The position numbers and the translations under genes were made by a program. From assembly GCA_026874595.1 (NCBI GenBank), contig CM049319.1, positions 64,968,417 through 65,032,416 of the forward strand: a stretch of DNA of 64,000 nucleotides. Direction: 5' to 3'. Of the stretch, positions 1 through 64,000 are shown piece after piece; within the stretch, counting starts at the first letter, position 1, and each line of letters opens with the position of its first letter. The DNA comes from Sipunculus nudus. Taxonomy: Eukaryota; Annelida; Sipuncula; Golfingiida; Sipunculidae. Under the pieces are notes generated by a model. That model was not told where the DNA came from, did not search any database, and saw nothing but the letters and a program-made list of their open reading frames with translations.

Positions 1-823
1 GCACAGAAATGATCCTAGGGTAGTGCTTTCTAAGGTTTGTTCAAATGGTCTATGTTCAGTTACTTTTGGCTAAGTTATGGGAAGCTGAATTTAGTCATAT
101 GCCATAACAGCCCACTTTAGCTCAGTGGCTACAAAGATCTTCTTCTCAAAAACCACTGGGCCAAATTCTTAAATCTCAAACATTAATTTTCCTCAAATGT
201 TGGTAATTCAAGTTTGTTCAAATGGTTTTGGTTCAGTGTTTTTTGGCTGAATAACGGGAGCTGAACTTAGCCAGTTTGCTGTATCTTCCTATATGCGAAA
301 AACCTGCGATACGTTTTTGGACTGACGCCACTGAAGCCAGTTTGTTAAATATTTTACAAGAATAATCCCCACAATAATTCTTATAATATTAGTCATTAAT
401 AGTTCCACATGAATAATTTTTGGCCGAATTATGGAGATTGAATTGACACATTTTACCATATATGTTAGCTGTGTGATGCTATTACATCTAGCCTGGCACC
501 AGTTTATCAGCATCTATTACATCATGCCACTAGACATTTAGATTTCAGGTTATCTTTGATTAATATTGACAAGAATGTTTTTTAAAAGCTTTTAAAAAAA
601 TTAGATTTATGATTTAAATTATTCATCATACCAGGCAATGTTACAATCATGGATGTTCAGCTCCCCGTGGCTATATAAAGACAACAGTACATGGATTATA
701 AATTATTGGTATCCCTACTCAACTTCATTCAAGAATTTGCCATCAATGAGATATATCCTTATTATAATTTTGCATTCAGTATGCATCTTTAATAATTTTA
801 AATATATTCCTGATTTCTTTTTA
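1..823 (+). repeat. R1 dispersed repeat, partial copy
   Basis: Positions 1-630 match 4010-4650 and 59990-60630 closely, in the same order and orientation. Positions 690-820 match 61860-61965. No coding capacity is recognisable. I see the similarity directly; the name R1 is mine. It appears to be the inner and distal part of a copy whose start lies upstream of the window. Confidence 0.8.
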
Positions 824-1287
824 GCGAACCTGTGACCTTATGCGATGGTGTGGCGTCGTCCGGCTTCCGTCGTCTGTACGTTAACCTATACTATCTTAAA
901 AACGGCAAGAGTTAGCATCACGAAATTTTATGCAAAAAATTAGTCATCTAAAAAACTCTATCGGATTTTGCTTATTTTTTGGCTAACTGCATTTTCTTAG
1001 ATTTTATAGGGAAAAAGCTAAAAAAGCTTTAAAAATCTTCTTCTCCGGAACTGTTCAGCCAGATTGTCCAATATTTCACAGAAATGATCCTTGGAACAAT
1101 CTCTCTCAAGTTTGTTCGAATGGTTTAAGTTCGGTGATTTTTGGCCGCGTTACAGATAGTTGAACTTAGTTATCTGTCCAAAAAAGCATACTAAAATTAC
1201 AATCTTAGAAACTGCTGGAGCTATTATCACCAAATTTTATGCTAATGTTGGTCACATGAGTCATATCTGAAATTGAGGTATTGGTGG

Positions 1288-1990
1288 GGGAGGGTATAAT
1301 TCGCTGATCAGCGCGCTGATCAGCGGTCTGCAGTATAAAACGCTGATCAGCGCGCTGATCAGCGACCTTTCAATTAAAGCATTAATTTCAGGCAAATTAG
1401 CCCCCATAAAGCAACCTTCGACTAATTTGTGATTAAATATGATTAACATACACCTTTTCTATCAGTATCACGCATTAAAAAACATATTCATATATTTTTA
1501 TTGTGTTAAGTATTATACATGAAACGCAACCTACCTGACAATGACTATTTCGCTGATCAGCAGTGCTGACCAGCGACCTTTCAAATCCAAGCATTGATTT
1601 TTAGGCAAATTAGCCCAAATATAACAATTTTTGACTATCATGTGATTAAGTGTGAACTCAAGACACATGTTCTATGAGTATTTCGTATTTACAAACACAC
1701 GAATACATTTTTAATGTATTACTTATTTTGCATGAAACCCTTCTACCACCTACTATTTCGCTGGTCAGCAATCTGGGCAATCGCTTGACGCTGATAAAGT
1801 GCTCATCGGTAATGATTTACGTATTTCTTGACTAAGATACCTGTCACCAGTAATTCTCTATTATGGTAACATAGAGGGCTCCCAGTTGTTTAACATATTT
1901 CCTTTGAAAACCGAATTATGGCCAATACATCGTACCACACAATTTACAAATATCCGTTCCCCACCGACCACTCGGAGATATAACCCTTCT
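1288..1990 (+). repeat. Left terminal inverted repeat with CGCTGATCAGCG palindromes
   Basis: The arm pairs with the complement of 3262-3887. Near its outer end the perfect 12-bp palindrome CGCTGATCAGCG occurs as two back-to-back pairs (from about 1301 and 1340), with decayed copies near 1550 and 1760. It ends near CCACCGACCACTCGG, which returns inverted at about 2550-2575. Confidence 0.8.
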
Positions 1991-2034
1991 TATTTTTTTC
2001 TCAATTAATTATGCGGGACCGTGAAATGGCGTGA

Positions 2035-3250
2035 AAATACTTGTATCCAACTCAATATTTTCATGAAACAACCTTCTCTGATGAAAATAATTATATATAG
2101 TTTACATTTTAATCGCTATGTTAGACTCTATAAAATAAATATTAAGATGTTATTTTTCAGATGCTGTACCTGCTGAAATGGGAAGCTTTTCGTGGAAAGA
2201 CCCTTTCATTTAATTGAAAATGCCTTCTTCTTATCAATAAAGTAAATGCGCGCTCACTTTTGTCTGATCAAAATACATGTTTTATTACCTATTTTTTATA
2301 GGCCTACTTTCAAATTTATTGTAACAAAATTAAACAATATTAGCGATTGCAAAAAAAATCACAATCGACAATATTTTGCTGTGGGTTCATTAGTGGCATT
2401 TTCACTTAAATATATGTGCAGGATATTGTTAATAAATTCAAATTTTTAAATGCATTCAAACTAATTAAGTTTATATCTCATCTATTTCTATCACCTTGCC
2501 GTTGAACACCTACAAATAAATTACTGCAGCGCCCCCTATTGTCAGCTAATATGTCCGAGTGGTCGGTGGGGAACGGATATTTGTCAATTGTATGTGGTAC
2601 GATGCATTGGCAATCAAATTTCGTTTTGTTTTTTCCATATCTTTTTAAAATAAATTATGCGGGACCGCGCAAATCTGTAACAGTGTTGAAATTGATGATA
2701 CTTAGGGCATTAAATTAGCCGAAACTATAATTTAACATGAAAGTATCTTCTCTGCTGAAAGTATTTTTATATACTAGTAGTTTACATTTTTATTGCCATA
2801 ATAGACTCCAAAGAATAAATATTAAGATGTTATTTTTCAGATGCTGTATACCTGCTGAAATGGGAAGTTTTTCGTAGAAAAACCCTTCCATTAAATTGTA
2901 AATCCTTTTACGGTTTCTTTAGGAAAACGACTAAATATGCCTTCTTCCAAATAATTAATGATTGCCCTCTCACTTTAGTCTGATCAAAATACACGTTGTC
3001 TTACCAGTTCCTTTATAGGCCTACTTTTGAATTAATTTTTAAAAAAAATCAACAATATTAGCGATTGCAAAAAATCCACATTCCAAATATTTTGCTGTTG
3101 GTTCATTAGTGGTATTTTCACTTAAATATATGTGCAAGATATTGTAAATAAATTAAAATTTTAAAATTCATTCAAACTTATTTTTAATCTCAGCTATTTC
3201 TATCACCTGACCGGTGAAAATCTACCAACAAATTACTGCAGCGCCCCCTA
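2035..3250 (+). repeat. Internal direct duplication of the TIR element
   Basis: Positions 2035-2545 are repeated at about 2690-3250 in the same orientation (shared landmarks: TTATTTTTCAGATGCTGTA and CTGCAGCGCCCCCTA). The block between them (2550-2640) is an inverted copy of the inner edge of the left arm. The core is therefore two direct copies separated by an arm fragment. Confidence 0.75.
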
Positions 3251-3261
3251 CTGTCAGTGTC

Positions 3262-3887
3262 AGCTAATATCTCCTGTTGGGAACGGATTTTTGTAAATTG
3301 TATGTAGTACGATGTTTTGGCAGTCATTCGGTTTTCACAGGAAATAATTAAGTAAAACAACTGAGAGGTTTCTATGTTACCATTATAGAGAATCACAGAT
3401 GACAGGTATCATAGTCATGAAATACGTAAGTCATTGAGCACTTTATCAGCGTCAAGCGTTTGCGCAGTTTGTTGATCAGCGAAATAGGTGGTAGAAAGGT
3501 TTCACGCATAATAAGTAATGCATTAAAAGTGTTTTCGTTGTTTGTGAATATGAAACATTTATAGAATATATATCTTTAAATCATATAAAATCACACAATA
3601 GTCGGAGGTTGTTATATGGGGGCTAATTTGTCTAAAATAAATGCTTGGACTGAAAGGTTCCTAATCAGCGCCGCTGATCAGCGAAATACTCACTGGCAGG
3701 TAACTTGCGTTTCCTGTAACATAAACACAATAAAAATATATGCATAAGTTTGTAAATACGTAATACTGAAAGGAAAGGTGTCTTTTAATCATATTAAATC
3801 ACAAAATAGGTGGAGGTTGCTATATGGAAGATTATTTGCCTCAATGCTTTAATTGAAAGGTGGTTGATCAGCGAATTATACCCTCCC
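3262..3887 (-). repeat. Right terminal inverted repeat
   Basis: This is the inverted partner of 1288-1990. It carries GATCAGCG half-palindromes at about 3473, 3663-3683 and 3865-3873, and it ends in CCCTCCC directly against the TATTGGTGG target copy. Confidence 0.8.
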
Positions 3888-5391
3888 TATTGGTGGCGCC
3901 ACCTGCACAGCCGTATTTTTGTACGGGGTTAACAGTGCCCATATCATACTGACAGCTACAAAAAACTTCTTCTCTGAAACCATATGTTCAAATTGTTTAA
4001 TATCACACAGAAATGATCCTAGGGTAGTGCTTTCTGAAGTTTGTTCAAATGGTCTCAGTTCAGTGACTTTTGGCTGAGTTATGGGAATCTGAATTTAGTC
4101 ATATGCCATAACAGCCCATTTTAGCTCAGTGGCTACAAAGATCTCCTCATAAACCACTGGGCCAAATTCTTAAATCTCACACATTAATTATCCTTAGATG
4201 TTGATAATTCAATTTTGTTCAAATGGTTTTGGTTCAGTGATTTTTGGCTGAGTTATGGGAAGCTTAACTTACCCGTTTTGCTTTATTTTCCCGTATGAGT
4301 TATAAACCTGCAAAACGTTTTTTGACTGACGCCACTGAGGCCAATTTGTTTAATATTTACAAGAATAACCCCCTGAATAATTCTCATAATAATTGTCTTT
4401 TATGGTTCCAAAGAATGAATTTTGGCTGAATAATAAAGATTGAATTGAGTGATTTTACCATATATGTTAGCTGTGTGAAGCAGATACATCTAGCCTGGCA
4501 CTAGTTAATCATCATCCGTTACATCATGCCTCCAGACATTTAGATTTCAGGTTATCTTTGGTTAATATTGACAAGAATGTTTTTTAAAAACTTTAAAAAA
4601 ATGTAGATTTATGATTTTAGATATTCCTCATGCCAGGCAATGTTTACAGTCACAGGTATACGTTAACTCATACTATTGGATTGACTGGAGCTAGCATCAT
4701 TAAATTTAATGCAAAAAATTAGCCATCTGAAAAAATCTGCATGTTCTCAGATTTTATAGAGAAAAAGCTAAAAAACCTTAAAAAATCTTCTCCTCTGAAA
4801 CGGTCAAGCCAATTTGTTCAGTATTTTACAGAAATAATCTTTTATATCATCTCTCTCAAGTTTGTTCAAATGGTTCAAGTTCAGTGAATATTTGCCGAAT
4901 TACAGGAAGTTGAACCTAGTCATCTGTCCGAAAAAGCATACTAAAATGACAATCTCAGAAACGGCCGGAGCTATCATCACTAAATTTTTTCTGCCAGTGT
5001 TGGTCACATGAGCCATATATGAAATTCAGGTATTGGTGGTCACCTGCATTGACCTTTTTTATACGGGGGTCATTGGTCATCTGTACATTAACCCATAATT
5101 TCTCAGAATAGCAGGAACTAACATCCCCAGATTTTGTGCAATAATCTGTTATATATCAAATGTTGTGGGATTCAGCTTATTTATGAAAAAACTGCATCTT
5201 TTATTATTCTAGATATTTTGATAAAAAGTTTATGAATATGTCAGCTTGAAAAAATGCATTTTAGCCAAAGTCTTTCAGTATGTGTAAACAGATTTACCAA
5301 GAGGCTAAGATTGTGTCTGTATATTTAAATAGGTTAAGAAACTGCCAACTGTTTCAGTATTGGCAAAAGTTCATTCAGTGCAGCCAGATAT

Positions 5392-5616
5392 AGGTCAAGA
5401 GTTCAGTCAGTGCAGCCAAGCACAAGGCATGTGATCCCCTCATGGGTGACATGTGAACACCTCATGGGCACCATGTGATCACCTCATGGGTGTCATGCCT
5501 CTCAGGGCTCAATGTGGAGCCAATCTATTTATAGCTTTGGCAGACTGCCAACTGTATCAGATTAGGCAACAGGTCAAGAGTTCACTCAGTGCAGCCAGGT
5601 ACAGGTCAAAAGTTCA
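5392..5616 (+). promoter_or_regulatory. Cluster of DR2 nuclear-receptor-like sites in R1
   Basis: AGGTCAAGAGTTCA occurs at 5392-5405 and 5571-5584, and AGGTCAAAAGTTCA at 5603-5616. Each is two AGGTCA-type half sites two bases apart (DR2), the spacing bound by RAR/RXR-type receptors in animals. They sit in a mini-repeat (GGTCAAGAGTTCACTCAGTG) that recurs at 7397-7445 and 63381-63777. Binding is not shown. Confidence 0.4.
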
Positions 5617-6078
5617 CCAAGTCTAGCCAGGTGCAGGTCATGAGTTCACTCAGTGCAGTAGCCTGAGCAAGCAAATTTGTCACAGTTCACTCGGGGCAAC
5701 TGCCTTTCTCACCTAAGCGTGGTCAGCCCCATGCATCAGACTTAAGGTAAGTTTGATGTATTGGCCTGATATTTATGCGTCTTTGATGGGTTTCTCATTC
5801 ACAAGACAGGTGTCACCACCTACAGTGACCTTGGACAGTGTGTGACTTTTGTGCCTGCTTTTTTCTATAGAGGAATTTGATATATCAACCTGAAATTGGG
5901 CATTTATATACCTATCGAATAGCTTTGTCGTATACAAGACTGGTAATGCCACCTTTTGCACAGTGTGTGTCCCTGCTTATTTCTGAGGAGGGGTTTGATA
6001 TATCAGTCCGAACTTGGGCATATGTATATATCTCTGATAGCTTTGTTGTATACAAGACTGGTGGTGCCAGCTACAATC

Positions 6079-6852
6079 ATTTTTAGCTCAGCTGACTGTA
6101 AGTCAACTGAGGTGTGGGAATGGCGCTTTGTCCGCCGGATAAGGGTATCCGGCTGTCCGTTAGCAGGGCACAAATCGTAACAGCTGGTCCTAGAAACTTC
6201 TAAGTGAGAATTGTGGGAGGTCAATAAAAAATCTCTTTGGAAACCTGAAATTAGGTCACTGCGACCTATATCCTTTGAGCTACGGGGCTTGAAAGTACCC
6301 CCCAGAATAGTAAGAAATTTGATACAAAACCTCCAATATCTTGATAATTAATGCATGGTTTGTCATGAATCTTGCCTTGAATATTGACCATGACTAGTTT
6401 TGTCAGTTCCTGAAACGTGGTGGCGCCACCTGTATTTTTTCTATTTTAACGAATATTTTTCTATTTATTTACTAAAAATAAACTGGCTTCAAACTTGATT
6501 TAATAATGACCAACCACATAAGTAAATTCATTTTGATTACCAGGGTCCAGCGATCTAAGTTGAAGGTCACAGGAGCCACATCTTTATAAAGATTGTTGGT
6601 GCACTGTAAATCAAACTTTTCATCCTGAACTTTCCAACGTTCACACATGGCTTACTTGCCTAAAGTGAGGTCACTTTTTAAAAGATTGTTACAATAATCC
6701 TAATGCTGCAAGTTCAAGGATATTAAGTTCTAAGATTTTTTGGTCACAAGGTCATTGGTTAAGGTCACAGGACTGTCATTCTGAAAAATTTCTTTAAAAA
6801 TTTCCTTATAGACAAATTCAGCTGAGCATTGAGACCCATGGGTTCATAGTTG
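6079..6852 (+). repeat. R2 dispersed repeat nested in R1
   Basis: It starts TTTTTAGCTCAGCTGACTG and ends with TTCAGCTGAGCATTGAGACC plus CATGGGTTC. The uninterrupted R1 sequence at about 7867-7890 shows the site without it. The ends carry a short inverted repeat (AGCTCAGCTGA / TCAGCTGAGC). After the start comes the usual R2 hairpin GCTGACTGTAAGTCA and a GTCCGYCGG stretch. There is no coding capacity. R2 is my name for this family. Confidence 0.7.
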
Positions 6853-8049
6853 TGTTCTGTGCACCCATGCTAGAATTTCAGCAGTGATGTTTGTGTAATT
6901 GTTTCTTATTCAAAATGTTTAGTACCTGCATTGTTCATATACATGAGAAGTAATGGTCCAGCATTGAAGCATTATACCTGGTGTATTTCCCAATGCACAG
7001 GATCGCATTAGGCCTGTAGGCCTTGTTTATAAAAAGTCAGCTGAAAAGCATTTTGTTTTGGGAAAATTAATTTGAAAGTTATTTCAGGTAGGGACCATTT
7101 GCAGATCTTGGTTTACCATTGGCATATTGCCAGTGCCTTGATGTTGGCCATTAGCCAGGATGATGTCAGCTCTATAAATAGTTTTGGCACAGTGCCAGAT
7201 TTGGGAGAAATGCAGCGAGGTATAGTTCAAGAGTTCTCTCAGTGCAGTAGCTGCATTCTGTTTATAGCTTTGGCAGACTGCTCACTGCATCAGATTTGGC
7301 ACCAAAATTCAGCCTGAATCTATTTATAGCTTTGGCAGACTGCCAACTGTGTCAGATTATGCAACAGGTCAAGGTTCACTCAGTGCAGCCAGATACAGGT
7401 CAAAAGTTCACTCAGTCTAGCCAGGTGCAGGTCAAGAGTTAACTCAGTGCAGTAGATAGAGGCAGCAATTTGTCACAGTTCACTCGGGGGCAACTGCCTT
7501 ACTCACCTAAGCCTCGTCAGCCAGGTGCATCAAACTCTGGGGAAGTTTGATGTAATGGCCTGATATTTTGACTTGTCTATGCGTCTTTGATGGTATTCTC
7601 ATTTACAAACCAGGAGGTGCCACCTACATTGGCTTTTGCAGTGTATGCGCCTGCTTATTTCTACAGAGATAATTTGATAGATCAGCCTTAAATTGGGCAT
7701 ATTTATACATATCGGGTAACTTTATAGTGTCAAGACTTGTGGCGCCACCTACAAAAATCTTTGCACAGTGTATGTCCCTGCTTATTTCGCAGGAGGGGTT
7801 AGACATATCGGTCTGACATTTGGCATATGTATATATCTCTTCGTTGAATACAAGACTGGTGGTGCCAGCTACAATTTTTTGTGTTGTGTGCACCCATGCC
7901 AGAATTTCAGCTGTGATGTTTGTGTAATTGTTTCTTGTTCAAAGTGTTTAGAACTTGCTTAGTTCATATACATGTTACACTTGTTCTTGAAAAGTAATGG
8001 TCCAGCATTGAAGCATTATACCTGGTGTAGTCCCATTGCACAGGTTCGC

Positions 8050-8701
8050 ATTAGGCCTGTAGGCCTTGTAAGTAAAGATTTATTAAAAAGCGTACGTTCC
8101 TTAATGAATATCGAATGATTAAAGGTGCCCATTCCCCGTCCTTTTCAAAAAGAATTTGTGATTTCTGGCTTCCTCTGTGTATATATTAATGGTCTAAGGC
8201 TGGTAATTTTGGTTGTGAAAAATTCTTATAAGGTTTACGTGAAGGATGTATGAACTTGTTTATCAACAACATGTTTGTAAACACAGCAATGTTGATAAAC
8301 GGGAAAAAATGTAACCAAAGGTGGTAGGTTGCATATATGCAGAGGTAGAAAGGTCACTTGTTGCAAAACGCCATTTGCAAAGCTCTGGCTTATCTGACTT
8401 GCCGCCAGATGCCCCTGTTGAATTTTTTTTATTTTGGCGGGCCCCACCTTTTTTAAATACCTTGATATAAACAAAACAAGCAATCTGTGTGCGGTGATAT
8501 TCACGTTTCCTGATCTATTATTTTAAAAGCTCCAAGGGATTACCTGTATAAAGGTCAGATAGGTGATTGGGCCCTTTAACATTTCCTTGAAATTTGCTAT
8601 ACATGTGGATGTGAGACATCTTGGGAGGGTGAAAGACCTGAAGTGCGTCCGATGGTGTCTTCTTGTTAACTGCTCAAAACAAAAGGTTATTTCACGCAGT
8701 T
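8050..8701. other. Unassigned stretch between repeats
   Basis: I recognise no gene, RNA or repeat motif here. Open frames on either strand are short and have no family signature. Confidence 0.5.
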
Positions 8702-9072
8702 TTTAGTTCAGCTGAGCTAAAGAAATCACTCTCTGTCCGTCATCCGTTTGACTGTCCGTCCGTCCGTCCGTCCGTCCGTAAACATGGCACATATCGTAAC
8801 CGCTGAATCTAGAAACGTCTAACCCATGGACCCATGGAGGTCCATAAAAAATCACCTTGAAAACCTGAAAGTAGGTTACTGTGACCTATATCCTTCGTGC
8901 TATAGGGCTCGTATAAGTACCCACCCGAATAACTAAAAAATTGATACAAAAGCTCCAAAATCTGAATGACTAATGCACTGATTGCCAGGATTCTTTCCAT
9001 GCATATTGATCATGGAGTGTTTCATCATTTTCTGACTGGCGCCACCTGTATATTTTTAAATATTTACACATT
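8702..9072 (+). repeat. R2 5' fragment with (GTCC)n
   Basis: It begins TTTTAGTTCAGCTGAGCTAA and contains a run of GTCC/GTCCG units at 8753-8780. Positions 8850-9050 match 6230-6440 (same phrases on calculated rows, including TGGCGCCACCTGTAT). It is cut off by the next R2 start at 9073. Confidence 0.7.
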
Positions 9073-9693
9073 TTTAGCTCAGCTGACTATAAGTCATCTA
9101 AGCTATAGTCGTGGTCCTTTGTCCGTCGTACGGCCGCCCGTCCGTTAACAGGGCACCTTTTGAAATCATTGGACCTATGAATCCAACATTTTGCATACAG
9201 TTAGATATCCCAAAAATCTCCTACTATACCGAAATATTAAGAGATAACGTCCGTTTTCATAAAAAAAACAATTGTTACACTTCAAGGCTGATCTATTTTT
9301 AATCATATTAAGTATTCATATTCTTTCATACATTTTCTGTTAACATACCAAAAATGAGGTCATTATTGAGTATTTTTTTTAAGTTATGGGCCCAAATATA
9401 ATGCAATTTTTAAAAAATCAGGAAATATATTTACTCATTTAACACGAGAATTTATGATGATTGAGACTTTTTTTCAGGGATATAACTTAACTTAATCAAG
9501 TTTCAATTTTATACCCAAAATTAGATCTGAATTTTCCAATGTTTTAAGTTATTAGCATAAATAAAAATATCTTGAATTTTGTCCAACTTTGGCCACGGCA
9601 CGTTTTTTTCCCTGTAAGCACTGTTGATTTAATTTTCACAGCATATGTACATCAGGATTTAATCTTCTAAAATCTGAAATTTCAAAGGAATTG

Positions 9694-9865
9694 TACGGTG
9701 GCTGATTTAGGAATCAGAAAAAAAATAATTATCTCGTGATCTCGATATAAAAAAAAATTTAGGAAGCAAAACAAATTTTTACGAAGCAACAAAAAATTTT
9801 ACGAAGCTAAAAAAAAATTTAAGAAACAAAAAAAACCTTTCAGGGGGCAAAAAAAGTTAGTTAGC

Positions 9866-9939
<74 letters not shown>

Positions 9940-10952
9940 GATCTCAAGATAAATTTCACACTTGTACGAACCATTCGAAGCTGAATTGACATAAAGCAAA
10001 GCAACGTTAAAGGGATAGTAAACGTTGAGAGTGCTAACTATTGCAGTTATAAAACAAAGACCATGTATACTGTGTTTAACTGAACGGTTATACAATATAA
10101 TTGATTTAAAAATCAATCAAGTGTGTATATCCCCTAAGATAAGGCGAGTTGAAGTAAAGTTCAACATAAATTCAATATTTTATTATTCATATCCGTAAGG
10201 AAGATGTCAAAGCCTAAAGAAACTGCAACATTCTACCTGAACGGCGGATTCGGAGCCATTGTTGTTTAATCACTCAAATAGAAATGTTAAGATCTGCATG
10301 CATGCATTATGGGTACCATACTGTTTTAAAAATACAAACAAATATGAGCTTCTTATAGAAACACGCTCTTTGTACATTTTTTCCAGCTTTTGTTTTTATT
10401 GAAATGGTGTGTTCTTTTATGGAACATGTATTAGACCATAATAAATGTAAATATGCTAAAAATGATAACTGTGTTTTCGGGTAGGTACGCTGGGGGGGGG
10501 GGGGGGGGGGGGTGCTTTAGACCCTAAAGCCCAAGTCTTGATCCACTATAGCTATAACTATAGCTCAAATTACCTTTAGTCAACCTATCTTCATAAATGT
10601 TTTATATTTATATATAAACGGTTGAATATTTCGATCATCTCTGATCATGATATTTCTTCAGCAAAATGCTCTGCTTTGGTCTTAAAGTCGCTATCTTTGT
10701 ATAACAGGCTAACTCTGCATATACATTTTAAAGAAGAGAAGGTTATCATAAACATAATCTAGGTAAACATGATCTATTAAACCTTTAAAAAAATGAGCCA
10801 GTCCAATGGGTAAAGGAGAGGGCTTTGTCTATATCCAAGTGTTTTTATAACATGGGTCGGGTTGTGGGGGGGGGGGGGGGTGCAAAAGATCTCAAGCGAT
10901 ATAAAATCTCGAGATAAAAAAAATTTTTCTGTGTCCTAAAACAGCCACCGTA
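9694..10952. mobile_element. 1259-bp TIR element, non-autonomous
   Basis: Outer ends are TACGGTGGCTG and its inverse CAGCCACCGTA. The arms remain similar inward for about 60 bp (TTAGGA, then CAGAAAA, then TATCTCG). GAATTG flanks both sides (9688-9693 and 10953-10958), a 6-bp target duplication. The sequence across the empty site fits the R2 homologue near 44640. The interior holds an (AT)n tract and long G runs (10492-10512 and 10864-10880) but no transposase. A 6-bp duplication is unusual; I cannot assign the superfamily. Confidence 0.7.
9867..9936. repeat. (AT)n microsatellite
   Basis: About 70 bp of uninterrupted AT dinucleotide repeat inside the TIR element. Confidence 0.95.
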
Positions 10953-12130
10953 GAATTGATTGAAAAGCGTAGTTTTTATTCAAGTTTTCATACACCATTT
11001 CAATTGTTATTTACATCAAGCCCATCAGGTACAGCCTTCACCTGTGTTATGTTACCCACTCCAGGCAGCTTGCCTTGGCTCAGTGTGGCCGACTTCTTCC
11101 TTGGCAGACTTCATCTCTGCCCTGCAACCCCCCCCCCCCGCCCCCAGGATGGTGCATAAACTAAATGAATATTATAATTTTCTGTATTTGATTCATTCTT
11201 CTTCTAGGCTTTTGCTGGATTTTGGATTTTGTATTGTACCTCCAGGGTTACAATGATTAAAGTGCACAAATAATTGCTATGAAAGTGTGGATGTTCATCA
11301 GATAAGGAATTCCTTACTTCAGAAGAGTTAAAAACTTCACCAGGTGTGAAATTGAATATCAATTCCAGTAATGAATTATAGGTGAGATAGTTATTAGCAT
11401 AATGATATTGTTTGTCCCTCATTCAACCAACATGTGTATACTTCATTTGAAAAGATGTTTTTACTTTATCAAATTAACTTAATCTTTTATTTCAGTGAAT
11501 AAAATTAAGCATGTACTGAAAACTCCAATGTACAAAGCTTTTTAATTGTGATTCAAGGAATAATCTTGAAGATGCCATGTTATTGCATTATTTTCTTTAA
11601 AATTCAGTTTAAACATTTGTGATTTAAAAATAGTAAAATATATGTGTATGCATAATATGATCTGATGTGAGCTTAACTCGGTGTAAATAATAATGCAACT
11701 TACAATTCTGATATTTTAACTTGAATTTTCAGATTTTTTAAATTTCAAGTTTATAAAACTTGTAAATTAAAAAAAAATGAATCTGATAAAAACTATTAAT
11801 GGAAAAAGTAGATATGCTACCAAAAAAATTGCACAATTCCCCTGAAAGTTAAATAAAGGTATCAGTCAATTCAGTCCACTGGCCTGTCCATCTGTAAATT
11901 TTTCATATGCATCACAGTATCGCAAAACTTTTACTGCTTTTCTTCATGACAGTCTTGTCATAATATTAGTTTTGCAATCATATATTTGAAACTTTACTAT
12001 AACCAAGTAGGATGGCCATTTTCTCTAAGCTTCTCTTATGCTTATATATATGAAAATCATTACAATAGAAATCAGCATATTTTGCATTTGCTAAAATTTC
12101 AAACTTCAGCTGAGCGACGTGACCCAAGGT

Positions 12131-14258
12131 TTCTTCTTAGTGTTGTAATTTTGGTATCTACTGCTAGGTTTTAGGTGTCCAGAAATCCATTGGAATCACC
12201 AAAAGCTGCATTACGTATTCATGTAAAAGAAAAAAAAATCCCAGTTTGCGTCTAAAATGACCGCTAGATCCTATAAAATCGTCAACAATCTTTTTTTCAT
12301 TATGGAGTTATAATTTAAGTATCTACTGCGTGTTTTTCGGAACCAACAGAAAAATTACGTATTTATATCACTGACAAATATTTTATCGTCATGAGTCGTA
12401 TTTTTATGTATACACTATTATTGGTTTGTGAATCATTGAAACCATATAAAACATCGCTGTGTAGTCATGTGACTTGTAAATCAAAGATGGCGTCAAAATG
12501 GCCGCCGATTACGTCATTTGCATTAAATGTTCATAAGTCACCCTTTATATTACTGCCTTAGTTTTGACGTCTTTACTTATTTTTAGGGTTAACTATTTGC
12601 CCAGTGGTAAAAATGTTAGCGAATAAACATGAAAGTGCAGGTAACCTATACTTCAAAGATAGCATCCAAGATGTCAGCCGAATAATTTTACATTAATATG
12701 GTTAAACGGTTCTATCGTTGACGACAGTTTGATGTCTGCCGTTAAGCTTACTATCTAAAATGAGAAATGAATACCAGTAGTAAATTCTTGAATATTCAGG
12801 TATTCTAAAATATCAAACAATTGACCAAAGATGGCCACCAGTAACTGACTTACACTGGCGCATTTCTAATAGATCGATAATATAAAGGTGTTTACTTCAG
12901 GATTCTCAGGAACATGCAAAAGAGCTGGGGCCACTTCAATTAGGATCGCACGATGAGTGTCATCATTGAAACACAGTTATTTTTATATGAGGTTTCTATT
13001 TATCTAATCAAGTCAATTGAAAAATTTCCTTGATCTTCTATTATCTTGCTGCATGTGTCCATGCAATTAATCAGGTCGAAAAAAAGTTTGAGACTCCTAC
13101 AGCTACATCGTTATATTAAGCAGCAGCGATGGGCCATCTTCAGAAGACTGCATCCATGCTTGCCACTAACAGAATCAACTGATTAATTATCCTTCATGTA
13201 ACATCTATGTCATTTTTGTTACAAGACTATACCATGATATTAAAGTTAATTCGTGATTACGTGAAGGATGCAACCTTCTTTCAAGATTCAAAGCGAACAT
13301 AATGAGTATACATTGAGGATGATTCATTGGGAATAATTTGTCATTAAACCAACATTTCTAACACCTATCAGTTCACAGATTCCAATAATGAGCAGTGATG
13401 AAGCACTCCAAATCTCGACGGGATATCTTGAAAGCCATCCCTTTTGGAGTTAAGCGCATGTTGCTGATCTACAATGTACCAACTTCAGATATTAGAGGGG
13501 TGTGCGTGGGCAGCATGGCAATAGTATACGCTCCAGAAAATGGTCTGATATGATCATCTATGTAGGAAACAACCTCACTTTCACATATACTTCTTTCAGA
13601 AAATCAGACAAATACAAAATAAATTGGAAGCATCTGAGATCCAATAAATGTCACTTTATCTACTAAGCCATTATCTGCTTAGCCGTCAGCCGAGAATGCG
13701 ATAAACTAGACCCAAAGACCACCAGGGCCCTGCATGCAGCCGAGTATTAGATAAACCATAGCCTGCTCAGATAGATCCTTACCCTGCACACCACATCGTC
13801 CACCAGGAAACAATCTGACCATATTGAACATTCAATATTGGTGCTACCCCGGGCATTGTGATCTTCGATTTAACGCAACATTCTCTGCAGTATCTGGGAG
13901 GAAGAGGTTATGCCATAAGATCAAAGGATAATACAGTTATTCCTTGCACTATTAATAAAAAGAGCAGCACACCAGACAGCTAATCGGAGAGAGGCATTTC
14001 ATTTTGTCTATTTCCGAGAAGATTTTGGCGTCAGGGGCGTCAATATAGAGGGGGGGGGGGTGTTGTGTTGGCAATGTTATCATCCCCCCCCCCCCACTTT
14101 TCAGAGAATAATATTATATTATTGCAAATAAAATAAATCGATAAAAAGAATTAAAAACTTTGAATCCATTTACTAAAAAATGTTATATCTTAACCTTCCT
14201 TAGAATTCACAAAATAACATATTTTCTATTAAAATATTATAATTATTAGAAATTTTTG

Positions 14259-14321
<63 letters not shown>

Positions 14322-15639
14322 CACAGAGACAGGGATTACAAAAACTCAGCTTTCTGGAAAGGACTGAATCTGTAAGGAGAATTCCCAAGAATATCTCTTG
14401 AACTCAGTTAAGGTAAAAGAAGCAAGGAAGGGCCAAAGAATGCTTTCAAAACTATGTTTTGCCAATATCGTCATCGTTGAAATCGCCCCAAATTTGCATG
14501 TAATTAAATAAAGGGCGGCCGATAAAGCGTATTGGAAGCCCATATGAGGAAAACCTCCGATGTAGCAGTTCTCATGAAATAGAGAGATTTCCCAAAGCCC
14601 AATACAGTTGTCCATGCAGACGAAAAACAGGGCTGCTGACCCACAATATATAACTACCGGACTTGATAGACTACCAAGATGCTAGTGATGCTGGATGGGA
14701 GATCAAATAAATAAAAACATCAATTCAAGGATTTTAAGGTCAAAGTAAAGGGGACATACAGAAGTGGAACGATCAACTATATTAACATTCTTTAACAGTT
14801 ATACATATGCATGTTATATATAAATGTACATGCTAGCAGCTGTGGTGCCTCACTGGACAGATGGCTTATGATAAAAATAACAAAAGACTCATGCATGGCT
14901 TGATTACGTTGTTGATCACCGGAAAACAGATTACTGATACTGTGTACCGTACAGTATACTGTTAAATAATAAATTCAAATACCTCCGTTAGGTGGCAGCA
15001 TGTGACGAGTGATTTTACAATAAAACACTACGGCAGCATGTATGTTCGACAGCTTGTTCTTATTGGACTGGAGCTTGATTTGGACTAGATATCGAGACCT
15101 GACCTCATGAACAAGTTCGAGTTTCAAGACCTTTCAATTCGATTCCCTCCCTTACATTATATGGCAAAATTACATGTTATCCCCGGGTAACTTCGTTATC
15201 TTTTATCCTCCACTAAATTACTGTATTAGATTTAAGAGTGCATAAGTAGCCATCTTGGACATCATATTTGATATTTTATGTTACATGATTACAAAATGAT
15301 ATTTTTCTCGTTTTATTTTCTTTAACTGTACACCCTGAAACCTAGAGGCAGATATCAAACAAACTCGCGTCTATGATAAAAGTAACTGCTTCTAACCGAT
15401 TTAGTGTACGATTATTCAGCGGCCATTCTGTTAACTATCTTATATGTATAGGTTAGCAGGCGTTTCAGGCTTAATTCTTGGATTTTGTTACCACCGGGCA
15501 ACCTTTTAACCGTTAAAAAAATAATTATTGGAACCAAAATTACGGCATTAATATAAGGAGTGAGTGTAAATGATGCTATCGGTAGCCACTTTGCCAGTCA
15601 CCTGCCTACACAGCGATGCTTTATTTAGTTTAATTGAAT
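12131..15639. other. Unassigned stretch, low-complexity pockets
   Basis: I find no recognisable protein or RNA. 12170-12500 weakly resembles the tandem repeat at 15640-16130 (phrases such as CCAAAATTACG and ATGGCGTC). 13380-14030 is the least repetitive-looking part of the window, but neither strand gives a frame I can name. Poly-G and poly-C runs sit at 14051-14060 and 14086-14095. The rest is plain AT-rich DNA. Confidence 0.5.
14261..14318. repeat. (AT)n microsatellite
   Basis: About 58 bp of AT dinucleotide repeat. Confidence 0.95.
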
Positions 15640-16130
15640 TTAAATAAAAAAATGTTTTGGTTCATACCAAAACAACAATCCTATGGTGAAAAGAAAATAA
15701 TGTATAGCAATTTTTAAGGACTTTGTGGCTATTTTGTACGCCATCTTGGATTTGACAGTAATATTGATACGGAAAGATGTTTTTAATTGTTCCAGTAGAT
15801 TTCTGGACCCCAACAACCTGCTAGAAGGTACCAAAATTACAACTCCATGATAGAAAATTAATGATTTATGACCTCTTTAAGGACTTGGTGGCCATTTGGA
15901 CGCCATATTGGATTTGTCAGTGACATATTTACATAATGCTGTTTTTGTTGGCTCCAATCGATTTCTGGACCCCAAGAACCTAGTAGTAGATACCAAAATA
16001 CAACCCTACGATGAAAAATGTATAATTTAAGACCGTTTTAAGGACTTAGCGGCCATTTTGGACGCCATCATACGTAATAATATTAATTATTGGTTCCAAT
16101 GGATTTCTGGACCCCAAAAACCTATAGTTC
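15640..16130 (+). repeat. ~160-bp tandem repeat, about three units
   Basis: The pair of phrases GGCCATTTTGGACGCCATC and TTTCTGGACCCCAA recurs with about 145-165 bp spacing (first phrase near 15725, 15888 and 16049; second near 15802, 15965 and 16106). Units are diverged. No function is apparent. Confidence 0.75.
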
Positions 16131-16379
16131 AGAAAATCTGCATTAAACAATTTCTTGTAATTTGTGGGGGCTATTCATATTTTGACCCATCTATTAGAAA
16201 AAAGGCTTGTGTTAGTGTTCTAGACTGCAAAACAAAAATTTTGCTCTCAATATGGAAACTAAAACATTGTGCATCAACTGCACATATAACAGTGTTACCA
16301 TGCAGAAAATGAAGAAAATCGGCCCATTCAGTTCTTCAGAACCGCTGCGGACACAATTTCAAAATATCCAGCTGTTGAT

Positions 16380-16690
16380 GTGTGGAATTCAATTGCATGG
16401 ATAATTGCATGGATCTTACTGAAATTTGGCAGGCTTATTTATCATGGATAGCCCTTTCAGCTATGGAAGACTGGTGGCGCCACCTACATTTTCTTAATTT
16501 TTACGCATTTCTTTATTGTATTTTTTTGTACTCAGATATCACGGAGGGCCAGTTGTTATCAAGGCACAAATCATGACTGAGTGAAAAAGAAACTTTTTTT
16601 TCATAATATTCTGGTAGGTCCTTGGTAAATCTCCGTGCATACCAAAAAGCAAACAAGTCAGCTGAGCGTCATGACCCATCACTTGTTACC
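16380..16690 (+). repeat. R2-type terminal fragment
   Basis: It contains TGGTGGCGCCACCTAC at about 16471 and closes with AAGTCAGCTGAGCGTCATGA then CCCATCAC, the R2 end motif. No matching start lies immediately upstream, so this is a fragment or the far end of the copy that starts at 8702. Confidence 0.55.
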
Positions 16691-17896
16691 TCTGCTATCA
16701 CATAATTATTAATTCTATTATAAAGTCCCTACTTCTATATGCTTCCAGGGGAAATTATTTATTAATTCATATAATATTTATTTTAATGCACAATTTTGCA
16801 GGATAGTCCACACAAGAAGGATACTTTTGTTATAACCGTTGTTGTGCCAGAAGGATACAATTGATAATATGAATGATGCTCTTAAGACATTCTCAGATAT
16901 GTACACTGAAATGATATAGGTGATATATAAATGATGTGTCTTAAGACAATACAATCAGACGCTTATGTAAGTGACACATAAGCGGTAAGCAACTCTGAAT
17001 GCAAAACGGCAGTATTCTGTAACAGACTCCTTTCATAAATTTTTAGAAGGCTAAGCTGGTCCATGTAATGTATATAACCTTAGAAGGTACCTGATAGTAA
17101 AACACACATGCGTCAAATAACAATTAAATTGCTTTTGCATGGATGATGTATTCTACAATGTGCCATATAAAAGGAAAGATCTTTCTTCCAACAATCCTGC
17201 AAACTTTGAACAAAATCAGCCCAAGCAGTTATCACAACCCGTTCATTTTGAGTAATGAAAGTTCATGAAAAAGCGCCTGCTTCACTAAACATTATTATGT
17301 ATTATTAATTAAATATCCTGTCCTCGATTATCTTCTATCGATACAGGTTTCAGCTAAATGAGCAACATTTAAAATCCGCTGTAAATATGGTGCATGGCAT
17401 AACCTATAATTCATTGAAACTCAGGTTCAAATATAAGTTGAGAGTGCGAGTCAGGTGTAGCACCAGCTGAACAATCCTATAATTAACGTTCAAAAGTAAA
17501 AACCGGAAATAAACTTTAATGTTGAAATAACGTATTTCATAATTAGGCATTTGTCTAAAATTTGAACGAAAAAAATTCAACAATTTCTTAACCACGTGTC
17601 TTGAATGAAACGTGAAAATTCCCTATCAGATTATCTTCTTTAAATTGATATTATACATGTAATTTACATGTAATTTACATATTATGACTCGTGCTTTAAT
17701 ATACGAGACTTAACAGTATATAATATACAAAATAAAATGGTTTGACACAAGGTGGATTTAGGGAGATAGAGGCGGTGTAGGTGGGGTGGGGGTAGGGGTT
17801 TAAATTGGCGACTTCACAGACCAGGAAAGTATGCTTATTAAATTCTCAACAACTGCTGGTAAGATACCCAACTGTTTACAGGCCATGAAACCTGCG

Positions 17897-17954
<58 letters not shown>

Positions 17955-17990
17955 CTCTTCAGAACGGTATGACTGGAAGGGTTGTACATT
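16691..17990. other. Unassigned stretch with an (AT)n tract
   Basis: No gene is recognisable. A G-rich patch lies near 17764-17800 and an (AT)n tract at about 17899-17954, directly before the Penelope-like remnant. The tract could mark the truncated edge of that element, but no duplication is visible. Confidence 0.5.
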
Positions 17991-18029
17991 GAACATCTGG
18001 TTTTTTCTCGGAAGCGTGTTTAAGCTTAA

Positions 18030-18780
18030 AACCTATACGACCTCAACAAAAGAGAAAACGACACAGAAACATAATCTGGTACAACCCACCCTTCAGCAAA
18101 AATGTCGACTCCAACATAGGACAAACCTTTAATAAATAGTCCTGGACGAAAAATTCTCTAAAACCACGCTCTCCACAAAATTTTCAACCGTAACACAGTC
18201 AAATAAAGCTATAATATATAATCCTGGACGAAGAATTCTCTAAAACCACGCTCTCCACAAAATTTTCAACCGTAACACAGTCAAATAAAGCTACAGATGT
18301 ATGCCCAACCTGGAACAACATATTGAAGGCCATAACAAACGTATCACCTCCAGGAATAGTACAGCGCCATCTACCGGATGCAATTGCAGGTTCCCCGTGA
18401 ACGCCCTACACCCGGACAATACCTTACAAAAACGGTCAAATATTAAGCCACAGTCAGTACAAAAAACGCAAAAGCGTAAAGAAACGTACATCGGTCTCAC
18501 GGTAAAACTCTTTGAAAACAAGATATAACAACCATAAAACGTCGTTCAGATACCCGGAAAAAAAGGAATAGTACGGAACTCGGTAAATACATTTGGGAGC
18601 TAAAAGAGAACGACGTTAAATTTGAAATAATGTGGAGAATACTCAGAAAAGCCAAAGAACATTCCCCTGAAACTAACAGATGTAACCTGTGTCGGTGGGA
18701 GAAATATTTCATTTTATGTAAACAAAACCGGCCACGTTTAACCAAAGCAATGAACTTGTAACAAGTTGCAGACACGCTAA
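18030..18780 (+). pseudogene. Penelope-like element remnant: RT tail plus GIY-YIG endonuclease
   Basis: Three frame fragments read in the right order for the C-terminal end of a Penelope-like retroelement. First, near 18087, [12 protein letters not shown], then HKIFNRNTVK and, after a stop, SYRCMPNLEQHIEGHN (about 18250-18335), which resemble the RT-to-endonuclease linker. Second, CNCR followed by KETYIGLT (about 18380-18500), the cysteine motif and the YIG half of a GIY-YIG nuclease. Third, in another frame, KYIWELKENDVKFEIMW and then CNLC..EK (about 18560-18700), the end of that domain. At least one stop and a frameshift, a partly missing Cys motif and no upstream RT make this a dead fragment. 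The family assignment comes from remembered motif patterns. Confidence 0.7.
18141..18292 (+). repeat. 82-bp tandem duplication inside the Penelope-like remnant
   Basis: Positions 18141-18210 recur at 18223-18292 with one base difference. The duplicated block encodes the HKIFNRNTVK region, so it arose after the element lost function. Confidence 0.95.
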
Positions 18781-19964
18781 CAAATTCCTCTTATGTAAAC
18801 TTTTCATTTAAAAATCCTCGGGAGATTAAAAAAGGATCATCGTCTTTAAGGTTCCAGTTGTAACCTTAAAAGGTTCCCCACTCAGTTCACTCTGAAGGCA
18901 CTCTGAAGGCTCTAGCTGGAACTATTTTTTCTTAGGGTGGACATTGGCCCTTATTCTTTTCAATGCGCATCATGAACCTAGAATCAAATCCGCCTTGTCA
19001 CAATTGAAAAGAAGCCTTTGCGTGGGCGAATTAACATCATTTTGGCAGTTCAAAAATAAAAAAGATTGTTCCTCGGACGTAAAGCTTATCTACCTAAAAA
19101 TCTTACCAAATCCTTCTCTGTACTTTTTTCAATAACTTGCTTACTGGCAAACGAACCAAGAGGAAACCACAATACCTTTGTCACCCGGCTGAGAAGTAAT
19201 AATACATTTTCGATAAACTTCATATATTTATTTTTGTGCCTGTATCCATTTGAGCTTCGGCAAAACAATTTTGTTGATATCATATTGTCCTCTGTTCACA
19301 TGGAAGTTTTTATAAAAAGCTTCGATTTAATAGGTAGAATATTTGTAGAGATTTCTGGAAAAACGTGCCGGACAAACCAATTTATGTCTTCGTTGATAAA
19401 TGCTTAGTCTCAATCGTCGCCATCAGATGTTGTTGAATCCGGGTGAAAACTCGTTCGATTATTGAGGTGAAAGATTGCCAACAAATGGGCAGCCTTGGCA
19501 CCATAGAAATGCCAAATTGTAATCCTGGGAATTCCGCGTGTATTGTGACTATGTACAATAAGCCCAAAACACGGTCTTTTATCATCAATAACTAATTATA
19601 ACCTATAGAGTAAGTTTAAGGTCAGATTCTGTACGAGCCATTATGTGCAGACGATGCAGTGCTGCCGTCTATGGACGACTCGCATAAACAAAAGAATATC
19701 TCACAGGCGGGGTAAAAAATGAACTGCTTTAAAATACATAAATTCAAAATACCTGACAATCAACGGAGTTAACGTCAACGTGCCACCAAACAAAGATTTT
19801 TTTCTTCAATTTTTCAATAATAGTATAAGTAGATGTACACGCCTTTTCTACCAGTACTTCCTCATTTTCATCTGCATTTAACACTGTCATTTTCCCCGAG
19901 TTAAAACAAAAAATATTGTTTGGAAATATAATAAATATTACATTCACGGTTGACGTTAATATAT
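18781..19964. other. Unassigned stretch
   Basis: Several medium open frames exist (for example 19066-19407 on the plus strand and 19382-19588 on the minus strand), but none has a recognisable motif. Part may be further decayed retroelement sequence. Confidence 0.4.
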
Positions 19965-20191
19965 ACTTATTTATTTACATGGATTGTACAAATAATTATT
20001 ATACCTAATTCAGGCACCCTCCATGGCTCAGTTGGTGTCGTTCTGTAGTCTCTACAGGTGGCGGAAACCGGAGAACCCGGTGAAAATCACCGGCCTGGGA
20101 CGGGCAACTACAATCCAGTCTCACAACCACACCGGGGTTCGAACCTGGGTCGCCAGAGCCGAGTGTTTTACCCCTCAACTAACCAGGCCCC
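19965..20191 (-). mobile_element. tRNA-derived SINE, copy 1
   Basis: Read on the minus strand, the head starts GGGGCCTGGTTAGTTGAGGG with an A-box-like stretch, then CCCAGGTTCGAACCCCGG, a good pol III B box (GGTTCGAACCC). The body runs through GAGACTGGATTGTAG-type sequence to a tail containing TTGTACAATCCATGTAAATA. Two other copies share the head, body and tail. A tRNA-derived SINE is the simplest reading; the partner LINE is unknown. Confidence 0.75.
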
Positions 20192-20382
20192 ATGTCAGGG
20201 GCGTATCGCGGGTGGGGGGAGGGGGTGGGGTGGGGTGGAAGGGTTGTAGGTGGCCTTGCCACCACACCATCCCTCCGGATCGTATCCAGTACTCCCCATC
20301 CTCCGGGAATTTTCATTTAGTCTAATAATGATTAAAACTCAAATTCTAAAACATAGTCTTTAAATTCGTGTCACAGATGTCT

Positions 20383-20573
20383 AAACTTTATTTATTTTAC
20401 ATGGATTGTACAACAACAATTAAAATAACTAATAATTGGCAATCTCTATGTCCCGGATCTTGGCGCTCGGTAGTCGGTAAGGGTAGAGGAAACCGGAGGA
20501 CCAGGAGAAAACCACCGGCCTTGGACGGGCCGCTTCAACCCAGTCTCATAGCCACAGCGGGGATCGAACCCGG
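20383..20573 (-). mobile_element. tRNA-derived SINE, copy 2, tail and body half
   Basis: It shares the tail (ATTTTACATGGATTGTACAA on the plus strand) and body with copy 1. It breaks off within the B box at CCGG (20570-20573), where a 4139-bp TIR element is inserted. The head continues at 24713-24771. Confidence 0.75.
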
Positions 20574-21153
20574 TGTAACAGGCCAGATTATTCCCCCTGC
20601 CCAGTTTATACCCGGGTATAAAACAGCCTAGGCTAGAATATACCCCGGGGTATATTCCGGCCTAGGCTATTTTATACCCCCCTAGGCCAGATTATACCCC
20701 GACATGCAATCAGCTAGGTTTCACTGTTATTTAATGTATAAAAGTTGATATAATAACAAATTTTAATGTTATCCATAAAATGATATAACCGATCTGGTTA
20801 AACACATGTACTCTCATGCATTATCAATTACAAACACACATCCAAGGGTCACACACATATTTATGTTATTGAATAGAAGCCTCGTTATTTTGAAATATTT
20901 TTTTTGTATTTATTGATACTATAAACTGAGAAAAACTGAAAAGGGGTCACGTGATGCGCTCATGGCGAGAAGGGGTCTTCATGTAGCTGCATTGATCTGG
21001 CCAGTTTTCGGCAGGATTTTATTGACGTATTAGAATAGAAATTGTCACAAGGGTGAGTAAAGTACGCATCTATACAGGAGTGCAAATGTTCGCTATTAAA
21101 ACTATAGAGAATTGTCATATTTTTGGAAAGACAATTAACTCTCAGCGCCAATC

Positions 21154-21858
21154 ATGGAATCTACACCTGTCCTGCCCGTGTTCATTATTGAAAGGGATAT
21201 TGTGTACTCACAAAGAAAGGATCTGACTCTGTTTAGAATGTCACAGGTCGTTGCGGATTGTGTGACATTTGAGTGCATTGAAGGGTGTCAAAAAATTGGT
21301 TCGCTGTGGAGAATCTATTTAAAGACTATTGAATCAAGAACAAAATTACTGTCTGAAGGCATAACCGTTGGATCTCAGTCTGTGAATGTGTATGACAAAA
21401 ATCCATTTGCTGTGGGGAATACAGACCAATCAAGAAACACAATTAAAGTTACAGTAAAAGACATCCCATTGTCCTATAGCAATAACGAGATCAGAGACAT
21501 GTTGGGGGAACTTGGTGCAGATCTGAATGGAAATATAAGAGACAATGATGGTAAACTCACATCAATCAAAAATGGGGACAGATTTGTGTATGTTTTTGAA
21601 AACTCCATTAAGGATAAACCACTCCCGAGAAAGGCACTGTGCGGCAGCTTCAAATGTAGAATTTTTCATAAACACCAGCCTGGCTTCGGAGATCAACCTC
21701 TGTGTAGAAACTGCAGACAACCAGGTCACTGGGCATCAAATTGTGAAAAACCTCAAGTCTGTGCAGTATGTAAATCTGAATCACATACTGAAGGGGCAAC
21801 AGAGTGTGAAGCCTTTGAGGATAATCACGACAGGGTCTCATCTGTCTATAATGCTTAA
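21154..21858 (+). CDS. LINE ORF1, N-terminal part: RNA-binding protein with CCHC knuckles
   Basis: 234 codons to a TAA. Residues about 95-170 look like a compact RNA-binding fold of the RRM type found in LINE ORF1 proteins (TIKVTVKDIPLSYSNNEIRD, then NGDRFVYVF). Residues 184-197 are a CCHC knuckle (C-x2-C-x4-H-x4-C, CRNCRQPGHWASNC), and residues 203-218 a looser second one (CAVC...H...C). The expected role is binding element RNA in the ribonucleoprotein. The TAA at 21856-21858 lies in the same frame as the NADAR domain that follows, so the original protein probably ran through to 22398 (415 codons) and this stop is likely a later mutation. The start is the first ATG after a leader of about 214 bp. 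Confidence 0.8.
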   Translation: MESTPVLPVFIIERDIVYSQRKDLTLFRMSQVVADCVTFECIEGCQKIGSLWRIYLKTIESRTKLLSEGITVGSQSVNVYDKNPFAVGNTDQSRNTIKVTVKDIPLSYSNNEIRDMLGELGADLNGNIRDNDGKLTSIKNGDRFVYVFENSIKDKPLPRKALCGSFKCRIFHKHQPGFGDQPLCRNCRQPGHWASNCEKPQVCAVCKSESHTEGATECEAFEDNHDRVSSVYNA

Positions 21859-22398
21859 AGCCCGCTATCTGTGTTTCATTCGGAGGATTTCCCGGTCTTT
21901 GGGTTAGAGTTTGGGTCTGTTGAGCAGGCCTTTCAATACACAAGGGCGATTAGATCCGGGAGACTGGATATTTCTACAAAAATAAAAGAGGCCACAAAAC
22001 CTTCTGATATAAAGAGCTTGTCCGCTAAGGTTAAGTCCGATTCGGACTGGGAAGGCCAGAAAGGCAGGGTTATGAAAGAAATCCTGACTGCCAAGTTAAA
22101 CCAGAGTGAAGAATTTCGTAATGCACTACAAGAAAGTGAAACAAGAATTCTCATAAACCCAAAGATGAACGACCTATACTGGGGAACAGGACTGAATTAT
22201 GAAGTGACCGCAATCACCAAACCAAACCGATGGCCAGGGAAAAATGTCTACGGATCAATCCTTATGGCGCTACGAGATGATTTGCGTACAGAGGAGCCTG
22301 AGACTGTAAGTAAAAGAAAACAACCTCCACGGTCGAGTAGAGATAAATCGCCGAACATTCAAGCCTTCTTCCACAAAAAAACACCCAGAAAAAGATGA
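21859..22398 (+). CDS. NADAR (YbiA-like) domain at the C-terminus of LINE ORF1
   Basis: Same frame as ORF1, directly after its stop. The domain starts SPLSVFHSEDFPVFGLEFGS, followed by VEQAFQYTRA, then DWEGQKGRVMKEILTAKLNQ, DLYWGTGLN and finally WPGKNVYGSILMALRDDL. These are the landmark blocks of the NADAR family in the right order and spacing over about 145 residues; a basic tail follows. Family members hydrolyse N-glycosidic bonds: YbiA/RibX-type enzymes act on riboflavin-pathway intermediates, and NADAR proteins paired with DarT1 remove ADP-ribose from guanine. A conserved Glu usually found shortly before the WG block appears to be Asn here (RILINPK), so activity of this copy is doubtful. 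ORF2 begins on its stop codon (ATGA overlap). Residues 1-3 or so may include linker. Confidence 0.8.
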   Translation, partial: SPLSVFHSEDFPVFGLEFGSVEQAFQYTRAIRSGRLDISTKIKEATKPSDIKSLSAKVKSDSDWEGQKGRVMKEILTAKLNQSEEFRNALQESETRILINPKMNDLYWGTGLNYEVTAITKPNRWPGKNVYGSILMALRDDLRTEEPETVSKRKQPPRSSRDKSPNIQAFFHKKTPRKR

Positions 22399-23112
22399 GA
22401 ATGGGGCCTTTTATAAGATGTATGTCTTTTAACATACGAGGACTGAATGATTATATGAAAAGGAAAAAACTGTATCTGTGGATGAAAGATAATAATATAG
22501 ATATAACATTTTTACAAGAGACATTTTGTACCAAATCCAAAAAATATATATATAATTCTAGTTGGTATGGACAAATATTCCACTCTTGTAGTGAAAGTCA
22601 ACATAGCAGAGGTGTAGCTATAGCTTTGGGTAGGAATTTTGAATATAGTATAATTAATTCTGTTTGTGACAACGATGGTAGGCTTATTATGGTAAATTTA
22701 GAATTTAAAAATGAGAAATTGTCTTTAGTATCACTATATGCACCAAACGATGAAAACAGCAAATGCAATTTTTATAGGCACGCTCTTAAATGGATATTAC
22801 AACACACAGTAAACGAAAAAAATCTAATAATTGCTGGCGATTTTAATTGTCACTTACGTCAATGTGACAAAACTACTGATGGAGCAAAGAAAGATAAAAG
22901 TCATATTGAATTTCTTAATATTACCAGAAAGCTAGATCTACAAGATGCCTTTCAATTGAAACATGGTAAATTAGCAATAGATTTCTCATATGAGAGGGGT
23001 ACTGACTATAAAAGCAGATTAGATATTTTTATGAATTGAAGATTTTAAATAGTAGAATGTGTTCATAAATATTTAGTATCTGATCGTAGGACATCAAGTT
23101 TATCAGATCACA
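22395..23112 (+). pseudogene. LINE ORF2 N-terminus: APE-type endonuclease
   Basis: The ATG overlaps the ORF1 stop as ATGA. Endonuclease motifs appear in order: MSFNIRGLN (Asn), FLQETFC (catalytic Glu), SLYAPND, IIAGDFNCH (Asp/Asn) and KSRLDIF. The open frame then breaks at 23037-23039, and the last motif, LSDHKAV (Asp-His pair), lies at about 23098-23117 in another frame. A small frameshift near 23030-23040 is the simplest cause. The domain nicks target DNA for target-primed reverse transcription. Apart from the shift, the active-site residues look intact. Confidence 0.88.
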
Positions 23113-23123
23113 AAGCCGTTATA

Positions 23124-23622
23124 ATGAAATGTTGTATTTATCCATATAAAAGAGGACCCAACTACTGGAAATTAAATGCCATCTTGCTAAGAAATCCTAT
23201 TTATATTGAAGGTATGACAAAAATTTTAAGGGGAGAAAAGGAACAATATTTACAGAGTTCCTCAAAAATAAATTTTTGGGAAGAATCGAAAAGAAAAATT
23301 AAGCAATATTCTATAGAGTTTTCAATAGATATGTGTAAAGGAGACAGAAGTAAATTAAAACAATTAGAAAATCGGATCATGATCCTAAAAAAGTACAAAC
23401 GAAAATTTAAAAAATAAGATAAAGATTGAAAACTTGCAAAAAGAGATTGATGAAATATATGAATCAAGGGCTGCAGGTGCAAAAATCAGGTCTCGTGTAA
23501 AATGGTGGGAAGAAGGAGAGAAAAATTCTTCTTACTTTCTCAGACTGGAGACACAAAAACAAATGTCAAATGCAATTTATGAGCTTGAATTAAATGGAAA
23601 ATCATTTCTTAAAATGTATTGA
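23124..23622 (+). pseudogene. LINE ORF2 linker and pre-RT region, frameshifted
   Basis: It continues from the endonuclease with RGPNYWKLNAILLRN, typical of the linker behind the nuclease. A stop at 23415-23417 (after a lysine-rich stretch in an A-rich run) breaks the frame. The sequence then resumes in another frame from about 23417 with RVKWWEEGEKNSSYFLRLE, the conserved block just before the reverse transcriptase. RT motifs should start about 60-100 codons later but are absent. Confidence 0.8.
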
Positions 23623-23815
23623 AGAGAGTATATATTTTTTTATGTGGTCACTGTACAAGTTCAAAATCAAGTGTAAAATGAAAGATATCTATCCTTCTGC
23701 AGAGGGATTGATTGGATATATAAAGTATGATTTAAAAAGTTATCTAAACACAAGATTTGTAAAGAAGTATAAAGTAAAACAAGTGAAATTAGGCCAGCTG
23801 TTTGATATGTTGTAA
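23623..23815 (+). pseudogene. LINE ORF2 C-terminal scrap after RT deletion
   Basis: The frame reads FFMWSLYKFKIKCKMKDIYP and continues to a stop at 23815. It looks like the basic C-terminal end of an L1/Tx1-type ORF2. The junction with the pre-RT block lies near 23620-23645, so the whole polymerase palm and thumb are missing, probably about 2 kb judged from the usual ORF2 length. Confidence 0.65.
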
Positions 23816-23940
23816 AGATAAAGATATATTGCACACTGCATGTAAGTCATTATAAATATATGTTTGTCTATCCACTTCCTTTACCTGCCGGGGGAAGATT
23901 GGAGTATGGAAATGGCAGAATGGAAATGAATAAAGATATT

Positions 23941-23992
23941 AAAAAAAAAAAAAAAAACTCTGACCATGGCATATTTTTTCCTGTAAAAAAAA
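23941..23992 (+). other. Double poly-A tail with 27-bp insert (likely 3' transduction)
   Basis: Poly-A at 23941-23957 is followed by 27 unrelated bases (23958-23984) and then a second A run that abuts the 17-bp target duplication. This is the signature of a transcript that read past the source element's tail into its genomic flank. Confidence 0.65.
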
Positions 23993-24716
23993 AAACTGAG
24001 AAAAACTGATGTAAAATGTTTCCTTGCACATGGAATAATGACAGCAGACTGAGAGGATAATTCTCTATAATTATAATCTTCTTGAAATTATACGTATATG
24101 TATGTAGATATATGTTTTGATGCACTCTATTCATTTAGTATGTTTAATACCATAATGTATTAGTCAGATTACCAATCTCAGGAAGCCCCCCCCCCAACCC
24201 CACGATCCATCTCAGGGACCCCCCCCCCCCCCAGTACCCCCACCCCAAGGAAACCACCTCACAGAAACCTCCTAGAGAAACTCAAGCCTCAGAGAAGCCC
24301 CAAACAATCATTATATAATTATTACTTGTATGCATGAGATAATGCAGGCATAATGAAGTTATTTAGGTTCATACTAACATAAATGCCGCAAATAGAATTA
24401 ATCGCTCATAACACGGAAACGGAGTTTTAGGTATATTGTTAAAAAATAGTTCTTATTTTATCAGACACAATGACTAAGTCCATATAAAATTAACTATTGT
24501 GTTAAGCATAGCTGGTTTTTATTGATATATATAAAAGATATTAGAAGCAACAAGGGGGTATAATTCAGCCCAGAGGGGTATAAAATAGACTGGGCTAGAT
24601 TATACCCCGGGGTATAAAATAGCCTAGCCCGTTTTATACCCGGGGTATATTCTGGCCTAGGCCAGTTTATACCCGGGTATAGAATAAGGGGGGTTTATTC
24701 TGGCCTATTACACCGG

Positions 24717-24771
24717 TTCGCCAGCGGAGAATGTCGAGCGTTTTACCACTCAGCTGTCCAGGCCCCATTTG
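24717..24771 (-). mobile_element. tRNA-derived SINE, copy 2, head half
   Basis: On the minus strand it begins GGGGCCTGGACAGCTGAGTG then GTAAAACGCTCG (A-box region) and continues to the inserted element's CCGG. It is the missing front of the copy at 20383-20573. Confidence 0.75.
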
Positions 24772-24869
24772 GGGATAATTTCAATATGAAGCATTGCACA
24801 TGTAGTAATTAATGTATTCTTTATTGATAATTCTACATTTCAATAGGTTTTATCCTGGAAATATGATTT

Positions 24870-25055
24870 ATTGCTTGCCGGAAATCTTCGATTTCGGCAA
24901 GCATGTTGGTCAGTTGCTTATGTCTGTTTGTGTGTTTGTTTGTCACGATGTTTGTTGCTTGCCGGAATCAAAGATTTCGGCAAGCATGTTGGTCAGTTGC
25001 TTATGTCTGTTTGTTGCTTGCCGGAAATCTTCGATTTTCGCAAGCTGGTTGGTCA
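24870..25055 (+). repeat. Triplicate GCTTGCCGGAAAT hairpin
   Basis: Three copies (24872, 24958 and 25016) of a hairpin whose arms are GCTTGCCGGAAATC and GATTTCGGCAAGC, with a TTCG turn; each right arm lacks or changes one base. More copies lie at 26551 and 35102. The arms contain an ETS-like GGAA core. Confidence 0.8.
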
Positions 25056-25472
25056 GTCGCGGATGTCTGTCTGTTTTTCTGTCATCTCTCTACAGGTCTC
25101 AATTTTGCACCAATCACTTTCAAACTTACACACTTTATAGATTAACAAAAATGCAAGAAGCCTATTGTTTTTGGTCAATATAGGTCAAAGGTAAAGGGTC
25201 AAGGTCACGACAGGTATGGTTAACGGTTTTTGCACTATAACTTCGCCATAAATAGGCTTATCCACTTCTGCAATAGCTCATTTTTTTCGTCATTACCTGG
25301 CCTTTCTTTTGACATGTAGCTTACTTAATTTTGCTGTTACCATGGTTACGCAATTTTGGTGAGAAATCATGGAATTTCGTGATATTTTTTAAATTTGCAG
25401 CAATCGTACTGATTCTGAGATATTTTATATAACACAAGAATATCTCGAAATTGTTTTTTCAGATTTTGGAAG

Positions 25473-25491
25473 TGGCCGCCAGGGGGCGTTG
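25473..25491 (+). promoter_or_regulatory. CTCF-like motif
   Basis: TGGCCGCCAGGGGGCGTTG closely matches the known bilaterian CTCF consensus core (CCASYAGGGGGCGC). It sits after the TATCTCGAAA...TTTT phrase, as in the other copies. Occupancy is not shown. Confidence 0.45.
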
Positions 25492-26667
25492 CAGATGAAA
25501 AAACATGAAAATTTGTTTTGGTGCTATACCTCCAGAACTATTAAACATTGGGCCATTTCCATCACAGCACCTTCAACTGGGGTCCATGGGCTTATTTTTG
25601 CGCATAGGTGCCAACGTGCGCTATTGCCAGATTTCTCTATTTTTGGGGTAAAACTTTTGAATTTTGAAAATATGCAGTTTTCAGCTTCTAACTCTGTCAG
25701 TTTTTATGCTGGAGAGGTCAATTTTTTTTGCATCTTGTAGCCCTTGGTGAGTTCTCGGTGATCCAATAAAAAATCTTGCAAAATCTCGCACCCTTTCTCG
25801 TCAAACGAGAGTCTTCGAGATTTGATTAAATATGACCTACAGGTTGCATTTTTTTAACAATGGCTTTGAAATTGATATATTTTGTGTTATTTATAATTAT
25901 CTCAAAATCAGTTTTTCATTTTTTGGAAATAGCCAAAGAGGGCGTGGTACCTGAAACACTGTAACATATCATTTTTCTGCAATATCTCAAAAAATATTAA
26001 ACGTGACACCATTTTTTTGGTCGTATCTGAAACTAGGAACATTGGCTTTTCCCTTCGCACATGTTGCTTTGTGCTGCCGTTACCATGGTTACCAAATTTT
26101 GGGGTAAAACTTGACAATCTGAAAATTCGGAGTTTTCCAGCTTCTATCTCTGTTGATGTTTGCGATAGAAAGGTCTGGTTTTTGGCGTTAGACAGCATCC
26201 CTCTAGTTCTAAGAAGTTCAATCGCAAGTCTCGTCATATCTCGCACCGTTTCTCGTGAAACGAGAACACGTGACCATTCAAAGAAATGCCTATAATTCTG
26301 TCATTTTTCACGCTACAGACACATGGTTTGCAGCGCTGGATAGCGGCTGACACTCGCAGTCACATTCAGGGGTCACATTGTTAGTCTCGTCAAATCTCGC
26401 GCCGTTTTTCGCCATACCACGAAGACACGTGCCGTCGCCGCAAGTGGCGGCAGGGTCCTTACGGTGGGCGGCCTGCGTGTGCAGCGGTCCGTGACGGCCT
26501 CTCCAGGCCCCATCTATTATCATACATGTTGAAGGCACAGTCACAACTTTATTGCTTGCCGGAAATCTTCGATTTCCGCAAGCATGTTCGTCAGTTGCGT
26601 ATGTCTGTTGCTTCATCTTATCTTTTACACTAATATCTCAAAAGTTCTTTTTCATTTTCCCGGATAT

Positions 26668-26686
26668 GGCTGCTAGGGGGCGCTGC
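26668..26686 (+). promoter_or_regulatory. CTCF-like motif
   Basis: TGGCTGCTAGGGGGCGCTG, one changed base in the CCR part of the core relative to the best copies in this window. The next unit, near 27000, has a decayed version (CCACTAGATGGTGCTG). Confidence 0.4.
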
Positions 26687-27312
26687 ACTAGACCTATCCA
26701 AACAAATCAGTTTTTGCACATATTTCCGTAAGAGTAAACCTATATTACACAAACTGTAGCTTATTTTCTTTCTCTTGGCCTTCTGCAAAACATGGTAACG
26801 TCATCTGGTGTCCATCTTGTGTTACTTTGTCAGTATGTCCGTCTGTTTGTCAATTATCTTCAAATTCGCCTACTTGCTGGTTCTTGCATCTCACATATAG
26901 CAATCAACAAGCCAGATATTTGGAGGAATCCTTTTGAAACGATTACATCTCATGCCATTCACTAATATCACAAAACGCATTCATCATCTTCAGGATATGT
27001 CCACTAGATGGTGCTGTGGTCGAACATCCCCAATATATCATTATTTGGCCATATCTCCAAAACTAGAAACCTCAATTACATAAACTATAGCTTATTTTCT
27101 TCCTCTGAGTCTTCCCCATAACCTGGTTAAGTCATCTTGTCTTCATCTAGTGTCCCTTTGTCAGTATGTCTGTTTGTTTGTCAGTTGACCTCAAATTCGC
27201 CTGCTGGTTGGTTCTTGCGTCTCACTAATAGAATTCTACAAGACACAGTTTTGAAATAATCTTTTTTAAACTATTAAATCTTATGTCTTACAGTAATATC
27301 TCGAAACAGATT

Positions 27313-27720
27313 ATTAGCGAACCAGTGAGCTTATGCTATGGTGCAGCTTCGTCCGTCGTCTGTAGGTTAACCATAGCTATCTCAAAAACGTCAGGAACAA
27401 GCATCACCAATTTTTTTGCAAATAAACAGTCATCTGAAAAGCTCTATCGGATTTTGTTTAAATTTTTGGCAATCTGCATTTACTGAGATTTTAAAGGGAA
27501 AAAGCTAAAAAAGCTTTAAAAATCTTCTTCTCCGAAACTGTCCAGCCAAATTGTCCAATATTGCTTAGAAATGATCTCTGCAACAATCTATCTCAAGTTT
27601 GTTCGAATGGTTTCAGTTTGGAGATTGAACACGAGGTTGAACTTAGTCATCTGTCCAAAAAAGCAAACTAAAATTAAAATCTCAGAAACGGCTAGAGCTG
27701 TCATTACCAGACTAGAGTTA
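27313..27720 (+). repeat. R1 5' fragment
   Basis: It begins TAGCGAACCAGTGAGCTTAT and follows 824-1250 phrase by phrase (GGGAAAAAGCTAAAAAAGCT and CAAGTTTGTTCGAATGGTTT). It stops near 27720, where R3 sequence resumes. Confidence 0.75.
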
Positions 27721-30057
27721 GAGAGCTCTAGTTTTTTGCATTGTGTAGCATTTTATACGCTCTGTGCTCAATTAATGCAAGTCTCGCAAAATCTCGTGCC
27801 ATTTGTCGTCACATGAGACTTTTCGAGATTTCATGAAATACGATTTAGAGGTTGCAGTTTTACAGCTGAGGTTCTGAAAGTGACATATTTTCTGTTGTTC
27901 TGCATTATCTCGAACATGTTTTTTCATTTTTCGGAAATAGCCACCAGGGGGAGTGGGACTGGAAACACTACAACTTATCATTTTTCCGCAATATCTTAAA
28001 AACTATTAAGCAAAAAAAAATTTTTTTGGTCGCATCTAAAACTAGGATCATTGCCTTATTCCTTCCTACATAAAGCCTTGTGCTGCCGTTACCATGGTTA
28101 CCAAATTTTGGGGTTAAACTTGACGATCTGAAAATATGTAGTTTTTGGCTTCCATCTCGTTTAATATTTATGTTTTAAGGGTCTAGTTTTTTTAATAAGG
28201 CTGCTTTCTCTTGGTTCTAAGCTATTCAATTGCAAGTCTCGTCAAATCTCGCTCGGTTTATTGCCAAACGAGAAATTACGAGATTTCACAGAAATGCTTA
28301 TAGCTTGATCACGGTTAAAGCTAAATTGGAGCAGTTTTCAGCATTTGGTAGCATTTCAGAAGCTGGACATGATTACACTGCAAATCTCGTATCATCTCCC
28401 GCCAAACGAGAATATTTTAGATTTTAAACAAATGTCTTTATCTCGGTCATTTTCATGCTAGATATTTTATTTTTCTATTGTTCAAGAATCATTTGACTAG
28501 TTTTAAGTGACACAAGTGAATATCTCGTCGTATCTTGCACTATTTTCGTCAAACAAGAACATGGAACCATTCAAAGAAATGCCTATAATGCTGTCATTTT
28601 TTACAATAAAGACATATAGTTTTTAGCATATGACAGCGTCTGACACATTCAGTTAAATTATGTGATTATATTGGAATTCTCGTCAAATCTCGACTCCTTT
28701 TTCATCAAATGATGAAGATACATCCAATTGCCGTGAGCACAAGTGGCTTCAGGGTTGACTGGTAAGTGCCGGCAAGGCTTTTACAGTTGCAAGAGGGCGT
28801 GCTCGGTCGTCCATGAATCTCACAAAGCAGCATTGAATAAAGGACAAAAGCCGCTAAATGTGAAGGGAACACACCTGTGATTTTTTATTGTGTCCCCTTG
28901 TGCGGCCACTTCCGTTGCCAGGAACCACTGGCAAATCTTTCAAACCAGGGACGGATCCCCGATTTTGTTGTTGGGTGTGTCAAAATATGGGCGGATCCTG
29001 GTTTAGCAGTTGGGGGGCAGGAGTTAAATTTTAATATTACATGGAATATATATAATAAAAATAAATTATCTCGAAATTTGTTTTCCTTTTAGAAAATAGC
29101 TGCCAGATGGCGTTGCAGCAATCATTATTGTGCCATTTCTCCAACACTATAGATAGTGTCACAACATTGATTGCAGCATGTGAAACTAGATTTAATGCGT
29201 TTATCCTCGTGGGGACTCTGTCATATTCTTCCATTACCATGGTGACCTTATATAGGTTACAATTCTTGAAATTCAAAATATTAAGATTTATTCCTATAGA
29301 CTGTGGCTTATTTTATTCATGCTTTCCATACTCTATGACATGATTACATGGCCCTCACTTGGAGTTTTCCGTCTGTCTGTCTGTTCGTCTGTATACTCAT
29401 CAGCGACTTTTGAAAATCAGCCAAACCACCTAAAGATGTGTTTCTATTTCTCCAATGATAGGGATTTGTCATTTAATCAGATCCAAATGTTCCCTGTCTG
29501 TCTGCCTTGTAACCTTAGTGCCTATTTTTTTTTGTCATCATCAGGCAAAGGTCAAGATCAGAGTCACCAAAAAACCTAAAAACGGTTTTTTTCTGCATAT
29601 CTTCGTCAATAATAGACAAAGCCAATCAAACTGTAGCTCATTCTATTCGCGACAAGATGGCGACTAACGCCATTACAAAATTGTTCCATTTTGCTGTTTC
29701 CATGGGTAGGTATTTTGGGAAACAAGTGACCCATGGGTCATGACGCTCAGCTGCCAAGCATGACCTGCGACATCATGGGCTGTGATTCACAACTAGTAAA
29801 ATTGTTGCAGAACCTATATGCCAATTTTGTTTAAACTTTCTACATTGCCATAAATTCTTATCATATATGTCTGGTGAAAACATAGTGAACTAGATATTTC
29901 TTGGCACCGTAGGTGCCAGAGTATCCCCAGACATAGTAGGCCCCCCACCCCCTTTAAGAATAGGCCCCCATTTTTAGCAGCATAAACTGACACTTGGCAA
30001 GCAATTATTGTTTCTTCCATCTATCAATCCACAATCTTATTGAAGATGTTGGTTCTG

Positions 30058-30534
30058 TGACCTTGACCTTTGACCTCATGACCCAAAAATCAATTGGGGT
30101 CTTGCTTTTTCAATGGGACATATATAAGTCAGGTTTGAAATCTATACATCAATAAAAGCAGGAATTATTATCAGAAACTAATTTGATGGCTCCTGTGGCC
30201 TTGACCTTTGACCTTGTGACCCCAAAATTGATATTGATCATCCACTTTTATATATAAATCAATAGTGGTCTAGATTTATTGATGGGCCATATATAAGTCA
30301 GGTTTGAAATCCATATATTAATCCAAGCTTGCATTATCATCTCAGGAACTAATTTTTGGACATATGGCTCCTGTGACTTTCACCTTTGACCTTGTGACCA
30401 CACAATTGACAGGCGTCTTCCTCTATTGGCAGGGGAACTGTATGTGCAAGATGAAATGTCTGAGATGAAATGTTTGGCTGAAAATGCATCCACATCTTTT
30501 TGAAGATGTGTCCTGTGACCTTGACCTTTGACCT
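30058..30534 (-). promoter_or_regulatory. DR0/DR1 nuclear-receptor-like sites, first cluster
   Basis: The inverse of AGGTCAAAGGTCA, a perfect DR1, occurs at 30064-30076, 30202-30214 and 30522-30534. Each is overlapped by a second TGACCT that makes AGGTCAAGGTCA (DR0) and the extended half site TCAAGGTCA. DR1 is the HNF4/RXR/COUP-TF-type site and TCAAGGTCA the ERR/FTZ-F1-type site. Binding is inference. Confidence 0.45.
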
Positions 30535-32930
30535 CATGATCCCAAAATCAATTCGGGTCTTGCTTTTCCAATGGGACATATACAAGTCAAGTTTGAAATC
30601 CATACATCAATAAAAGCAAGCATTATCATCCAGAAACTAATTTTTGGACAAATAGCTCCTGTGGCCTTGACCTTTGTTCTTGTGACCCCAAAATTGTTAT
30701 GGATCATCCACTATTGGCAAGTGAGCTATATATTCAAGATGGAAGACCTTGAAAGTTTGGCTTAAAATGCATCCACAGTATCTTGTAAGATGCAAGTCCA
30801 GTGACCTTGACCTTAGACCTCATGACCCTAGAACCTATAGGGTTCTTACTTTAGTAGTGGGCCATACATAAGTCACGTTTGAAATCCATATGGCTATCAA
30901 CACTGGAGATATCATAAGAGGTGTGTGATTTTCACCAAATATGGACACATTAAAGGTCAAGGCCACTCTCATGGTAAAGGTCATGACCCAAATGTAAACA
31001 GACCTCATCCCATAGCCCATCTCTCTACATGTGCATAATATGAAAAAAATCTGTCCATTAGTTTTTGACTTATAATGCTTACAGTACTGTCAAGTGGCAA
31101 TTATGGGGGTATTAAAAGGCGTAAAAACAAGAAAAGGATAATAGGTGGCGCCACCAGTTTCCGGTATATCACAAGGCTATCCTAGATCTTCGGTCACCTT
31201 AATTTTTAGACCAGTCCATGCAAGCTTCCTTGAGATATTTAAGAATTTGTGTTATTTTCAGCAATAATGGACCTATTCAAGGTCAAGGTCATTCTCCTAG
31301 CATAGGTCATTACCCCATTTTAAATAGGCTTCGTCCCCTTACCTTTATCCAAACAAATGTAAAGTTTGAAAAAAATCAGTGAAATATTTTTTGAGTTATC
31401 CCACTCACAAGGTTTTTCTGCGGCACAATGATGGTCTGAGGCAAAATGTATGGTTGTTGAGCTATCAGGAACTAATCCCACAGCTTGCTCGATACCTGTC
31501 AGTCTCAAAAGGAATACCACACAGGCCACACTTAAGATCAAAATATAGCAAAAGATCAAGGAAATCCATGCAAGAATTATTGTGAAACGGGTGCTTCCAT
31601 ATTAATTTTTATTCAATACAAGTCAACTGTACTGAGCTTTCATAAATGATGGTCATATTTATTAAGAAATCTTTGACCCAATGCAAGATAACATTAATAT
31701 ACATCCCACTGCATTCATTTTAATAGTTCTTGAGATAATATGTTCTAAAGGAATTTAAAGATAGCTTCCTGGTGGCCATATTGGATTTCTGACAGGTCGG
31801 AAATTGAACAACAAACATCCTCTAAAAGGGACCAAACATCATAAAAAAATCACAGAAACTGCCCTGGCAAAAGTATTTCTGAAATGGCTACCTGGCAGAC
31901 ATAATGGTTTTCTGACAAGTCTGACATTTGATATCACACATCCTCCAGAGACACTAAACTTGTAGCAATTGCTTCAAAGAATGTAACAGTTATGAATGTC
32001 AAAAACAATTCAAAAGGCATGATCAGGTCGGAGAGCTCTCATATCAGATTTATGAACATGCAAATGTAAAAAGTGCAAGTCCAATTTGTTTTAATTATCA
32101 GCTTACTATTCAATGGGGTCAGCAGGGTAGGTAAACTGCAAAACCTAAAAGAAAAGAAATGCAGAAAGCATCACTTGAGTCTTGTAATCAAATAAAGCCA
32201 TCCTAAATCCAGGTAAAGACCAACATATTATCAGAACAAACACTTGCTGGTATATCTGATGATTTGTATAATAATATTCAGATATCTAGAAAACTAAGTT
32301 TAATGCTATGATTCCATGATATAAACTGCAAAATGTTCCCATCATTTTATAAATCAGTAGCTAAACCTTAACACTTAACTCTCATAGTCTTAATGCCTGG
32401 CCAAAGCATTCCGGCAACAGTGTTTTTGTTATGCACTAATGATATATCCTTATCACTCAATGAGCTGATACAAAAGGGAGTCATATATCACAAGTGTCAC
32501 TAACAATTATGGGCTCATAGTGACATGAACCAGCTGTGAGTGCCATGGTTATATATACAAGAAAACAAGAAAATTGAGATGGTCTACAAAATAAGTTATT
32601 GTGAACATCCCTGACCTATGACCTTGGCCTTTTGCCCACATATCAACTGGATTCTTTCTAAATGATGGGTAACTACTTACCACTTACATCTGGCCGGGTG
32701 TAATTACTTGGCAACCAATGAGTGAATAACTTAGACCTGCAACCTTTAACCTCCTGACCAGCTGACCTCAAAATCAATTAGTTATTTCTTCATGCAAAAA
32801 GACCCATAAATATGAAGTTTGAATCAAATTCAGTGATGCATAGATGTGGCATATGTGAAAGACTGAAGGTTTGGGTTGAACAGTTTCACTTGAAATATGT
32901 TCACAAGCATTTAGAACAATACTGTGACCT

Positions 32931-33360
32931 TGACCTTTGACCTTTTGAACTCAACATCAATAGGCTTCTTCTCCTATTGGTAGGCAAGCCATATATGACA
33001 GATGGAAAGTATAGATTGAAAAGTTTGCCTTAAAATGACTCCACGCAAGAAGAGGGTGCTGTGAACTTGACCTTTGACCTCAAAATCAACAATCTTTTCC
33101 CCTGTTGGCAGAAAAGCGATATCAGTGCTGAAAGGTTTGGAATGAAAGGTCTAGCTTGAAATGTGTCCACAACCTTTTCAAAGAAGTAGATCCTGTGACC
33201 CTAACCTTTGACCTTGTGACCTCAACATCTATAGGATTCTTCTCCCACTTAGTAGGTGAGCTATATGTGAAAGATCAAGGAATTGGGATGAAAGGTTTGG
33301 CTTAAAATGCATCCTGAGGCTTTTCAAAGAAGTTGGTTCTGTGACCTTGACCTTTGACCT
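32931..33360 (-). promoter_or_regulatory. DR0/DR1 nuclear-receptor-like sites, second cluster
   Basis: Perfect inverse DR1 sites lie at 32931-32943, 33068-33080 and 33348-33360, with a decayed one near 33202. They share the unit structure of the first cluster. Confidence 0.45.
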
Positions 33361-35611
33361 TGTGACCTCAAAATAATTATGGTTCTGCCCCTGTCGGTAG
33401 GTGAGCTGTATGTGAAAGATGGAAAGTTTTGGATGAAAATTTTGGCTAAAAGAAGTATTTCTGGGGGGTGCAAACACACCCCATAACTTCGAGAATATAG
33501 GTCACAGTGACCTAATTTCAGGTTTGCAAGGAGATCTTTTTAGAACCTCTAAGACTGCATAGGGTTCATGGCCCTAGCCCCTACGGTTACGATTTGTGCC
33601 CTGCTAACGGACGGACGGCCGGCCGGACGGACAGACGGAAGGACGCCGGACAAAGACCCATCGCTATAGCCCAGCATGACTGAAAGTCAGCTGAGCTAAA
33701 AATTCAAGAAATTTGATTTTTTTCTTACTTTGCCATTTTAAAAGCTAGAGACAACCGGTTATTTGCATTAGGTAGTACTTTATGAGATGTTAATCATACA
33801 ATAGAAAGTCTTATAGAATCTCGTGCCATTTCTTGACAAAAGAGATCTTTCGAGATTTCATTAAATATGACCAAGAAGTGGTAATGTTAGAACAATGGCT
33901 TTCAAAGTAGTGTATTTTATGTAATTTATAAATATCTCGAATTTTTTTTTTGATTTTTCGGAAAAAGCTACTAGGGGGCGTGGTACGTGAGACACTGTAA
34001 CATATCATTTTGATGCAATATCTAAAAAAAATATCAAACATGTCACAATTTTTATTTTCGTATCTAAAACTAGGATCATTGTCTTATTCTTCTGCACATG
34101 TAGCTTTGTGCTGCGGTTACCATGTTTATCAAATATTCGGGTAAAACTTGGCAATCTGAAAATTTGGAGGTTTTTGCTTCTATTTCTGTTAAATTAATAC
34201 TACAGAGGTCTAGTGTTTTACACGAGGTAGCATTCCCTTGATTTTAAGTCATTCATTTGCAAGTCTCGTCAAATCTAGCTTGATTTTCCGAAAAAAATGA
34301 GAAAATACAAGATTTCACAGAAATGCTTATAAATCGATCACGGTTTATGATAAAGAGGAGTAGTTTCAGCATGTAGTAGTATTTCAGAAGCTGTACATGG
34401 GTAAACCGCAAATCTCACCACATCTCGTTTCATCTCCCGCCAAACGAGAATATTCGTGATTTGGAACAAAAGCTATATCTCGGTCATTTAAATGCTAGAG
34501 ATTTTATTTTTCCATTGTTTAAGAATCACTTGATTAGTTTTAAGTGACAAAAGTGAATATCTCGTCATATCAGGCACCATTTCTAGTCAAAAGAGAACAT
34601 TGGACCATTCAAAGCAACGGCTATAATTCTGTTGTTTTTATGCTGAAGACCTATAGTTTTCAGCAATTGATAGCGTCTAACACTCTCGGTCACATTATGT
34701 GATTATATTGTAAGTTTCTATCACAACTTTGATTGCAGCATTTGAAACTAGATATAATGCGTTTATCCTCTTGGTGAATGTCATATTCTTCCCTTACCAT
34801 AGTGACCTAATATACGTCACAATTCTTCAAATTCAAAATATGAAAATTTATTCGAATAGACTCTAGCGTATTTTATTCATGCTTTCAATTTTTAATGGCC
34901 TGAGTATATGACCTTCACCTGGAGTTTTTTTTCCGTCTTTCTGTCTGTTTGTCTACTCGTCTGCGACTTGTCTGTGACTTTTGAAAATCAACAAAACCGC
35001 ATGAAGATGTGCAACAGGGGTTGTTCATTTGACCAATTCCAAATGTTCCCTGCCTTTCTGCTCCTTGTTGTCTGTTAGTTTGACTTTTTTGTTTCTAGTT
35101 CCTTGCCGGAAATCTTCGATTTCGGCAAGCATGTTCGTCAGTTGCGTATGTCTGTTTGTCTCTTTGTCTCTTTGTCTGTTTGTTTGTTTGTCACGACTCT
35201 CCAGGCCACACTTTTGCATCAATCAACTTGAAATGATAAAACTGAAAGTCTCGCCAAATCTCTCACCATTTCTCGTCAAACGAGAGTCTTCGAGATTTGA
35301 TTAAATATGACCTACAGGTTTTAACAATGGCTTTGAAATTGATATATTTTGTGTTATTTATAAATATCTCGAAATCAGTTTTTCATTGTTTGGAAATAGC
35401 CACCAGGGGCCGTGGTACCTGAAACACTGTAACATATCATTTTTCTGCAATATCTAAAATAATTTTAAACATGGCACAATTTTTATCGTTGTATCTTAAA
35501 CTAGGAACATTGGCTTATTCCTCCGCACATGTAGCTTTGTGCTGCCGTTACCATGGTTACCAAATTTGTGGGTTAAACTTGACGATCTGAAAATATGCAG
35601 TTTTTGGCTTC

Positions 35612-36800
35612 TATCTCGGTTAATATTTATGTTTCAAGGGTCTAGTTTTTTGCATAAGGCTGCTTCCCCTTGGTTCTACGTCATTCAATTGCAAGTCTCG
35701 TCAAATTTCGCTCGGTTTATCGTCAAACGAGAAAAAACGAGATTTCACGGAAATGCTTATAACTCGGCGACTTTTACAGCTACACAGCTCTAGTTTTCGG
35801 CATTTCATAACATATGACCAGCTTGACACGCCAGAAAAAAAATCAGGCCAAATCTCGCACCATATCTCGTCCGGCGAGAAAAAAACGAGATATCATGGAA
35901 ATGCTTATAACTAGGCGACTTTTACAGCTACTCAGGTCTAGTTTTTGGCATTTGGTAACATTTGGCCAACTTGACATAGTAAAACTGCGATACTTGGCGA
36001 AATCTCGCACTATATCTGGTCAAATGTGGAAAAACGAGATTTCACAGAAATGCATATAAGTCGGCGACTTTCACGGCTAGACAGGTCTAGTTTTTGGCAT
36101 TCATTAACATTTGGACGGCTTGGCATGACAAACCTGCAAGACTGGCCAAATCTCGCACCATATCTCGTCAAACGATAAAAAAGGAGATTTCACAGAAATG
36201 CTAATAACTCGGCGACTTTTACAGCTAGACAGATGTAGTTTTCGCCATTTCATAACATTTAGACAATTTGATATGACAAATCTACAAGACTGGCCAAATC
36301 CTGCACCATATCTCGTCAAACGAGAAAACACGAGAGTACACGGAAATGCTTATAACTCGGCGACTTTTACAGCTAGACGGATCTAGTTTTCGCCATTTCG
36401 TAACGTTTGGCCGTCTTGACAAAATAAAACTGCTCGTCTTGCCAAATCTCGTACTGTATCTCGTCAAGCGAGAAAAAAACATGACTTCACGTAAATGCTG
36501 ATAACACGGCGACTTTTGCAGCTAGACAGGTCTAGTTTCCAGCATTTTGTAATATTTGACAAACCTGACATGACAAAACTGGGAATCTCACCAAACCTCG
36601 CACCATTTCCCGTCAAACGAGAAAACACGAGATTTCATGCAAATGCTTATAACTCAGCGGCTTTTATAGCTAGACAGGTCTAGTTTTCGGCATTTCATAT
36701 CATTTGGCCAGCTTGACATGACAAACATGAAAACGTCTCACTGCTTCTTGTCAAACGAGATTAACGGGATTTCATGAAAAAATTTTGAACTTGGTCCCTT
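35612..36800 (+). repeat. 148-bp tandem array
   Basis: The phrase AACTCGGCGACTTTTACAGC (with variants) starts at 35761, 35909, 36058, 36206, 36354, 36503 and 36651, i.e. steps of 148, 149, 148, 148, 149 and 148. Decayed units flank on both sides (near 35612 and 36790). Each unit also has a TCTCGTCAAACGAGA-type hairpin and CTAGTTTTCGGCATTTC. Confidence 0.9.
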
Positions 36801-37458
36801 TTACACTAGAAAGATATGCAGCTGTTAAAGGTCAGCCTGCATAAATAAACATATTATCCGTTTCTGCTGCCCCCACAATGTTGCTCATTCATATGACTGT
36901 TTCTACATGCACTCTCTGTCTATCTGTCTGTATCATTTCCATTTCCGGCAAGCGCGTGACCTCTGGTCATCTTGTCTGTCTGTCTGTCTGTCCGACTGTC
37001 TGTCTGTCTGTTTGTTGGTTTGTTTGTCTGCACTCTCCTGGCCACAATTTTGCCACAATCACCTTGAAACTTTCAGAGATGATGGAGAATTATATTTCTA
37101 GGTGCCCTATTGTTTTTGGTTAAAAAAGGTTAAAGGTCAAGGTCAAGGCCATCGAAAAACCTCGAAACCTTATTTTCCTCATAACTTGGTCAAAAATTGT
37201 CGTAGCAACCTCATTCTTACCCCATTTTGTTCGTCTTTCCATTGCCCATATCTTGGTATGATCAACCTTTGTTGGCCTTGTGTCACCTAGTCAGTATGTC
37301 TGTCTGTTTCAGGGTTTGTTGTCAATTTTGTCAACGGCCTTGTTGTTCTTTCTGACATTTAGCACTCTCCTGGCCACAATTTTGCCACAATCACCTTGAA
37401 ACTTTCAGATATGATGGGCAACCAAAATTCTAGGTGCCCTATTGTTTTTGGCCCAAAT

Positions 37459-37471
37459 AGGTCAAAGGTCA
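37459..37471 (+). promoter_or_regulatory. DR1 nuclear-receptor-like site
   Basis: AGGTCAAAGGTCA, a perfect DR1, inside an R3 unit and overlapped by AAGGTCAAGGTC. Near-matches lie at 25182, 37133 and 39359. Confidence 0.4.
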
Positions 37472-37859
37472 AGGTCGAGGTCATCAAAAGTATACAAAAC
37501 GGGTTTTTCTTCATATCTTTGTATCTACTTGAACTATAGCTCATTTTAATCGTCATCAAATGGCCTTTCTTCTGGTGGGTACCTGACTCAAATTTTCCGT
37601 TTCCATGGTAACACATTTTGGGGAAAAATTATCATATTTGAAAATCAATGGACTAATTTGTCAGTTTTAATGCTAGAGAGGTCTAGTTTTTTTCCATTAG
37701 GTTGCATTTGTTTAATACTACATGATTTTATTAAAAGTCTGGCATTATCTCGTTAGATAGCTCATCAAACGAGATATTTCGAGATTTCATTAATCTTGCC
37801 CTGGAGGCCACAGTTTTGCAGGAATTTTTTTTAAAACTGATACATTTCAAGTCTTACCC

Positions 37860-40040
37860 TAGTATCTCGAATTTGTTTTTTCAATTTTTTGATAGGGCCA
37901 CTAGGGGGCGCTGGATGCGAACCTCCCCAACATATCATATTTTGGCCATATCTCCAAAATTATAAGCCTCAATTACATAAACTATAGCTTATTTTCTTTC
38001 TCTGAGTCTTCTCCATAACCTGGTGTAGTCAGCTGGTCACAATTTTGTGTCACTTTGTCAGTGTGTCTGTCTGTTTGTCAGTTGTCCTCAAATTCGCCTG
38101 CTTGCTCTTGCGTCTCACATATAGCATTCTACAGCCCCCAGTTTTGAAAGAATCCTTTTGAAACTATTACATCTTAAGTCTTACACTAATATCTCGAAAC
38201 CAATTTTTCATTTTCCGGATATGGCCGCTAGGGGGCGCTGAACTCGAACCTCTCCCAACATATCATGCTTTGGCAATATGTCCAAAACTATAAACCTCAG
38301 TTACATAAACTAGCTTTTTTCTTCCTTTGAGTCTTCTCCATAACCTGGAGTAGTCATCTGGACTCAATCTTGAGTCACTTTGTCAGTGTGTCTGTCTGTT
38401 TGTCAGTTGTCCTCAAATTCGCATGCTTGCTGGTTCTTGCGTCTCACATATAGCATTCTATAGGCCACAGTTTTGAGGGAATCCTTTTGAAACTATTACA
38501 CCTTATGTCTTACACTAATATCTCGAAATAAATTTTTCATTTTCCGGATATAGCCACTAGTGCGCGCTGCACACGACCCTTACACACATACCATTGTATT
38601 GGCCATATCTCTACACCCAAAGCCTCAGTTACATAAACTATAGCTTATTTTCTTCCTTTTAGTTTTCTCCATAACCTGATTAAGGCATCTGGTTTCAATC
38701 TTCTGTCACTTTGTCAGTGTGTCCATCTGTTTGTCCGTTATCCTCAAAGTCGCCTGCTTGCTGGTTCTTACGCCTTACATATAGCATTCTACAGGCCACA
38801 GCTTTGACGGAATCCTTTTGAAACTGGAACATCTCATGTCATACGCTAATAATACGAAACGCGTTTGTCGTTTTTGCAATATGTCCGCTAGAGGGCGCTA
38901 CAGTCGAACCTCCCAAGTATATCATTAATTCGCCATACCTCCAAAACTATTAATCTAAATTACATAAATTATAACTCATTTTCTTCCTTTGAATCTTCTC
39001 CATAACTAGGTTAAGTCATCTGGTGTCAATCTTGTCTCACAAAGTCAGTATGTCTGTCTGTTCGTCTTTTGTTGTCGGCTTTGTCTGCTTGCCTGTTCTT
39101 TTGTCTCATATGTCATTCTACGGGCCACATATTCTCAGCAATGGCCCTGAGAGTCATTCCATTGATAGAAAACCGACAAAATTTTCTGTCTGTCCGTCTG
39201 TGTTTCACTTCCGATTTCCGGCAAGCGTTCGACCTATGGTCGTCTAGTTTGTTTGTCAGTACTCTCCTGGCCACAATTTTGTAGCAACCAATCTGAAACT
39301 TTCAGGGTTGATTGAAAGTCAAAAGTCCTGGTAGCCTATGGTTTTAGGTAGGCATAAGTCAAAGGTCAAGGTCGAGGTCATCGAAAAACGTCGAAATTTT
39401 ATTTTCACCATAAATTTGTAACTATTGGCCCTATTGTCACAAACTTAGGCTCATTTTCTTCCTCTGTGTCTTCTTCATAACATGGTTTTGCCATCTTTGC
39501 TCAACTTTGTGTTACTTTGTCAGTATGTCTGTCTGTCTGTCAGTTGACCTCAATTTCAACTCCTTGCTGGTGCTTCTGTCTTACATATGCATTCTACAAG
39601 CCACAGTTTTGCAAGAATCCTTTCGAAATTGATGGATCTTATGTCTTACACTAATATCTCAAAATTGATTTATCATTTTCGGGATATGGCCGCTCGGGGG
39701 CGCTGCACTTAAACATCATCAATGTATAATTTTTTGACAATATCTCCGAAACTATACACCTTAATTACATACACTATAGCTTAATTTCCTCCCCTGAGTC
39801 TTCTCCATAACTTGGTTAAGTCACCTTGCCTCAGCTTTGTGTCCCTTTGACAGTATGTCTGTCTATCTGTCAGGTGTCATCAATTTCGCCCTCTTGCTTG
39901 TTCTTGTGTCCAACATATAGCATTCTACAGGCCACGGTTTTGCAGGAATGCTTTTGAAACTGATACATCTTATGTCTTACACTAATATCTTGAAAGTGAT
40001 TTCTCAGTTTCGGAAACTACCCGCTAGGGGGCGTTGCACA
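37860..40040 (+). repeat. ~328-bp tandem array
   Basis: The CTAGGGGG-type block falls at 37901, 38228, 38557, 38888, 39693 and 40024; neighbouring steps are 327, 329, 331 and 331 bp (one interval spans an inserted block at 39050-39400). Each unit reads: TATCTCGAAA, TTTTTCATTTTCCGGATATG, CTCF-like block, CTCCAAAACTAT, AAACTATAGCTTATTTTCTT, CACTTTGTCAGTGTGTCTGT, and CTGGTTCTTGCGTCTCACAT. Confidence 0.88.
37895..40036 (+). promoter_or_regulatory. Array of CTCF-like motifs, one per 328-bp unit
   Basis: GGGCCACTAGGGGGCGCTG (37895-37913), TGGCCGCTAGGGGGCGCTG (38222-38240), TGGCCGCTCGGGGGCGCTG (39687-39705) and TACCCGCTAGGGGGCGTTG (40018-40036), with decayed versions near 38557 and 38888. They all point the same way. 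The match to the CTCF consensus is by eye. Confidence 0.45.
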
Positions 40041-41335
40041 TGAAACAATACAACATATCATTTTTTGCCCAGATCTCTAAGACTTTAAACCTAAATTTCA
40101 TAAACTGTAGCTTATTTTCTTCCTCTTTTTTCTTCATAACATAGTTTAGTCTTTTTGTCTTTACTTTGTGCCGCTTTGTCAGTATGTCGGTCACTTCAAA
40201 ACACTTCAAAATGTTATTTTCCTCATAACTTTGTCCATTCTGGCCCTATCTTCACAAACTTTGGCTCATTTATTTTCACCTTCGTCTTCTACATAACTAA
40301 GTCTATTCAACTGGTCTCAACTTTTTGTCACTTTGTCAATATGTCTGTCTGTTTGCAAGTTGTCCTAAATGTTGCCTTCTTGCTTGTTCTTGCCTCTGTT
40401 ATAATAGCATTCTATAGGCCACAGTTTACCAGGAATCACTTTGCAACTTTCACCTTTTGTATATTGGAACGATTTCTTGAAGCTGTATATGTATTTTTAA
40501 ATTGGTCAAAGTTCAAGGTCAAAGTCATGAAAACACGTCAGATTATTATTATAATTGTAACTTTGTCAATATTGGTAAAGTCTTTACAAACAATGGCTCA
40601 TCTTCCTCGTTGTCTTCTTTATGACATGTTCAGGTTATCTGTCTTCCAATCTGGGTCAGAGTATTTCCGGCAAGCGCGTGACCTCTGGTCGTCTTGTTTT
40701 TTATTTATTCATCTTGTACAACTGATATTTCTAATTGAATTTAAAACCTGTGAGATAACGCCCTGAACACTGCGCGTGACCTACCAGTGACCCCTCGTTA
40801 GTGTAGCGAATAACGATTTGTGCCCTGCTAAAGACGGCCAAACGGACGATAGCCACCAAGGTGACTATAAAATGTTAGATATATCTGAGAGTACATTATA
40901 TAGTCACCACCCAGTGTATTCTAACCTCTGTATAATCTGTGTCTAAGAAAGGGAGAAACCCCTCAGTAACTCAAGTATCTCATTTTGAAAGATAAAATTC
41001 TGTTATGATAAGTTAATTGTATAAATTTCCTGCTTAATTAAGTCTTTAACTCTTATAAAACGGAACCAGTACACAAAACATTGTCGCCATATGGATACGT
41101 ATACATTATAACTGCTTCTGTCATGGTGGTAATAACAAGTACGACCCGTGTCTTCTTAGACCAAAATACACGATAAAGTAAAATGTACTTACAAATGCCA
41201 ATATGTTGCAGTTGTATTGAAAATAAGATACTTTTTCTATGTTGAAGAAGTTTTAATGTCGACCCATCGGTGAAACAGGAAATAAAACTGCCTTTTCCGG
41301 AAAATACGATGGTATCGTGGTCAAATACCACTTTT

Positions 41336-41790
41336 GGGGCTGTCCCAGTTAGGCGACTCTACAGGCGAACAGGCTGTCGCCTCATGGTCGCCGAAAAAAA
41401 AAAAAAAACAGGCGACAGGACCTCCGCTACGAGTATAGTCTACGACAAGCTACAACTGTTTGATGACTGTCTGACCACAAGCTACGACAAGCTGCCGACA
41501 ACCGGCGACACAATCGAATAATTACCCACGACAACCTACGATCACATCTACGGCAACTTACGACTACACTGGCGACGACCTACGACACCAGAATTCATGC
41601 TATGTCCACCCGCGACAAGTTTCGACGAGTCTGTACCCTGTGTTATGTGAGAAACCGGAGCTGGCGGTAAAAAGCTGTCGCCTGAGAATTTTGAACATGT
41701 TGAAAATCAAGCGGCGACAGGTAAGACGCCGGCGACAATGAGGCGACAGCCTGGTCTTCGTAGAGTCCCCTAATTAAGTGGGACAGCCCC
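41336..41790. mobile_element. 455-bp MITE-like element
   Basis: The ends are GGGGCTGTCCCAGTTAGGCG and an inverse copy ending TGGGACAGCCCC. The arms stay similar for about 60 bp, including GGCTGTCGCCTCAT and its inverse. The interior is full of GGCGAC/CTACGAC units and has no coding capacity. No convincing target duplication is visible, so the superfamily is open. Confidence 0.75.
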
Positions 41791-42524
41791 ATAATCTCTG
41801 TATAGGGGGAGGTGAGAAACAGTAGTCCGTTAACGGTGCAAGACGTTTCGTCGATGCAGGCGGCTGAGCGGACGACTGACAAAGCGCCATACCTATATGC
41901 CTCAGTTGACTTCGAGTCAACTCAGCTCAAAACGGCAGGCTGCTCCTTACGAGAAAAAAAAAAACACCCTGTTAGTGCATATAGGTTCTGGCCTGTACCA
42001 CAGAGCGTGTCCGTGTTACCGAAAGAAGACACGAAAGAAAGACAGCTTTTCCAAAAATGCTAAAAACCCGGCCGACTTGTCACTTGCCTGTGAGGAAATG
42101 GGACACTAGATGCATATTTCATGCGAGGTTGTCCGCAGAATTAATCAAACGTGCACCGTCTGTTGTTAGTTTCAGCCTCAGTGGGGCAGGATTATACTTT
42201 CGACACAAGTTACGGTCGAGCTTAGAAGTAAAATCAGAAAGGGTAAGTTTTTATTTTTTTTCAAGTTGCGTTTTCTATTTTTTCAAGTTTTTTTTTCAGA
42301 GTAGCGAAAGTTTAAGCACGTCAGCCATTGACTGGTGATAACGAATGACAGAGTGGTAGCATATGGTTGTTAGTGAACTGCACAGATAATTTATAATGGA
42401 ACGGATAATTCTTTATTCTTAAAAAGGAATGAACGTCTCATATGCCATATATGTATGTCAAGGTTAAAAAGGAATCTGTTGCAATATCATTTTAGTTTTA
42501 AGCACAATAATTGCTGTCAACCTG

Positions 42525-42592
<68 letters not shown>

Positions 42593-42986
42593 TCCTGGTA
42601 CCCTAGGTATAATATGTTGTTTTCATAAATAGTGGTCTAAAGATTGATTTAACCGGATGTTTGGCGAAACATTGGTAAATAATTACAGGACTGATTTAAA
42701 TAAATATTTTGTCTGCTGTATTTAATAAACAGGCCCAAAGGAACATATTATAGTAAACTTTATTGTAGTTTTTAGATTAGGGACAAAAAGTAGCCTTATT
42801 ATATAGTAAATGTGTTTTTTTATTCAAAATAAACCATATTTTTTTGCTGCTACTGAACGTTATAAAAGCGCAACATATTATCTGTTTTACACTTCAGCAA
42901 GTTATAAACCTTTATTTGTTTGGCAGTGAGTAGGTTGTGACGATGAAAAATATAGACATTTTCAGATATCTAACATTAAAAACCCA
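41791..42986. other. Unassigned stretch
   Basis: 41904-41922 has the palindrome AGTTGACTTCGAGTCAACT. A donor-like GGTAAGTT lies at 42241, after a short open stretch, but nothing supports an exon. An (AT)n tract lies at 42529-42588. No gene is recognised. Confidence 0.45.
42529..42588. repeat. (AT)n microsatellite
   Basis: About 60 bp of AT dinucleotide repeat. Confidence 0.95.
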
Positions 42987-43180
42987 TGAACTTTTTTTAT
43001 TTTACCTGGATTGTGCAACTAGTTATAATAACTATTCAATACCCTGGTACTCGGACTAACCCGGACGGGCTGCTATACCACCCACTCTCATATATAGCAA
43101 CGCCGGGATTGTGGAAGTTCGAATCCGGGGTCGCCACCGGGAGAGAGCCGAGCGTTTTACCACTCAACTGTCCACCAATT
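42987..43180 (-). mobile_element. tRNA-derived SINE, copy 3
   Basis: Read on the minus strand: GGACAGTTGAGTGGTAAAAC (A-box region), GGCGACCCCGGATTCGAACT (B box region), a body with GAGAGTGGGTGG, and a tail with GCACAATCCAGGTAAAATAA. It is more diverged than copies 1 and 2 and lacks the first bases of the head. Confidence 0.7.
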
Positions 43181-43940
43181 TCTTCAAATCTTGCAGGCAA
43201 ATATCCCTTGTAGTTCATACTATGATGAAACAAATGATCGATTATTTTCGTTAAGCATTGTATGATGGAAAGGGAATACACTTGTGGTTGTAATGCGTTT
43301 AAACCGCAAGTAATCCCTAAACTGGACAGTTTCACATATATTTATTTTTTAATATATGCAACCATTTCATAACTGTTGCTATGTTTTCAAGAGGTGGTCC
43401 AAGGCTATTGGTCATACGTTTTTCTTCATACTTCTATAAGACTCCTTTTGTGCACGGTCAAAAAGATGAAATATGGTACAGAGTAACACCGCTAACAAAG
43501 TAATTTTTTTTCGATCAATTTCATGGAATATCCTCTCCTGAATTAATCCTGGATATTCCCACTGTGATAAATATCACGAGGGTTTCTGTTCCTTGTTTCT
43601 TTTCTCCTTTCTTGCTCTTCAGGAGCAGAAGAACCCCCCCCCCCCCCCCCGGATTGTTTTGTGGCCTCTTCAGTTATATTATCGGATAAAGTTTTTTTTT
43701 TCAATTAGGGTTACTCCGCCGCAGCAAACGACAAGACTGGTATAAGCGAGATTATTCCAAAATATTTTTCGGATTAAAAAAATCATGCATTCACATATGG
43801 GTCAGGGAAAAAAAGAGTATATAAATTTGGGTCGTGATTATGAGACTGGCTCTGGTCTTGATTTTGTCCTTTATTGGTTAAAATCATGAAAAAAAAACCA
43901 TTGAATTTCTACGGCGTCTCGTATAGGACACAGAAAACTA

Positions 43941-46440
43941 TTTTTAGCTAAGCTGACTATAAGTCATCTGAGCTATAGTCGTGGTCTATTGTCCGTCGTC
44001 CGTCCGTCTGTACGTCCATCCGTCCGTCCTCATGTCCGTCCGTAAGACTGGCACGTTTCGACACCATTGGACCTACGAATCTGAAATTCGCCATACCGTT
44101 AGATGTCCCTAAAATCTCTTACCATGCCAAAAATTGGGTCAATAGGACTTCGCTCCTTAGATATTAAGGAAAAACCTCAATTTTTTATTTGAAATCTATT
44201 TTCACACTTCAGGACTGCCTAATATCAAAACCACCCATCTGGTTCTCTTAATATTTACAATAAATATTCATATATATAGTTCCTATGTACATGCCAGAAA
44301 TTAAGTCAGTATTATTTAATTTTAAAAAGTTATGGGCCCAAACATAATGGACTTTGTAAAAAAATCAGGAAAGATATTTGGTCACTTAAGACCAAAAGTG
44401 TTAAAGGTAGGGACTTTTTTCAGTAATACAACTTAACTGATCAAAATTTAATTGTATACCAAAAATTAGATAAAATCTGTTAATTTTTTTTTTAATATTG
44501 GCAAAAATATAAAATTGATACCTTAAAGTTTGCCCAAGTTTGACCATGGCACGTTTTTTTTCCTGTAAGTACATTTGGAGTTAATTTTCACAGCATGTTT
44601 TTGTTAGCATTTTGTCTGTTAACACCAAAAATTTGAAACCAGTTGATCAAAAACAGTAGATTTTATTCAAGTTTTCAAACACCATGCCACTTATTGTTTA
44701 CATCTTGCTAGTGTTATGCAGTTTGCTAGAGCTCAGCTCCCCAGCTTCAGCTCTAAGTTCCTTAAATTGGCATACAGTTAGATGTCTGCAAAATCTCCTA
44801 CCATGCCAAGAATTTGATCACTAGGACTTAATTCCTTCGAAATATTAATGAACAACTTCATTTTTCCATTTAAAACCCATTGTTTCACTGTAAGACTGCC
44901 TTATATCAAAACCACTGATCTGACTTTGATCATATATAATATACATATTTTTCTATACATTCGCTATGCACATGCCAGAAATGATGTCAGTATTGCGTAA
45001 TTGTTTTAAGTTATGGGCCCAAACTTAATGCACTTTTTAAAAAATCAAGAAATATATTTACTCCCTTAACAAGAGGATTGCTGAAGCTAGAGATTTTTTG
45101 TCAGGGATGTAACATTATTTAATCAAGATTCAATTGAATACCAAAAACTAGTTCAGAATTTTTCAAATTTTATAAGTTATTAGTATAAATATTAAATTAA
45201 TACCTTCAATTTTGCCCAACTTTGACCATGGCACGTTTGTTTCCTGTGAGCACTGTTGATATAATTTTCATATCATGCACACATAAGGATTTTATCTTTG
45301 TAGTTTAGAAAGCTGAAAGAAATTGGCCAAATATTGTAGCTTTTATTAATGTTTTTACGAGACCATGTCAGACCCAGGCTCAATCCAGCCCCTCTTCAGT
45401 CACCTGTATGTTGACTTTGTTGACCTTTCCTAATTTTGTATTGGTTTTTTATAACAAATTAAATGAAAATTAATAGAAAAGGAATTTGTTAGTTGATGAG
45501 TAACAGAAAATTAACTTGCAGTTACTTACTGATGATGTAAGAATCTTGTATGGATGGATAGAATGTCAATGTTGTTCCAAATAACACCATGCAGTCATCA
45601 ATGGTATTTTCCAGTTAAATTTTAATGATAAAAAAATAAATCATATTATTCATTACTAATCATTAGGGATCATATGAAGGAAATTAATGATAGACAAAGA
45701 TGCAGTTGATAATATTAATCTAGATTCCTACTGTGTCTAGTGTGTAGATTGAAGTGAAAGTAGTCCAAAGTGAATATATTACATTTATTTTTTTTAATAT
45801 AAATAAAAGCCATAAAACCAGGTACTTATGATCATTATTTAAATTTGTAAATTTTGTATATTCTGGCTTCTCAACATCATTGTTTGGCTAAAACGAATAA
45901 ATACTCGACATGGTGCGAATGCTTTGCAAATGTATTTGAATACGAATATGAATATGTACTGCATTAAAAAATTTTATTGCATAAGAATGGGAATTCAGGT
46001 TAAAATGAAAGTATTTGAATACCAGTGCATATACTTTCAAAATGTATTCAAGAATGCACTCATGAATATATTCTATAATATTATTTGAATAATAATTTCA
46101 GTTATATTTTATTTTAAAAAATCATATGATTTTCTTATTATTTTTTTTTTAAATAAAAATTATATTGGCACAATATTTTTTATTAAATTTTAATAAATAG
46201 TTAAACCCTTTTATTATATGTGCTGCTTATAGGTTATATGGCAAGTCAAAATCAATGAAATCAATCCTCTTCCCTGTCTCCAAAGATACTATCAAAATCA
46301 TACATTAGCTAAAGACCAACAACTCATAATAAAGCTTATGTTTATTACCACACAAAACCAGCATGTGCCTCTTTCCCAAATCATATTTTTTATCATATAT
46401 AACAACTGAGCGCCGTGACCCATGGGTCCCTTGTTTTTAT
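43941..46440 (+). repeat. R2 copy, ~2.5 kb
   Basis: It begins TTTTTAGCTAAGCTGACTAT with a GTCCGTCCGT run and ends CAACTGAGCGCCGTGACCCA then TGGGTCCCTTGTTTTT. It contains two related inner blocks (44080-44620 and 44765-45300), both with CATACAGTTAGATGTC-type phrases and CCATGGCACGTTT. 45400-46390 is plain AT-rich DNA. There is no coding capacity. Confidence 0.75.
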
Positions 46441-47580
46441 CTCGTTCCCACGCGATAAATATTTCGTCCGGACACCCCCCCCCCCCCCCCGTTTTCAGCC
46501 GCCACATCTTTTTTAAGGGAATCAGACCAATGTTTACGACCTGGACCCTTTTACCGGACCTATTAGGAAGTTGTCTTTGTCCTCCTGGGTTGGACGCCCT
46601 CCTTTTTTACTAAATCCTGGATTCGACCCATGCACTTCACTTCACAGTTTATGACATTCTGATTCATAAGTTCAGGTTTTTAATGATCAACCCTGTGATT
46701 AAGATGGCATCCAAATGTTTCTACACTGAGGTAGGGGTACGGTCACTCTGCTGGATCACAACACCGGGTCCCCAAATAGCCAAATGTTGAAGAAATATAA
46801 ATATTATAGCCGGCCACATGTGAACCCGCACTCTCTGAAGACAACGTTTTACAAAAACATTTAAGAGAAACAGAAAATCCTCAAATTTTTTTTATAAGAG
46901 GTGCCTCAAAATGTCCTCTTAACCATGTATATTTAACACTCTCCTGTTTACCTTTCCAAATGAACATGGATTAAGATTTTTTCATAAAGGTGAATAATGA
47001 ATTCATAGGCTAAAAAATATATTACGTATTTAGTAAAGATATATATTTATATATATTTTAAATATATATATATATATATATACATACATATATATATGGG
47101 TAATATAATATTGGATATATATATATATAAAAGAAAATATTCTTGTAGTATGCTTCGTCTGCAAGAAGTGAAACGATCCCTGTGGAAGACGAGCTGTATT
47201 TAAAAACACAGAGGTCACGTGTGATTAGATTTACACCGAGACTTCCACGAGATTTCCTTAATTATCCCTCAACAAAGATTCTTTCATTATCGCTCAGTTT
47301 CTGGTAATGGTTCTTGCGGTCTACACCTACACTTACCAATACCAGGGAGGGGTAGGATTTTTCTCAAAAATTTTACTGGCTTGTTGTCCTCTATTCTACC
47401 CATCTACTCAAAATCCTAACTTCTAAATAATAAAAGCATGAAAATATATGAACCGTGATCGGCAACGTTTAGGAAAAAAATGTACAAAATCACAATCTTT
47501 TAAGAGGTTACAAAGTGACCTTCACTTATGCATGTCTGTGCTAAGAGTTGGCATAAATGGGCCACAGACTACTCTTATGG

Positions 47581-47641
<61 letters not shown>

Positions 47642-48429
47642 CTTAACACCTATCAACCGCTAACCCAGTAGATTAGCGACCCCCCCCCCCCCCCCGTTCT
47701 GGAATCTCTGGATTCGCCATTGTAGGAGGGGGACGTGACCCCCTCCCGCACCACCATAGATTGGCCCCTGGTGAACCCGTGTTAATAAAGCTTGACAGTG
47801 TGTGAACCAAATGGAAGACATTAGGAGAATAAGCCGGAGGTTTATAGTTCATGACGACATTCGAAATAGTCATAAAACCGACAGCGACGGCGGCGCGCAT
47901 AAATTTCATGCTTAGTGCGGGCAGCCATTGAATTAATACAAAATACAGCGCCGATTTTTTATTCGTATACAAAACAACCAGGACGTTCTCATGATAAAAA
48001 TATCAGATGTGCACAATTAGGCATAGAACTGGCGGTTACGGCGGTGCAACCTTCATGCCGGGAGCAACATGCCATGAATGTATAAACAGCCCAGGCATGT
48101 TTTGTTCGTTTTATATATTTTGCTTATTGATACGTTTGCGTGCTGTCACATATACACGCAGTTTTATAATCGTCCACACATACACCCCCCTCCCACACAT
48201 ATATTTATATATAGAATATAGTTGTCACTCTCTGTGAATAAGGATGATGGTGAGTACATGACATTTAAGATTATTGTAAAGTTTTCTGGTGCCCAGGCTC
48301 ATCGTATACACTGTGCAAAATAACCTGTCCTTGAGAAAATAATATAGAAGCTCCCATGTTAAATTCAAAATATAATGAATTTGCCTTTGAGACCATGCTA
48401 ATATTTATCTTTAATATTTATCTGTCATT
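46441..48429. other. Unassigned stretch with microsatellites
   Basis: Contains C runs (46478-46490 and 47681-47695), an interrupted AT/ATAC tract at 47038-47130 and an (AT)n tract at 47584-47639. Short frames at 47673-47972 (minus) and 48007-48237 (plus) have no recognisable motif. Confidence 0.5.
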
Positions 48430-48740
48430 TATCATTATTACAATAGGCAAAATTATTACAATAGTGGTTGGGTCCGAGTAACCCCTATTGTAATAAAGTT
48501 CCTTAATGTAATGAGCACTCAATAACATATGCCACTATCTGTGTTTTAACATTTATTAAAATGCCACAGTGGTTTGGTTTACAACTGTTGAAATGTCTGT
48601 AAATTATAACTGTTCTTAACGTGTCTCCATGTACTACAAAAATAGCAATAATATTTTTTGACAATTTTTATTACAATAGGCAACGTTATAACAATAGTGG
48701 TTGGGTCCGAGTAACCCTATTGTAATAAAGTTCCATAATG
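48430..48740 (+). repeat. ~240-bp satellite, left block
   Basis: Two units with the landmark GGTTGGGTCCGAGTAACCC at 48466 and 48699. It continues at 51905 after an inserted LINE. Confidence 0.88.
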
Positions 48741-49134
48741 ATAGATAGATAGCTTTATTTCCTCCGACTGTTCGAAGAGTATATCATTTTACATTTTATA
48801 ACAATATGGAAATGTGATCGACAAACTCAACGATGACCAAAGGGTCATACAACATGAACACAACAGAACAAGTAAGGTGAAAGCGCTGTGAATACTAATA
48901 TATAATCTAAACTACGTCTCCATAAAGGCCCTGTAATCTACAGACTGAGTCCACTGTTCTGCAATTTGTGTGATTCTACTATTAATGTAATTCCAGTGAA
49001 TAAATATATCAGTAGGGAACAATATTAAGTATAACAAGACGAAACAATTTCTAAATCAAAATCAAATGCCGTTCGTAAGAACCAAGAACCAACTCAATAA
49101 TAATAATATGAGTAGTATGGGTGATTATCCTAAT

Positions 49135-50325
49135 TTAGTGCTTCAATGACATCATCTGCTTGAAAGAAGAAAATGCCGTATTAACCAGTAATCTGAACCA
49201 GTCTGTACATTCTACGGGGGGATCTATGTCAAGAGGTTTGCCAAATAAGATGGCGGCAAGTTCAAGATCGGTTAAAGAGTTCAAAAAGGCAGATACATGA
49301 ACTGGTAAATAATCTACAATGAAAGACCATAGTGTTCCGCGGTCATCGTTACACGCCTGGCACACCGTTAAAACATGTAGTACTGAATTATAGTATAAGT
49401 GACCACAAAAGTGACAGAGTCTCTGAATTTCGGAGTTATATGATGCAAAATAAACGACAAGTTTAGCCAGTTTTAAGATATATAAAAATGACTCTGGAAA
49501 ATATCTCGCTGCGAGCCACATTACGCTTGGCTTCAAGTCAGGGTTAACTTCCCTTAATATGTAGAAATCGACCTGGTTTGCTATCCTATCTTTAAATCTT
49601 GCTATCTCGTAATTATGTATTACGTCATCTAAAATGGTTTTCCATAACCCTTTATTGGGGAAATAATCATCAGTAATATAACTAATCATATAGTCGTCTA
49701 AGCTATAAAGTTTCGATATAGTGATCACATCGTTTATGAACCCCTTATTTGGCACAGTATCAGAATAATAGCTAAAGATTCTGTGCCACAACACATTCCT
49801 GCAGAGGTCACCCACAGGAGCTCTACAGAGCCTACCCAAAAATTTTAACTTGTACATATTAATCGTACCCTGTAACCTATGAAGACCTAACATGGCCAAC
49901 GCAGTGTCAGATCGAACTCGTTGGTTAAAAGCTTGACAGGTCCGGGCACAAAATCTGTGCGTTCGCTCAAGTCTTAGGACTTCCATATTGGTAAGACTGT
50001 TCCATAATTCACAACCATACAAAAATGTTGGAATTACGATAACTTTGTACAACTTAGCAGCCGTGAGGGGATTAAGACCCCTTGGTCTTACTCCAGCACC
50101 CGCTAAGGATAGGAAGGATCCCCTCGCTCGTTGACAAGAAAGTTTAGTTCTCTGATGAGAATGGAAATTAGAATTAAGGAGAATACCAAGGTGACGATGT
50201 TCTTGCACTTGCTTGATTTTAGAATTACCCAGACGCCATGATCGAGATCCGACAAGCATTTTAAACCTTGTATCCGATTCACCAAACGCTATTACCACAG
50301 ATTTATTTGGGTTGAAATTAAACAT
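49135..50325 (-). pseudogene. LINE ORF2: RT thumb and C-terminal domain
   Basis: An open frame of 396 codons that begins in the palm's end (FNPNKSVVIAFG), then EHRHLGILLNSNF, the LG(I/V) block of LINE RT motif 7-8. A typical post-RT stretch follows (YKVIVIPTFLYGCELWN), and near the end a Cys/His cluster (CHFCGHLYYNSVLHVLTVCQ), which could bind zinc. Late RT blocks of this type help position template RNA. It is joined to the upstream RT block by a one-base frameshift near 50300-50340. Confidence 0.85.
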
Positions 50326-50990
50326 CCAGTTACAACAGATTCATAACAAATATTTAGCATACGCTGAAGGCCAAATGGCGTGAGAGATATCAGTGATATA
50401 TCATCAGCCATAATTTGAGACCCAATATATAAATTATCAATTTTCGCCCCATACAAACAGTTCCTAAGTTGTAAAATCAATTCATTTATGTAGACAACGT
50501 AAAACCAGGGGGAAAGTATGCCTCCCTGCCTGACCGATCGACACACTTTGAACCATCGACTGAAGACTCCGTCGTGTTGCGCACAACTTAAAATATCGCT
50601 GTACGAAGATTCCATCAACCTCCACAATTTCCCATTTATTTTAAGTTCAGAAATTTTAGTGAAGAGGCCGTCGTGCCAGACCGTGTCGAAAGCCTTGGAG
50701 CTGTTGAGAAATGCACCATAAACTATGGAATTCCTTTCTAGATTATGAAGAATACCCTCCTATAATACAAAGGAAGCATTAGTGGCCGAAAGCCCTTTTT
50801 GATAAGCAAACTGAAGTTTATCAGGAACTCCAAGACTAGTGACGTCAGAATAAGCAAGAATTCTGTTTAACATTACACGCTCTAACAACTTATAAATAGC
50901 AGGAATCAACGTAATGCCTCTATAATTATCGGGCGAAGAAGCACTTTTCCTGTTGTCCTTTAGCAAGGTAATAACTTTGCCCTTTTTCAT
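50292..50990 (-). pseudogene. LINE ORF2: reverse transcriptase core, one stop, motif A mutated
   Basis: Reading from 50990 down: KGKVITLLKD, then DNYRGITLIPAIYKLLERV (fingers), QFAYQKGLSATNA, and a TAG stop at 50757-50759 in the same frame. The frame then continues with FLNSSKAFDTVWH (motif A), VRQGGILSPWFYVVYINELI (motif B) and IMADDISLIS (motif C, Asp pair present). In motif A the position normally held by the first catalytic Asp is Asn (codon AAC, near 50708). The enzyme would copy RNA to DNA at a nick; this copy cannot, given the stop and the missing metal ligand. Confidence 0.85.
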
Positions 50991-51388
50991 TTCACAGGGA
51001 ATGTATTCAAAGGAAAAACATACATTAAAAAAGCCGTTAGGCAGCGGATTAAACTCGCACCCCCATACACAAGATGTTCATTAGTAATTGCATCATTTCC
51101 GCCCGCTTTTCTCAATGACAATGATCTCACTGCCCGGAAAACTTCAGTTTCGCTGAATGGGTCATCAAATAATTCATTATGATTCTTAAAAGATTCTGTG
51201 TAATATTTAGTCAGTTTTTGTTCGATAGCATTTTTATGATCTGCCCTGAAGGAACGCGATTCAGCATCAGAATACAGTTTCTCATAATAAGACGCCCAAC
51301 CATTTGCAATATTATGTGGGTCGAAACACTTTTTACCATCGAAAATCATGTGACTAAACTTAGACTTTTTAGCTCTTTTTCGCCGCAA
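50987..51388 (-). pseudogene. LINE ORF2: region before RT
   Basis: 133 codons containing WASYYEKLYSDAES and SETEVFRAVRSLSLRKAGGN then DAITNEHLVYGG, a standard block at the entry of LINE reverse transcriptases (KAxGxD...E). Offset in frame from both neighbours, so at least two indels bound it. Confidence 0.8.
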
Positions 51389-51920
51389 AAGGACCCAGAA
51401 TTATTTTAATATCGGCTTCCATAGTTTCATCGATTTCGTCAAACACAGATCTTTCTAACATATCGTAATAATTTCTAATCTTTTTGCGAAAAATTCGTTT
51501 AGCTTCTTTATACATCATAAAGGCGTTATCATTACCACGGGGTTTCCCCATCTGAAGCCATACCCTTCTGTATCTGAGCATATCATCATGTTCTTCTTTA
51601 AGGTATTCCTTCCATTTTGGTTTTTGGGGACCCACTGATTTTGAGTGGGGAATAGTTTGATGAGCGCAATTAATTAATGTACTAACAAGCTTTTTGTATA
51701 CTTCATCTATATCATGATAAGCGGTAGCTACATCTTTAGGAATGCAAATATGGCCCAAGGCATCTGCTAATACTTGTGTATACGTATTGTATATTCTAGT
51801 ATTAGACAGATTTTGCCATAAAAGTTTTCGATCCACATCGGTGTTTACATGTTGGTTTGTTAGCTTAACTTCAAGACTAACAATCTGAGCCAGATGGTCT
51901 GATGATCTGTGTTTTAACAT
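51369..51920 (-). pseudogene. LINE ORF2: linker upstream of RT, 5'-truncated
   Basis: The frame opens against the satellite (the first residues are satellite-derived, so the Met is not a true start). SSDHLAQI near its beginning is probably the last endonuclease motif (SDH). HQTIPHSKSVGPQKPKWKEY and YKEAKRIFRKKIRNYYD are the usual basic linker between nuclease and polymerase. The rest of the nuclease is missing, which fits 5' truncation on insertion. Confidence 0.78.
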
Positions 51921-53630
51921 TTATTAAAATGCCACAGTGGTATGGTTTACAAAAGTTGAAATGTCTGTAAATTATAACTGTTCTTAACGTGTCTCCATGT
52001 ACTACAAAAATAGCCATAATTTTTTTTTGACAATTTTTATTACAATAGGCAACGTTATAACAATAGCGGTTGGGTCCGAGTAACCCTACTGTAATAAAGT
52101 TCCATAATGTAATAACCACTTAATTACATGTGTCATTTACGGTATAAAATGTGTTTTAATATTTATTGAAATGCCAAAATTGTTTGATTTACAAATTGTA
52201 AAATGTCTATAAATTATAACTCTTCTTAATATGGATCCATGAACTACAAAAATATCCATAAGAATTTTCTATTAAAATTTTTTTATTACAATAGGCAACG
52301 TTATTACAATAGTGGTTGGGTCCGAGTAACCCCTATTGTAATAAAGTTCCTTAATGTAATTACCACTTAATTACATATGTCATTTGCGGTATAAAAGGTG
52401 TTTTAATCTGTATTAATGCCACAATTGTTTGGTTTACAATTACTAAAATGTCTGTAAATTATAACAGTTTTTAACGTGTCTCCATGAACTACAAAAGTAT
52501 CCATATGATTTTTCTATCTTAAATTTTTATTACAATAGTCAACGTTGTTACATTGTGGTTTGGTTCGAGAAACCCATATTTTAACAAAGGTTCCTTAATG
52601 TAATAAACACTTAATTACATATGTCATTTGCGGTATAAAAGGTGTTTTAATCTGTATTAATGCCACAATTGTTTGGTTTACAATTACTAAAATGTCTGTA
52701 AATTATAACTGTTCTTAACGTGTCTCCATGTACTACAAAAATAGCCATAATATTTTTTTGACAATTTTTATTACAATAGGCAACGTTATAACAATAGTGG
52801 TTGGGTCCGAGTAACCCTATTGTAATAAAGTTCCATAATGTAATAACCACTTAATTACTTGTGTCATTTACGGTATAAAATGTGTTTTAATATTTATTGA
52901 AATGCCAAAATTGTTTGATTTACAAATTGTAAAATGTCTATAAATTATAACTCTTCTTAATATGGATCCATGAACTACAAAAATATCCATAAGAATTTTC
53001 TATTATAATTTTTTCATTACAATAGGCAACGTTATTACAATAGTGGTTGGGTCCGAGTAACCCCTATTGTAATAAAGTTCCTTAATGTAATTACCACTTA
53101 ATTACATATGTCATTTGCGGTATAAAAGGTGTTTTAATCTGTATTAATGCCACAATTGTTTGGTTTACAATTACTAAAATGTCTGTAAATTATAACAGTT
53201 CTTAACGTGTCTCCATGAACTACAAAAGTATCCATAAGATTTTTCTATCTTAAATTTTTATTACAATAGTCAACGTTGTTACATTGTGGTTTGGTTCGAG
53301 TAATAAAGTTCCTTAATGTAATACACACTTAATTACATATGTCATTTACGGTAAAAAAGGTGTTTTAATATTTATTAAAATGCCACAGTTATATGGTTAA
53401 CAAAGGCTAAAATGTCTGTACATTATAACTATGCTTAATGTATCTCCATGTACTGCAAAAGTATTCATAACATTTTCCTGGCACAAATTTTTATTACAAT
53501 AGGCAACGTTATTACAACAGTGGTTGGGTCAGAGTATTGTATTAAAGTTACTTAATGTAATAACCACTTAATTACATATGTCATTTACGGTATAAAAGGT
53601 GTTTGATATTATATTATCTATGCTCTCTGT
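51905..53630 (+). repeat. ~240-bp satellite with 731-bp higher-order repeat
   Basis: The landmark (GGTTGGGTCC or its variants) falls at 52068, 52314, 52557, 52799, 53045, 53288 and 53522. Units 52068/52799, 52314/53045 and 52557/53288 pair up by sequence, each exactly 731 bp apart, so three unit types (246, 243 and 242 bp) repeat as a block. Each unit has a hairpin: TTATTACAATAG and CTATTGTAATAA around an inner GGTT...AACC. No coding capacity. Confidence 0.9.
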
Positions 53631-53677
53631 TTTACGGATCGAGCCCTCTCTTGACGCAAGGTAACGAACTTATATTG

Positions 53678-53680
<3 letters not shown>

Positions 53681-53723
<43 letters not shown>
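53681..53723. repeat. (AT)n microsatellite next to the LTR
   Basis: An AT tract directly left of the retrotransposon LTR, likely its insertion target. Confidence 0.9.
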
Positions 53724-53726
<3 letters not shown>

Positions 53727-53730
<4 letters not shown>

Positions 53731-54542
53731 ACGGAACCTAATATAAACAGATCACGTATGCGTGATGAACATAAATTTTGTCAAGGAGATAAAAAAATCA
53801 GATTCTGTAACACTAGGCAGCGTGAATTGTCCAGGGGAATGAATAAAGAAGTCAGTGTTTTTTATAACAAATAATTATAATTGATTCTTAAAACAACCCT
53901 AACATTACAATACACTAAATCAATACAGTGACACAGTATAACAGCAGTATAACAGCAAATCAATGCAATCACACAGTAAAAAACACAAAGTGCACAGTAC
54001 CTCGATACCACCACTGTCACAGGGACAAGTCCTTTAAAATGTTTAAGCCGGACGAAAATTCTCACAAATTCTCTCGGAGAATATCAGTCCAATGTAAAGC
54101 TCTTGTAACAATCCAGAAAGTAAACTGAAGACCAAAATAAGATTCGTCACAAATCCAAAAGAAAATCTGAAGAAAATCTTTAATTGCCGCACTTATCGGA
54201 ATAGGTCCCACAAACTGACATACACGCTTCTGTGTCCGCTGGAATGTTCTCTCACCTCTCTCTCGGCTGTTAAACACGGCCTTTATTTATAACTTTTCCT
54301 CCGAAAACTTTAGAAAATTCCCCTTCACGAATAATCCATAATACATAGTACACACGCTCAAAGAACATACTAGAACGGGAACGCCGTGTCAAGGTTCACA
54401 AGTTGGCCAGGTCATGCTGCCATGGCAACGAGCTACGCGTGCTACACAAACCAAATGCCAACTACGCATGGAACACCCGTGTGCACAATAAATCAATCAT
54501 CTGTAAGACCGCTGCACACAATAAAAAGGGGCACCTGTAACA
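53727..54542 (-). repeat. 3' LTR, 816 bp
   Basis: On the minus strand it starts TGTTACAGGTGCCCC just after a polypurine tract and ends GGTTCCGTAACA, giving the TG...CA ends with TGTTAC/GTAACA inverted tips. A TATA-like TTATAAATAAAGG lies at about 54281-54293 (minus), a plausible promoter with an overlapping AATAAA. There is no second LTR, so the target duplication cannot be checked. Confidence 0.8.
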
Positions 54543-54556
54543 CTCCCCCTCCTGTA
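54543..54556 (-). other. Polypurine tract
   Basis: CAGGAGGGGGAG on the minus strand, directly before the LTR, where plus-strand DNA synthesis would be primed. Confidence 0.75.
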
Positions 54557-54672
54557 AGAAAAAAGGAAAGTTTTCTCAAAACTTTCTTTTTGCGATCATA
54601 ATTACTAAATTATTACAACATTTAAAAACCATCTTATTTACAACATTACATAAACATCTCGTTTACAATATT

Positions 54673-55608
54673 TCATAAACATCTCGATAAGCAATCAGCA
54701 AGTACATTATCTTTCCCTTGAATGTGTTTGATTTCAAGGTTGTAATCTTGTAAGAACAAGCTCCATCTCAACAATCTTTGATTTTTACACTTCAACTTGT
54801 TCATGAACGTGAGGGGATTGTGATCACTGAAGACAATGATAGGCTTGACTGATGAAGTAACATAAACTTCAAAATTTTGCAATGCCAAAATCAAAGCCAA
54901 ACATTCTTTTTCAATAATGGAGTAGTTTTTCTGGTTTGCATTAAACTTTCTTGAGAAATAACAAATTGAATGATCTATGCCATCATTGCCTTCTTGTAAC
55001 AACACAACACCAGCAGCAGTATCACTAGCATCTACAGCTAACTTAAAAGGTACCGAAAAGTCTGGAGCTACCAAAACTGGTGAACTTTGCAGAATTGCTT
55101 TCAAATTCTGAGATTGCATTTTCACACTGAACATTCCAACAAATTTTTTTTTCTTCTTTAACAAATTGGTCAAAGGTTCAGCTACAGCAGAAAAATTTCG
55201 ACAAAACTTCCTGTAGTATCTAACCGTACCAACAAATGGCATCATTTTCTTTTTGTTCTCTGGTCTAGGAAATGCAGAAATAGCATTCATCTTAGCATCA
55301 ACAGGTTTTACCTCACCCTGCCCTAAAATATGACCCAAAAATGTTACTTGTGCATGGCAAAACTCAGATTTAACTAAGTTGATAGTCAGACGTGCTTCAC
55401 TGAGTCTTTCGAAGAGGGCGCGAAGCATTTGCAGATGTTTCTCCAAGGTGTCGCTGTACACGATGAGGTAATCAATATATGCGTCGCAGCTCTGAAAGTC
55501 CTTGGTAACCATATGGATAAGGCGCTGGAACGTGGCTGGCGAGTTCTTCATGCCAAACGGCATAGCTTTATACTGGTACAGTCCTTGCGGCGTCATAAAT
55601 GCGGACAC
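54673..55608 (-). pseudogene. Reverse transcriptase palm and RNase H of the gypsy-type element
   Basis: The open frame starts inside RT (the Met is internal). KAMPFGMKNSPATFQRL is RT motif B. The active-site box reads AYIDYLIVYSD: the second Asp of the usual YIDD is Tyr (codon TAC near 55473), so the polymerase is dead. TFLGHILGQGEVKPVD and MMPFVGTVRYYRKFCRNFS are the following RT blocks. The RNase H domain begins near VPFKLAVDASDTAAGVVLLQ and continues through NYSIIEKECLALILALQNFE and VFSDHNPLTF to LADCLSRCL, where pol ends. It ends only about 130 bp before the LTR, confirming that nothing follows RNase H. Confidence 0.88.
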
Positions 55609-55675
55609 TTCTTTCGCTCGTTCTGTCAGCGGAACTTGCCAGAATCCTTTTTACAAGTCAAATTTGGAAAACAAG

Positions 55676-56002
55676 TCAAAATCTGGAGCTACCCAGTCTA
55701 TCAATACAATCATCGATCCTCGGAATCGGGAACGTGTCACTCTTGCTGAAAGAGTTCAGTTTTCGATAATCTGTGCACATACGGTAACTTCCATCAGGTT
55801 TTGGCACAAGAATACATGGTGAACTCCAGTTACTGTTACTAGATTCAATAAAATCATTGTCCAGCAAATATTGAATCTCATCCTGTAGATACTTTTGCTT
55901 TTCTGGATTCAGTCTATAAGGATGCTGCTTGACTGCGCTTGCCTCGCCAGGATCGAAGTCATGGCACAATATGTTAGTTTGCGTTGGAATGTCACTTAAC
56001 AA
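55676..56002 (-). pseudogene. Reverse transcriptase N-terminal part
   Basis: HPYRLNPEKQKYLQDEIQYL, then DFIESSNSNWSSPCILVPKP, then YRMCTDYRKLNS: the fingers of a Ty3/gypsy RT. Motif A (KFDL) lies in the gap at 55609-55675 in another frame, followed by an in-frame TAA near 55640, so a frameshift and a stop separate this from the palm. Confidence 0.85.
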
Positions 56003-56229
56003 ATGCTCATAATTACGCAGCAGGTTCTTGAGGTCTTCTTGTTGTTGTGCGATAAGGTGTGACAGTTTGGCATCAGGTTGTTAAGCACGTCTGAATTTTG
56101 TAATTGTACTGTACCACACTGAATGTCTACATCACACTTACAATCAGTATCTACTTTAACTGGGCCAGGATCAGTGTCCACACAATTTACAGCAGTGATA
56201 ATATGTACAACATCTGATGTGTTATTTCT

Positions 56230-56345
56230 GTCATAATATGGTTTCAACATGTTAACATGGTACAGTTGTTTCTTCTTACGCCTATCTGGTGTCAACAGTA
56301 TGTAATTTAAATCACTGAATTTCTTGTCAACAATGTAAGGACCAA
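56230..56345 (-). pseudogene. GPY/F module at the integrase C-terminus
   Basis: YFGPYIVDKKFSDLNYILLT and then KKKQLYHVNMLKPYYDR: the C-terminal DNA-binding module found after chromodomain-less gypsy integrases. Its place directly before RT proves that the integrase is complete at this end and not displaced. Confidence 0.75.
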
Positions 56346-57274
56346 AATACCTTGCTTGCAGAGGTCTGCCAGGGATAGGAAGTAAGGCTCAAACGTCCTA
56401 CTTACAGTGTGCTTGTCATACTTTGTTTTCCTTTTACTTTGTGCAGATTTTAGATTTGACTTTGCAATCTCACAAGCATTGTGTAGTTTAGTGCGAAAGT
56501 CTGAGACATACTGCAGTAAACTAAGAGACTCGGGATATTCACAAAAGCGGTTTTCTTTAAGCAGTTTTAATGGTCCTCGAACTGAGTGTCCAAAAGCTAG
56601 TTCAAAGGGACTGAAAGGATTCTTGAAAGGATACTCTGACAACAAAGAGCAATAGGTGGATTCCTTCATCACAGTCTTTCTGTGTGTCATAGCAATAGGT
56701 CCTTATCATGTTTTTTAATGTCTGGTGAAAACGCTCGAGGGCGCCCTGACTTTCGGGATAGTATGGCGAAGAGCTGTCCTGTTTTAAACCTAGCTCAAGC
56801 ATAACTTGCTTGAAAAAGCCAGACATAAAATCAGACCCTTGGTCAGACTGAACGGATTTTGGTAATCCAAACGTTGTAAAAAAACTTGGTCAGAGCTTTG
56901 ACAACACTTTTGGCATTAATTTTGCGCAATGGTATTGCCTTAGGGAACCTGGTAGATGCGCACATAATTTGCAGCAAGTATTCATGTCCAGATTTTGTTT
57001 TGGGCAGTGGTCCAACACAATCAACAATAATCCTACTGAATAGTATCTCGAAAGCAGGAAAAGGCCTAAGTGGGGCCTTAGGAGGATTCTGATTGGTCTT
57101 GCCTACCATCTGGCATGTATGGCATGATTTACAATATTGTACAACATTTTTCCTGAGGTTAGGCAAATAGAAGTGTATACTTACTTTCTGATAAGTTTTA
57201 TTTTTACCTAAATGACCAGACATAGAAGCCTCATGTGCCATGCTTAGAATTTCATTGCGAAGGCTTTTGGGCAT
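56307..57274 (-). pseudogene. Integrase of the gypsy-type element
   Basis: It starts with an HHCC zinc module (HEASMSGHLGKNK, then CKSCHTC) at 57240-57100. The catalytic core shows IIVDCVGPLP (first Asp), SDQGSDF (second Asp, near 56835) and YYPESQGALERFHQTLK (Glu, near 56745). A one-base shift in an A run near 56880 splits the first Asp from the second. A further shift near 56640 separates the core from PFSPFELAFGHSVRGPLKLL. It joins DNA ends to the genome in active relatives; here the frame is broken twice. The residues themselves look conserved. Confidence 0.85.
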
Positions 57275-57373
57275 TACTATTTGATGTTTGATGGCACACT
57301 CATCAGCAGCACATACATCAGGTGGTCGCCATTTTTAACATAGAAACAAACTGGATTCTGTGATATTTCATCT

Positions 57374-57905
57374 TTAGAAACTGCCCGGGAAACAAACAAG
57401 AAATTTCATGGTCTTTATGCTGTTCCGCATAAGTTCTGACCTTGAAACTGCTTTATCCTGTACGGGCGAGTCATTAGACGAGTCACTAGTGACTCCAAGA
57501 ATGTTTTTATCTGGACAATTATCCTCATGTGTGTTTTTCTTGGCCATAGATCTAGTTACAGCACATGAAGGATACAAACCAGGAATTTCCTGACTTTCAG
57601 GATCAGTGCCCTGATCAAGTGACGGCTTTTCTGTCACCCTTGGTAGAGGCCGTACTTTGTCACCTGCAACATCATTGTCTAGTAGCAACTGAATTCCCTT
57701 AAAGGGTAAAGTAGTTCTTATGCCCACAGTAATATATCCAGAAATCAAATCTGACTTTAAATGTATACTGTGAAGCGAAACTGAAGAGTGCTTGTATGAA
57801 AACACACCATTAACAAGTGCATGTGCACCAGTAAAAGACAAATTAGAAAATGGCTAAGTGTTTGCTAATATGAGAGTCTGTCCTGAACCAGTGTCCCTCA
57901 AAATA
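57374..57905 (-). pseudogene. Aspartic protease region
   Basis: RDTGSGQTLI at about 57898-57870 carries the DTG active-site triplet of a retropepsin. A stop (TAG at about 57854) follows before the open frame at 57841. GIQLLLDNDVAGDKVRP fits the glycine-rich end of such proteases (LLGND-type block), and CAVTRSMAK is a frequent tail motif in metazoan gypsy pol proteins. It would process gag-pol in an active element. Confidence 0.7.
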
Positions 57906-58455
57906 TAATAGGGGTAGAAACTGAAAAATCACTTGAAAGTGATACAAAACCATCATGTATGAATGGCTCAAATAACTCCATTTCAGGGTCAGGAGGGGAA
58001 TCTAATACCTCAGTTTCATCAAACAAAGAACTGACATTGACAGTGTCCGTCATAAACTCTTTTTCAGAGTCATTTAAGGAATCTACATCCTTTTTATCAT
58101 CAAACTCCTCATGGGAGTCAACAGAGGAATTTTCCTCAGCAGAAACAAACTTCTATTTGTCATAAGGGGACCTGGCTTCATTTGAAATACTCTCGCAAGA
58201 GTCATAAAATTACTTAGCTTTATTCAGAGAATACTCCTCGCAGGAGTCTTGAAAGGACCTAGCCTTATTAAATTCCTGGCAGGAATCAACTGAGGTTTTT
58301 ACCCCGTAAGCTACGGATTCTTCTTTGGATTCAGACGGCACGTGGGGCTAGAATCAGTTATACCCCTTATTTACATGAAAAGAGCTTGGCTCTTGTATTA
58401 TGCTATGCATAGATTTTGAAACAAAACCAGAAGGTTTGCTATATGGTTTATTCGC
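57906..58455 (-). pseudogene. Acidic gag-pol linker with DSCE-type peptides
   Basis: Minus-strand frames read a Ser/Asp/Glu-rich stretch with repeated phrases (SFQDSCEEYS, FYDSCESIS, SVDSHEEFDD) and stops near 58150, 58210 and 58350. I know no function for it. It lies between the zinc knuckle and the protease. Confidence 0.5.
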
Positions 58456-58520
58456 AAGTTTCCAGCAATCAGATATTAGATGACCTTCCTTCTTGCAGTA
58501 ATTACAGATTTTCTTCGCAA
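58456..58520 (-). pseudogene. Gag zinc knuckle
   Basis: CNYCKKEGHLISDC, a standard C-x2-C-x4-H-x4-C nucleocapsid knuckle that would bind element RNA. A nearby stop breaks the frame upstream. Confidence 0.75.
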
Positions 58521-58862
58521 ATGACAGGTCTTAGTTGGACTTAGACACAGTGCACGTGGGCTGAGGTGTAGCAATGGACTTTGTTGAACTGTCTGGACTA
58601 CTTGTACTTGGTGACTGCGCTTAAAACTTCTTTTGACCATACTGATTTACATTCTTGTTTGTGAATGACTGGTTTGATTTGCTAGTAAAGGACATTTTGT
58701 GTGTTAATGAATAATCATCAGCTAATTGAGCAGCAATGTCGAGTGTTTAAGGACTTTTCTCATCAAGAAAAGTATTTAACATCTGCGTTAATGCAGCGCT
58801 TAAATTCTTCAAGCAAAATCAACTGGCGCAAATTGTCATAATCTTTCATTACATTTTTAGAA

Positions 58863-59362
58863 CTACACCAGCGATAAAAAAAACTGGTCTTTTGTCCTAG
58901 CAAATTCGACGTAGGTCCGTTCTTTGCGCTTTTTCCAAATTCTGAATTTCTGGCGGTAAGCCTCTGGAACTAACTCATAACCTTTCAGGATTAACCGTTT
59001 TACCAGGTCATAGTCAGCAGCAGCTTCTACTGAAAGCTCTGTATAACTTTCTCTGGCCTTGCCAGTCCATACACTTTGTAACAGCATAGTCCATTTAAAT
59101 TTTCAGCTACTTTCTCAAAGTGTAAGAAATATTTATCAACCTCTTTTTCTTGAAAAGGTGGGACAAGTCTAATGTGTTTAGTAACATCAAAACTGTGAGT
59201 TCGGGCAGCACTTAGACTATGTTCTAGTCTTTCTAACTCCAGTCGTTTTAACTCAATTTCTTTTTCTTTTTCTAGTCTATCACTTTCTATTTCTTTTCGT
59301 GGTCTTTCTCTTTCTAACCGTTCTTTTCTCTCTTTTAATGCTAGCTTATGTTGCATTTCCAA
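58863..59362 (-). pseudogene. Gag fragment with charged coiled coil and SCAN-like domain
   Basis: Two overlapping frames. The first (59362-59027) is a strongly charged helix (ERKERLERERPRKEIESDRL and onward), followed by FQEKEVDKYFLHFEKVAENL. The second (59087-58863) reads LLQSVWTGKARESYTELSVE, then YDLVKRLILKGYELVPEAYR and WKKRKERTYVEFAR. This is the SCAN-like capsid pattern common in animal gypsy-type elements. A frameshift near 59060 joins them. The true start is lost at the R1 junction. Confidence 0.75.
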
Positions 59363-60839
59363 CTTTTTAAATTATAATTGCAAAGCAAGGCTGTCATTTT
59401 TAGCGAACCTGTGAGCTTATATGATGGTGTGGCGGCGTCCGTCGGCCGTCGTCCGTCGTCTGTACGTTAACCCATACTATCTTGAAAATGGCAAGAGGTA
59501 GCATCACAAAATTTTATGCAAAAAATTAGTCATCTAAAAAACTATATCGGATTTTGCGTATTTTTTGGCTAACTGCATTTTTTTTAGATTTTATAGGGAA
59601 AAAGCTAAAAAAGCTTTAAAAATCTTCTTCTCTGAAACTGTTCAGCCAAATTGTCCAATATTTCACAGAAATGATTCCTAGAATAATCTTTCTCAAATTT
59701 GTTCGAATGGTTTAAGTTCGGTGATTTTTGGCCGAGTTACAGGAAGTTGAACTTAGTCATCTATCCATAAAACATACTAAAATTACAATCTCAGAAACGG
59801 CTGGAGCTATAATCACCAAATTTTATGCCAATGTTGTTCACATGAGACATATCTGAAATTGAGGTATTGTAGGCGCCACCTGCATCGACCTTTTTTGTAC
59901 GGGGGTCATCAGTGCCCGTATCATACTGACGGCTACAAAAAACTTCTTCTGTGAAACCATATGGCCAAAAAGTTTAATATCGCACACAAATGATCCTAGG
60001 GTAGTGCTTTCTGAAATTTGTTCAAATGGTCTAAGTTCAGTGACTTTTGGCTGAGTTATGGGAAGCTGAATTTAGTCATATGCTGTAACAGCCCATTTTA
60101 GCTCAGTGGCTACAAAGATTTTCTCCTCAAAAACCATTGGGCCAAATTCTTAAATCTCACACATTAATTATCCTTAGATGTTGATAATTCAAGTTTGTTC
60201 AAATGGTTTTGGTTCAGTGATTTTTGGCTGAGTTACGGGAAGCTGAACTTAGCCAGTTTGCTGTATCTTCCTATAAGAGTTATAAACCTGTGAAACGTTT
60301 TTCGACTGATGCCACTGAAGCCAGTTTGTTAAATATTTTACAAGAATAATCCCTACAATAATTCTTATAATGATTGTCATTAATGGTTCCACATGAATGA
60401 TTTTTGGCTGAATTATGGAGATTGAATTGAGTTATATATGTTAGCTGTGTTATGCGGTTACATCTAGCCTGGCACCAGTTTATCAGCATCTATATCATCA
60501 TGCCTCAAGACATTTAGATTTCAGGTTATCTATGGTTAATATTGACAAGAATGTTTTATAAAAGCTTTTAAAAAATGTAGATTTTTTTATTTTTAGATAT
60601 TCCTCATGCCAGGCAATGTTTACAATCACAGCTATACAACTTTCTGTGGGTATATAAAGACGGCTGTACATGGATCTAATACTTATAAAAGGAATTCAGT
60701 TCACGTTTGTGCGCAATGTTCTCTAAAACCGCGCTGTGTACAATATTGTGCCATACATCATTTTAAAGGTTATTATCCCCGCAGTGACATAGGCGATATG
60801 AAAATAAATAATTTTTAATATACATATAATTTTGAGTGA

Positions 60840-61860
60840 TTTTTCCGTTTTTTTTTTTTTTACCGAGCACAGCCGAACTGTCTTCGGCAATCACCGGAAT
60901 GCGTGCATCGTGGTCACTTAACCTCTAACACTAAGGACTATTGTTCATATGAATAACGCTTGCTTTCAGTGAGGGATTTGACCCACGTGCATGGTCAGTA
61001 AAAGAGAAAAACGCTTGTTTGTCGCTTATGAAATGGAGAGTTCAAGCCAGGAGGATTAATGACAAAACCTAATTCAAGGTCCCAATTTCAGGAACATGCG
61101 TGGGGTGGAGTGGTGTCTGGGGTTTCAGGCCTCAAAATTTGTCTGATACGATGAAAAAAAAAAACATTGCGGCGGTTGAAAATGAATACGGACCCTCTGC
61201 ATGGAATTCCGTTAGGTCCGCTCCTGCTACTTACGAGGTATGCATATTTCTGTTTCTTTCTTCAGGAACAGTTTCCTTGCAACGTACATTTAATAAATCT
61301 TTCATGTGTTCCTCACATCAACCTAATCTTTATACGTCCACCGATAGAATCCAGTCAAATATCATCGAAAACCTGAATGCCCCCGCGTCTCATTCCGGTT
61401 CGCAATGTCAACACCATCACTGGCCAGGTCATCAAGGTAAACATACCGGGGTATAAATTTCTTGCCACGAGGACAGAACCACAGAATGAATGGTAAAAAT
61501 ATTGGAGCGACTGCAGGATCACTCACGCACTGTCTCCACCAGATTATGAGTTTATTCGGACGGACGGTATGATGTTAAGGATTCATGTAATTTAAAAGTA
61601 AGTGTCAAAATTAAGATACAAGCAGCTGTACATAGAAACGTTTTCTGTTCACAGAAGTGTTGTTCCTCAGAGAGGTGCGTGAGTTATTCTGCAGTCGTGC
61701 CAAAATGTTTATACATATCTTATGGAAACAGTTTCCCACTGAAAACCTATATTTTCTGTTAACTTTTAGAATAAAAAAAAAATGAGCCAACATTTCACAT
61801 CTCAGGTAATAAATCTCCCCAACCCCGGTAATAAGCCCGGTATACCGGGTCTATCCGCTA
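60840..61860. other. Non-R1 insert, no recognised gene
   Basis: It has no match to the R1 copy at 4650. It contains a short plus-strand frame from 61377 (VRNVNTITGQVIKVNIPGYK near the middle) and an acceptor-like TTTCTTTCTTCAG at 61252-61264, but no homology I recognise. TACCGGGGTATA at about 61445 and GGTATACCGGGT near 61834 may be the inner edges of a TIR-type insertion. Confidence 0.4.
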
Positions 61861-63380
61861 GTTATAAATAATTGGTATCCATAGTCAAATTAATTCAAGA
61901 TTTTGCCATCAGTGAGATGTATCTGTATTACAATTTTGCATTCAATATGCATCTGTATTAATTTTTAGTGAACCCGTGAACTAATGCGATTGTGTGGCGG
62001 CGTTTGTCTTCTGTAGGTTTACCCATACTATTTTGAAAATGATTGGAGCTAGCATCATGAAATTTAATGCAAAAATTTAGCCATCTGAAAATTTTCTTAA
62101 ATTTTATAGAGAAAAAGCTAAAAAAACTTTAAAAATCTTTTCCAAAACACTCAAGCCAAATTGTTCAATATTTCACAGAAATAATCTTTTATACCATCTC
62201 CCTCAATTTTGTTCAGGAAGTTGAACTTAGTCATCTGTCCAAAAAAGCATACTAAAATGACAGTCTCAGAAACAGCCAGAGCTATCATCACCAAATTTTT
62301 TGCCAGTGTTGGTCACATGAGTCATATATGAAATTCAGGTATTGGTGGCGCCACCTGAATTGACCTATTTTTGTACGGGGGTCATTGGTCATCTGTACAT
62401 TAATCCATAATTTCTCAGGAATAGCAGGAGCTACCATTCCCAGATTTTATGCAATTATCTGTCACATATCAAATTTTGTGGGATTCAGCTTACTTTTTGC
62501 TATCTGCATTTACTTAGATTTTATAAGGAAAAAGCTGACAATATTTTAAAAGTCGTCTTCTTGTAGACGGTCCAGCCAAATTGTTAAATATTTTACATAA
62601 ATGATCCCAGAGGCAAGCCCTCTCAAGTTTGTTCAAATGGTATGCATTTGCTGAATTTTAGTGGAGTTACACAAATTTGAACAGTCATTTGGCCAAGTAA
62701 GCATACTGACATAGTACTCTCAGAAATGACAGAAGCTAGCATTACCAGGTATTGTGCAAATGTTGGTCACATGACTCATATTTGAAGTTGTAGATTTAGT
62801 GGTGCCACCTACATTGACCTGTTTTTATGGGCAAAAAACCTCATAATTTTAGCCTCTTTCAGCTTATTGATGCAACTGTCAAGTTGAATTGTTCAATTTT
62901 TCAAAAGAATTATCCTAGGACATGGTTCTTTCAACCATATCAGAATATACTGAGTTTGTTGATTATTGGTTGAGTTGTGAAAAGCTTAAGTTGGTCTTAT
63001 GGCTATTATTATGTCTTTTTCAAACTGAGAACTGCAATAGTGTTCTTCTACAAAATTATTATTTCAATTATATCTTCTGTAACATTGCACAAAAATAATT
63101 CTTAGGTGGCCTTTGTTCAAGTTTACTAGAATGATTTTTGGCAGAACTATTGGACCTTTAACAATGAAAGTACTGCATCTTTTATTATTCTAGATATTTT
63201 GATAAAACGTTTATGAATATGTCGGCTTGAAAAAAGAAATTTTAACCAAAGTCTTTCAGTATGTGTAAACAGATATACCAACAGGCCAAGACTGAATCTG
63301 TATCTTTAAATAGGTTGAGAAACTGCCAACTGTTTTAGATTAGGGAACAGATAAAGAGTTCATTCAGTGCAGCCAGATAT

Positions 63381-63777
63381 AGGTCAAGAGTTCAACCAGT
63401 GCAGCCAAGCACATGGCATGTGATCACCTCATGGGTGACATGTGAACACCTCATGGGCACCATGTGAACACTTCATGGGTGTCAAGCCCCTCAGGGCAGG
63501 GCCCCTGCATGAGCTTATGCAATGGTGTGGCTACTATTTCAGATTTGGCAACAGGCTAGAGGTCAGTCTGGATCTATTTATAGCTTTGGCAGACTGCCAA
63601 CTGTATCAGATTAGGCAACAGGTCAAGAGTTCACTCAGTGCAGCCAGGTATGGGTTAGGATTTTACTCGGTGCAGTAGCTGCATTCTATTTATAGCTTTG
63701 GCAGACTGCCAACTGTGTCAGATTATGCAACAGGTCAAGAGTTCACTCAGTGCAGCTAGGTACAGGTCAAAAGTTCA
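63381..63777 (+). promoter_or_regulatory. Cluster of DR2 nuclear-receptor-like sites in R1
   Basis: AGGTCAAGAGTTCA at 63381-63394, 63620-63633 and 63732-63745, and AGGTCAAAAGTTCA at 63764-63777. Same arrangement as in the first R1 copy. Binding is untested. Confidence 0.4.
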
Positions 63778-64000
63778 CTCAGTCTAACCAGGTGCAGGTC
63801 ATGAGTTGACTCAGTGCAGTAGTCTGAGCAAGCAATTTGTCACAGTTCACTCGGGGCAACAGCCTTTCTCACCTAAGCCTTGTCAGCCCCATGCATCAGA
63901 CTCAAGGTAAGTTTGATGTATTGGCCTAATATTTTGACCTGTCTATATGTCTTTGATGGCTTTCTCGCTCACAAGACAGGTGTCGCCACCTACCATGACT

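What the first reader, a model, noticed from the sequence alone, without database searches (positions are those of the whole stretch)
21859..22398. A NADAR (YbiA-like) glycosidase domain built into a LINE ORF1
The domain lies in the same frame as the zinc-knuckle part of ORF1, ends exactly where ORF2 begins (ATGA overlap), and sits between the element's two target-site copies. It is therefore part of the retrotransposon, not a captured neighbour. I know of no standard LINE architecture with a NADAR domain. If other copies in the genome keep it intact, it is a new accessory enzyme for a selfish element.
Basis: partly seen in the sequence, partly recalled or inferred. Interest (0 to 1): 0.88.

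Follow-up and report, generated by a model that had tools for sequence, protein, structure and literature searches.

The report
NADAR domain in a LINE's ORF1
A broken copy of a jumping gene (a LINE retrotransposon) carries, as part of its RNA-binding protein, a domain related to enzymes that remove ADP-ribose from guanine bases; the fusion is real and shared by many relatives and has been briefly reported in oysters, but in this branch the active site looks altered.

Summary
A NADAR domain (Pfam 1.2e-27) lies in frame with a zinc-knuckle ORF1, between 17-nt target-site copies, and ends in an ATGA overlap with ORF2. The copy is dead: a TAA cuts ORF1 at the domain's edge; ORF2 is broken and lacks its RT. 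It is not a one-off: open ORF1-NADAR proteins of 428-435 aa exist, and 25 of 62 ORF1 relatives carry NADAR. One gain in the zinc-knuckle family is not rejected. Two L1-type ORF1 proteins also carry NADAR, one probably from a separate capture. The architecture is not new: PMC12477816 reports NADAR in ORF1 of Crassostrea gigas Tx1 LINEs.

My additions: a model of ORF1 as RRM-RRM-CCHC-CCHC-NADAR-tail; loss of the last-strand catalytic acid in the window's clade (0 of 7), while 17 of 17 other zinc-knuckle LINE NADARs keep E, D or H (two one residue off); Lys to Arg at the phosphate site (7 of 7); a PIP-like tail motif. Best reading: the wider family may erase guanine ADP-ribosylation; this clade more likely binds or is weakened. 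Same-genome copies and dN/dS could not be tested.

The parts
20923..20939 (+). left target-site duplication AAACTGAGAAAAACTGA
   Evidence: exact 17-nt direct repeat
20940..23992 (+). internally deleted, dead LINE copy of the L1/Tx1 kind
   Evidence: lies between the TSDs; ORF1, EN, poly(A) signal and A-tracts
21154..21855 (+). ORF1, part before the premature stop (234 aa)
   Evidence: zf-CCHC 1.6e-5; aligns with P0003 and P0004 along its length
21169..21411 (+). RRM1-like domain, coordinates transferred from P0003 residues 6-86
   Evidence: AlphaFold model of P0003 and VIA-align
21436..21675 (+). RRM2-like domain, coordinates transferred from P0003 residues 95-179; the window copy has a 5-residue gap here
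21703..21807 (+). two CCHC zinc knuckles
   Evidence: Pfam zf-CCHC at residues 184-197; profile of relatives matches nucleocapsid knuckles at 4.9e-5; second knuckle by its Cys/His pattern
21856..21858 (+). premature in-frame TAA stop near the N-terminal edge of the NADAR fold; the relatives aligned are open here
21823..22296 (+). NADAR domain (interrupted by the TAA)
22348..22371 (+). PIP-like motif SPNIQAFF in the ORF1 C-terminal tail (lacks the canonical Gln)
   Evidence: [IV]xxFF seen in 7 of 7 window-clade members; functional role inferred
22396..22398 (+). ORF1 stop TGA, overlapping the ORF2 ATG at 22395 (ATGA)
   Evidence: sequence
22395..23036 (+). ORF2 endonuclease (APE/L1 type), cut by TGA at 23037
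   Evidence: PF03372 2.7e-9; best named solved matches are LINE-1 endonucleases
23049..23414 (+). ORF2 continuation after further stops; holds SDH, a motif of such endonucleases (recalled)
   Evidence: same frame as EN; no Pfam match of its own
23415..23815 (+). frameshifted ORF2 remnants by my reading; no reverse transcriptase domain seen
   Evidence: three-frame reading
23929..23957 (+). AATAAA signal and first A-tract
23958..23992 (+). 27 extra bases and most of a second A-tract, possible 3' transduction
   Evidence: sequence
23993..24009 (+). right target-site duplication

Best explanation
SHOWN: this is a dead, internally deleted copy of an L1/Tx1-group LINE. Its ORF1 protein family has two RRM-like folds, two CCHC zinc knuckles, a C-terminal NADAR domain and a flexible tail. 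NADAR is shared by many, though not all, related ORF1 proteins. INFERRED: ORF1 protein coats the element's RNA and carries NADAR to the ribonucleoprotein and the integration site. In the wider family, where E43 and an acid or His at E125 are kept, it may remove ADP-ribose from guanines of the element's RNA or cDNA placed there by host or foreign ADP-ribosyltransferases (clams make a guanine-specific DNA ADP-ribosyltransferase, CARP-1). In the window's clade the last-strand acid is lost and the phosphate Lys is Arg, while several ADP-ribose contacts remain. So here the domain more likely binds ADP-ribose or modified nucleic acid, or acts weakly or differently, than works as a standard hydrolase.
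Against: No biochemistry. 23 of 46 labelled rows in the ORF1 tree lack NADAR, so it is not essential across the family. In 7 of the 17 other zinc-knuckle LINE NADARs the K50 position is M, Q or H, so even the wider family is not uniformly canonical. The relatives were seen as proteins only, without their DNA or ORF2, so that they are LINE ORF1s rests on their likeness to the window's ORF1. K95R of E. coli C7 NADAR keeps in-vitro activity, which weakens the Arg argument. E88A has only a minor in-vitro effect. R79 is Ala and G78 Ser in the window, and Y84 and D86 have no clear match, so binding may be impaired too.
Confidence: 0.5

Rival explanations
1. The window-clade NADAR is still an active guanine-ADPr hydrolase, and its substitutions (last-strand acid to N/S/T/F, K50 to R) are compensated.
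For: E43 is present in 6 of 7 clade members (P0006 has a gap there); W89, D130 and W133 in 7 of 7; for the window against P0003, P0004 and P0005 the domain is conserved about as well as the ORF1 core; K95R keeps in-vitro activity.
Against: D171A and D171N of E. coli C7 lose efficient activity. In the residue context shown no acid lies between -4 and +3 of that site in the clade; P0004 has one at +4.
Confidence: 0.2
2. NADAR has become a purely structural or nucleic-acid-binding part of ORF1 with no ADP-ribose function.
For: Last-strand acid lost in 7 of 7; R79 and G78 changed; related ORF1s live without the domain.
Against: E43 (6 of 7), W89, D130 and W133 (7 of 7) are still conserved, which a mere scaffold might not need.
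Confidence: 0.25
3. One-off insertion or captured neighbouring gene, or chance similarity.
For: An in-frame stop separates it from the rest of ORF1 in this copy.
Against: Open fused relatives, 25 of 62 with NADAR, position inside the TSDs and joined to ORF2 by ATGA.
Confidence: 0.01
4. The domain acts on small ADP-ribose derivatives or metabolites rather than on nucleic acids.
For: This use is proposed for phage NADARs in PMC9503650 (passages).
Against: It is fused to an RNA-binding protein, which argues for a nucleic-acid-linked substrate (inference); the same paper favours macromolecular targets for NADARs of eukaryotic RNA viruses.
Confidence: 0.05

Closest known systems
Tx1 LINE families of Crassostrea gigas with NADAR in ORF1 (PMC12477816, passages read)
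   Same: NADAR domain in the ORF1 protein of an L1/Tx1-group LINE.
   Different: In the passages I read the oyster elements get a short mention and a supplementary alignment that I did not see. Whether its sequences are the window's clade is not tested. Those passages do not mention active-site loss or a second ORF1 type.
[quoted passage not shown]
   Same: A retrotransposon that carries NADAR.
   Different: LTR element; the domain is in Pol, and the paper suggests possible horizontal acquisition (blastp hits almost exclusively bacterial outside Ectocarpus).
Phytophthora nicotianae NADAR, PDB 8bau, and E. coli YbiA, PDB 2b3w
   Different: The solved chains are 189 and 168 residues, with no room for RRMs and knuckles; 8bau keeps E43, K50 and E125, and the window has E, R, N.
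Human LINE-1 ORF1p and the ORF2p PIP box
   Same: P0056 and P0060 combine an L1-like ORF1p core with NADAR. The ORF2p PIP box binds PCNA (PMC10830420 passages).
   Different: The window's ORF1 is the RRM-RRM-CCHC kind, and its PIP-like motif lies in ORF1 and lacks the Gln.

Membership tests
NADAR superfamily (PF08719) | profile match above the curated cut-off | tested here: met
   97.6 bits against 35.1
NADAR superfamily (PF08719) | YbiA fold | tested here: met
YbiA subfamily / active guanine-ADPr hydrolase | E43 equivalent | tested here: met
   E in the window
YbiA subfamily / active guanine-ADPr hydrolase | Glu (or Asp/His in other subfamilies) at the E125 position of the last strand | tested here: not met
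   Asn in the window; S, S, S, T, T, F in its six relatives
YbiA subfamily / active guanine-ADPr hydrolase | Lys at K50 | tested here: not met
   Arg in 7 of 7 clade members; K95R of C7 NADAR is active in vitro but does not rescue from DarT1
L1/Tx1-group LINE | APE-type endonuclease nearest to L1 | tested here: met
   best solved chains are 2v0r (LTX, 7.7e-17) and 2v0s (LR1), recalled as L1 endonuclease variants, then chains named LINE-1 from 3.9e-16; AP endonucleases from 2.5e-07
L1/Tx1-group LINE | TSD and poly(A) end | tested here: met
   17-nt TSD, AATAAA and A-tracts
L1/Tx1-group LINE | reverse transcriptase phylogeny | not testable with these tools
   no RT domain is left in this copy and other copies could not be fetched
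RRM-RRM-CCHC (type I) ORF1 protein; type name recalled | RRM folds plus CCHC knuckles | tested here: met
   knuckle in the window; RRM folds on P0003; profile of 24 sequences (knuckles 4.9e-5, RRM only 0.02)
Canonical PIP box (QxxPsixx-aromatic-aromatic; motif recalled) | Gln at position 1 | tested here: not met
   the window has SPNIQAFF; PCNA binding not testable here

The most novel reading that the evidence does not exclude
Invertebrate hosts restrict LINEs by ADP-ribosylating guanines in their RNA or cDNA, and LINEs answered by capturing NADAR at least twice, into RRM-CCHC-type and L1-type ORF1 proteins. The window's clade then turned the eraser into a reader or decoy that is tethered near PCNA by its tail.
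Probability: 0.12. Interest if true: 0.85.

Novelty: new member of a known kind. Interest (0 to 1): 0.5.

Why it matters
A selfish element that keeps an ADP-ribose-processing domain inside its RNA-binding protein suggests that nucleic-acid ADP-ribosylation bears on retrotransposition. This is testable with known enzymes: guanine ADP-ribosyltransferases exist in clams and NADARs reverse their kind of mark. The pattern of catalytic residues across the family (last-strand acid or His kept in the other lineages seen, lost in this one) tells experimenters which copies to test as enzymes and which as readers.

Tried and rejected
One-off insertion or chance: rejected by the fused relatives.

Other copies in the window: none found (tblastn E up to 0.01 and blastn E up to 1e-5). 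Copies in the same genome, copy number and dN/dS: not done; the genome search returned 'busy or cannot be reached' in 13 calls, so the genome was never reached.

Relatives in prokaryotic genome contigs: 65 pattern matches, none confirmed. Viral contigs: 147 pattern matches, 2 loci, both remote NADARs inside large proteins, not LINEs. Rfam on the window: 0 matches at gathering scores. Pfam on the N-terminal pieces of P0056 and P0060 up to E 10: coiled-coil-like weak matches only, no named LINE family; P0060's piece alone matched LINE-1 ORF1P only at E 0.14; the two-sequence profile gave 7e-6.

PIP box: the canonical form is not met in the window's clade. Strict motifs occur in 2 of 24 NADAR+ tails and 6 of 21 NADAR- tails (0.04 expected in each set), and the aromatic-pair form in 10 of 24 (0.28 expected) and 0 of 21 (0.08 expected). 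The patterns were chosen after seeing the tails and the sequences are related, so the numbers overstate. Two rows, P0005 and P0060, were dropped there for short tails (a cutting fault for P0005, whose tail holds the motif by eye).

Independent capture in P0056: not shown (AU p 0.454; P0060 alone p 0.023; both together p 0.055; the groups were named after the tree was seen). NADAR as one clade on the ORF1 tree: neither rejected (p 0.397) nor shown (2 changes on the best tree, 1 in 24% of bootstrap trees).

Rows left out: from the ORF1 tree P0001, P0007, P0016, P0043, P0047 and P0054-P0063, 15 of 63, for being fragments or another ORF1 type; P0006 from the NADAR tree for its gap. P0021 and P0044 carried no label in the tree. 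P0018 was labelled NADAR+ by eye from a truncated domain without a Pfam call; NADAR- rows were labelled by the absence of a precomputed PF08719.

Full report
What is there. The frame 21859-22398 carries a NADAR domain (PF08719, E 1.2e-27). It is in frame with an upstream CCHC-containing ORF1 (21154-21858) but separated from it by one TAA. The frame ends at TGA 22396-22398, which overlaps an ATG in frame with an endonuclease of the L1 type. An exact 17-nt repeat flanks the element at 20923-20939 and 23993-24009. The 3' end has AATAAA, an A-tract, 27 further bases and a second A-tract before the right repeat, as after a 3' transduction (inference). ORF2 is broken by TGA 23037, TAA 23046 and TAA 23415 and, by my reading of three frames, by frame changes; no reverse transcriptase domain is left. 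So this copy is dead. It is the only copy found in the window.

It is not a one-off. A NADAR-only search found P0001, and a search with the read-through ORF1 added P0003 (431 aa) and P0004 (428 aa), both open from the N-terminus to the tail. A profile search found 62 proteins. 25 of the 62 carry a precomputed PF08719, and Pfam finds NADAR in 24 of 24 members of alignment A2, which is 23 of these plus the window. Across the 10 pairs of P0002-P0006, identity is 55-66% in the ORF1 core and 50-62% in NADAR; for the window against P0003, P0004 and P0005 it is 58-60% and 58-59%. The domain is thus held about as tightly as the RNA-binding part, a little less in pairs with P0006. The clusters P0003, P0004, P0007 and P0001 stand for 5, 11, 7 and 6 member sequences. 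I saw these relatives as proteins only, not the DNA around them.

History. On a tree of the ORF1 core (48 rows: 23 with NADAR, 23 without, 2 unlabelled) the NADAR label needs 2 changes, or 1 in 24% of bootstrap trees; holding the NADAR+ rows together is not rejected (AU p 0.397). The window groups with P0003-P0006 (100/99). On a NADAR tree of 31 rows the 23 zinc-knuckle LINE NADARs lie on one side of a branch (88/93). Two hits, P0056 and P0060, have a different ORF1: a profile of the pair matches LINE-1 ORF1P structures at 7e-6 and NADAR at 2.9e-21. P0060's NADAR groups with phage NADARs (100/99), and joining it to the zinc-knuckle set is rejected at p 0.023; P0056 is unresolved (p 0.454); both joined together give p 0.055. 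So one old capture, or few, in the zinc-knuckle family and probably at least one more in L1-type ORF1. No cellular animal NADARs were in the tree, so the donor is open.

Active site. Positions were mapped to P. nicotianae E43, K50 and E125; the 8bau chain numbering is two higher. The window's clade (7 sequences) keeps E43 in 6 (P0006 has a gap) and W89, D130 and W133 in 7 of 7. K50 is Arg in 7 of 7, and E125 is N/S/S/S/T/T/F, acidic in 0 of 7. Of 17 other zinc-knuckle LINE NADARs, 15 have E (13), D (1) or H (1) in that column, and P0012 and P0013 have E one residue on, an alignment shift. K50 there is K in 9, R in 1, M in 5, Q in 1, H in 1. In PMC11543638 (section 12 read) D171A and D171N, the E125 equivalent, lose efficient hydrolysis; K95R keeps in-vitro activity but not rescue; E88A has a minor effect in vitro. 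The label 'glycosidase' is therefore doubtful for the window's clade, though not excluded.

Tail. The 7 window-clade members end in a tail with [IV]xxFF. Related tails hold strict QxxPsixx-aromatic motifs in 2 of 24 NADAR+ and 6 of 21 NADAR- proteins (0.04 expected in each set), and the aromatic-pair form in 10 of 24 and 0 of 21. The patterns were chosen after looking, and the window lacks the Gln, so this is a lead only. Human L1 ORF2p has a PIP box, and its PCNA interaction is required for retrotransposition (PMC10830420 passages).

How it may work. ORF1 protein would bring NADAR to the element RNA (inference from the RRM and CCHC domains). NADARs reverse guanosine ADP-ribosylation on DNA and RNA (PMC11125620 and PMC11833690 passages), and guanine-specific DNA ADP-ribosyltransferase activity is found in six edible clams (PMC11209040 passages). 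PMC9503650 (passages) proposes that RNA-virus NADARs counter host ADP-ribosylation. I think erasure is the likely ancestral role and that the window's clade now binds or acts weakly; none of this was tested.

What is known. PMC12477816 (passages) states that ORF1 proteins from several C. gigas Tx1 LINE families appear to contain YbiA-family NADAR domains, besides Ectocarpus Gypsy elements, and suggests a role in processing RNA intermediates. So the architecture is in print. My other searches for NADAR with LINE, ORF1, Tx1, retrotransposon, retroelement or mollusc terms showed no other report in their listings, most of them capped (20 of 104, 13 of 13, 20 of 16,795, 15 of 5,957, 10 of 1,119). 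Two mollusc LINE papers, PMC11203168 and PMC10294476, hold the word NADAR 0 times. A search for PIP box with ORF1 (12 of 57 listed) showed no title on a PIP box in ORF1.

Limits. The window's genome was never reached, so copy number, same-genome open copies and dN/dS are open. The organism is not established here.

Noticed in passing
window 20611-20700 and 24555-24644: The LINE is nested between inverted arms of 90 nt (83% complementary) built of TATACCCC/CCTAGG-rich palindromic units.
   Followed up: partly
window 23941-23995: Two A-tracts with 27 bases between them before the right TSD, suggesting a 3' transduction.
   Followed up: no
window 49135-51920, minus strand: Broken reverse transcriptase ORF (RVT_1 1.7e-11 at 50292-50756) with flanking long ORFs that have no Pfam match; the label CR1-like LINE is recalled, not tested.
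   Followed up: partly
window 54673-57334, minus strand: Gypsy-like Pol (label recalled): RT, RNase H and integrase zinc-binding domains.
   Followed up: partly
P0056 and P0060 (unnamed sources): L1-type ORF1 proteins with a C-terminal NADAR; P0060's NADAR groups with phage NADARs.
   Followed up: yes
ORF1 tails of NADAR+ and NADAR- relatives: PIP-box-like motifs are more frequent than in shuffled tails.
   Followed up: partly
window 35720-36733, 37805-39129 and 51909-53604: Large tandem arrays with periods of about 148, 331 and 245 nt.
   Followed up: no
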